Positions 1 through 38,946 of a stretch of 38,946 bases of DNA are shown piece after piece; positions within the stretch are counted from its first letter, which is position 1, and each line of letters begins with the position of its first letter. Location of the stretch: NCBI GenBank assembly GCA_013151835.1, contig JAADHK010000140.1:1-38946 (forward strand), read 5' to 3'. Made by a program: the position numbers and the translations under genes. The DNA is from Deltaproteobacteria bacterium. GTDB taxonomy: Bacteria; Desulfobacterota; Desulfobacteria; Desulfobacterales; Desulfosalsimonadaceae. Under the pieces are notes generated by a model. It was not told where the DNA came from. It did not search any database and saw nothing but the letters and a program-made list of their open reading frames with translations.

Positions 1-118
1 GGTGTGGTCACGCAAATTGATTCGCATCCCGATGCTGAGCGTTTGCAAGTTTGACTGGTTTTAGCTGGGCAATGATCACATTCGACTGCTTACAGGATTA
101 TTGAGTTTAGCATCTTGA
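1..118 (+). pseudogene. possible remnant of a tRNA-binding (PheT/MetG/YtpR-type OB) domain
   Basis: Frame 1 from the first base reads GVVTQIDSHPDAERLQV and stops at 52-54. H-P-D-A-E-R-L closely matches the signature of the EMAP/PheT-N tRNA-binding OB fold (HPNADKL in many members). After the stop, frame 2 continues with a second compatible stretch, LGNDHIRLLTGL, behind another stop at 62-64 and ending at 116-118. This looks like a decayed or frameshifted fragment whose 5' part lies outside the window. The match is short and only one motif long, so chance similarity is possible. Confidence 0.3.
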
Positions 119-150
119 ATTTATAGAAAACAAGTGTTTTTTTAAAAGAT

Positions 151-182
151 AAAAAAAACCGCAGCACTATTGCGTACTGCGG
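151..182 (-). terminator. intrinsic terminator for the small sigma-54-controlled gene
   Basis: On the minus strand CCGCAG (182-177) pairs with CTGCGG (164-159) around a 12-nt loop and is followed directly by eight T residues (158-151). This is a textbook Rho-independent terminator. It lies about 70 bp past the stop codon of the minus-strand ORF at 254-469, with no other minus-strand gene between them, which supports that ORF being a real transcription unit. Confidence 0.75.
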
Positions 183-212
183 CTTCACAGACTGCAGGTA
201 ATTTATGCTTAT

Positions 213-233
213 GGGGCATAAATCCATCGCCCC
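213..233. repeat. inverted repeat GGGGC-N11-GCCCC downstream of the small ORF
   Basis: GGGGC at 213-217 and GCCCC at 229-233 can form a five-pair GC stem 20 bp past the stop of the 71-codon gene. The arms are the same as those of the two activator-site palindromes at 762-777 and 834-849, but the spacer is 11 rather than 6 bp. It may be only an RNA hairpin ahead of the terminator. Confidence 0.4.
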
Positions 234-253
234 TGGCTGGTAAAAGAATACAA

Positions 254-469
254 TCAGTAAATTTTTTCCGGCATGAAATCCCTTGTCGAATCATTTTTCC
301 TAAGCAGTTTCCCGCCCTTTTCGAAAACCCGCCGCGCAAACCCGGCATTCTTATATCCCCTTGTATGGCGGTCTTCTTGGGGATAGAGAAAATACATCGA
401 CCCGAAATCTGCGGACAAAGCTTCCATACAATGTGACAAGTGTCTTAAATTAAGAATATATTTCAACAT
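254..469 (-). CDS. unrecognised 71-aa protein, predicted sigma-54-dependent
   Basis: I do not recognise this protein. It begins MLKYILNLRHLSHCMEALSA, contains an aromatic FGSMYFLYPQED stretch and has a basic C-terminal half (FARRVFEKGGKLLRKND). There is one cysteine, no obvious signal peptide and no clear membrane helix. The case for coding rests on its surroundings: a near-perfect Shine-Dalgarno AAGGAGG (484-478) eight bases before the ATG, a consensus sigma-54 promoter about 90 bp upstream, a structured leader, and an intrinsic terminator downstream. The sigma-54 activator gene ends about 390 bp upstream on the same strand. Overlapping ORFs in other frames (142-348 minus, 170-436 plus) have no comparable start signal. 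Function unknown; a small regulatory or stress protein is one possibility. Confidence 0.6.
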   Translation of the reverse strand: MLKYILNLRHLSHCMEALSADFGSMYFLYPQEDRHTRGYKNAGFARRVFEKGGKLLRKNDSTRDFMPEKIY

Positions 470-497
470 GATACCATCCTCCTTTTTAGTTTTATTA

Positions 498-542
498 CGG
501 ACCGTGCCGAAATTGAAAATCGGCGAGGATGCTTTCGGTCCG
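498..542 (-). promoter_or_regulatory. structured 5' leader of the small gene
   Basis: Between the sigma-54 promoter and the Shine-Dalgarno, CGGACCG (498-504) pairs with CGGTCCG (536-542), and a nested GCCGA (506-510)/TCGGC (520-524) stem sits inside. The hairpin would occupy most of the roughly 80-nt leader and end about 14 nt before the AAGGAGG site. It could stabilise the mRNA or gate translation. Nothing in it matches a riboswitch class I know. Confidence 0.5.
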
Positions 543-559
543 CGCCTTGACTAATATGA

Positions 560-575
560 TGCAATCACCGTGCCA
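560..575 (-). promoter_or_regulatory. sigma-54 (RpoN) promoter
   Basis: The minus strand reads TGGCACGGTGATTGCA, an exact match to the RpoN consensus TGGCACG-N4-TTGCA, with GG and GC dinucleotides correctly spaced for the -24/-12 elements. Predicted transcription start is near 549, giving a leader of about 80 nt before the ATG at 469. It is oriented towards the 71-aa ORF. Two matching palindromes lie about 220 and 290 bp upstream, next to the gene for a sigma-54 activator. Confidence 0.85.
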
Positions 576-761
576 TACACAAAGAAACGGCAAATTACTT
601 ATATCCCGGTCACCTGTCGTATAATTGTAATCTGTGAAAATCATATAAGAAACAAGGATGTTGGGCCGGGATCAAAACAATCTTGGGGCTTGCTTCTGGC
701 AGATCAAAAGAGAAGATAATTGGATGGATGGGAGGCAAAGGCAATGAGTTCGGCAAAATGC

Positions 762-777
762 GGGGCATATTCGCCCC
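762..777. promoter_or_regulatory. putative activator-binding site (UAS1)
   Basis: On the minus strand the site reads GGGGCGAATATGCCCC, a palindrome GGGGC-N6-GCCCC about 220 bp upstream of the predicted sigma-54 start. It differs from the second copy at 834-849 at only two central positions. The 72-bp offset between the copies is close to seven helical turns, so both would face the same side of the DNA. Confidence 0.65.
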
Positions 778-833
778 AAACGATTAGGTTTTCCCAACCC
801 AACAGTCTGCAATAAAATGGGAATACAGCGCAT

Positions 834-849
834 GGGGCAATTTCGCCCC
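834..849. promoter_or_regulatory. putative activator-binding site (UAS2)
   Basis: On the minus strand the site reads GGGGCGAAATTGCCCC, the second copy of the palindrome at 762-777. It begins 10 bp past the stop codon of the sigma-54 activator gene and lies about 290 bp upstream of the predicted start of the small gene. Paired upstream palindromes at this distance are the usual enhancer layout for NtrC-type activators. Confidence 0.65.
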
Positions 850-858
850 TGATTGAGG

Positions 859-2703
859 CTATATAAGCCCATGCCTTTTCATTTTACGAAAAAGCGTCTT
901 TCTGTTAATATCCAAAGCCTGCGCCGCCTTTTGTTTTTGCCATCGATTCTTATCAAGAGCGCCTGTGATCAGGCGTTTTTCATACAGGGCCATGGCATAG
1001 CCAAGGGATTTAAACCCGGTAATTGGAATGTCTTCGGGCAACGCGCCGGGGCCGGATTCACCCGGGGGCATGAAATCGAGCGTTTTTAATGTAATATAAC
1101 GCTGCAATACGTTCTGCAGTTCACGAACATTTCCCGGCCAGTCGTAGTTGTACAGCAGATTTACGACCCTTCCCGTGATCTGGCTCCGGTCTTTTCCGGC
1201 ATATAGTTCCATAAAATGATCTATTAAAAGGGGCAGATCGTCCTTTCTCGCCCGCAGGGGCGGAAGCGTGATTGGAATGACATGTATCCGGTAAAAAAAA
1301 TCCTCTCGCATCCGGCCGTTTTTAACCTCCTCCTTGAGGTTCCGGTTCGTGGCCCCTATGATCCGGACACGGGCCTGCCGCACCTGACTGCCTCCCACAG
1401 GCGTATACCCTCCCCCTTCAATCACACGAAGCAATTTAGCCTGAGCGTTTATATCGATCTCGCCCAGTTCATCAAGAAACAGGGTCCCGCCGGTGGCCCG
1501 GTCGAAATATCCCGATTTATCGCCAACCGCTCCCGTGAATGCGCCTTTTTTATATCCGAAAAACTCGCTTTCAAATAAATGCTCGGGAACAGCGCTGCAA
1601 TTAACGGCCACAAACGGCATTTCGGCGTTATCACTCACGTTGTGAATGGCCCTTGCAACGAGCTCCTTGCCGGTCCCTGACTCGCCGTAAATAATGATAT
1701 TCGCATCGGTTGCGGCGGCCTTTGAGATAAGGCCGTAAACCTCCTGCATGGCGGGATTCTTCCCTATGATATCGCCGAACCGGAACCTTTCTCGGATGGT
1801 TGTCTTAAGGCTGATATTTTCTTTTCTTAGCTGCTGCTCTTCCTTCTTATGAGCCGTGATATCCGAAACAAAGCCTTCGACTTCCATGAGCTTTCCTATG
1901 GGGGAAACAATTCCGATCCCCTCCTCCCATACCCAGCGGATTTTTCCGGATGCCGTCACAATCCTGTATTCGATCTGGAAGGGCGCGGCTTCGTTTAACC
2001 CGTCGGAGACTGTCGCAAGCACCCTTTTTAGATCATCAGGATGGATCAGTGCGCCGTATGACAATTTTTTGCTTTTCACGATGTCAACGGGTGCATAACC
2101 GGTAAGCCCCCTGCACCCCCGGCTCACGAAAATCATGGTCCGCTCATCGTCAATCCGGCACCGATAAGCCATGCCCGGAAGATGGCCCATGAGATTATTT
2201 AAGCGCCGCTCGCTCTCCTTTAAGGCGGCCTCGGCCTGTTTAAAGCTGGTTACATCCATAAACGATGCAACGCTTTTTCCCATCCCGGGAATCATGTCTA
2301 TGGTTATGTTCATGTCCCTTATCTCGGAGAACCTGTTTACAACCCGGCATTCATATTCCCTGGGCGCGGCCGTGGGATCAAGCCGCCGCTTGACATGGTA
2401 GCGCTTCATTCTCTTTAAATCCTGATCCACAACGAAATCAGTCCACTTCATCTTCCATTCGATTTCCTCCTTGGTATAACCGGAAAGGCTTTCAAATCTG
2501 GCGTTTACCATGGAGACCGTCATATCAGCCTCGATTATCATGGTTGCGGTCCCGGTATTTTCAAATACACTCTTGTAATGGTTCTCAATGGCTTTGTCAC
2601 AGCCGGGGTCTGCATTTTTTCCTGATTCAAAGGCGGCAATCCGCCGCCTCAATTTACTGACTTTAGCCAAGAGCTCTTTTTTAGTTAGTTTTTGATCATC
2701 CAT
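859..2703 (-). CDS. PAS-PAS sigma-54-dependent transcriptional activator
   Basis: A 614-aa NtrC-family enhancer-binding protein. An N-terminal coil (residues 5-25) precedes a PAS domain (about 40-155) and a second PAS with PAC segment (about 165-290). The AAA+ domain (about 310-540) has Walker A GESGTGKE (340-347), the sigma-54-contacting GAFTGA loop intact (387-392), Walker B GGTLFLDE (405-412) and WPGNVREL (522-529). A Fis-type helix-turn-helix ends the protein (about 588-612). There is no receiver domain, so activation is probably through a PAS-bound ligand or cofactor. It lies 41 bp after the nitroreductase gene and probably shares its transcript. The pair of palindromes beyond its stop codon and the sigma-54 promoter suggest that the 71-aa gene is its direct target. 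The start codon has only a weak ribosome-binding site. Confidence 0.95.
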   Translation of the reverse strand: MDDQKLTKKELLAKVSKLRRRIAAFESGKNADPGCDKAIENHYKSVFENTGTATMIIEADMTVSMVNARFESLSGYTKEEIEWKMKWTDFVVDQDLKRMKRYHVKRRLDPTAAPREYECRVVNRFSEIRDMNITIDMIPGMGKSVASFMDVTSFKQAEAALKESERRLNNLMGHLPGMAYRCRIDDERTMIFVSRGCRGLTGYAPVDIVKSKKLSYGALIHPDDLKRVLATVSDGLNEAAPFQIEYRIVTASGKIRWVWEEGIGIVSPIGKLMEVEGFVSDITAHKKEEQQLRKENISLKTTIRERFRFGDIIGKNPAMQEVYGLISKAAATDANIIIYGESGTGKELVARAIHNVSDNAEMPFVAVNCSAVPEHLFESEFFGYKKGAFTGAVGDKSGYFDRATGGTLFLDELGEIDINAQAKLLRVIEGGGYTPVGGSQVRQARVRIIGATNRNLKEEVKNGRMREDFFYRIHVIPITLPPLRARKDDLPLLIDHFMELYAGKDRSQITGRVVNLLYNYDWPGNVRELQNVLQRYITLKTLDFMPPGESGPGALPEDIPITGFKSLGYAMALYEKRLITGALDKNRWQKQKAAQALDINRKTLFRKMKRHGLI

Positions 2704-2744
2704 CTAATCACAACCATCAAAGTCAGGCATGGGTCTTACGCCGG

Positions 2745-3296
2745 TTAAAACCGGTCATAATGGATAAATTCCGAAAGTGTTTTCCGCTTTGGAGCCGATG
2801 GAACTTTTGAGGCAAAACCCATGGGAAAAAGGGCCAAAAGTTCATATCCGTCCGGGAGATTTACGGCGCGGGCCACGGCATCCTGATCGAAAAGTCCCGC
2901 GACAACGGTCCCGAGCCCAACGGCATGGGCTGCCAGCATGATGTTCTGGGCGGCTATACCAAGGTCGAACATGAACCAGTCCCCGAATTTCGTGGCCTTT
3001 AGACCCTTATAAAACCCGGACGTATTCAGACGGCCGCACAGGGCGAGCAACACCGGCGCACTCTTTACAGCCTTTGATGCGGGGTTTGCCTTAGGCATGG
3101 CCTCGCCGACTGCGGCGCGGACCTCCGGGTCGCGAATTACAACGACCTCCCAGCACTGGGTGTTTGCCCATGAAGGGGCCCACCTGAGCGCTTCAAGCAC
3201 CTTTTCCACAAGTTTGTCGTCAACGTCGCGATCCTCAAAATTGCGAATGCTTCGCCTTTCCTTTATCACCTCAAGCACATCGTTTATTTCGCTCAT
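2745..3296 (-). CDS. nitroreductase-family FMN oxidoreductase
   Basis: A 183-aa protein of the FMN-dependent nitroreductase superfamily. The N-terminal ERRSIRNFEDRDV segment is the typical FMN-phosphate-binding arginine region, followed by ALRWAPSWANTQCWEVVVI, matching the family's APSxxNxQPW pattern with the usual proline replaced. The C-terminal half has the GLGTVVAGLF glycine motif. Length is normal for the compact single-domain branch. Its ATG overlaps the upstream cohesin-protein stop by one base (TAATG), with GGAGAT as ribosome-binding site, implying translational coupling. The physiological substrate cannot be told from sequence; quinone, flavin or nitro-compound reduction are all seen in the family. 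Its position before the PAS-type activator is compatible with a redox-sensing locus, which is inference. Confidence 0.92.
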   Translation of the reverse strand: MSEINDVLEVIKERRSIRNFEDRDVDDKLVEKVLEALRWAPSWANTQCWEVVVIRDPEVRAAVGEAMPKANPASKAVKSAPVLLALCGRLNTSGFYKGLKATKFGDWFMFDLGIAAQNIMLAAHAVGLGTVVAGLFDQDAVARAVNLPDGYELLALFPMGFASKVPSAPKRKTLSEFIHYDRF

Positions 3297-3946
3297 TATT
3301 TATCTCCATGAAGTTTGCCGGCTTTTTGGGGACGGACTATACTTATACCTCCGCTTTTAATTTCGCATGGAACTTCCTTGAGCCGGTCGTCCATTACCTG
3401 TATCTCCTTTACGGTAATTTTTGTTTTTTTAATGCTTTCGTCAAGATCGGGATTAACTGTAAATACCAGCGTCATAAGAGTCAATTCCTTTCCCTTTATC
3501 CCCCTTGCCCCGGCCATGACAATAATCAGCCGTCCCGGTTGTTTATCATTAACCACATGCATGAGAGAAGACGCTGCTTCCGCCTTAACCGCTTTAACAT
3601 AAGTCAGGGCCGATTTGTCATAGGAAAGCACGAGCTTTATTCCGGCAAGGTTATCAATTTGTTGAACCTTTACGGGAATTTCAACCTCATCGCCGGAGGC
3701 CCCGGACAGATAGGGAATAACAAGCTTGGCCGCGCGGGCCGTAACGGGATGTAAAAGGATGACGGAAAAAAACAAGGCAGAAAATATTGCAGCAGCCTTA
3801 AAAACGGTGCCGGGCAAAGCACTTTGAGATATGAAATATTGCGGACCGCGATACGTTTGATACGACATAAAGACCCCGTTTACGCAGATTTTAATTAGTG
3901 ACCGAACGAAGACCGCCAATTTTTCCAATTTCTGTGTTGGGCTCAA
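3296..3946 (-). CDS. exported cohesin-domain protein
   Basis: A 216-aa protein. After a long N-terminal stretch comes a hydrophobic segment (about residues 50-70) ending TARAA, a plausible signal-peptidase I site. The remaining ~145 residues look like one cohesin-type beta-sandwich, with the typical opening GDEVEIPVKV, then LAGIKLVLSYDKSALTYV and later LMTLVFTV. Cohesin domains bind dockerins in cellulosomes but also occur in other exported proteins. No dockerin-like duplicated calcium loop is visible in this window. The start chosen is TTG at 3946 because GAGGA lies just upstream; an internal ATG at 3868 would give a shorter leader and a more ordinary signal peptide. It is first gene of the likely operon with the nitroreductase and activator. 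Confidence 0.75.
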   Translation of the reverse strand: MSPTQKLEKLAVFVRSLIKICVNGVFMSYQTYRGPQYFISQSALPGTVFKAAAIFSALFFSVILLHPVTARAAKLVIPYLSGASGDEVEIPVKVQQIDNLAGIKLVLSYDKSALTYVKAVKAEAASSLMHVVNDKQPGRLIIVMAGARGIKGKELTLMTLVFTVNPDLDESIKKTKITVKEIQVMDDRLKEVPCEIKSGGISIVRPQKAGKLHGDK

Positions 3947-3990
3947 ATTTTAATCCTCAAAATACCATATGTATTCCTGCGGTTAAAATT

Positions 3991-4012
3991 TTCGCCCGCC
4001 TTCGCCCGCCTT
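3991..4012. repeat. short tandem repeat in an intergenic region
   Basis: TTCGCCCGCC is repeated head to tail at 3991-4000 and 4001-4010, followed by TT. It lies in the leader of the cohesin-protein operon. The rest of the 371-bp gap (3947-4317) holds the promoter at 4072-4100 and the terminator at 4151-4189; I see nothing else in it. Confidence 0.6.
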
Positions 4013-4071
4013 GAACTTGAAAAAATTTTCAGGTTTTCGTTCAGACACTGCTATGTTAAAGATGAAGACTA

Positions 4072-4100
4072 TCTATATTGGAAACGGATATAAAAATCAA
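4072..4100 (-). promoter_or_regulatory. sigma-70-like promoter for the cohesin/nitroreductase/activator operon
   Basis: On the minus strand TTGATT (4100-4095) is separated by 17 bp from TATAGA (4077-4072). Each matches four of six consensus positions. The predicted start near 4065 would give a leader of about 120 nt ahead of the TTG start at 3946. Confidence 0.45.
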
Positions 4101-4150
4101 TAGGCCACAGATTTCAAAACACGGAGGCTTATCATTGTAGAGCCACACAA

Positions 4151-4189
4151 AAAAAGGGGAAACCCGGAATTTCCGGAGTTTCCCCTTTT
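4151..4189 (-). terminator. terminator of rplM-rpsI
   Basis: AAAAAGGGGAAAC (4151-4163) pairs with GTTTCCCCTTTT (4178-4189), with an inner CCGGAA/TTCCGG extension, giving a long, nearly perfect stem flanked by A-runs and T-runs. It lies about 130 bp past the rpsI stop. The symmetry would let it work in both directions, but no plus-strand gene enters it. Confidence 0.8.
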
Positions 4190-4317
4190 ATACTTTTTCA
4201 CCATTCACAGCACCAGGTAACAAATACAGCTATAATAACCCGCTGATAGCGCCATAGGCATCACATTGACCACACCCGATATTGACGGCGTAATCTTTCA
4301 AAAACCCAGCCGACGGT

Positions 4318-4716
4318 TTACCGTTTCGAGAACTGGAACCTTGCCCGCGCACCGCGCTGGCCATATTTCTTCCGTTCCTTGGTTCTCGGGTCACGCTTGA
4401 CGAATCCGGCCTTTTTAAGGACCATACGCAGTTCAGGATTTATGAAGAAAAGCGCCTTGGTGATACCGTGACGCACGGCACCCGCCTGGCCGAGCATCCC
4501 GCCACCCCTGACATTAACCCTTATGTCATACGCATCCGTCGTTTCGGTCAAAACCAGCGGCTGCAAAAGCAAATGACGTGCCGATGCAAGCCGGAAATAC
4601 TGATCAACCGGCTTGTTATTTACAATAATCTCGCCTTTACCGGGCGTAAGCCATGTCCGGGCCACCGCCATCTTCCGTTTACCGGTTGCGTATACAACGT
4701 TATCCTGAAGACCCAT
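4318..4716 (-). CDS. rpsI: 30S ribosomal protein S9
   Basis: A 132-aa ribosomal protein S9 (uS9). It shows the N-terminal YATGKRKMAVARTWL block, the central RGGGMLGQAGAVRHGI loop, and the conserved end KKYGQRGARARFQFSKR, whose basic SKR tail reaches the P-site tRNA in the ribosome. The frame is open nine codons further upstream to a TTG, but the ATG at 4716, preceded by GGGGG at good spacing, gives the normal protein length. It follows rplM by 27 bp in the usual rplM-rpsI order and shares its promoter. Confidence 0.97.
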   Translation of the reverse strand: MGLQDNVVYATGKRKMAVARTWLTPGKGEIIVNNKPVDQYFRLASARHLLLQPLVLTETTDAYDIRVNVRGGGMLGQAGAVRHGITKALFFINPELRMVLKKAGFVKRDPRTKERKKYGQRGARARFQFSKR

Positions 4717-4743
4717 TAAACCCCCATTATAATTTACATACAA

Positions 4744-5178
4744 CTAAATTTCGAGCATTGCCGGCTGTTGCGCGGCATGCGGATGCCGTCCGCCGGCATA
4801 GACTTTCAACTTTTTATACAGGCAGGTGCCCAGACGATTCTTGGGAAGCATCCCCTTTACGGCAAACCGGATAATATTTTCCGGCCGGTCCTCACGGAGT
4901 TTTTTGGCGTTTGTCTCCCTGAGGCCACCCACATAACCGCTGTGGCGGTAGTATTTTTTCTGGTCCCATTTTCTCCCGGTCAGCCTGATCTTTTCAGCAT
5001 TGATGACCACGATAAAGTCTCCACAATCGACATGGGGAGTAAACAAGGGGTTGTGTTTCCCTCTGAGCCTTGCGGCAATCACGCTTGCCAGACGGCCTAG
5101 GATCATGTCTGATGCGTCAACCACATACCATTTTCTTTCAACGTCGCCTTTTTTAGCACTATATGTATATTTCTTCAA
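4744..5178 (-). CDS. rplM: 50S ribosomal protein L13
   Basis: A 144-aa L13 (uL13). Recognisable segments are [52 protein letters not shown] and [12 protein letters not shown], all in family order. The start is taken as TTG at 5178 because AAGGAG lies eight bases upstream and the resulting length fits the family (about 142 aa). The frame is open a further 19 codons to an upstream ATG that would add an atypical N-terminus. It is first gene of the rplM-rpsI operon. Confidence 0.96.
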
Positions 5179-5220
5179 TTCACTTACTCCTTGTATTGCT
5201 GAGGAAATTAATTTGGAATT

Positions 5221-5248
5221 ATTAAACCGAAACATGAATCAATGTCAA
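5221..5248 (-). promoter_or_regulatory. promoter of rplM-rpsI
   Basis: The minus strand has a perfect TTGACA (5248-5243), 16 bp, then TTTAAT (5226-5221). The start would be near 5214, about 36 nt before the rplM TTG codon, consistent with a strong ribosomal-protein promoter and short leader. Confidence 0.65.
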
Positions 5249-5323
5249 GAAAAATTTCAGGATTATCTCATTTACATTGAGCAAAAGAGCGCGTTTTATC
5301 CAAAGAGGCATGGGCCAAGGTAT

Positions 5324-5355
5324 TTGACAATCAACACGGGACAAATGTATATAAT
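5324..5355 (+). promoter_or_regulatory. promoter of the CYTH gene
   Basis: A perfect TTGACA at 5324-5329 is followed by TATATAAT at 5348-5355. Read as TATATA (5348-5353), the spacer is 18 bp; read as TATAAT (5350-5355), it is 20 bp. The start near 5361 leaves a leader of about 30 nt before the ATG at 5391. Confidence 0.65.
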
Positions 5356-5390
5356 ACGATAAAGAAACAGCCGACAACAAAGGAGTATCC

Positions 5391-6005
5391 ATGTCCGGGC
5401 CCCTGGAAACAGAAATAAAATTCCATATTTTAAACAAAAATTCAATCCGTAAAAGGGCATTGTCCATTGGCGCAGTATCTGAGGGCAGACACGAGGAGTA
5501 CAATCTCCGGCTCGATGACAGCAGGCAAAGCCTGCTGCGCGGAGACCGCCTTTTGAGACTGCGGCGCGCGGACACAACCACGCTCACTTTAAAATCCCCT
5601 GCCCCGGAAAAAAGCACGGACTTCAAGGTTCATGAAGAACTGGAAGTATGCATGGACGACTTTGACACAATGGCGACCATTTTCAACGCCCTTGGTTTCA
5701 CCAGAGTCCAGGTTTATGAAAAAATACGGGAAACCTTTAAACTGGGCAATACCATCCTTTGCCTGGATGAAATGCCTTTCGGCACGTTCCTTGAGATCGA
5801 AGGGACTTGCAATGCCATTGTCAAAACAGCCGGACAGCTTGGTTTTTCATGGGAAGACCGGATAATTGACAACTACCTGTCCATGTTTGAAACGATCAGG
5901 CGCATACTCGGCCTGAAATTTTCGGACCTCACCTTTGAAAATTTTTCAGACATTCACATTGATTTTGCGGAATATCTACACCTGTTTGTTGCCGGTCCAT
6001 CATAG
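5391..6005 (+). CDS. cyaB: CYTH-domain protein, class IV adenylate cyclase (CyaB) family
   Basis: A 204-aa protein of the CYTH superfamily (CyaB adenylate cyclase/thiamine triphosphatase). The N-terminal LETEIKF carries the signature ExExK (E6, E8, K10). Further family blocks are EYNLRLDD, LLRLRRADTTTLTLKSP, HEELEV and LDEMPFGTFLEIEG, which together line the triphosphate tunnel with acidic and basic residues. Members may make cAMP from ATP or hydrolyse triphosphates (ThTP, PPPi), and sequence alone does not settle which. An AAGGAG ribosome-binding site lies six bases before the ATG. It is a single-gene unit with its own promoter, convergent with the SAM hydrolase gene. The ~40 C-terminal residues after the CYTH core are not recognised. 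Confidence 0.88.
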   Translation: MSGPLETEIKFHILNKNSIRKRALSIGAVSEGRHEEYNLRLDDSRQSLLRGDRLLRLRRADTTTLTLKSPAPEKSTDFKVHEELEVCMDDFDTMATIFNALGFTRVQVYEKIRETFKLGNTILCLDEMPFGTFLEIEGTCNAIVKTAGQLGFSWEDRIIDNYLSMFETIRRILGLKFSDLTFENFSDIHIDFAEYLHLFVAGPS

Positions 6006-6012
6006 GCTTTTG

Positions 6013-6036
6013 TCGGATTACGCTTCGCTAATCCGA
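6013..6036. terminator. palindromic hairpin between convergent genes
   Basis: TCGGATTA (6013-6020) and TAATCCGA (6029-6036) form a perfect 8-bp stem around CGCTTCGC. It sits between the CYTH stop (6005) and the SAM hydrolase stop (6050). There is no U-tract on either strand, so termination would be weak or Rho-assisted. Very similar hairpins are common dispersed repeats in many proteobacterial genomes. Confidence 0.5.
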
Positions 6037-6049
6037 TCTGCGAGTCCCG

Positions 6050-6871
6050 TCATGCCACTGCATCCACAACCACATCCGAGCCAACACCGGCCTTAAAATA
6101 ATCGGCGGCATTGCCAAGATTCACGGAAATCTCAAGAAAACCGGCGCTCCCGAACAGGGCCAGAGGCACGTTTTCCGCCTTCATGCCATAGGTTTTTGAT
6201 ATACCCTTTATTATATGTCCGGCCAGATGGATAACTACGTTTTTTTCAGGCACATTTCCGAAAGTGGCCAAAAAAACATCCGCTGAAATATTGGTGACAA
6301 GATTTCCGAATGAATCCACCCCAACTACCCGGCCCGCAAGTCCGTTGGATTTTGTACGTTCCGGCAAATCCGGCGGCAGGAGAAATATGGATTTTGGATT
6401 AAGCCTTGGCCCGAGATCGGCCAGGTCCCTCCCCATTGAAAGGTAAGCCGCAACCGGCGCAAAAATGTCCCTGCCGTGAAAAGTGTTGCTTACAGGGTGC
6501 AAAAACCAGTCCCGATTTTTCACCCATACACCGGACATGTTTTTCTCATTTTCAACTATCCGGCTTAACACCCCGTTATCCGGCGCTAAAAATACATGCC
6601 CGCAAGCCCTGACGGCGACGACGCGCCGGGAGCATCCCACAGTCGGGTCCACGACAACCATATGAATCGTGCCGGACGGAAAATAAGAAAATGACGACCC
6701 TATGACATTGGCCGCACCAAAGATATCGAAAGGCCCGATCTGATGGGTGATATCCACGATCCGGGCAGACGGGTTGAGTGACAGGATGACCCCCTTCATG
6801 ATACCGGCATAAGGCTCTGAAAGCCCGAAGTCCGTAACAAGCGTGATAAGCCCGGAGACCCTGTTATCCAT
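6050..6871 (-). CDS. SAM hydrolase/SAM-dependent halogenase family protein (DUF62)
   Basis: A 273-aa member of the DUF62 family (S-adenosyl-L-methionine hydroxide adenosyltransferase), related to fluorinase and SalL. Typical motifs are LVTDFGLSEPYAG, ITHQIGPFDI, VVDPTVG, FLAPDNGVLS, TFHGRDIFAPVAAYLS and VDSFGNLVTNI. The aspartate of VDPTVG, a following arginine and the histidine of FHGRD correspond to the Asp-Arg-His water-activating triad of the hydrolase branch, so cleavage of SAM to adenosine and methionine is the likely reaction. The ATG at 6871 is preferred over a GTG two codons earlier because AGGAGG sits five bases before it. It starts nine bases after the ruvB stop and is the last gene of the tol-ruv cluster. 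Confidence 0.9.
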   Translation of the reverse strand: MDNRVSGLITLVTDFGLSEPYAGIMKGVILSLNPSARIVDITHQIGPFDIFGAANVIGSSFSYFPSGTIHMVVVDPTVGCSRRVVAVRACGHVFLAPDNGVLSRIVENEKNMSGVWVKNRDWFLHPVSNTFHGRDIFAPVAAYLSMGRDLADLGPRLNPKSIFLLPPDLPERTKSNGLAGRVVGVDSFGNLVTNISADVFLATFGNVPEKNVVIHLAGHIIKGISKTYGMKAENVPLALFGSAGFLEISVNLGNAADYFKAGVGSDVVVDAVA

Positions 6872-6880
6872 GATCACCTC

Positions 6881-7918
6881 CTATGATACGGATACGGGCT
6901 CAATTCCGAGATGCGAAAATGCCTCAGCCGATGCCTTTCGTCCCGAAGATGTCCGCATGATGAGCCCGATTTTAAGGAGATAGGGTTCAACTACGTCCAC
7001 CAGCGTATCGGTCTCCTCCTGGAGGGTGGCAGCCACTGCCTCTATTCCGACGGGGCCGCCCTTATAATAGGTTATGATCGTCCTAAGATAACTCCGGTCA
7101 AGGTCTGTCAGGCCAAGCGCATCCACCCCCTCAAGTGCAAGGGCATCAATCACCGCTTTTCTGGATATAACTCCTCCGCATTTGACCTGTGCATAATCCC
7201 GCACTCTTTTTAAAAGGCGGTTGGCTATTCTGGGCGTCCCCCTTGAACGCGTGGAAAGCTCGGCCGCCCCTTGGGAATCAAGCGAAAGATTTAAAATCGT
7301 AGCCGAACGCCGTATGATCTTTTCCAGATCTTTTATAGAATAAAAATCAAGGTTTTTAAAAATTCCAAACCTGTGCCGGAGCGGGGAGGAAAGAAGCCCT
7401 ACCCGGGTTGTGGCGCCGATCATGATGAACTTTTTTAAACGGAACCTGTGGCTTCGCGCATGGAGGCCCTTATCAAAGATAAAATCAATGGAAAAATCCT
7501 CCATGGCCGGATAGAGAAGCTCTTCCACCGTCTTGGGCAGGCGGTGTATCTCATCTATAAAAAAAACATCGCCCGCTTCCAGGTGCGTGAGAAGGCCGAT
7601 CAAATCCCCGCCCTTTTCCAGGGCCGGACCTGAGGTGACAACGAGTTTCCCACCCATCTCGTTTGCGATGATATGCGCCAGAGTAGTCTTGCCCAGGCCC
7701 GGAGGGCCGTGAAAAAGAACATGGTCAAGCGGTTCCTTTCTCATCTGCGCCGCCTTGATGGCGATCTCTATGGCCTCAATCGTGTCGGGCTGTCCGATAT
7801 ATTCAGCCAGGCTTGTCGGCCGCAGGGATATAATTTCCGGTTCATGGTCTTCCGGAAGGGATGAACTCGTCAATACCCCCTGGCTGTAGGATGAAAATTT
7901 CAGGCCGCCGTCACTCAT
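6881..7918 (-). CDS. ruvB: Holliday junction branch migration helicase RuvB
   Basis: The AAA+ motor of the RuvAB branch-migration complex, 345 aa from the ATG at 7918. Walker A is GPPGLGKT (71-78), Walker B is FFIDEIHRL (about 120-127) and sensor 1 is GATTRVG (about 169-174). The C-terminal winged helix contains [19 protein letters not shown]. This start overlaps the ruvA stop by eight bases and gives the normal RuvB N-terminus; the frame is open ten codons further upstream. Residues 1-30 form a slightly longer leader than in E. coli. Co-expression with ruvC and ruvA matches its function in resolving recombination intermediates. Confidence 0.97.
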
Positions 7919-8531
7919 ATGATATCTCGCCTTTGTAAATCTCGTCAAAAAGGTCTTCCGGGTTTGACAAAAGCGGCTTGCGCTTCATGGCCGCGTCAAC
8001 CATTTTGCCTGCCTCGCCCGCCGAGTGCCCGAGCTGGCTCATCAGGACATTTATCACGGTATCAACAAAATCGGGCGCCCGCGCAGTGCCATGGGATTTG
8101 CCTTCGCTGACACCGGCAAACCGGCCCATTTTACCCTTAAGCGTTGCAATAATCTTGTGAGCGGTCCGCTCCCCGATGCCGTTTAATCGTTTAAGGGTAT
8201 CTGTATCCCCTGACTCTATGGCCGCCGCAATCTCCTCAACGGCAACGGTTAAAGCCTTAACCGCCTTGAGGGGCCCTATTGCCTCCACGGAGATAAAGGC
8301 TTCGAAAAAAAATTTTTCATCTTCGTTGTTAAAGCCGATAAGCACCGGTTTTGGCTGCCTTTCAGTCTGCTGATGAAAGATATAAAGGGCCAGGCTGTCA
8401 CCGCTTTCTTTTGTTGACAACGTATCCATCACAAAGGCGGGAACCAGAACCTCGTAGCCCACATGGCTGACCAGCAGAATGATCCGGTCAGGCCCTTTTG
8501 AAAGGAGTTTTCCTTCAAGATATGCGATCAT
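7911..8531 (-). CDS. ruvA: Holliday junction DNA helicase subunit RuvA
   Basis: A 206-aa RuvA, the tetrameric junction-binding platform for RuvB. The N-terminal OB domain begins [10 protein letters not shown] and includes VGYEVLVP. The tandem helix-hairpin-helix region carries [13 protein letters not shown] and [20 protein letters not shown] flexible acidic/serine linker leads to the C-terminal RuvB-binding three-helix domain ([22 protein letters not shown]). The ATG at 8531 lies inside the end of ruvC, overlapping by 17 bases; upstream in-frame codons would add 32 residues with no family counterpart. Confidence 0.96.
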
Positions 8532-9012
8532 CTTCAATCCTGTAAAGCCCCACAAGTGCAAGGGCAAGCGCGTCAGACACATGATCCGGGGATAGGGGTT
8601 CGGGGTGATTAAGCCTGCTTCTGACACATGCCTCGAGCTGTTTTTTCCCGGCGCTTCCGCTCCCGGTCAGGACGGACTTGGTTTCACGGACCGTAACCTC
8701 GATAACGGGAGTTGCGGTCCGGCAACAGGCAAGGAGAATCACACCGATTACCTTGCCCAGGGTAATCCCCGATTTTGGATACCTCGCAAGGGAAAAAACA
8801 TCCTCAACAACCAGGCTATCCGGTGACTCGTCTTTTATGGTATTGACCAGAAGATCAAATATGCGGTTCAGTCTTTCGGGAAGAGGATGTCCGGCCGGAG
8901 TGCGGATCATGCCGAACGAATACCGGGAAACTAAAAGCCCGGTGCCCTCGACAATGCCCACCCCGGTTGATGCGAGCCCCGGATCGATACCGATTACTTT
9001 TATCGACGCCAT
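8515..9012 (-). CDS. ruvC: crossover junction endodeoxyribonuclease RuvC
   Basis: The 165-aa Holliday junction resolvase. The RNase-H-like catalytic acids are visible: D10 in VIGIDPGLASTG, E70 in LVVEDVF, and D143/D147 in the SPDHVSDALALAL block. Length is typical. Its ATG follows the cpoB stop codon directly (TAAATG), and its own end overlaps ruvA, so translation of ruvC-ruvA-ruvB is tightly coupled behind the tol-pal genes. Confidence 0.96.
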   Translation of the reverse strand: MASIKVIGIDPGLASTGVGIVEGTGLLVSRYSFGMIRTPAGHPLPERLNRIFDLLVNTIKDESPDSLVVEDVFSLARYPKSGITLGKVIGVILLACCRTATPVIEVTVRETKSVLTGSGSAGKKQLEACVRSRLNHPEPLSPDHVSDALALALVGLYRIEDDRIS

Positions 9013-9858
9013 TTATTGGGTCTCGGCGATCTTGTGCCTGGCAGCCTTGGCCTCGTTGCTATCCGGAAACTTCTGGATCAGCTCTTTTAAGATAAGACGG
9101 GCGTTTGCGTTTTCACCCAGCTTGGAAAAGGCGATCCCCTGTTTCAGGTAGGCTGCCGCGACCTTGTTCCCTTTCGGGTAAGACTTTATCACGTCTTCAT
9201 ATTCGAGGATCGCCTTTTCATACCATTTTTCGGAAAAATAGATTTCACCCGTCCAGAAACGGGCATTGTCCGCCTTGTCCGATTTGGGATATTTCTTAAG
9301 AAAGGTCTGGAGGCCTTCAAGGGCGGTTTCCATGCCCCCTCTGGAGTACGCCTGCATCGAAACTTCGTAGAGTTCGTCTTCGGAAAGCGAATTGATATCC
9401 TTTTTCCCGGGGAGACTCGACTCCACCCGGGCCTTGAATTTATCAATGGCTTCAAGACCCATGTACGTTTCAAGCCTGCCGAGCCTTTTATCATGAAAGG
9501 AAAGGGACTCATCGTGATTCTTCAACCGATCTTCCACGCCCTTAAGCTCTTTATTTATAGCCGCCATATCAGAACCCACACGGTGCTCGATTTCCTCGTA
9601 ACCACCCTTCAACGACCGGACCTCGTTTCTCAAGCGGTCAAACTCGGCATCCTGGCCGGCAAACTCTCCCCTTAAATCGAAATTTTTCTCGTTTTGGGAA
9701 GCAAGACTTTTTTCCATGGTGCTGAGCCGAAAAACAAGGTCTGCATTTTGCTTTTTTACCGCAGCAATGCGTGCATCCACACGCTCTATATCAGACGTTG
9801 TGGCACACCCCGGGAAAAAAAACACGCCAATGATAAAGACTAAAAAAAACTTTCGCAT
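9013..9858 (-). CDS. cpoB: Tol-Pal system TPR protein CpoB/YbgF, lipoprotein form
   Basis: A 281-aa periplasmic Tol-associated protein. The N-terminus MRKFFLVFIIGVFFFPGC ends in a lipobox-like FPGC, so it is probably lipid-anchored, unlike the soluble E. coli YbgF. A long coiled coil (about residues 25-130) follows, then the C-terminal TPR domain with repeats such as YEVSMQAYSRGGMETALEGLQ, GEIYFSEKWYEKAILEYEDV and GIAFSKLGENANARLILKEL. CpoB coordinates Tol with peptidoglycan synthesis at constriction. The ATG at 9858 is chosen because it places the signal peptide at the N-terminus; its ribosome-binding site (GGCGGG) is weak. It lies 63 bp after pal. Confidence 0.92.
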   Translation of the reverse strand: MRKFFLVFIIGVFFFPGCATTSDIERVDARIAAVKKQNADLVFRLSTMEKSLASQNEKNFDLRGEFAGQDAEFDRLRNEVRSLKGGYEEIEHRVGSDMAAINKELKGVEDRLKNHDESLSFHDKRLGRLETYMGLEAIDKFKARVESSLPGKKDINSLSEDELYEVSMQAYSRGGMETALEGLQTFLKKYPKSDKADNARFWTGEIYFSEKWYEKAILEYEDVIKSYPKGNKVAAAYLKQGIAFSKLGENANARLILKELIQKFPDSNEAKAARHKIAETQ

Positions 9859-9921
9859 TAAACCCGCCCTGTTGATTTTGTAAAGGCATATGTATACACC
9901 GGACACGACCTGTAAAAACCC

Positions 9922-10533
9922 TTACCGGACGGCAAATTCGACCCTGCGATTTTTGGCCCATGCATCCTCGTTATGTCCGGGATCGACCGGCCTCTCCTCG
10001 CCGTAGCTTATTGTCATCATCCGGCCTGCATCAATACCCGCCTTTGCGAGAAAAGACTTGACGCTTTCCGCCCGCCGGGCACCAAGAGCGAGGTTATATT
10101 CATCGGTTCCCCTCTCATCGCAATAACCTTCAATAATAATAGAAACATCTGGATTTGAGCGTAACCAGCGAGCCTGATCCTTTAAAACACCTATGGCATC
10201 ATATCGCAGGGCTGCGTCATCAAAATCAAAATAAAGTTTTTTTGCTAAAAAAGCCTCGCGTGCGACAGTAGCAGCAGCCTGGGAACCTGCCGTCTTTCCG
10301 GAAACACCTTGCGTTGCGGCCCGCGCGCCTGATGAAAGATTTTCCTCGCCGATTCCGGAAGCCGCACCCTGTACAACACCCTGACCTGTTCCGGCGGCTC
10401 CGGTAACAGCCGCACCCTGCTGCCCTTCAGACATGGGAGATTCAGGCATGCGTTTCTTGCAGGAAACCGGGAATAAGAGGCTTGCGAACAAAAAGACAAA
10501 CAAACAAATTTTAATCGCTTTTTTGACTGACAT
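9922..10533 (-). CDS. pal: peptidoglycan-associated lipoprotein Pal
   Basis: A 203-aa outer-membrane lipoprotein. The signal peptide ends FPVSC, giving an acylated cysteine at about residue 25. A low-complexity Gly/Ala/Ser/Gln linker (about 35-90) leads to an OmpA-like domain: LYFDFDDAALRYDA, IIIEGYCDERGTDEYNLALGARRAESV and SYGEERPVDPGHNEDAWAKNRRVEF. These contain the diaminopimelate-contacting aspartate and arginine positions of the family. An AAGGAGA ribosome-binding site precedes the ATG. It lies 18 bp after tolB. The linker is longer than in E. coli Pal. Confidence 0.96.
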   Translation of the reverse strand: MSVKKAIKICLFVFLFASLLFPVSCKKRMPESPMSEGQQGAAVTGAAGTGQGVVQGAASGIGEENLSSGARAATQGVSGKTAGSQAAATVAREAFLAKKLYFDFDDAALRYDAIGVLKDQARWLRSNPDVSIIIEGYCDERGTDEYNLALGARRAESVKSFLAKAGIDAGRMMTISYGEERPVDPGHNEDAWAKNRRVEFAVR

Positions 10534-10551
10534 AATATTCTCCTTAACATT

Positions 10552-11898
10552 TCAATTAAAATGATCTATTTCAGGCGACCACGCCGGAAGACTCTGCTCA
10601 CCTGGCATATCAAGCAAAAGCCGCTGATCGGTGCCTGACGCAGTCATCACATAAAGGGACCGTTTCCCGTCACGGTTGGAGGAAAAAACAACCAGGCTTC
10701 CATCCGGTGAAAATGACGGCGACTCGTTATTTCCCGCATCATGGGTCAGCCGTGAAATTTTTCCGGTTTTCACCTCCGCCATAAAAATATCCGTGTGCCC
10801 CTTTTCCATCCCGCAATATGCAATTGTTTTGCCTGCGGGCGACCAGTCCGGCTGTGTATTATAGTTGCCTTTGTAGGTCAGCCGGGAAACCTCGCGGGTA
10901 TTCATGTCCATAACATAAACCTGTGGGGAACCCGAACGGTTTGAAACAAAGGCCATGCGATCGCCATCCGGGGAAAAGGAGGGGGATACATCCACTCCCC
11001 AACTGCTGGTCAGTCTTTTATCAACTTTTCCGGATGCGGTCAAAAGATAAATATCCTCATCGCCTTCAAAAGAAAGCGTAGCAGCCATTTTATCCGATCC
11101 GGGAACCCATGTGGGAGTGATGTTTATCCCTTTAAAAGATATTGTGTTCTCGCTTTGTTTTTCCATATTCCGCACAAAAATATCCGGCTTGCCGTTTTTA
11201 TATGATGTGTACGCAAGGGACCGGCCATCGACTGACCATGCGGGAAAAAGATTTATCCCGCTTGCGGGAATCACCTGCTTCACATTTGCGCCATCAAAAT
11301 CACAGGAAAAGATGCCTTTTCCATCGGGTCCCGCTGAAACAAAGGCGATCCGGCTGTTAAACACCCCTTTTTTTCCGGTAAGCCGGAAAACGACTTCCGA
11401 GCAAAACCTCAGGGCCATATCGCGCTCCTTTGAAAGAGACCCCGTATAGCGTTTCCCCATGAGCAGTCGGCCGGAAAAAGGATCGAATAGACGCATTTCC
11501 ATCTTTAGAAGCCCATTTTTGACGCTTATTCCGCCGGTTATCAGGAGTTCGGCCCCTATATCGGACCAGTTCTTAAAATTTATATCTTCGGCCGCGATCC
11601 CTTTTTCTTTGGGTTGTTCCAGAAAAGATGCACGGTCCATCAATTTAAAATATCCCGTGAAGGCAAGCGCCTTGCTGACTTCATCACCACTCGCCACCGC
11701 CAGCTTCCCTGTTTGCACATCCGATTCCATTGGCACAAATTCAGGAACGGCAATAGGTATCTTCCGTATAAAAGGATTGCTGATATTGATATAATCATAA
11801 TCGGCATACACCGTCCGCACAGGGGAAAAAAGCATGAAGGCAAGTACCTGCATAGCAATAAAGGCCGCAAAAACAAAGCGTTGTTCAAATTTTATCAT
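10552..11898 (-). CDS. tolB: Tol-Pal translocation protein TolB
   Basis: A 448-aa periplasmic protein. A signal peptide (about 1-32, ending TVYA) is followed by the alpha/beta N-terminal domain (KIPIAVPEFVPM; WSDIGAELLITGGISV) and a six-bladed PD40-type propeller. The blades show repeated patterns such as PAWSVDGRSLAYTSYKNGKPDI, PSFSPDGDRMAFVSNRSGSPQ and PSFSPDGSLVVFSSNRDGKRS. TolB cycles between TolA and Pal. It is separated from tolA by 252 bp that contain a 121-bp palindrome, the only sizable gap in the tol cluster. Confidence 0.97.
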   Translation of the reverse strand: MIKFEQRFVFAAFIAMQVLAFMLFSPVRTVYADYDYINISNPFIRKIPIAVPEFVPMESDVQTGKLAVASGDEVSKALAFTGYFKLMDRASFLEQPKEKGIAAEDINFKNWSDIGAELLITGGISVKNGLLKMEMRLFDPFSGRLLMGKRYTGSLSKERDMALRFCSEVVFRLTGKKGVFNSRIAFVSAGPDGKGIFSCDFDGANVKQVIPASGINLFPAWSVDGRSLAYTSYKNGKPDIFVRNMEKQSENTISFKGINITPTWVPGSDKMAATLSFEGDEDIYLLTASGKVDKRLTSSWGVDVSPSFSPDGDRMAFVSNRSGSPQVYVMDMNTREVSRLTYKGNYNTQPDWSPAGKTIAYCGMEKGHTDIFMAEVKTGKISRLTHDAGNNESPSFSPDGSLVVFSSNRDGKRSLYVMTASGTDQRLLLDMPGEQSLPAWSPEIDHFN

Positions 11899-12023
11899 CT
11901 ACCGCTTCCCATAATATGTGAAAAAGTTCTAAACAAAACATTGATGCACTTATAAAAAGTCGGGCATTTTGCCGTTTTTCTAACAAAAAGGTGATCACTA
12001 TCCCGACTAAAACTCGGATCTAA

Positions 12024-12144
12024 GGGCTCGTAAAAAGCTCCGTATGCAAGGCGCGCTGCCAGCGAAAGGTCGAAGGCGTACTTTTCGTACGTTGAGGCCT
12101 TTCGCTGGCCGCGCAACGCCGCAGACGGAGCTTTTTACGAGCCC
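12024..12144. repeat. 121-bp long palindromic repeat between tolA and tolB
   Basis: The outer arms are perfect 20-bp inverted copies: GGGCTCGTAAAAAGCTCCGT (12024-12043) and its complement at 12125-12144. Inside are imperfect complementary blocks (GCCAGCGAAAGG and CCTTTCGCTGGC) and a central CGTAC-TTTTC-GTACG hairpin, so nearly the whole element folds into one long stem. It starts seven bases past the tolA stop codon. It encodes no protein I would trust; a short minus ORF across it is a by-product of the repeat. I believe similar elements recur in Desulfobacterales genomes, which would make it a REP/MITE-like family, but only one copy is in this window. Confidence 0.85.
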
Positions 12145-12150
12145 GTCTCA

Positions 12151-12990
12151 TCATCGCGTCAGGCCGGCAGGGGTAAATCCAAGCACCAGATGATAATAGG
12201 GGATGCCCGCCGGCAGCGGGGGCAGAAAATTCACCTTCATAACCGTCCGTTTAGCAGTCTCGTCTAAATATGAATTACCCGAGCGTTTGTCAAACCACAC
12301 ATCGGTTATCCTGCCGTCGGGCAGTACCTTGATCATCAGCCGGCTCTCCATTCCGCTCGTGTCTCCCGCAAGCTTATCCGAAAACACCCAGTTCCTCGAC
12401 ATTATGTCCTTCACAACAGTCTGGTACACCTGCATCCTGGAGAGGTCCGCTTCCTTAAGATTCCCGGGATTTACGGCAGCCAGCCTGCGTACGGCATCAC
12501 TGAAATCCTCTTTGCCCACATCATCCTTCAAACGGTTGATGCGGTCGAGTACGGACTTCGGCCGATCGGTTTCGGCTTTTTTTTCAATCTTTTTTACCGC
12601 ATCTGCGATAATCTTTTTCGGGTGAAACGTCCTTGACTTCAATGATTTTTTTAGTTTTTTAACAACGGGTTTCGAAAATGCCGGCTTTTCGGTCTTTAAG
12701 GCTCTCAGGGGCTTTTCAATTCTTTTTTTTATCTTAAGCGGCTCGATTTTTTCGGGTTTTTCCTTTATGGCTGGCGGAGCCGGCAGTTCCGGGTTAAAGG
12801 CAACTAGATCGATTTTTATGGCCTGCGGCACGGGCTGTACAACGGCTGTGACATCCATTGTGGGGGGGGAAAAAAGAATAATCGCGACAACCAGAATGTG
12901 GAGAACAAACGAAAATGTGAAAAATCCGGCCCAGGTTTTTACCGGTTTTTCGGGCAAATAGTAAATGACAGGTTCTGGCTGTTTTGCCAT
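12151..12990 (-). CDS. tolA: TolA/TonB-family energy-transducing protein
   Basis: A 279-aa inner-membrane protein. One transmembrane helix (about residues 18-42) precedes a Pro/Lys/Glu-rich extended domain (about 65-150) that can span the periplasm. The C-terminal domain (about 190-279) has the TonB/TolA fold pattern SRLMIKVLPDGRITDVWFDKRSGNSYLDETAKRTV (read in sequence blocks) and ends FLPPLPAGIPYYHLVLGFTP. Position after tolQ-tolR and before tolB-pal favours TolA. Because no separate tonB/exbBD set is present here, it might also serve TonB receptors; that is inference. It lies 19 bp after tolR. Confidence 0.9.
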   Translation of the reverse strand: MAKQPEPVIYYLPEKPVKTWAGFFTFSFVLHILVVAIILFSPPTMDVTAVVQPVPQAIKIDLVAFNPELPAPPAIKEKPEKIEPLKIKKRIEKPLRALKTEKPAFSKPVVKKLKKSLKSRTFHPKKIIADAVKKIEKKAETDRPKSVLDRINRLKDDVGKEDFSDAVRRLAAVNPGNLKEADLSRMQVYQTVVKDIMSRNWVFSDKLAGDTSGMESRLMIKVLPDGRITDVWFDKRSGNSYLDETAKRTVMKVNFLPPLPAGIPYYHLVLGFTPAGLTR

Positions 12991-13009
12991 CTTGTACCCG
13001 TCCGAAGGA

Positions 13010-13435
13010 TCAGTGAATGGGTTTGCCGGATTTTACCGGTTCGGTGACAACGCCGAGATGCTCCACACCGGCGGCCTTTATCTGCGCCATTGCTTCAACT
13101 ACCCGGCCATAGGCGACATTTTTATCCGCCTTTAAAAAGACTTCACGGGATGACCGGTTTTCAAAAATTTTTTTGAGCTTGTCTCCCAGCGTATCCAAAT
13201 CGACTTTCACATCATTGATATGCACTTTCCCGGTCCTGTCCACGCTCACCACCAGGGGTTCCTGCTCGGCCTGGAGCCTGTCAACGCTCCCGGTTTCAGG
13301 CAGGGCCACATCGACTCCCTGTACCATCATAGGGGCCGTAACCATGAAAATAATAAGTAATACAAGCATGACATCCACAAAAGGAGTCACGTTTATATCG
13401 GATATCAGGGAGCCGCGCCCAAGGTCTGAAATCAT
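13010..13435 (-). CDS. tolR: TolR/ExbD-family biopolymer transport protein
   Basis: A 141-aa protein with one N-terminal transmembrane helix. The segment ISDINVTPFVDVMLVLLIIFMV holds the conserved aspartate in the membrane that couples the proton-motive force (D in PFVDVMLVL). The periplasmic part includes VALPETGS and ends with the ExbD-like KADKNVAYGRVVEAMAQIKAAG. It starts two bases after tolQ, with GAGG as ribosome-binding site, indicating coupled synthesis of the TolQ-TolR motor. Confidence 0.95.
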   Translation of the reverse strand: MISDLGRGSLISDINVTPFVDVMLVLLIIFMVTAPMMVQGVDVALPETGSVDRLQAEQEPLVVSVDRTGKVHINDVKVDLDTLGDKLKKIFENRSSREVFLKADKNVAYGRVVEAMAQIKAAGVEHLGVVTEPVKSGKPIH

Positions 13436-13437
13436 GA

Positions 13438-14160
13438 TTAAGCCTCTTTTCCCGCCAAGGAGTCGCTCTGTATGATATTTAAAAAATCGGAAGAAAAGCT
13501 TTCCATTTCGGATTCTATGACGCGGATCTTCTGGCTGAAGTAGTTAAACGCGATAACTGCGGGTATTGCCACGGCAAGACCTGCCGCCGTGGCCACAAGC
13601 GCCTCTGATATGCCCGGAGCCACTGCGGCAAGGCTTGTTACTCCTCTTTTATAGGCAATGCCGTGGAATGAATGCATTATCCCCCATACCGTTCCAAACA
13701 GGCCGATAAACGGGGCTATATTGCCGGTTGTGGCCAAAAACGGGACGAGCTGGATCATCCGGACACTCTCCATGGTGCTCGCCCTGGACAGCGCCCGTTT
13801 GAGGTTGGCCATGCCCGCAAACCGGTCATCTGCAGCAATTCCACCAGACTCAGTGCGTGAATTGGCCCGGCCCGAGCGGTTCAGCTTTCGCAATTCCATG
13901 AAGGCAACCCTGAAAACCCTGGCTACCGGGCTGTATTTAAGCGCCTTGGCCTTTGAAAACGAACCGGCGAAATCACGGGTCTTCCAGAAATACTCGATAA
14001 AAAAGGCCGACTCCGAATATGCCTTTTGTATTTGAAAAAACTTGACGAAAATAATGGCCCAGGTGGCCACTGAAAAAAGAAAGAGTATAAGGATGACAAA
14101 CTGAACCATGGCACCGGCATGCAGGACCATTTGGATAACATTGAGATTCTCTGGATTCAT
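13438..14160 (-). CDS. tolQ: TolQ/ExbB-family proton channel protein
   Basis: A 240-aa inner-membrane protein of the MotA/TolQ/ExbB family with three predicted transmembrane segments: about 17-38 (FVILILFLFSVATWAIIFV), about 140-160 (LVPFLATTGNIAPFIGLFGT) and about 175-200 (SEALVATAAGLAVAIPAVIAF). The last two contain the family's conserved channel residues (T and P positions). TolQ with TolR forms the proton-driven motor for TolA. First gene of the tol-ruv cluster, about 90 bp after the promoter at 14260-14288. Confidence 0.95.
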   Translation of the reverse strand: MNPENLNVIQMVLHAGAMVQFVILILFLFSVATWAIIFVKFFQIQKAYSESAFFIEYFWKTRDFAGSFSKAKALKYSPVARVFRVAFMELRKLNRSGRANSRTESGGIAADDRFAGMANLKRALSRASTMESVRMIQLVPFLATTGNIAPFIGLFGTVWGIMHSFHGIAYKRGVTSLAAVAPGISEALVATAAGLAVAIPAVIAFNYFSQKIRVIESEMESFSSDFLNIIQSDSLAGKEA

Positions 14161-14259
14161 ACCATAAAATTCCGTTTAATTTATGGTGGTTAGATAAAAA
14201 AAACCGTTCTTTAGCATGGTTCCTTCAGGGTACTTGAAAGCTATTGCATACGTGCCATG

Positions 14260-14288
14260 AAAGTAGCCGACAGCATGCCGAGTGTCAA
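14260..14288 (-). promoter_or_regulatory. promoter of the tol-pal-ruv cluster
   Basis: A perfect TTGACA on the minus strand (14288-14283), 17 bp, then TACTTT (14265-14260). It is just downstream of the groEL terminator and upstream of tolQ. The -10 matches only three of six positions, so the call leans on the -35, the spacing and the location. Confidence 0.5.
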
Positions 14289-14317
14289 GTAGAATGGGCA
14301 TGGCAAAACGCCCACAT

Positions 14318-14357
14318 AAAAAAACCGTCCCGGCGCATTAATTACGCAGGGACGGTT
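14318..14357 (-). terminator. terminator of the groES-groEL operon
   Basis: On the minus strand AACCGTCCC (14357-14349) pairs with GGGACGGTT (14331-14323) and continues into a run of T residues ending at 14318. A smaller GCG/CGC pairing sits within the loop. It lies about 40 bp past the groEL stop, an ideal intrinsic terminator. Confidence 0.9.
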
Positions 14358-14395
14358 CTTTAATTTAAAATAAAACAACGGGCCTTAAATAGTAT

Positions 14396-16075
<1,680 letters not shown>

Positions 16076-16090
16076 TTATTTTTCTTTAAT

Positions 16091-16381
16091 TTATTTTTCA
16101 ATAATCCCCAGGACATCATCCTCGCGCATCACAAGGTGTTCCTCATCATTTATCTTAACCTCGGTGCCGCCATACTTTGCAAACAGAACACGATCACCCT
16201 TCTTGACCTGGAGGGCAATACGCTTGCCGTCATCGTTCATTTTCCCGTCACCGACTGCGATGACTTCACCCTGGGCCGGTTTCTCCTTTGCGCTGTCCGG
16301 AATAATGATTCCGCCCTTTGTCTTGGTTTCCTCTTCAAGACGCTTAACCAGAATCCGATCATTTAAAGGCTTAATCTTCAT
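16091..16381 (-). CDS. groS: 10-kDa co-chaperonin GroES
   Basis: A 96-aa GroES, the lid of the GroEL chamber. It begins [14 protein letters not shown], has the mobile loop [20 protein letters not shown] that contacts GroEL, and the block [16 protein letters not shown]. Normal length. AGGAG precedes the ATG by ten bases. I looked for a CIRCE inverted repeat upstream and did not find one, so HrcA control is not evident; expression probably comes from the fmdB promoter or an unseen heat-shock promoter. Confidence 0.98.
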
Positions 16382-16469
16382 TGCTTGACTCTCCTTTTTT
16401 AACCAGTGTTTAAATGTTGACGACTCCGTAAAAAAAGCCGTCGTTCGTGTTTTTGGTGGATTGTACTAT

Positions 16470-16784
16470 TTAATTCTTTTTGGTTTCAGTCGATTTTTTT
16501 GAATCCGCGCCGGATTTTTTATCAGAAGTTGCCTTGTCACCAGAAGATGCCTTATCGACAGATGAATCATTCTTTTTTGGGGGCGGAGCCGAATTGCCAC
16601 CTGAACTCTTGGCATAGTCTGTTGCATACCAACCCGTCCCCTTTAAATGAAAGGTACACTGGGAGATTCGCTTATGAAGCCGCCCCTTGCATCCCGGACA
16701 GGTCACAAGGGGCTTGTCGGCGATTTTCTGTAGAATTTCATGTATGCTGCCGCATTTTTCGCATTCGTATTCATAGATAGGCAT
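16470..16784 (-). CDS. FmdB-type zinc-ribbon protein
   Basis: A 104-aa protein starting MPIYEYECEKCG, the typical FmdB/CxxC regulatory-domain opening. Two CxxC pairs (C8/C11 and C29/C32) form the predicted zinc ribbon. The basic segment HKRISQCTFHLKGTGWYATDYA is also typical of this family. The C-terminal third is low-complexity Ser/Lys/Asp/Thr and probably disordered. A GTG four codons upstream is rejected because it overlaps the AGGAG ribosome-binding site. FmdB-like proteins have no established general role. Here it heads the groES-groEL transcript, 88 bp upstream of groES. Confidence 0.9.
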   Translation of the reverse strand: MPIYEYECEKCGSIHEILQKIADKPLVTCPGCKGRLHKRISQCTFHLKGTGWYATDYAKSSGGNSAPPPKKNDSSVDKASSGDKATSDKKSGADSKKSTETKKN

Positions 16785-16833
16785 GGCTTGAAACACTCCT
16801 GTTCAATCAAACACTTTTCTTTTAAACGTCTTT

Positions 16834-16861
16834 AATATAGTTCGTGATTCCATGATGTCAA
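16834..16861 (-). promoter_or_regulatory. promoter of fmdB-groES-groEL
   Basis: Minus-strand TTGACA (16861-16856), 16 bp, then TATATT (16839-16834): six of six and five of six consensus matches. The start near 16827 gives a leader of about 40 nt. This is a sigma-70-type, not a sigma-32-type, promoter. Confidence 0.7.
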
Positions 16862-16905
16862 GGCAATGGCAACCATTTTTCCAATACAATTTTGACGACG
16901 TGTTT

Positions 16906-19900
16906 TTAGTCGGTTTTCAGCTTAAACAATACCCGGGGATTTGGACCTGTTCGGGGATTAGTCAAAAAAATACGGGCCGGTTTTATCTTCTTTTCCTTGC
17001 GGATCGCATCACGGACTACATCTCCTCTTTTTTGCGCCAGTTCCAGGAGCTCCTGATCGGAAATAACGATAAGTGATTTCAATCTTAGCTCCTGCTCTTT
17101 TTGGGATAGTCCTGAAACCTTAATACCGGCATTTTGACACGCGGACACCAGGCAGGCCTGATATTCCTTTTCCGTGAGATCCGCCTGAAGGCTGATTTGA
17201 TCGCCGGCCGTAGCAGACTTTTTCTCTATGGTTTTTGCCCCCACCTTCTCAGACCTGATCCTCCTGGCAAATTCGTGTTCAACAAGCGCCTGTCCGTCCA
17301 CTACCGGGTCCGCCCCGGGATCAATCACCAATTGGAGGGCTGGGCGTTCATACAATGCATATACGAGTTTTCCAATCTTTTGCTCCTGGCTTTTCACCAA
17401 CTCGTCCTTTCCGGGGATAAAAGAAATAAAACCGAGCTGATCCGCATCCTTGAACATGGAACCTATCGCTGCAAACGGCGATGTTGCCATCCTTGAAACG
17501 AGATTGGCAAACGCGCTGTAAATCACCTTGCCTAAACTAAACTCAGGATTTGTAAAATTTCCTTTTACCGGCACATCCAGGCTTATTTTTCCATTTCGGT
17601 CCCGTAAAAGTGCAAGCGCGAGTTTTAAAGGCAAATTTACCGCAGCAGGGCTTTTAACGCCGTTCCCCAGATACAATTGATCAAAAAGCAGATTGTTTTT
17701 CCCGGTCATCCGATTATTTTCAACCTTGTATTCCAATTTTAGAAAAAGCTTGCCTTTCTTGAGTTCATAGCCGAGATAATGAGCGAAATACGGGGTGAAT
17801 ACCGGCATCCCTATATTTAAAAAATCAAAATTTACCCGGGTGTCATTTTTCAGATCAAGCGGGAACAATTCACCGGACACGGACAGCCGGGCCTGACCTT
17901 GAAACGTTCCCGATAATGTAAAATCCGCCTTACCGGCACCGGGGAATACCAGGTTCCGCAGCCCTATGTTCAGGTCCGATACAGTACAATCAAATGCCGG
18001 GCTTATTGCCCGGTCCGTGAACACGACATTGCCCTTTTTTACGTCAACTGAATTTATCTTAACCGGGACGGGCGTTGACGCACTGCTCTGGGTCTGCTCA
18101 CTGGAATCCGGTCGTTTATTCGGCTCTGATTCCAAATTATTCTTTGCTCGCGGACCCGGAGGGGCAAGAGCATTCACCAGGTTTATTGCTCCTTCGGGCA
18201 GTCGAACAATTTTAAGACCGGGCTCCTGAAGCAAAATATTGTCCACGGAAATCGACAGGGGCTTGAAATTCACTCGTATGCCCGAAAAAGCAAGTCTTTT
18301 CCATTTCGCGAGCTCTTCCCCAACGGATGCGTCAAAAGCTGAAAAATTCGACAGCGCAACGCCACCCGTAAAGCCGCCGGACATCACCTTGTCTTTGGAA
18401 TGGACAGAGACATGGCCGGAACCGCCAATGGCGCCTGAAATGTTTACATGAGTTTTTTCAGCCATATAAGGCCGTACAGGTTCAATGCCTATATCATCGG
18501 CCTTTATGTCTAAATCGACTGAAAGCGGAGAGAGTGAAACTTCACCCCGGGCCGCAAAGATTCCTTTCCCGGTTTTAAATGAAAAAGAAATATCTCCTGA
18601 CGAGCCCGGCCGGTTTGAAAATGAAATCCCGTTAATATTAATCGGAGTTATATCAAGAGAAACAGGTTTTGCGGGGATGTTGTCGACAAATCGAAGCGAA
18701 TAATTGTCCACGGAAATTTTATCAACATCAACGGCCCAGGCGGGCGATGTCTTGCTATTGGCGTCAGGAGAAACACCCCCCCCGTCTTTTTCAATCTTTT
18801 TTATTTTTTCAGACTTTTCAGACTGATCAACAGGGGCTTCCGTCTTTTTACCGGAAAGCCTGGAAACATTTAATCCACCGTCTGCAAATCGTTCAATATT
18901 AATGGCTGCATCAGCGGTTGTCACATCATTGATTTGCACTACTTTACGGTCAAGGGAAAATAAAAGCCCTGAAATTGAAAATTCCGGCAAGTCTAAAATG
19001 GTTTTACCCCCGGTTGAATCTACAAGCTTGAGGGATGAGACCTTAACCATTGTGTCATTCACAAGATATCCATTACCGGCCCGAATACCTGCACGGGTGC
19101 CGGCCTGGATTTTTTTTTCAGGAAAAACAAAGGAGGTGATTAAATCAACTTTTCCATCCTTTATAATAAAGCCGACATCTTTTGAATAAAGCGGGGTATA
19201 GCGTGACAGATCAATGCGCCGCAGGCTGAGATTACCGGCTATGGAAAAAGGAGCAGGCAGCAGGGTTCCAGCACAATGAAATGACTCATTAAGGTCCGTT
19301 TTGCCCGAGACCTCGAACCCGGCCTTTTGATCCGGAGCATTCGTAAAATCGAAAAGATTGATATCAAGGGGCGCCACGACAATGCCGAAGGATGAGGCTT
19401 TATCCTGGTAGCTGATATCAGCATCTTTGATGGATAAGCGACAGAGCTTGAATAACAGCCCGGGGCCATTGTCTTTTGGACGTGAGGCTGGGACGTCCGG
19501 GTGGTCTCCGGCCTTTTTTGTTAAAATATCCGAGAAATTAAATGAACCATCCGTGTTTTTGATGATATGAATACTCGGTTTTTCAATATCTACGAGTTTC
19601 ACCACGGGCCCGCCGTGCCAGAGTGATGATACATCAAGGTTGCCATATAATCGGCCTATTGAGACAAATCCTTCTCCTTTTTCCCCGAGGATTCTCAAAC
19701 CGCCTATGGTTATGGAAAGAGAAAACGGATTACAACGGACATATTGTATTGCAACCGGCCTTTTGATTATTGCGGACAAGTTAGCAGGAAGGAAATATTG
19801 AACGGTTAATGGTATTAATATTATGCCTGCGGCTGCATAAATAACGACAATACCAGAAATAATCCGTAAAAAAGTGCGCATTGACCATCTACGTCTTTTT

Positions 19901-19917
19901 CCATGGAGATTAGTCAT
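16906..19917 (-). CDS. large DUF748 (AsmA-like) periplasmic protein
   Basis: About 1003 aa. A basic N-terminus and one transmembrane helix (about 15-37, ISGIVVIYAAAGIILIPLTV) precede a long periplasmic beta-rich region. Family marks are the opening IQYVRCNPFSLSITIGGLRI, the VKLVDIEKPSIHIIKNTDGS block and the C-terminal LRDRNGKISLDVPVKGNFTN followed by FSLGKVIYSAFANLVSRM. These are typical of DUF748 proteins, relatives of AsmA/TamB and Vps13-like bridges thought to move lipids between membranes. Two low-complexity linkers (about 370-395 and 610-635) divide the beta region. The C-terminal ~150 residues are charged and helical. The ATG at 19917 has GGTGA just upstream; another lies five codons earlier. 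Exact cargo unknown. Confidence 0.88.
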   Translation of the reverse strand: MTNLHGKRRRWSMRTFLRIISGIVVIYAAAGIILIPLTVQYFLPANLSAIIKRPVAIQYVRCNPFSLSITIGGLRILGEKGEGFVSIGRLYGNLDVSSLWHGGPVVKLVDIEKPSIHIIKNTDGSFNFSDILTKKAGDHPDVPASRPKDNGPGLLFKLCRLSIKDADISYQDKASSFGIVVAPLDINLFDFTNAPDQKAGFEVSGKTDLNESFHCAGTLLPAPFSIAGNLSLRRIDLSRYTPLYSKDVGFIIKDGKVDLITSFVFPEKKIQAGTRAGIRAGNGYLVNDTMVKVSSLKLVDSTGGKTILDLPEFSISGLLFSLDRKVVQINDVTTADAAINIERFADGGLNVSRLSGKKTEAPVDQSEKSEKIKKIEKDGGGVSPDANSKTSPAWAVDVDKISVDNYSLRFVDNIPAKPVSLDITPININGISFSNRPGSSGDISFSFKTGKGIFAARGEVSLSPLSVDLDIKADDIGIEPVRPYMAEKTHVNISGAIGGSGHVSVHSKDKVMSGGFTGGVALSNFSAFDASVGEELAKWKRLAFSGIRVNFKPLSISVDNILLQEPGLKIVRLPEGAINLVNALAPPGPRAKNNLESEPNKRPDSSEQTQSSASTPVPVKINSVDVKKGNVVFTDRAISPAFDCTVSDLNIGLRNLVFPGAGKADFTLSGTFQGQARLSVSGELFPLDLKNDTRVNFDFLNIGMPVFTPYFAHYLGYELKKGKLFLKLEYKVENNRMTGKNNLLFDQLYLGNGVKSPAAVNLPLKLALALLRDRNGKISLDVPVKGNFTNPEFSLGKVIYSAFANLVSRMATSPFAAIGSMFKDADQLGFISFIPGKDELVKSQEQKIGKLVYALYERPALQLVIDPGADPVVDGQALVEHEFARRIRSEKVGAKTIEKKSATAGDQISLQADLTEKEYQACLVSACQNAGIKVSGLSQKEQELRLKSLIVISDQELLELAQKRGDVVRDAIRKEKKIKPARIFLTNPRTGPNPRVLFKLKTD

Positions 19918-19962
19918 TTTTTCACCATGCATATTGCAACATTTTAACTGATGGAAATACAG

Positions 19963-20001
19963 AAAAAAACGGCATCCAATTGGATCGGATGCCGTTTTTT
20001 T
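19963..20001 (-). terminator. terminator of the IscA selenoprotein gene
   Basis: AAAAAAACGGCATCC (19963-19977) and GGATGCCGTTTTTTT (19987-20001) are perfect inverted copies with a 9-nt loop. On the minus strand the stem is followed by seven T residues, so it ends transcription from the selenoprotein gene; a symmetric A/T flank makes it bidirectional. A second small palindrome, AGCCTGAATTCAGGCT, lies at 20008-20023. Confidence 0.88.
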
Positions 20002-20063
20002 ATCAACAGCCTGAATTCAGGCTTTATTTGCTTTGGATCATGGTGACGTTCAGGCAGATCACA

Positions 20064-20375
20064 TCAGGAGCAGGAGCCCGAGCCGCAGCTTCCGCACCCC
20101 GCCGCACCCAGGTCCATGCTTGAATTGATCTTAAAACCGATTCCGCTGAAATCAACGGTTACGGGCTGGGCTTGCCTGAGAAAGTCCTTGTTGGCGATAA
20201 ATTGAAAACCCTTGACATCAAAGACTTCATCCGCTTCGTTTGGTTCATCCAGAACCATGGCCAGAGACGGCCCGCCTCATCCACCGGGATTGAGTAGTAT
20301 CCTGACCGGACGGACGTCGTTCGCCTTGAAATAATCGGCAATTTTTTCAACTGCCGCATCGGTGACTTCGAGCAT
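20064..20375 (-). CDS. IscA/HesB-family selenoprotein (UGA-Sec at codon 33)
   Basis: A 103-residue HesB/IscA-like protein interrupted by one in-frame TGA at 20279-20277. Reading it as selenocysteine gives MLEVTDAAVEKIADYF, then VRILLNPGG-U-GGPSLAM, and a second half running without a break to the cysteine-rich end GAAGCGSCGSGSC. U33 falls where IscA proteins carry the first of three cluster-binding cysteines, and the CxC pair near the end supplies the others. GGAGG lies six bases before the ATG, the promoter at 20447-20475 is well formed and a strong terminator follows, so the gene is intact, not a pseudogene. HesB-like selenoproteins are a known family in Deltaproteobacteria. It probably handles Fe-S clusters or a redox role; the advantage of Sec here is unknown. 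Ordinary gene calling would split it into two ORFs. Confidence 0.93.
20259..20279 (-). promoter_or_regulatory. candidate bacterial SECIS hairpin
   Basis: Directly after the TGA (20279-20277) the minus strand has GGCC (20272-20269), loop GTCTCT, and GGCC (20262-20259). A short hairpin with G and U in its apical loop immediately 3' of UGA is the expected form of a bacterial SECIS element bound by SelB. The stem is short (four to five pairs), so this is a candidate only. Confidence 0.4.
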
Positions 20376-20446
20376 TATGAACCTCCAGAAAAATTATATT
20401 ATTATTTATGCATTTTGATTTATAAAAAATGCAGGTAAGCGGAGTT

Positions 20447-20475
20447 AAGATAGTCATCAACAATATGGCTGTCAA
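20447..20475 (-). promoter_or_regulatory. promoter of the IscA selenoprotein gene
   Basis: Minus-strand TTGACA (20475-20470), 17 bp, TATCTT (20452-20447). The start near 20440 gives a leader of about 65 nt that is rich in A/T and ends in the GGAGG site. Confidence 0.65.
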
Positions 20476-20520
20476 TATAAAAAGAATAGGTAGCCGTTCA
20501 CGCCTGTCGGTTAGCAACGT

Positions 20521-20553
20521 TGTTCATTAGCCGTCAACCGGCAACCATGAACA
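20521..20553. repeat. degenerate inverted repeat between selenoprotein and macrodomain genes
   Basis: TGTTCAT (20521-20527) and ATGAACA (20547-20553) are inverted copies; the surrounding text (GTTCACG, GCCGTCAACCG, AACCATGAACAGG) resembles the sequence at 29119-29190. Both may be decayed members of one small dispersed repeat. Confidence 0.35.
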
Positions 20554-20567
20554 GGGCCATAAACAGG

Positions 20568-21089
20568 CTATTTCCGGCCCATGCTTCCGGCATAAATATC
20601 ATATGCCATGGATGAAAAGAGCACAAACATAACCTTTTCTATTGTCTGGTCCGCCCTTAAAAAATCCGAAACTGTTTTTACTGCAATACGGGCGGCATCC
20701 TCGATGGGATAGCCATAAACACCACAGCTTATGGCCGGAAACGCAATGGAACCGATACCGTGATACGAGGCAATCTCCAGGCTGTTTTTGTAACAATTTG
20801 CCAAAAGCACGGCATCTTGTGGCCGGCCGTGATATACCGGTCCCACGGTGTGAATCACGTGTTTCGCAGGCAGCTTGTATCCTGCGGTAATTCTGGCCTC
20901 GCCTGTGGGGCACCCGCCCAGGGATCTGCATTCTTCAAACAGTTTCGGTCCGGCGGCGCGATGAATGGCGCCATCCACCCCTCCCCCGCCAAGCAGACTA
21001 CGGTTGGCGGCGTTTACAATGGCATCCACATCAAGCATGGTGATATCCCCTTCCATGATTTCCATACGGTCATAAATATTGGCTTCCAT
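20568..21089 (-). CDS. macrodomain ADP-ribose hydrolase (O-acetyl-ADP-ribose deacetylase type)
   Basis: A 173-aa single macrodomain. The ligand-binding motifs are clear: [34 protein letters not shown] near the N-terminus (given in family order), [21 protein letters not shown] and [12 protein letters not shown]. This pattern is that of the MacroD/YmdB group, which hydrolyses O-acetyl-ADP-ribose or removes ADP-ribose from proteins. The ATG at 21089 is preferred because GGGAGG precedes it; the ATG four codons upstream overlaps that site. It is transcribed divergently from ndk. No ADP-ribosyltransferase is visible nearby. Confidence 0.94.
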
Positions 21090-21101
21090 GTGGCCTCCCA
21101 T

Positions 21102-21130
21102 TTGACTTGTTTTCCTTTATTTGCTATCCG
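21102..21130 (+). promoter_or_regulatory. possible promoter of ndk
   Basis: TTGACT (21102-21107), 17 bp, TATCCG (21125-21130), in the 88-bp divergent gap between the macrodomain gene and ndk. The -10 is weak (three of six). Confidence 0.35.
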
Positions 21131-21177
21131 AGCATCAAAATTAACCCGAAACGATCAAAAATAAAAGGAAGAAAAAA

Positions 21178-21603
21178 ATGGAACAGACATTATCTATCAT
21201 CAAACCGGACGGAGTGGGCCGGGGAATAGCGGGCGAAGTTATCAGCCGCTTTGAAAAAAACGGAATCAGGATTGCGGCAGTAAAGATGCTGCACATGACA
21301 AAGGCCCAGGCAAAGGGTTTTTATGACGTCCACCGTGAACGCCCTTTTTTTGAAAGCCTGACTGATTTCATGTGTTCTGGTCCAATTATCGCAATGGTGC
21401 TTGAAGGAGAAAACGTAATTGAAAAAAACAGGACCTTAATGGGTGCAACCAATTTCAAGGAGGCAGCCGAAGGGACGATCCGTAAAGATTTTGCAACTGA
21501 CATTGAAAAAAACGTGGTCCACGGCTCTGATTCACCCGAAACTGCTACGACCGAAATTGCCTATTTTTTTAATAAATTTGAAATAACCGACGCGGTTTCT
21601 TAA
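21178..21603 (+). CDS. ndk: nucleoside diphosphate kinase
   Basis: A 141-aa NDK that transfers phosphate from ATP to other NDPs through a phosphohistidine. The opening [15 protein letters not shown], the [11 protein letters not shown] region, [18 protein letters not shown] and the active-site [10 protein letters not shown] (H115) are all present. AAGGAAG lies seven bases before the ATG. Single gene, convergent with lepA. Confidence 0.98.
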
Positions 21604-21636
21604 TAAGTCCCGATAGATATAACAAATTCACCCGGG

Positions 21637-21672
21637 TGTTGCAGGGGATAGCCTACGCCCGCCCCTGCAACA
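21637..21672. terminator. hairpin between convergent ndk and lepA
   Basis: TGTTGCAGGGG (21637-21647) and CCCCTGCAACA (21662-21672) form a perfect 11-bp stem with a 14-nt loop. It lies 34 bp past ndk and 10 bp past lepA. No T-run follows on either strand, so it may be a weak bidirectional terminator or a 3'-end stabiliser. Confidence 0.6.
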
Positions 21673-21681
21673 AAGCCATCC

Positions 21682-23475
21682 TCATTCACTCGTTTTTAAG
21701 ACCGAAAGAAACGCCGACTGTGGAATCATGACCTCGCCGGCCATCTTCATGCGCTTCTTACCCTTTTTCTGCTTTTCAAGGAGTTTACGTTTGCGTGAAA
21801 TATCTCCACCATAGCATTTGGCGGTCACGTCCTTGCGAAAAGCGGATATGGTCTCCCGCGCTATAATCTTTCCTCCGACAGCTCCCTGGATGGCGACCTT
21901 GAACATATGCCTCGGAATTTCTTCTCTCAGCTTTTTACATGTCTGCCTCGCCCTTGCAGTCGCCTTATCCCGGTGGACCAGCTGCGAAAGGGCATCAACC
22001 CTTTCCCCGTTTACCAGAAAATCGAGTTTCACAAGGTCGGTGGTCCTGTAATCGATCAAATCATAATCAAAAGAACCGTAGCCCTGGGTAATGGATTTTA
22101 ACCTGTCATAAAAATCATAGACCACCTCGGCAAGGGGAAGCTCAAAAACCATCTCCATCCGGTTGCTCGAAAAATACTGGTAGTTTGTATTAATCCCGCG
22201 CCGTTCAAGACAAAGGTTCATGATGGCGCCCATGTAACGGTCCGGCGTAATAATTGACGCACGTATATATGGCTCGCGGGTTTGTACAATATTGACCGGA
22301 TCAGGGTAAAGGGCCGGATTATCGATAAGCGTAACCGTGTCATCGCTCATCACGACTTCATACTTCACGGATGGCGCGGTTATGATAAGGGAAAGGTCAT
22401 ATTCACGCTCCAGACGTTCCTGTACGACTTCCAGATGGAGCAGGCCAAGAAAACCGCACCTGAACCCGAAACCGAGGGCCGCAGAGGCATCCTGTTCATA
22501 TATCAGAGCGGCATCGTTTAATTTCAATTTTTCCAGGGCATCCTTCAGTTCCGGATAGTCATCCGTAGATACGGGATACATTGAAGAGAACACAACCGGC
22601 TTGGGTTCCTTGAACCCGGGCATGGCTGAATCGCACGGTTTGTCGGCATGGGTGATCGTATCACCGCAGCGTGTATCGGAAACGGTTTTTATACCTGCAA
22701 TCAAATACCCTACCTGACCGGCGGAAAGCACCTTCTGGGGTATCCGGGCAATACGGAAAATCCCGACTTCTTCAACGATGTACTCCGCATTGTTCGACAT
22801 GAACATGATCCTGTCGCGCGGCCGGATACTGCCGTCAATGACGCGAAAATGAACGATTGTGCCCCTGTAAGGGTCATAATCGGAATCAAAGATTAAGGCC
22901 TTGAATGGAGCCCCGGCATCGCCTTGGGGAGGTGGAAGCTGGGTGACGACTGCCTCCAGGATATCGGCTATCCCCTTTCCTTCCTTGGCGGAGGCACAAA
23001 TGGCTGGCCCGGGGTCAAGGCCAAGATCCGACTCGATCTGCGCCTTTACCATATCTATATCGGCGGATGGAAGATCAATCTTGTTGATGATTGGGATGAT
23101 GACAAGGTCATGTTCCAATGCCAGATACATGTTGGCGATGGTCTGGGCCTCGACCCCCTGGCTTGCATCAATAACAAGCAGTGCGCCTTCGCACGACGCA
23201 AGCGCCCTGGACACCTCGTAGCTGAAATCAACATGACCCGGTGTATCAATCAGATTGAGGTTGTAAAGCACGCCATCCGATCCGGTATACGGGAGGCAAA
23301 TGGTCTGGCTCTTTATGGTAATCCCCCGTTCCCGTTCGATATCCATGGTATCGAGCATCTGGTCCTTGAAATCCCTGGCTGAAACGATATCGGTGCTTTG
23401 GATCAGACGGTCGGAAAGCGTGGACTTACCATGATCTATATGAGCGATGATGCTGAAATTTCTTATTCTGTTCAT
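21682..23475 (-). CDS. lepA: elongation factor 4 (back-translocase LepA)
   Basis: A 597-aa translational GTPase. G-domain motifs are AHIDHGKSTL (G1), RERGITI (G2), LIDTPGHVDF (G3) and IINKIDLP (G4). The LepA-specific C-terminal domain begins around YRTTDLVKLDFLVNGERVDAL and includes GGKIIARETISAFRKDVTAKCYGGDISRKRKLLEKQKKGKKRMK (in blocks). Normal length. EF4 acts on stalled ribosomes under ionic or other stress. AAGGAA precedes the ATG. Confidence 0.98.
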   Translation of the reverse strand: MNRIRNFSIIAHIDHGKSTLSDRLIQSTDIVSARDFKDQMLDTMDIERERGITIKSQTICLPYTGSDGVLYNLNLIDTPGHVDFSYEVSRALASCEGALLVIDASQGVEAQTIANMYLALEHDLVIIPIINKIDLPSADIDMVKAQIESDLGLDPGPAICASAKEGKGIADILEAVVTQLPPPQGDAGAPFKALIFDSDYDPYRGTIVHFRVIDGSIRPRDRIMFMSNNAEYIVEEVGIFRIARIPQKVLSAGQVGYLIAGIKTVSDTRCGDTITHADKPCDSAMPGFKEPKPVVFSSMYPVSTDDYPELKDALEKLKLNDAALIYEQDASAALGFGFRCGFLGLLHLEVVQERLEREYDLSLIITAPSVKYEVVMSDDTVTLIDNPALYPDPVNIVQTREPYIRASIITPDRYMGAIMNLCLERRGINTNYQYFSSNRMEMVFELPLAEVVYDFYDRLKSITQGYGSFDYDLIDYRTTDLVKLDFLVNGERVDALSQLVHRDKATARARQTCKKLREEIPRHMFKVAIQGAVGGKIIARETISAFRKDVTAKCYGGDISRKRKLLEKQKKGKKRMKMAGEVMIPQSAFLSVLKTSE

Positions 23476-23500
23476 AATTTACTGTTCCTTGAAAACCGGT

Positions 23501-23529
23501 TTGACAGTCGCACCGATTTCTGGTAGTTT
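23501..23529 (+). promoter_or_regulatory. possible promoter of the GGDEF gene
   Basis: TTGACA (23501-23506), 17 bp, TAGTTT (23524-23529) on the plus strand, with start near 23536 and a leader of about 88 nt. It lies within the region that the lepA promoter at 23556-23584 would transcribe in the opposite direction. Confidence 0.45.
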
Positions 23530-23555
23530 TAAAAGTCCGGTGGATTTAGTAAAAG

Positions 23556-23584
23556 TATCTAACAGCTACAAAAAATGGTGTCAA
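23556..23584 (-). promoter_or_regulatory. possible promoter of lepA
   Basis: Minus-strand TTGACA (23584-23579), 17 bp, TAGATA (23561-23556). The start near 23549 gives a leader of about 74 nt. The -10 is weak, the -35 perfect. Confidence 0.45.
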
Positions 23585-23623
23585 CTGCCATAATCCTTGC
23601 CTTTGTTAAGGACCTGCACCAAC

Positions 23624-24532
23624 ATGAAAAAACATATCCTGATTGTGGATGATGATCCGGAAATCCTGGAGTCAATCCGGGAATACATTGAGCTTTCGGG
23701 TTATTCCGCCCATACCGCCCCGGGCGCTGAAGAGGCCCTTGAGTTTTTAAAAACAAATCATGCAGACGTCATCATCTCCGATATCATGATGAAAGGAATG
23801 GACGGGCTCAAGCTTATCGAGTCCGTCAAGGATGAATACGATATCGGCATAATTATTATGACCGGCTTTGTGGGCGAATATACCTATGAGGAAGTCATCC
23901 GCAAAGGCGCGGACGACTTTATTTACAAGCCGGCCAAGCTCGAGGAACTCGTCCTGCGCCTGCAAAAGGTGATCCGGCAACGTGAGCTTGAGCAGGAAAG
24001 AAATCAGTTAATCCGGGATTTAAAAAAGCTCGCTATTGTCGATGAACTCACCCAGCTTTACAACAGCAGGCATTTTTACGAACTATTGTCATCTGAAGTC
24101 TACAGGTTTAACCGCTATCAGCGTCCGCTTTCCCTGTTAATGATGGATATTGACCATTTCAAAATTTATAACGATACTTACGGCCACCTTGAGGGAGACC
24201 GGATACTCTCGGACATAGGGGGCATGATAAAAAAAAGCCTGCGGGCAATGGACACCGCATATCGTTACGGCGGCGAGGAATTCATGGTAATACTGCCCGA
24301 AACAGGGGCAAAGGAAGCTGTTACCGTGGCTGAACGGATCCATTCCGAAATAAGCAACATAAAAAATGATGTCCTGAGGTCCGGCTCTGTTACCATGAGC
24401 AGCGGCGTCACGGAATATGCCTATGGCGAAACCATCTACAATTTTATCCGCCGGGTCGATAAGGCAATGTATGTCTCCAAGAAAAACGGTCGTAACATGA
24501 TTTCGATACTCCTGGCCGAATCGGTTGCCTGA
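23624..24532 (+). CDS. response regulator diguanylate cyclase (REC-GGDEF)
   Basis: A 302-aa two-domain protein. The receiver domain (about 1-120) has the acidic pair DDD (9-11), phosphoacceptor D53 in ISDIMMKGMDG and K102. A helical linker (about 115-140) leads to a GGDEF domain (about 140-300) with active-site GGEEF (216-220). RAMD at 207-210, five residues upstream, fits the RxxD product-inhibition I-site. It should make c-di-GMP when phosphorylated and be feedback-limited. No cognate kinase is adjacent. The ATG at 23624 puts the receiver start in register; an upstream TTG has no ribosome-binding site. Its stop is nine bases from the convergent rhomboid gene, with no terminator visible. Confidence 0.95.
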   Translation: MKKHILIVDDDPEILESIREYIELSGYSAHTAPGAEEALEFLKTNHADVIISDIMMKGMDGLKLIESVKDEYDIGIIIMTGFVGEYTYEEVIRKGADDFIYKPAKLEELVLRLQKVIRQRELEQERNQLIRDLKKLAIVDELTQLYNSRHFYELLSSEVYRFNRYQRPLSLLMMDIDHFKIYNDTYGHLEGDRILSDIGGMIKKSLRAMDTAYRYGGEEFMVILPETGAKEAVTVAERIHSEISNIKNDVLRSGSVTMSSGVTEYAYGETIYNFIRRVDKAMYVSKKNGRNMISILLAESVA

Positions 24533-24541
24533 CAGGTGTAA

Positions 24542-25510
24542 TTATCGTATCGAAACCTTCAACAACAAATCTCCTCTTCTGCCGTCTTGTATGACCCGGC
24601 CGATGTTCTTCAGACGCAGCACGCTCCCCTCAACAGTGCCTGGCGGTACAACCACCCGATATAGTCGCGGATGAAACCCCCATGGGATGTTCACGAGTTT
24701 GAGCGCCCCTGCTTCTGCTTCGTGCGGCTTCAGGCGCAGCTCACCATATAAATCCAGTGAGTCCGGGGCCATGGCCGGCCTGATGATCTGCAACCTCTCG
24801 GTTCTTTTTCGTTCAAGCCTTGAACTTAACACTGCTTTTTCGTGCGTATCAGGCAACAGGCCAAAAAATCTGAGCGCAACGATTCCGAAAATAAAGCCGC
24901 CCACATGCGCCCACCATGCAATCCCGGCAGTATACGCATCCGGCCCCGACGCACTTACAAATTGAATAATAAACCAGAATCCCAAAAAAAAATAAGCCGG
25001 AATTTCAATAAACCAGGGGATGAAAATAATCGGTATAAGGGTAAGTATCCGTGAATGCGGATAGAGTATGAAATAGGCCCCCATAACACCCGCGATGGCA
25101 CCGCTTGCTCCTATGACCGGCACGGCGGACGAAGGATTTGACATAAAATGACAAATGCCGGATGCCAGTCCGCACGCAACGTAAAACATCAGGAATCGTC
25201 CCGGGCCGAGCCGGTCCTCTACGTTGTCGCCGAAGATATACAGGCACCACATATTGCCGAGAATGTGCCAGAATCCGCCGTGCAGAAACATGAATGAAAA
25301 AACAGCCGCGACCTGCTGAAACAAGCTGAATTGCTGTGCAAGCAACTCATTCGTATAGCGCGCGGGAACCAGCCCGTAAGTATAAGTGAAAACCCTGGCC
25401 GCAACCCCCCCATGGGGCTGCATGAAAAAAACGAGCACATTAACGGCGATGATTGCATGAGTAACCACGGGATAATGGCGGGAGACAATGGTGTCACGGA
25501 TTGGAATCAT
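24542..25510 (-). CDS. rhomboid-family intramembrane serine protease with DnaJ-C-like tail
   Basis: A 322-aa membrane protein. Residues about 15-220 hold six or more hydrophobic segments and the rhomboid signatures: HGGFWHILGNMW (H82, N86 region), the catalytic GASG (S136) and the partner histidine in WWAHVGGF (H202). Residues about 255-322 lie in the cytosol by prediction and resemble the C-terminal substrate-binding domain of DnaJ/CbpA: LRLKPHEAEAGALKLVNI, then RVVVPPGTVEGSVLRLKNIG and GDLLLKVSI. Its start overlaps the nadC stop by ATGA. Substrates are unknown; the tail could recognise them or partner proteins. Confidence 0.9.
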   Translation of the reverse strand: MIPIRDTIVSRHYPVVTHAIIAVNVLVFFMQPHGGVAARVFTYTYGLVPARYTNELLAQQFSLFQQVAAVFSFMFLHGGFWHILGNMWCLYIFGDNVEDRLGPGRFLMFYVACGLASGICHFMSNPSSAVPVIGASGAIAGVMGAYFILYPHSRILTLIPIIFIPWFIEIPAYFFLGFWFIIQFVSASGPDAYTAGIAWWAHVGGFIFGIVALRFFGLLPDTHEKAVLSSRLERKRTERLQIIRPAMAPDSLDLYGELRLKPHEAEAGALKLVNIPWGFHPRLYRVVVPPGTVEGSVLRLKNIGRVIQDGRRGDLLLKVSIR

Positions 25511-26379
25511 GCACGCGGAGTCCGGGAGGGTGGTGCGGCTTGAGTCAAAAAAATATCCATGCTGACATCCACAAAGGTGGCGCCGTGAGTGAGTGCGCCG
25601 ACCGAAATAATATCGACTCCTGTGGCTGCGATACGATCGAGGTCACCTGCGGAAACACCGCCGGACACCTCGACAACCGCCCGGCCGTTTATCAGGAAAA
25701 TCGCCTCTTTTATCTCATCGATACTCATGTTGTCCAGCATGATCACGTCAGCCCCGGCCGCGAGAGCCTCTTTTACCTGTGAAAGACTCTCGGTCTCCAC
25801 CTCGATTCGGACAAGGTGATGAACATGCGCACGGATCGAACGGACGGCGCTATCTATCCCTTTGGCAGCGGCTATATGATTATCTTTTATCAGAACACCA
25901 TCATACAGCCCCATCCGGTGGTTGTGGGCGCCTCCGACACGCACGGCATATTTTTCAAGCACACGCCAGCCGGGAGTGGTTTTCCGGGTATCCACAAGGC
26001 GGGCCTTACTCTCCGTCAGGGTTTTGGTAAAATGCCTGACATGGGTTGCGACCCCTGAAAGGCGCTGAAGAAAATTAAGCGCCGTCCGTTCCGCAGTTAA
26101 AAGAGCCGCCATGTCACCGGAAAGCTTTGCTACAACCGTATCCTTTAAGACTGTATCCCCGTCCCTGCAGGCGGACTCAAAGCTTACATCATGATCCAGG
26201 CGGCAAAAGACACGGCGGGCAATATCCAGCCCCGCAAGAACGAGCTTCTGTCGAGCCCTGATAATCCCCTGCCCGGTGTGGCCGGAAATATCAAGAAATT
26301 CGGTGGTAATATCTCCATGGCCGATATCTTCTTCCAGGGCGAGATCGATCAAGGCGTCTATTGAGGATGAATTCAGCAT
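25507..26379 (-). CDS. nadC: nicotinate-nucleotide pyrophosphorylase (quinolinate phosphoribosyltransferase)
   Basis: About 290 aa, making nicotinate mononucleotide from quinolinate and PRPP in NAD synthesis. Family blocks are LEEDIGHGDITTEF near the N-terminus, NFLQRLSGVATHV, DTRKTTPGWRVLEKYAVRVGG and HNHRMGLYDGVLIKDNHI (given separately), then VETESLSQVKEAL, MLDNMS and VEVSGGVSAGDL. The start is uncertain: ATG at 26379 gives a normal length, while ATGs at 26409 and 26445 would run into the end of valS. It is 37 bp after valS and overlaps the rhomboid gene. nadA and nadB are not in the window. Confidence 0.95.
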   Translation of the reverse strand: MLNSSSIDALIDLALEEDIGHGDITTEFLDISGHTGQGIIRARQKLVLAGLDIARRVFCRLDHDVSFESACRDGDTVLKDTVVAKLSGDMAALLTAERTALNFLQRLSGVATHVRHFTKTLTESKARLVDTRKTTPGWRVLEKYAVRVGGAHNHRMGLYDGVLIKDNHIAAAKGIDSAVRSIRAHVHHLVRIEVETESLSQVKEALAAGADVIMLDNMSIDEIKEAIFLINGRAVVEVSGGVSAGDLDRIAATGVDIISVGALTHGATFVDVSMDIFLTQAAPPSRTPRA

Positions 26380-26416
26380 GGGAAAACCGGATTGAGAGTT
26401 TCGGCACATATACTTA

Positions 26417-29086
26417 TCAAGTCTCCATCGATCGGATCTTTTCAAGATTTAAAGAAAGCCTTTCCAGTTCACCGGCAAGTTCTTCATGATTTGCACGGGT
26501 CTTTTCGACCACCTGCGCCGGCGCCTTTTTCAGGTAGTCCATGTTTGAAAGCTTTTTGGACAGCCCGTGCATCTGATTTCCAATCTTCGCCATCTTTTTT
26601 TCAAGACGATTGATTTCAAGCTCAAAATCTATAACCCCCTTGAGAAGAACCGAGACAACGGCATCGCCCACAACAGAGGTTGCCGTACCCCCGGGTTTTT
26701 CTCCGGCAATAGAAACGGTCAGATTTTCGAGCCGGGCAAGATTTACAATGATATCCCGGTGCCGGCTGATCTTATTTATAGTCTCATCATTATCAGACTG
26801 AACGATTACCGATAGCGCAAGGGATGGCGGCACATTCATTTCACCGCGAATATTTCTTACAACCGTGATTACTCCGATAACAATATCCATGTCCCTTTCC
26901 GCATCCGGATCTCGGGGCGGCAAGGCTGCGTTACGCCCGGTTCCGGGAAAAGCCGCTGCCATGACCGAGCCTTTTGTGCCGGGAAGGCTGTGCCATATCT
27001 CTTCCGTGACAAATGGAATAAAGGGATGGAGCAATATAATCGTATCGCGGAGGACCCTCCATAATACCGACAAGGCTGAATCGCGGTCTTTTTCAGAAAG
27101 TTTTCCATAAAGGGCGGGCTTTACGGCTTCAAGATACCAGTCGCAGAATTCATGCCATACAAACCCGTACAGAGCCGCCGCAGCCTCATTAAATCGATAC
27201 CCGTCAAGCGCTTCCTTTACTTCATCGATAGTTTTTTTCAAGCGCGAGAGTATCCATTTGTCAGGCAGACAAAGTGATTTTTTATCAAGATCAAAGGTCT
27301 CATGAGCCTCTTTTAAGTGCATAAATGAAAAACGCGCCGCGTTCCAGAGCTTGTTAATAAAATTACGATACCCCTCTATCCGCTTTTCCGACAACTTAAT
27401 GTCGCGGCCCTGGGCCGCAAACGCCGTAAGCGTGAACCTAAGGGCATCTGTTCCATACTTTTCAATAATGCTTAAGGGATCAATGACATTGCCTGTTGAC
27501 TTGCTCATCTTCTTACCGTCTTCATCCCTGACAAGGGCGTGAACATACACGTCATGGAAGGGAACATCCCCTTTGAAATGAAGCCCCATCATCATCATCC
27601 GGGCCACCCAGAAAAAGAGGATGTCAAACCCGGTAACAAGAACGGAAGTCGGATAAAATTGTTCCAAAAGCCGGGTATTATCGGGCCAGCCCATTGTGGA
27701 AAAAGGCCACAGGGCGGAACTGAACCATGTGTCCAGAACATCGGAGTCCTGGACTATGCTTTCACTGCCGCAGTCGGGACACAGGTCGGGATCATCCACG
27801 GCCACAATGACCCTGCCGCATGATTCGCAGGTCCAGGCCGGAATACGGTGCCCCCACCATATCTGACGAGAAATGCACCAGTCACGGATATTTTCCATCC
27901 AGATATAATAATCTTTGGACCATTTCTCAGGTATTATCCGGATATTGCCGGTTTTCACGGCCGAAACGGCATCTTTTGCAAGGGATTCGGTTTTAACAAA
28001 CCACTGGAGAGAAAGGTTCGGCTCAACAATCGTATGGCAGCGATAACAATGTCCCACAGCATGCTTATGGTCCTCGACCTTTACGAGCAATCCCAGGGCA
28101 CTGAGTGCTTCCACAACCGCGCTGCGGCATTTAAACCTGTCCATACCGGCATACTCACCGGCATCTGCGGTCATCTTTCCGTCATCGTCTATAACCTTGA
28201 GTTCCTGCAGGCCATGGCGCCTCCCTATTTCAAAGTCGTTCGGATCGTGAGCAGGCGTTATCTTCAAGGCGCCGGTGCCGAAGCTCATGTCCACGTACTT
28301 ATCCCTGATAATTGGAATTTCCCGCCCTGTCAGGGGCAGGACAACATGGTCGGAAGGCAGGTTGGCATACCTTTGGTCACCCGGGTTAACGGCAACGGCC
28401 GTGTCGCCCAGCATGGTTTCCGGCCGTGTCGTGGCAACAACAGGGCCGGTTTTCCCACCGGGATACGGGTACACGATGTGGTAAAGGTGACCGTCAAGCT
28501 CCTCGTGCTCGACTTCGATTTCAGCAAGGGCGGTCCGGCACCTGGGGCACCAGTTTATTATGTAATTTCCCCTGTAAATAAGCCCTTCATCATAGAGTTG
28601 AACAAAAACCTTGCGCACCGCCCGGGACAGTCCCTCATCCATGGTAAAGCGTTCCCGTTCCCAGTCACAGCTTGCACCAAGAGACTTGAGCTGATGTATA
28701 ATGGCGCTGCCGTACTGGGAGCGCCACTTCCAGACCTCAGCGATAAAGCGTTCGCGCCCGATCTGGTGGCGGTCCGTATTTTTTTCGGCAAGGCTGCGCT
28801 CAACAACATTCTGGGTCGCTATTCCGGCGTGGTCTGTTCCGGGTATCCAGAGGACATCTTCTCCAAGCAGTCTGTGGTACCGGCACAAGATGTCCTGGAG
28901 AGTTATATTTAGTGAATGGCCCATGTGAAGCACACCGGTTACATTGGGTGGAGGAATTACGATTGAAAATTTTTTGCCGCTTCCGTTATCATCGGCGCAA
29001 AACAGCCCCTCCTTTTCCCAAAAGGCATACCATTTTTTTTCAACTTCCCGGGGCGAATACTCCTTATTCCGCAGATTATCGGTCAT
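26417..29086 (-). CDS. valS: valyl-tRNA synthetase
   Basis: An 889-aa class I synthetase. The HIGH motif is HMGHS (54-58) in VIPPPNVTGVLHMGHS; the KMSKS motif is in DEDGKKMSKSTGNV. The CP1 editing domain between them has VVATTRPETMLGDTAVAVNP and GTGALKITPAHDPNDFEIG. The anticodon-binding domain (about 620-770) and the C-terminal coiled coil (about 820-889, FELEINRLEKKMAKIGNQM) that grips tRNA are complete. ATAGGAAAAGTA precedes the ATG. Probable operon with nadC and the rhomboid gene downstream. Confidence 0.98.
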   Translation of the reverse strand: MTDNLRNKEYSPREVEKKWYAFWEKEGLFCADDNGSGKKFSIVIPPPNVTGVLHMGHSLNITLQDILCRYHRLLGEDVLWIPGTDHAGIATQNVVERSLAEKNTDRHQIGRERFIAEVWKWRSQYGSAIIHQLKSLGASCDWERERFTMDEGLSRAVRKVFVQLYDEGLIYRGNYIINWCPRCRTALAEIEVEHEELDGHLYHIVYPYPGGKTGPVVATTRPETMLGDTAVAVNPGDQRYANLPSDHVVLPLTGREIPIIRDKYVDMSFGTGALKITPAHDPNDFEIGRRHGLQELKVIDDDGKMTADAGEYAGMDRFKCRSAVVEALSALGLLVKVEDHKHAVGHCYRCHTIVEPNLSLQWFVKTESLAKDAVSAVKTGNIRIIPEKWSKDYYIWMENIRDWCISRQIWWGHRIPAWTCESCGRVIVAVDDPDLCPDCGSESIVQDSDVLDTWFSSALWPFSTMGWPDNTRLLEQFYPTSVLVTGFDILFFWVARMMMMGLHFKGDVPFHDVYVHALVRDEDGKKMSKSTGNVIDPLSIIEKYGTDALRFTLTAFAAQGRDIKLSEKRIEGYRNFINKLWNAARFSFMHLKEAHETFDLDKKSLCLPDKWILSRLKKTIDEVKEALDGYRFNEAAAALYGFVWHEFCDWYLEAVKPALYGKLSEKDRDSALSVLWRVLRDTIILLHPFIPFVTEEIWHSLPGTKGSVMAAAFPGTGRNAALPPRDPDAERDMDIVIGVITVVRNIRGEMNVPPSLALSVIVQSDNDETINKISRHRDIIVNLARLENLTVSIAGEKPGGTATSVVGDAVVSVLLKGVIDFELEINRLEKKMAKIGNQMHGLSKKLSNMDYLKKAPAQVVEKTRANHEELAGELERLSLNLEKIRSMET

Positions 29087-29118
29087 TACTTTTCCTATGC
29101 GTTTAATTTAAGCTACCC

Positions 29119-29189
29119 GTTCACGGTAATCAGTTCACAATTGACTATTAATGAACAACGCCGTTAACCGTGAGCCATCAACCGTGAAC
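29119..29189. repeat. inverted repeat upstream of valS
   Basis: GTTCACGGT (29119-29127) and ACCGTGAAC (29181-29189) are perfect inverted copies with 53 bp between them, and AACCGTGAGCC is a further partial copy at about 29165-29175. It fills most of the 129-bp gap between the hypothetical gene and valS. It could be a small dispersed repeat or a leader hairpin; it is not a T-box that I can recognise. Confidence 0.4.
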
Positions 29190-29215
29190 AGGTACAATTT
29201 AAGTTCTATTTCGAT

Positions 29216-29887
29216 TCAAGACTGCTTGAGAATATATTCCTTTAATCTTTCAATATCTTCAGTAACAACCCTTTCAATCACCTCGGTTAAAATCCGGTCT
29301 ATTTTTTCCGCATACAATTTTTCGATAACGCTCTCAAGAGCGGATTCAAATTGCTCACGTGCCACGGAAACAGGCTCATCTTCAAAAACATTCACGGGTT
29401 CTGATACGGGCTGTCCGTGTAATTCCATTTTATCTACCGTATCATCAAGCAAATCAATAGCCTGCTCCTCGAGCTGAAAATAATTATCGAGCTCCTTTGT
29501 TATATCCTCTTCAATTGCGTCTATCTTGTCACCAGGCGCCATACCCGCACCGCCCATGGGCGGCATAGGATGACCGCTGGTTGCCGCGACCTTATCACTT
29601 TCTATTTTATCATGCTCCAGTGCATCGGGCGTTGAAATATCCAGCCGGTTTTCATCATAGTCACTGCTCCCGGCGGCATTCAAGACGCCTTCAAAGGCGG
29701 AATCAACAACATCTTCTGTCAATTCAATGACGGACTCGTCCCCAGATGACCTGCCCAAAGCAATCTCGGAAAGTTCTATGACATCTTCCACACTACCGTC
29801 TTCGTCATAGGGACGGGGTTTTACAGTTTTTGTGGCCACGTTTTCGGCATCGCCCAAAACCCCTGACTTTTTTTCGTTCTTTCCCAT
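29216..29887 (-). CDS. acidic hypothetical protein
   Basis: A 223-aa protein that I cannot assign to a family. It is strongly acidic and low in complexity through residues 20-150, with repeated short motifs (EDVIELSEIAL, ESVIELTEDVV). A Pro/Gly/Met patch (GHPMPPMGGAGMAPG) lies near the middle. The C-terminal 50 residues form amphipathic helices: FESALESVIEKLYAEKIDRI, then VIERVVTEDIERLKEYIL. Similar helical ends occur in some deltaproteobacterial regulatory proteins, which suggests a docking helix, but that is weak. There is no signal peptide or membrane segment. The ATG at 29887 has GGGAGG six to seven bases upstream; the frame continues 102 codons further but would collide with rsmE's start region. 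Confidence 0.75.
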   Translation of the reverse strand: MGKNEKKSGVLGDAENVATKTVKPRPYDEDGSVEDVIELSEIALGRSSGDESVIELTEDVVDSAFEGVLNAAGSSDYDENRLDISTPDALEHDKIESDKVAATSGHPMPPMGGAGMAPGDKIDAIEEDITKELDNYFQLEEQAIDLLDDTVDKMELHGQPVSEPVNVFEDEPVSVAREQFESALESVIEKLYAEKIDRILTEVIERVVTEDIERLKEYILKQS

Positions 29888-30093
29888 TAAATCCTCCCCC
29901 TGCCAATCACAAAACATATTTAAATTATTGGATAATACGTAAATATGGCCAATTTCAGCATCAAGAAGTTTGACACATTGAACCTCTTTATGCAAGCATT
30001 TGCGACCAGATACCACGGCAAACTGCATGATCCTGGCCGGGAGAAATGGAATGTATCCTGAAAAAATGGTACGAAATTGAATGGAGACAGACA

Positions 30094-30840
30094 ATGAGAC
30101 GTTTTTACATACCCCAGAATGAATTGCAAAAACAAAAGGCTGCCATAATCGGCCCCGACGTCCGCCACATCCAAAGAGTATTAAGGCTCTCACCCGGTGA
30201 CACGGTTTTAGTGTTTGACGGCTGCGGCAAAGAATTTACCGCAAAAATCGAAACGTTTTCATCAGATACGGTTTATATCTCCTTATTGGAAAAACAGGAT
30301 ATTCTACGTGAACCGCCCATATCTCTTCATGTGTGCATGGGATTTTTAAAAGACAAAAAAATGGATGACCTGATCCGTCACATGACGGAAATCGGCCTTT
30401 CTTCATGGACGCCCATGTTATCCGAACGCAGTGTGGCCCGACCGTCTGATGTGCGTGTTGAAAACCGGCTCAAACGGTGGCGATTGATCGCAATAGAAGC
30501 GCTCAAACAATGTGGCGGGGCGATTCTGCCGGAGATACGAAATCCAAAATCATTTGACCGGATCATAGGGGAAAACAAAGAGTATGACCTGGGCATTATT
30601 TTCTGGGAAAAGGCTGAGGCGCTGCTCGGAGAAGATGATATCGCAGCCTTCCCGCCAGGATGCAGGGTCTTGATACTGCTGGGACCGGAGGGTGGATTCT
30701 CGGACGAAGAGGCCGATGCCGCGCTTGGCGCGGGTTTTATTCCCGCATCTCTCGGCCCCCGGATTCTACGCGCTGAAACCGCTTCAATCAGCGCGGCTAC
30801 GCTTATCCAATATCTTTTTTACCGTCAAAAAACTTCTTGA
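30094..30840 (+). CDS. rsmE: 16S rRNA m3U1498 methyltransferase
   Basis: A 248-aa SPOUT-class methyltransferase that methylates U1498 of 16S rRNA. An N-terminal PUA-like domain (MRRFYIP, DVRHIQRVLRLSPGDTV) precedes the knotted SAM-binding domain with LLGPEGGFSDEEAD and LGPRILRAETASISAATL. GGAG lies seven bases before the ATG at 30094; the frame is open 16 codons upstream without a better site. Its stop overlaps the tRNA-Phe promoter. Divergent from the acidic hypothetical gene across about 200 bp in which I see no convincing promoter. Confidence 0.96.
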   Translation: MRRFYIPQNELQKQKAAIIGPDVRHIQRVLRLSPGDTVLVFDGCGKEFTAKIETFSSDTVYISLLEKQDILREPPISLHVCMGFLKDKKMDDLIRHMTEIGLSSWTPMLSERSVARPSDVRVENRLKRWRLIAIEALKQCGGAILPEIRNPKSFDRIIGENKEYDLGIIFWEKAEALLGEDDIAAFPPGCRVLILLGPEGGFSDEEADAALGAGFIPASLGPRILRAETASISAATLIQYLFYRQKTS

Positions 30841-30866
30841 CAGCCAGACTCTGTTTTCTCTATAGG
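30837..30866 (+). promoter_or_regulatory. promoter of tRNA-Phe
   Basis: TTGACA (30837-30842), 18 bp, TATAGG (30861-30866). The -35 includes the rsmE stop codon. The start near 30873 is about ten bases before the mature tRNA. Confidence 0.6.
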
Positions 30867-30882
30867 ATACACACATTTTTTG

Positions 30883-30955
30883 GCCGGGGTAGCTCAGTCG
30901 GTAGAGCAGGTGACTGAAAATCACCGTGTCGGCAGTTCGATTCTGTCCCCCGGCA
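30883..30955 (+). tRNA. tRNA-Phe (anticodon GAA)
   Basis: A 73-nt cloverleaf. Acceptor GCCGGGG/CCCCGGC, D-arm GCTC/GAGC, anticodon stem GGTGA/TCACC around the loop CTGAAAA (anticodon GAA), T-arm GGCAG-TTCGATT-CTGTC with one G-T pair, discriminator A. The terminal CCA is not encoded (CC followed by T), so it is added by nucleotidyltransferase. Confidence 0.96.
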
Positions 30956-30963
30956 CCTGAACT

Positions 30964-31054
30964 TTCAAATAATTTATCCGGACTGCGTTATCGGTCGGAG
31001 ATATACAAATAGTATTATCTCCTCCCTCTGGCCTTGCCGGATTAATTATTTGAA
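30964..31054. repeat. 91-bp nested inverted repeat after tRNA-Phe
   Basis: TTCAAATAATTTATCCGG (30964-30981) matches the reverse complement of 31037-31054 at 17 of 18 positions. Inside, GGAGATA (30997-31003) and TATCTCC (31016-31022) form a second stem. The remaining inner sequence pairs only partly. No T-run follows, so it is not a simple terminator. It begins nine bases past the tRNA. It could be a MITE-like or REP-like unit; no other copy is in the window. The sequence 31055-31193 after it is A/T- and pyrimidine-rich and I see no gene in it. Confidence 0.7.
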
Positions 31055-31193
31055 TGTCCAGCTTATTTTCTTTGCACCACATTTTTCTCCCCTCTCCTTG
31101 CCGCTAAACCGTTTTTATTCTTGGCTTCCCTCAAACAATAATCGCTCCTTCCCCATTTCCCATTATGGAATATCCGGATATCCTAATTAAAGT

Positions 31194-31222
31194 TTGACAT
31201 TTACCGTCTAATTAGATATTAA
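31194..31222 (+). promoter_or_regulatory. promoter of the yfiR-kinase-HD-GYP-receptor operon
   Basis: TTGACA (31194-31199), 17 bp, TATTAA (31217-31222). The start near 31229 implies a leader of about 175 nt before the ATG at 31406. Confidence 0.6.
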
Positions 31223-31405
31223 AAAAAGGTTTCCATGCAGTTACGGGGCAGTTACGGGGGAGTTGCCGGCACCGCACGGGGAAAAGCGCCATATCCCTTC
31301 CACGTCGACCATCCATTGTCCATACAGAGTCGGCCATCCGGTTTCCTCCGGCCAGACACATACAGGCCCGCCCGCTTCGAAGATCAACGTACAAAGGAGT
31401 TAGCA
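31223..31405 (+). other. long 5' leader of the yfiR-like operon
   Basis: About 175 nt between the predicted start and the yfiR-like ATG, much longer than other leaders here. It opens with a duplicated CAGTTACGGGG (31238-31258 region). The frame of the downstream gene is open through it from an ATG at 31235, but that would add an arginine/proline-rich stretch before the signal peptide, so I treat it as untranslated. It does not match the GEMM c-di-GMP riboswitch as I know it. Confidence 0.4.
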
Positions 31406-31999
31406 ATGGCATGCGCCACCACCAGGCAAAGGCAGACTGCGGCACTCTTTTCTTTTCTTGCATTATTTTTCTGCCTTCTTTTCCCCCTTGCCGCTCCTGG
31501 CAACAATGTCTCTGAATATGAGATCAAAGGCGCCATGATCGTAAACTTCATCCGGTTCGCAACCTGGCCTGATTTGGGGCCTGATTTGGGGCCTGATTTA
31601 GGGCCTGATTCGGACATTCAAACTCGTAAAGCAAACATCGTCGTCGGCATAATGGGCAATGCCGCTCCCTTTGACGCATTTGCCCCGATGCAGGACCGCA
31701 GCATCGACGGCAGGAAACTTTCCGTTCGGCACATCGACGCTGTTTACGAAATTTCTCAATGCCAGGTTTTATTTATCGACAAATCCCAGAGTTCCCGGCT
31801 CACCGAGATCATGAAGGCCGTTGACGGCCTTCCTATCCTGACCATCGGGGAATCCGGGGATTTTATTAAAACGGGGGGATTGATCAGTTTTTATTTCCAG
31901 AACGATCATATCAGATTTGCAATAAATGGAAAAACGGCAGCTAAATCACCGGTTAAAATCGGCTCCAAACTCATGGAAATCGGAAAAATAGTATATTAG
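31406..31999 (+). CDS. YfiR-family (DUF4154) periplasmic protein
   Basis: A 197-aa protein. The signal peptide (about 1-31, FSFLALFFCLLFPLAAPG) is followed by the YfiR/DUF4154 domain: SEYEIKGAMIVNFIRFATWPD, IVVGIMGNAAPFDAF, GRKLSVRHI, CQVLFIDKSQ, LPILTIGESGDFIKTGGLISFYFQNDHIRFAIN (read as separate blocks). In Pseudomonas, YfiR holds the membrane cyclase YfiN inactive from the periplasm. Here the next gene is a kinase with a similar periplasmic sensor. The mature protein has a single cysteine, so the disulfides reported for Pseudomonas YfiR cannot form. A 12-bp tandem repeat inserts PDLG units after the conserved FATWPD. AGGAG is seven bases before the ATG. Confidence 0.88.
   Translation: MACATTRQRQTAALFSFLALFFCLLFPLAAPGNNVSEYEIKGAMIVNFIRFATWPDLGPDLGPDLGPDSDIQTRKANIVVGIMGNAAPFDAFAPMQDRSIDGRKLSVRHIDAVYEISQCQVLFIDKSQSSRLTEIMKAVDGLPILTIGESGDFIKTGGLISFYFQNDHIRFAINGKTAAKSPVKIGSKLMEIGKIVY
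31568..31612 (+). repeat. in-frame 12-bp tandem repeat within the yfiR-like gene
   Basis: CCTGATTTGGGG occurs at 31568-31579 and 31580-31591, then as CCTGATTTAGGG at 31592-31603 and a truncated CCTGATTCG. It encodes PDLG three times and then PDS. Because the unit is 12 bp, copy-number change keeps the frame and would lengthen or shorten a surface loop of the protein. Confidence 0.85.
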
Positions 32000-32005
32000 G
32001 CGCCC

Positions 32006-35000
32006 ATGGCTTCTTTTAAAGACATTTCCATAACCAATAAAATCCGTATCATAACGATAATTATTTGCGGATTCGCCCTGTTTTTTACATGCACGGTGCT
32101 GGGCATTATTGAAGCAAATAATTTTAAAACCCGAATGGTCCGTGAGATTGGTGTCCTTGCCAGGATTGCAGCCGACAGGGCCACTGCTTCCCTTGCCTTT
32201 AACGATCCCAGAGTCGCCAATGAAACGCTCGCCGCGCTGAACGCCAGCCACTCCATTAAAGCCGCGTATATCCTTGATAAGGACGGGAGTATTTTTGCGA
32301 AATTCCTGCGCTACAACATTCCCAAAAAATCGTTTAACCATATTCCCCAAACCCCGGGGTTTGAATTTACGAAAAACTACCTTTATACATATATGCCGAT
32401 CACCATGGATGGCGTACACATAGGAAAAGTTATCGTTATTTCGGGATTGGAAGAATTATATTCAATGATCTGGCACTATATCGGTCTTGCCATGCTGGCC
32501 CTTGGCATCGCCATGGTCATTGTTTTTCTGCTGCTCAGCAGGCTCGAACGTTCCATTACCCGCCCCATACTCGATCTGGCAAAAACCGCCGGAGCCATTG
32601 CCTTAAACCTGAATTTCTCCACAAGGGTCGAAAAGTACGGTGACGATGAAGTCGGAATTCTCGTAAATGCATTTAATTCCATGCTCGATCAAATCCACCA
32701 GCGGGACACCGACCTGATTACATCAAAAGAGATAGCCGAAAAATCAGCAAGACAGGCCAGGGCGCTTGCTGTGGAAACATCACAGGCCAATCTCAAGCTT
32801 CAGGAGGAAATATCGGAACGTCTGAAGGCCTCCAAGGCAATGATTGAAAGCGAAAAAAAATATAAGAGCATCTTTGAAAATGCACAGGAAGGGATATACC
32901 GGGCCGGTGGAGATGACAGCTTCATAGACACAAACCCATCTCTGGCAAATATCCTGGGCTACGATTCACCGGAAGAGCTCATTGCCTCCATTTCCGAGAT
33001 TCGCACCCAGTTATTCGCAGATCCCGTTGAACGTCATGAACTTTATAAGACATTGCTGGGAACAGACGTTGTCAACAACTTTGAATGCCGTTTAAACCGC
33101 AAGGACGGTTCAACCATATGGGCAATGATCCGTGCGAGCGTTCACAGGGACACCAACGGTGAAATCAGTGTAATTGAAGGACTGGTTGAAGATATCACCG
33201 AACGAAAACGTGCTGAAAAAGCCCTTAAGGACTCATATCGTAATCTGGAGAAACGGGTTGAGGAAAGAACGGTTGAATTGAAAAACGCCAACGAGAAACT
33301 TCTTCTGGCAAAAGAGGCCGCAGACCAGGCGGCAGACGCCAAGAGCGCATTTCTGGCCAATATGAGCCACGAGATACGTACCCCCCTGAACGGAATTATA
33401 GGTTCCGCTGAACTGGCGTTGTCAGAAAACCTGCCGCCCAAGGGGAAACATTATGTTGAGATAATCCTGGCGTCAGGCACATCTCTTCTCGGCATAATCA
33501 ATGATATTCTTGATTTTTCCAAAATGGACGAGGGAAAACTCGACCTTGAGAATCACGAATTTAATCTCCATTCGGTCATTGATAATATTGTAGCGATGTT
33601 TATCGACAAAATAGCTGAAAAGAAAATAGAACTCGTACTGGACATCGAACCCGGCACGCCCGGGGCAATGATAGGGGACTCTCTTCGTTTCCAGCAGTGC
33701 TTGACCAATCTGCTGGGCAATGCCGTAAAATTCACGGATGAACATGGAACCATCTATATTCACATAAACAGCGAAAAAAAAGACAAAAATTCGGCTCTGG
33801 TCACCTGCAGCATCAGGGATACCGGCATTGGAATGACGGACGAACAAATGTCAGGCCTGTTTCAGCATTTTACCCAGGCCGACACATCTACAACCCGCCG
33901 GTTCGGTGGAACGGGCCTGGGCCTGTGCATCACGAAACAACTAGTTGAACTTATGGGCGGCGGCATAGATGTCAAAAGCGAGCAAGGCAAAGGCTCAGAA
34001 TTTACATTTACGGCCATGTTCGAACTCCAGGCCGACGCCCCTGTGATCGAGCAGAGCATCCCACCGGAACTGAAGGATTTTAACGCCTTGATCGTGGAAG
34101 ACCTTGCTTGTGCACGTGAGGTCCTTACAAAAATCATTACCTCATTCGGCTATCATGCAGAAGCGGTCGATTCAGGCATTGCCGCCATAAAACGGATATC
34201 ATCCTCCAATGACACGGCTTCCGATTTCGATTTTGCGATAATCAATCAGAACATGGACGGCATGGACGGCATGGAAACGGCAAAAAAGATTCGGGAAATC
34301 ACGGCGTCCGACTTTTCCATAATATTATTAACGGACCCTGCAAATAAAATTATATTCCCTGAGTCCGGCAACAATGTTATCAACGGGTTTGTCCCCAAGC
34401 CCGTTACCACATCCTCTATTTTTAACGCAATAATGGATATTTTCGGCCGACAATCCGTAAGCGAGACAGAAAAAATGGCTCAGATTTTTCCACTTAAAGA
34501 TGACTATCGTTCCCTTTTTACGGGGCTTTTTGTCCTGGTTGTCGAAGACAGTCTCACAAATCAAATTATTTCAAAGGCGATCCTTGAATCCGTCGGCATA
34601 AACGTGGTCCTGGCATCAGATGGAGTCGAAGGCGTGAAGTGCGTATCAGAACAGCATTTCGATCTTGTTCTCATGGACATACAGATGCCTAATATGGACG
34701 GGTATGCGGCAGCAAAAAAAATACGTGAAGATGAAAACAATAAAGGACTTCCGATCATCGCGCTTACTGCCTCCGCCCTGAAGGAAGACGAGCAAAAATG
34801 TCTTGAAGTCGGGATGAACGGTTTTATTCAGAAACCCATCCGGCAACAGGCATTGTTTGACCTCCTGCTCAGGTTTATTCCATCCGGGAAAAAGGAGGCC
34901 GCGATTATTGACATGAACAGCCGAACAGCCAAGGTGAAAAAAAAATCGGCCCGGCCGACTTCCACCTTTCTGCCGGCAACCGTTCCCGGAATAGATATTC

Positions 35001-35611
35001 AAAAAGCCCTTACACAGCTCAATCTTTCGCCCGAGTCATATGTTAAAATTCTTAAAGGGTATTTAAAAAACCACCAGTCCACCATAGACCGAATGCGTGA
35101 CTCGGCAGCCAAATCCGACTGGAAGCAACTGGAAATACTTGCCCACGGCCTGAATGGCAGCAGCGCCAATATCGGTGCAATAGAGCTGAGGGAATCCGCC
35201 CTGTCTCTTGAAATGGACTGCAGAAACCATGATAAAAGCGAAATAAATCCCGAGCGTGCGGCATCACAAATCGACCGGACAGAAAAACTCATGAATACGG
35301 TGTTCACCTCCATACAAGGGATTGAGCTTCCTGAGTTAGCAGAAAAATCATCCTCCTCAGCCCTGTCAAAAGATGAGGCCGTTGATATTGTATCCCTTGC
35401 CAGGAATCTTGAAGAAGCCTTAACACTTGCCGATCCCATAGAAATAGAGCTATGTTTTGCTGCGTTAAAACCCTGTATCAGCGGCGAACTTGGCGTGGAT
35501 ATCCAGTCACATATCGACGATTATGAATATGAGCAGGCCGTACTTATCCTCGCTCAATCAATTATTGAAAAAAAACCAAGCCGAAACCAGCCGGAAACCG
35601 GATCAAAATGA
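32006..35611 (+). CDS. hybrid sensor histidine kinase (CHASE8-like/HAMP/PAS/HisKA/HATPase/REC/REC/HPt)
   Basis: A 1201-aa membrane kinase. TM1 (about 12-34) and TM2 (about 158-178) enclose a periplasmic domain (about 35-157) resembling the CHASE8 sensor of YfiN-type proteins (VLARIAADRATASLAFNDP, AAYILDKDGSIFAKF). HAMP (about 179-232), a coil, and a PAS (about 285-400) follow. HisKA has H455 in NMSHEIRTPLNG; the ATPase has N572, DTGIGM (605-610) and GGTGLGL (634-640). REC1 (about 693-815) has N747 where the phosphoacceptor Asp should be. REC2 (about 840-960) is complete with D891 and K943. The HPt has H1047 in LAHGLNGSSANIG. A helical segment (about 1120-1190) ends it. It starts six bases after the YfiR-like gene and overlaps the HD-GYP gene by ATGA. 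Confidence 0.95.
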   Translation: MASFKDISITNKIRIITIIICGFALFFTCTVLGIIEANNFKTRMVREIGVLARIAADRATASLAFNDPRVANETLAALNASHSIKAAYILDKDGSIFAKFLRYNIPKKSFNHIPQTPGFEFTKNYLYTYMPITMDGVHIGKVIVISGLEELYSMIWHYIGLAMLALGIAMVIVFLLLSRLERSITRPILDLAKTAGAIALNLNFSTRVEKYGDDEVGILVNAFNSMLDQIHQRDTDLITSKEIAEKSARQARALAVETSQANLKLQEEISERLKASKAMIESEKKYKSIFENAQEGIYRAGGDDSFIDTNPSLANILGYDSPEELIASISEIRTQLFADPVERHELYKTLLGTDVVNNFECRLNRKDGSTIWAMIRASVHRDTNGEISVIEGLVEDITERKRAEKALKDSYRNLEKRVEERTVELKNANEKLLLAKEAADQAADAKSAFLANMSHEIRTPLNGIIGSAELALSENLPPKGKHYVEIILASGTSLLGIINDILDFSKMDEGKLDLENHEFNLHSVIDNIVAMFIDKIAEKKIELVLDIEPGTPGAMIGDSLRFQQCLTNLLGNAVKFTDEHGTIYIHINSEKKDKNSALVTCSIRDTGIGMTDEQMSGLFQHFTQADTSTTRRFGGTGLGLCITKQLVELMGGGIDVKSEQGKGSEFTFTAMFELQADAPVIEQSIPPELKDFNALIVEDLACAREVLTKIITSFGYHAEAVDSGIAAIKRISSSNDTASDFDFAIINQNMDGMDGMETAKKIREITASDFSIILLTDPANKIIFPESGNNVINGFVPKPVTTSSIFNAIMDIFGRQSVSETEKMAQIFPLKDDYRSLFTGLFVLVVEDSLTNQIISKAILESVGINVVLASDGVEGVKCVSEQHFDLVLMDIQMPNMDGYAAAKKIREDENNKGLPIIALTASALKEDEQKCLEVGMNGFIQKPIRQQALFDLLLRFIPSGKKEAAIIDMNSRTAKVKKKSARPTSTFLPATVPGIDIQKALTQLNLSPESYVKILKGYLKNHQSTIDRMRDSAAKSDWKQLEILAHGLNGSSANIGAIELRESALSLEMDCRNHDKSEINPERAASQIDRTEKLMNTVFTSIQGIELPELAEKSSSSALSKDEAVDIVSLARNLEEALTLADPIEIELCFAALKPCISGELGVDIQSHIDDYEYEQAVLILAQSIIEKKPSRNQPETGSK

Positions 35612-36690
35612 ATGATAAAAATCCGTTAATCCTCATCGTTGATGACACCACGACGAATATCGATCTCCTCCTTGACGTCTTAAAGGGACAGTATCGGTTC
35701 GGGGTTGCAAAAAGCGGCCCACGGGCACTTTCGTTCGTGCAGAAAAAACGGCCCGATCTTATCCTCTTAGATGTCATGATGCCCGACATGGACGGATTCG
35801 AGGTATGCAGCCGCCTGAAGTCGGACCCTGCCCTGGCGGATATCGCCATTATATTCATCACGGCCCTTACGGAATCAAAATATATACTCAAGGGCTTTGA
35901 AATGGGCGCGGTCGATTACATCACAAAACCGTTCAAGGCGACCGAGGTCCGCGCTCGTGTTCAAACGCACATTTCACTCCAGAGAATGCAAACCGCGCTG
36001 AACCGACAGAATATACATCTTGAAGAGCAGGTCCGGGAAAAAACCGCTCTCATACGTGAGATGTTTAACGCCACTGTTTCCGCCATGTCGCTTATGGCCG
36101 AAAGTCTCGACCCATATACCGCAGGCCACCAGCAGCGCGTATCTCAATATGCCTGTGCTATTGCAAAACAGATGGAACTGCCTTCAGATAAGATCGAAGC
36201 CATAAGAATTGCCGGTCTCCTTCATGACATAGGTAAGGTGCGGGTTCCGGTTTCAATTTTAAACAGGCCGGGGCCGCTGTTAAAGGCGGAAGCCAACCTG
36301 ATTCGGATACATCCTTATTTCGGCTATAATTTCCTGAAGAAAATACCCTCTCCCTGGCCCATTGCCGACATTGTCTATCAGCACCACGAACGCCTGGATG
36401 GACGCGGCTACCCCCAGGGCCTTACAGGGAAACAAATTCTCCTGGAATCAAAAATAATGGCCGTTGCCGATGTTATTGAAGCAATAAGTTCCCACCGTCC
36501 CTACCGGCCGGCCCATGAAATGGAATATGCCATTAACGAAATAGTAAGCCACAAGGGAGACAGCTTTGATCCGGACGTTGTGAACGCATTTCTTGAATGC
36601 TCGGACAAATACGAACAGGAAGAAATCATAAGTAATCCAGCCCCGCTTTCAGGACCATTTGCCAACCCGCTGATAACAGAGGAATCATAA
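35608..36690 (+). CDS. response regulator with HD-GYP c-di-GMP phosphodiesterase domain
   Basis: A 360-aa protein. The receiver domain (about 5-125) has DD (12-13), phosphoacceptor D55 in LILLDVMMPDMDG and K107. A coiled coil (about 125-150) joins it to an HD-GYP domain (about 155-345) with HDIGK (206-210), the HH pair (259-260) and DGRGYP (264-269), the residues that bind metals and define the family. It should hydrolyse c-di-GMP when phosphorylated. The ATG overlaps the kinase stop (ATGA), making it the evident partner of the HPt of that kinase. Its stop codon is followed directly by the receptor ATG. Confidence 0.96.
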   Translation: MNDKNPLILIVDDTTTNIDLLLDVLKGQYRFGVAKSGPRALSFVQKKRPDLILLDVMMPDMDGFEVCSRLKSDPALADIAIIFITALTESKYILKGFEMGAVDYITKPFKATEVRARVQTHISLQRMQTALNRQNIHLEEQVREKTALIREMFNATVSAMSLMAESLDPYTAGHQQRVSQYACAIAKQMELPSDKIEAIRIAGLLHDIGKVRVPVSILNRPGPLLKAEANLIRIHPYFGYNFLKKIPSPWPIADIVYQHHERLDGRGYPQGLTGKQILLESKIMAVADVIEAISSHRPYRPAHEMEYAINEIVSHKGDSFDPDVVNAFLECSDKYEQEEIISNPAPLSGPFANPLITEES

Positions 36691-38841
36691 ATGGGTCTTA
36701 TTTTTCATTTCAAGCCCGGGGCCGTCATTATCCCGCTGATGCTTATTATTGCGCCCCTGTTTATGCCCGCATCGGCATACGCCGCCAAAGATGTTCCAAC
36801 AAGGATTGCCTCAAACGTGTATGAGATGGACATCAAACAGCTCATGGACCTCGAGGTGGTGACCGCTACCAAAACGAAGATACCCTTACGAAATGCACCA
36901 TCCGCCGTATATGTCATAACGTCGGGACAAATCCGGGAAAGGGGTTACCGGACCCTTGCCGATGCACTTCATGATGTGCCCGGATTCGATTTTCAGAACA
37001 CCTACGGGATATTTCCGGACCTGATCCACCAGAGGGGGCTTGTGGGGAACAACCAGAGAAGCCTTGTCTATATTGACGGCATACCGGACAACAACATAAC
37101 CGAAAACGCCGTGCTTGGCGGAACCATACGGTTCCCCCTTCTAAACGTGGACAGGATCGAAATCGTTTCCGGACCGGTGGCTGTTCTTTACGGCGCAAAC
37201 GCCTTTAACGGCGTGATAAATATTATAACAAAAACAGGCAAAACAGATACGAGAAGTCGTGTTGAAACCACGTACGGGGGATGGGATTCAGATAATCTCG
37301 GCGGCGCCTTCTCTTTTGCTTTAAACGGCGTCTGGCCCCCGGATTATAAAAACCCGGCGGAATACGGCATCAGCGGGTATTACTACAACAGCGACGGCCC
37401 GGATTTCGGGGGTGTGCAGTCCTTAAACGCCGTGCAAAAAGGTTACTGGTGGTCTGACATTTACACCAACTCCGCGTCCGAGACCTATAATTTAACGGCA
37501 AGGATGAATTTCGGAAACCTGAGATTCGAAACCATAAACTGGCAATACAAGCAGGGAGACGGAACCTTTGCCAACGGAACCTTTCAAATAGATACGGACC
37601 GCCACGGGTTTGACGGTTCGGCCTGGAATTTTAAAAACAACACGTTTTCAATCGGCTATCTCTGGGATATCCATCCCACGCTTTCCCTCGACAGCCAGGC
37701 CATTATCCGGCACACGGAATTACTCGATTCAAGTCATGAATTCTATCCGAACGTACCTGGTCCTGACGCTTACAATCATCCCGATGACGTGACGAGCGCA
37801 ACATATTCAAGGGCCGATGAAGAATATAGGGTCGAAGAGAGGCTGGTCTGGCAGGCCACAAAAAAAATGGAGCATACCTTCGGAATCGAGACAATCTACG
37901 ACAAGGTGCCAAAGGGCTACAACGCATACCAGCGTTACAGCTACAAAAACTGGGCGGGCTACTGGCAGGGGATTTACCGTTTTACAAATATCCTCTCCCT
38001 TACGGGCGGCTACCGGTTTGATCACAACTCAGCCTATAACGCTTCCCATACCGGCAGGGCCAGCCTCATCGCCACGCCGGGTGATTTCACGTTCAAGGCC
38101 ATGTTTTCAACCGGGTTCAGGGCGCCCACGGCATGGGAACTCTTTAATGCCACCCTGCAGAGGGAGGCCAATTCCGATCTCAAACCGGAAACAATGCGGT
38201 CGGTCGAATGCTCCGGGGGATACAGGTTCGCGGACCTGGCCTATACAGGGATAACCGCCTATTATAACACCATGCGGGACCTGATCCTGGAGGTAAAATC
38301 AGATGATCCCAACCCCGACCCGCTCTATGATTTCTTTAACCAGAACCAGAATATCGGGCGGGCGCGGGTGATAGGCCTTGAGTGGTATTCCAACATCTAC
38401 GTTAACACCCATGTCAACCTGTATTTTAATTATACATACTCCCACGGCGAGTACTTTGATCTGCCGCCGACCCTGGTAAATCCGCCAACGGTAAAAGACG
38501 ACAACGATATCCCGAACATAGCCAAACACAAGGCCAATGCCGGAATCACCATCTACGCACTGCCCGGGCTTTCAGTAAATCTGAGGGCAAATTACGTGTA
38601 CAGGCGCAAGACCATTGCCTCCGACCCGGTTGGAGAAGCTGGCGACTATATCCTCTATCATACCAATATTCGTTGGGAAGACGCATTGATCCCAGGGGTC
38701 TATGCACAGATTTCGGCCCGGAACATCTTCAACCGGCATGCGTTTGATCCCGGCATCCGCACCGCAACCGGTGAATATTACCCCACCCTGCAACCGCTTG
38801 AGGGGAGGAATATGTGGTTTACCATGGGCTATGAATTCTGA
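36691..38841 (+). CDS. TonB-dependent outer-membrane receptor
   Basis: A 716-aa receptor. The signal peptide (about 1-32, ending SAYAAK) leads to a short N-terminal segment with LMDLEVVTATKT, then the plug domain (about 55-180: APSAVYVITSGQIRERGY, LADALHDVPGFDF, QRSLVYIDGIPDN, VDRIEIVSGPVAVLYGANAF, GVINIITKTG). The beta-barrel follows, with FSTGFRAPTAWELF and a final aromatic residue (NMWFTMGYEF) for BAM-dependent insertion. AGAGGA precedes the ATG. The ligand is unknown; no transport genes (ABC permease, periplasmic binding protein) accompany it. Its place in a YfiR/kinase/HD-GYP operon suggests signalling or sensing rather than, or along with, uptake. Confidence 0.94.
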   Translation: MGLIFHFKPGAVIIPLMLIIAPLFMPASAYAAKDVPTRIASNVYEMDIKQLMDLEVVTATKTKIPLRNAPSAVYVITSGQIRERGYRTLADALHDVPGFDFQNTYGIFPDLIHQRGLVGNNQRSLVYIDGIPDNNITENAVLGGTIRFPLLNVDRIEIVSGPVAVLYGANAFNGVINIITKTGKTDTRSRVETTYGGWDSDNLGGAFSFALNGVWPPDYKNPAEYGISGYYYNSDGPDFGGVQSLNAVQKGYWWSDIYTNSASETYNLTARMNFGNLRFETINWQYKQGDGTFANGTFQIDTDRHGFDGSAWNFKNNTFSIGYLWDIHPTLSLDSQAIIRHTELLDSSHEFYPNVPGPDAYNHPDDVTSATYSRADEEYRVEERLVWQATKKMEHTFGIETIYDKVPKGYNAYQRYSYKNWAGYWQGIYRFTNILSLTGGYRFDHNSAYNASHTGRASLIATPGDFTFKAMFSTGFRAPTAWELFNATLQREANSDLKPETMRSVECSGGYRFADLAYTGITAYYNTMRDLILEVKSDDPNPDPLYDFFNQNQNIGRARVIGLEWYSNIYVNTHVNLYFNYTYSHGEYFDLPPTLVNPPTVKDDNDIPNIAKHKANAGITIYALPGLSVNLRANYVYRRKTIASDPVGEAGDYILYHTNIRWEDALIPGVYAQISARNIFNRHAFDPGIRTATGEYYPTLQPLEGRNMWFTMGYEF

Positions 38842-38865
38842 CGGCTTCGTAGAACTCACGGAAAA

Positions 38866-38886
38866 GGGCGGGGATAAACCCCGCCC
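38866..38886. repeat. perfect GC hairpin after the receptor gene
   Basis: GGGCGGGG (38866-38873) and CCCCGCCC (38879-38886) form an 8-bp stem around ATAAA, 24 bp past the receptor stop. CTACGACAACC follows, not a T-run. Near-identical GGGCGGGG-hairpins are widespread short repeats in environmental bacterial genomes; it may also stall transcription. The rest to 38946 shows no gene. Confidence 0.55.
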
Positions 38887-38946
38887 CTACGACAACCGAG
38901 TAATTTGCACGGTGTGCCGTACCCGGGCTTCCATATTGTGCCGGGG

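Follow-up and report, generated by a model that had tools for sequence, protein, structure and literature searches.

The window analysed here, a stretch of 38,946 nucleotides from a deltaproteobacterial genome, holds on its minus strand, from 20375 to 20064, a single reading frame that encodes a 103-residue HesB/IscA protein by way of an in-frame TGA at 20279-20277. The frame begins with an ATG at 20375-20373 and its terminal codon, a second TGA, lies at 20066-20064, where the read-through product, MLEVTDAAVEKIADYFKANDVRPVRILLNPGG-U-GGPSLAMVLDEPNEADEVFDVKGFQFIANKDFLRQAQPVTVDFSGIGFKINSSMDLGAAGCGSCGSGSCS, ends. Residue 33, the position of the internal TGA, stands in the context NPGG-U-GGPSL. Coordinates, strand, TGA codon and sequence context are as an earlier note on this DNA had them. 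The features of the locus are given below.

20064 to 20375, minus strand: HesB/IscA-type selenoprotein gene, 103 residues plus stop, predicted selenocysteine (Sec) at residue 33; assigned from the frame, the NF038090 score, conservation in the family and alignment.
20277 to 20279, minus strand: in-frame UGA, predicted to be read as Sec; identical codon in the 59 UGA copies, window gene among them, of the 60 loci read.
20241 to 20257, minus strand: putative SECIS-type hairpin of 6 pairs, loop UGGAU at 20251-20247, 25 nt from UGA to loop; assigned from conservation in UGA copies and covariation.
20070 to 20096, minus strand: C-terminal tail rich in Cys, CGSCGSGSC, a candidate source of further cluster ligands; from the sequence, with model pLDDT below 50.
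20382 to 20386, minus strand: Shine-Dalgarno-like GGAGG, six bases before the ATG.
20447 to 20475, minus strand: promoter-like TTGACA-17-TATCTT, 10/12; 2 such sites in the window against 1.6 expected from shuffles.
19963 to 20001, minus strand: intrinsic-terminator-like hairpin with T-run, a stem of 18 pairs (6 G-C); terminator-like sites number 4 in the stretch against 1.1 expected.

The two halves of the gene had been proposed to share frame, ribosome-binding site, promoter and terminator. The common frame, the GGAGG and the terminator-like hairpin agree with this, but the promoter at 20475-20447 is not established, because two promoter-like sites were found where 1.6 are expected in shuffled sequence. 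It had further been expected that automatic callers would split the gene, and a mechanical ORF list did return only a C-terminal fragment of 64 residues. NCBIfam, however, contains a dedicated model, NF038090, and automatic annotation is therefore better prepared than the earlier note assumed. A raw codon comparison with six relatives gave 14–20 synonymous and 14–20 nonsynonymous differences over the 58 codons past the UGA, and a similar picture before it, which is a weak test.

The read-through product scored 113.6 bits against NF038090 (IscA_HesB_Se), for which the cut-off is 85. Against TIGR01911 (HesB_rel_seleno), the model given for HesB-like selenoproteins in the relevant section of PMC13188914, the score was 38.7 bits, under the cut-off of 66.35; the homology extends across residues 4–70 with the Sec position inside, and stops short of the Cys-rich tail, as for a related subfamily. 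The UGGP of the window protein fits the UxGP motif that the same section gives for HesB-like proteins. The TIGR00049 model of A-type carriers reached ~ 34 bits, below its cut-off of 58.8, so that by its sequence the gene would not be filed as a canonical IscA, SufA or ErpA, while the Pfam model PF01521 (Fe-S_biosyn) was narrowly passed (28.1 bits, cut-off 26.3). Nothing essential distinguishes the gene from the group of NF038090 and Desulfovibrio vulgaris DVU_1382, to which it would add a further species; the likeness to DVU_1382 is one of family assignment.

Twenty-eight proteins, in Sec and Cys forms, aligned together at the Sec position, and a profile of 28 relatives matched solved IscA and SufA structures. 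The Sec column fell on the Cys of RTSGCSG in IscA (1r94), which we take to be a cluster ligand, and on the IscA-type Cys in the profile match to 1nwb. An AlphaFold2 model of the window protein had a mean pLDDT of 83.5 and a pTM of 0.71, with residues 92–103 below 50, and a Foldseek search of this predicted model against the PDB returned IscA first (1r94, E 1.3e-6, TM-score 0.68), the best hits being IscA and SufA. A-type carriers have a C-terminal C-x-C ligand pair; no such pair was found in the window protein, whose tail reads CGSCGSGSC. The protein is therefore like IscA, SufA and ErpA in its predicted fold, in the position of the N-terminal ligand Cys and in passing PF01521, and unlike them in having Sec for Cys and a tail of the form CGSC...C as against the CGCG of IscA.

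The in-frame TGA recurs widely. In the host's bacterial family NF038090 matched in 32 of 36 genomes: a copy with exactly one internal TGA was found in 29 of the 36, the window's own genome included, three had only TGA-less copies and four had no copy. Taken together with the score of 113.6 bits, this recurrence means that the arrangement is not a product of chance. The window genome itself gave a single NF038090 match. Across a sample of the phylum, 220 of 395 genomes had a match (168 over cut-off) and 175 had none, and a UGA copy was present in at least 119 of the 395, a lower bound drawn from the best matches listed for the 220. A search of contigs from named genomes gave four loci, in MAGs of Desulfobacterales and Desulfobacteraceae. 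Sixty loci (L021–L080), taken best scores first from the family and phylum searches rather than as a random sample, were then read and yielded 67 copies, 59 with UGA, counting the window gene, and 8 with Cys, Sec and Cys standing at one position. The claim that Sec stands where IscA has Cys thus holds in the alignment with HesB-like and Cys homologues that had been suggested as a check, and also against IscA itself.

A second Sec at the terminal UGA was considered and rejected. The 59 UGA copies end in TGA (25), TAA (23) or TAG (11), and this variety indicates that the final codon acts as an ordinary stop. At L064, L065 and L067 the terminal UGA comes right after a Cys and a further stop follows one or two codons on; these are probably tandem stops.

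The hairpin pattern GGNTCTGGATGANCC, searched with up to one mismatch, has a single occurrence in the window against 0.05 expected, and this lies in the HesB/IscA gene. All 59 UGA copies, the window gene among them, keep pairs 24-38, 25-37, 26-36, 27-35 and 28-34, and 54 also keep pair 23-39; the loop, 25 nt after the UGA, is UGGAU in 55, UGGAC in 3 and UGGCU in 1. Compensatory changes are seen at pair 26-36, which is U-A in 28 copies, C-G in 30 and G-C in 1 (L043), the G-C case entailing a change of both amino acids (Gly for Val or Ala, Asp for Glu). Leu codon 10 is CTG in 59 of 59 UGA copies and in 2 of 8 Cys copies. None of the 8 Cys copies keeps pair 27-35; 2 keep pair 25-37, 6 pair 28-34, 7 pair 26-36 and all 8 pair 24-38, and four retain the UGGAU loop. 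The 59 UGA copies make up a SECIS alignment for which the Cys paralogues act as internal control.

Covariation was assessed on 57 distinct sequences. Cells changed on both sides numbered 27 against a shuffled mean of 9.4, with 0 of 500 shuffles as high, and the covariation score and the percentage paired likewise lay above the shuffles. Two of the five measures were within the shuffled range, namely double-change pairs (1, reached by 374 of 500) and further pair types (4, a value that all 500 shuffles reached). Sliding the partner strand by 1–3 columns lowered the pairing from 98.5% to 16.7–50.6%. Note, however, that the covariation counts are inflated by relatedness and that the changes possibly represent few events. 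The geometry set out for bacterial SECIS elements (bSECIS) in the part of PMC13188914 used here is a loop of 3–9 nt, a stem of 4–16 pairs, a G in the first two loop positions and a distance of 16–37 nt from the UGA, and the window hairpin falls within it, with a 5-nt loop (UGGAU), 6 pairs and 25 nt. The same source requires an energy of at most −7.5 kcal/mol, against which the hairpin is borderline, at −6.8 kcal/mol alone and −7.6 with one flanking base per side; under a strict bSECIS energy script the window gene fails, while 45 of the 1439 TGA of the window pass. The evidence for a putative recoding hairpin is thus its conservation, not its energy.

The earlier note had also predicted SelA, SelB, SelC and SelD in the host, and a search of its genome (3.33 Mb in 147 contigs, 97.61% complete) recovered all four: tRNA-Sec, the product of selC, at 76.5 bits (cut-off 47), SelA at 509.2 bits, SelB at 364.8 bits and SelD at 343 bits. 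Among 14 control genomes, tRNA-Sec was over cut-off in 5 and SelA, SelB and SelD in 2 each. The host selD (L018, G000:C88:20438-21367) has one internal TGA of its own, and the selenophosphate synthetase is for this reason probably a selenoprotein too. In the phylum sample, counted by script from genome lists copied by hand, SelA was over cut-off in 114 of the 119 UGA genomes among the matches listed (Fisher p 0.016), and the remaining five had a tRNA-Sec over cut-off at 72.6–76.9 bits; SelA was also found in 14 of the 15 genomes with TGA-less copies only, again among the matches listed. This correlation is a weak test, because SelA is over cut-off in 356 of the 395 genomes anyway.

Given the continuous frame, the conserved UGA, the conserved downstream hairpin and the full set of Sec decoding genes, the window gene almost certainly encodes a genuine selenoprotein, one of the HesB-like (IscA_HesB_Se, NF038090) family. 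On established knowledge, SelB charged with Sec-tRNA would bind the hairpin and deliver Sec at residue 33, and synthesis would end with a 32-residue N-terminal peptide when Sec-tRNA is lacking. As such the gene is an expected, further member of a published family, since the accessible parts of PMC1794560 and PMC1914089 already place HesB-like selenoproteins in the Deltaproteobacteria, as the earlier note had stated: the former lists them for D. vulgaris, D. desulfuricans, G. sulfurreducens, Syntrophobacter and others, and the latter describes DVU_1382 as a TGA-containing HesB. A Cys-containing HesB-like protein with a putative remnant SECIS is shown for Desulfitobacterium in the legend to Figure 4 of PMC1794560. 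In Methanococcus maripaludis a HesB-like selenoprotein was identified through mutagenesis and 75Se labelling, according to the section of PMC11097638 drawn on here, where its function is called not clear and an unpublished observation is quoted that nitrogen fixation was not impaired in the mutant.

The interest of the window gene therefore lies in its function. Judged by homology, we lean somewhat towards an IscA-type protein that would bind an Fe-S cluster or iron, or pass clusters on, with the selenolate taking the place of the first ligand Cys of IscA and Cys residues of the C-terminal tail supplying further ligands. The genomic setting was examined with two models. A PF01521 search of the host genome gave zero matches and missed the window gene too; being blind to that gene, it is not evidence of absence, and TIGR00049 was used instead. 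The TIGR00049 genome search detects the window gene itself at 25.7 bits, and the only other match in the same genome is chance-like (12.5 bits, E 0.343). None of the 36 family genomes had a TIGR00049 match over cut-off, although 8 of the 14 control genomes did in the same search. Across the phylum sample such a match was present in 20 of 395 genomes, G327 among them through its UGA copy. A canonical carrier was found in 3 of the 119 UGA genomes among the matches listed (G123, G390 and G409), the other 116 being without, as judged by comparing the 20 with the 119 by eye. An IscU/NifU_N protein is encoded in the host genome (172.6 bits). With an IscU/NifU-type scaffold present and no canonical A-type carrier found, the selenoprotein may stand in for IscA, ErpA or SufA in the host, and it is probably the cell's only A-type-carrier-like protein, as far as an almost but not fully complete genome shows.

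The role of such a carrier cannot be one generally needed in the phylum, because 175 of the 395 genomes sampled and 4 of the 36 family genomes apparently have neither protein; the NF038090 search also picks up canonical carriers, and genomes without a match seem to lack both. Further points count against a carrier function, namely that the tail of the window protein is unlike the CGCG of IscA, that no Fe-S assembly gene was recognised near it in the neighbours inspected, and that nitrogen fixation was not impaired in the M. maripaludis mutant, according to the unpublished observation cited above. It could be that the protein is a selenoprotein but no Fe-S carrier, with the selenol as a redox or metal(loid)-binding centre and the Cys residues of the tail acting as resolving thiols or as additional ligands, which we regard as possible but doubtful. 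Such a centre would suit a Cys-rich tail that has no predicted structure, and also the many genomes of the phylum that have neither selenoprotein nor canonical carrier; moreover, the section of PMC13188914 consulted describes most uncharacterised selenoproteins as likely redox proteins and several as involved in metal(loid) resistance. It is at odds, however, with the IscA-like fold and residue position, with the absence of a CxxU or UxxC motif around Sec in the read-through sequence and with the Cys found at the same position in 8 of 8 Cys copies read.

If the IscA-type reading is extended beyond the host, a selenoprotein with a Sec cluster ligand would be the only A-type-carrier-like protein in many genomes of the phylum, part of Fe-S maturation there would depend on selenium, and surveys of carriers would have missed the protein partly through its UGA-cut gene. 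We offer this wider proposal tentatively and consider it, as a whole, rather unlikely. From the rarity of canonical carriers in UGA genomes (3 of 119, with a UGA copy in at least 119 of the 395 sampled) follows the prediction that Fe-S enzyme maturation in such bacteria responds to selenium supply. A phylogenomic study reports, in the part seen, that A-type carriers are absent from many Delta-Proteobacteria (PMC2682760), and UGA-truncated genes may have contributed to those absences. None of the passages of the literature consulted on HesB-like selenoproteins and carriers describes such a selenoprotein as a cell's only A-type-carrier-like protein, and no priority is claimed. Two TIGR00049 matches in the sample, G094:C40:104521-104826 and G209:C100:9538-9846, have two TGA inside the match; in G209 the second is probably the gene end, since the shorter NF038090 match there has one TGA.

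A different possibility is that the UGA has its main role as a selenium-dependent switch, in which a shortage of selenium brings about termination as the regulated outcome and a Cys paralogue takes over where present. Sec/Cys isoform switching by selenium is described for M. maripaludis in the available section of PMC11097638, 15 of the 119 UGA genomes counted (among the matches listed) also have a TGA-less copy, and UGA and Cys copies lie side by side at seven of the loci read. The window genome, by contrast, gave a single NF038090 match and so no paralogue was found to switch to, and we consider a switch improbable as the main role of this UGA. At the seven loci (L053, L054, L055, L062, L075, L079 and L080) the UGA and Cys copies are a few hundred bases apart. 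In a tree built on few columns the f49 pairs form one well supported group and the f24 pairs another, weakly supported, and these separate groups suggest more than one duplication. That the gene is a pseudogene, or carries a sequencing error or nonsense mutation, with the UGA a real stop and the C-terminal half never made, would explain why a plain ORF list yields only a fragment, but this very improbable reading was rejected on the conservation of the UGA (29 of 36 family genomes and at least 119 of 395 in the phylum sample) and of the covarying hairpin, and it sits ill with a complete Sec gene set.

The neighbours of the gene in the window include a macro-domain protein, a nucleoside diphosphate kinase-type gene (NDK) and a DUF748/AsmA protein. 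Others are, presumably, LepA, a prepilin peptidase, a phosphofructokinase and RdgB/HAM1. NDK was found near 26 of the 60 loci, the macro domain near 15 and LepA near 13 (window included), and only in related lineages. Among the neighbours inspected, some of them with a library of models, none was recognised as an Fe-S assembly gene. At 20568-21603 the macro-domain gene lies upstream on the same strand together with a divergent NDK, an arrangement with synteny in related lineages. Elsewhere in the window a 325-residue ORF on the minus strand (29216-30193) had no Pfam match at E 0.001. Beside it, the ~ 1 kb from 30194 to 31234 holds no ORF in the hand-made list of main ORFs, and a 264-residue ORF on the plus strand (30046-30840) overlaps both.
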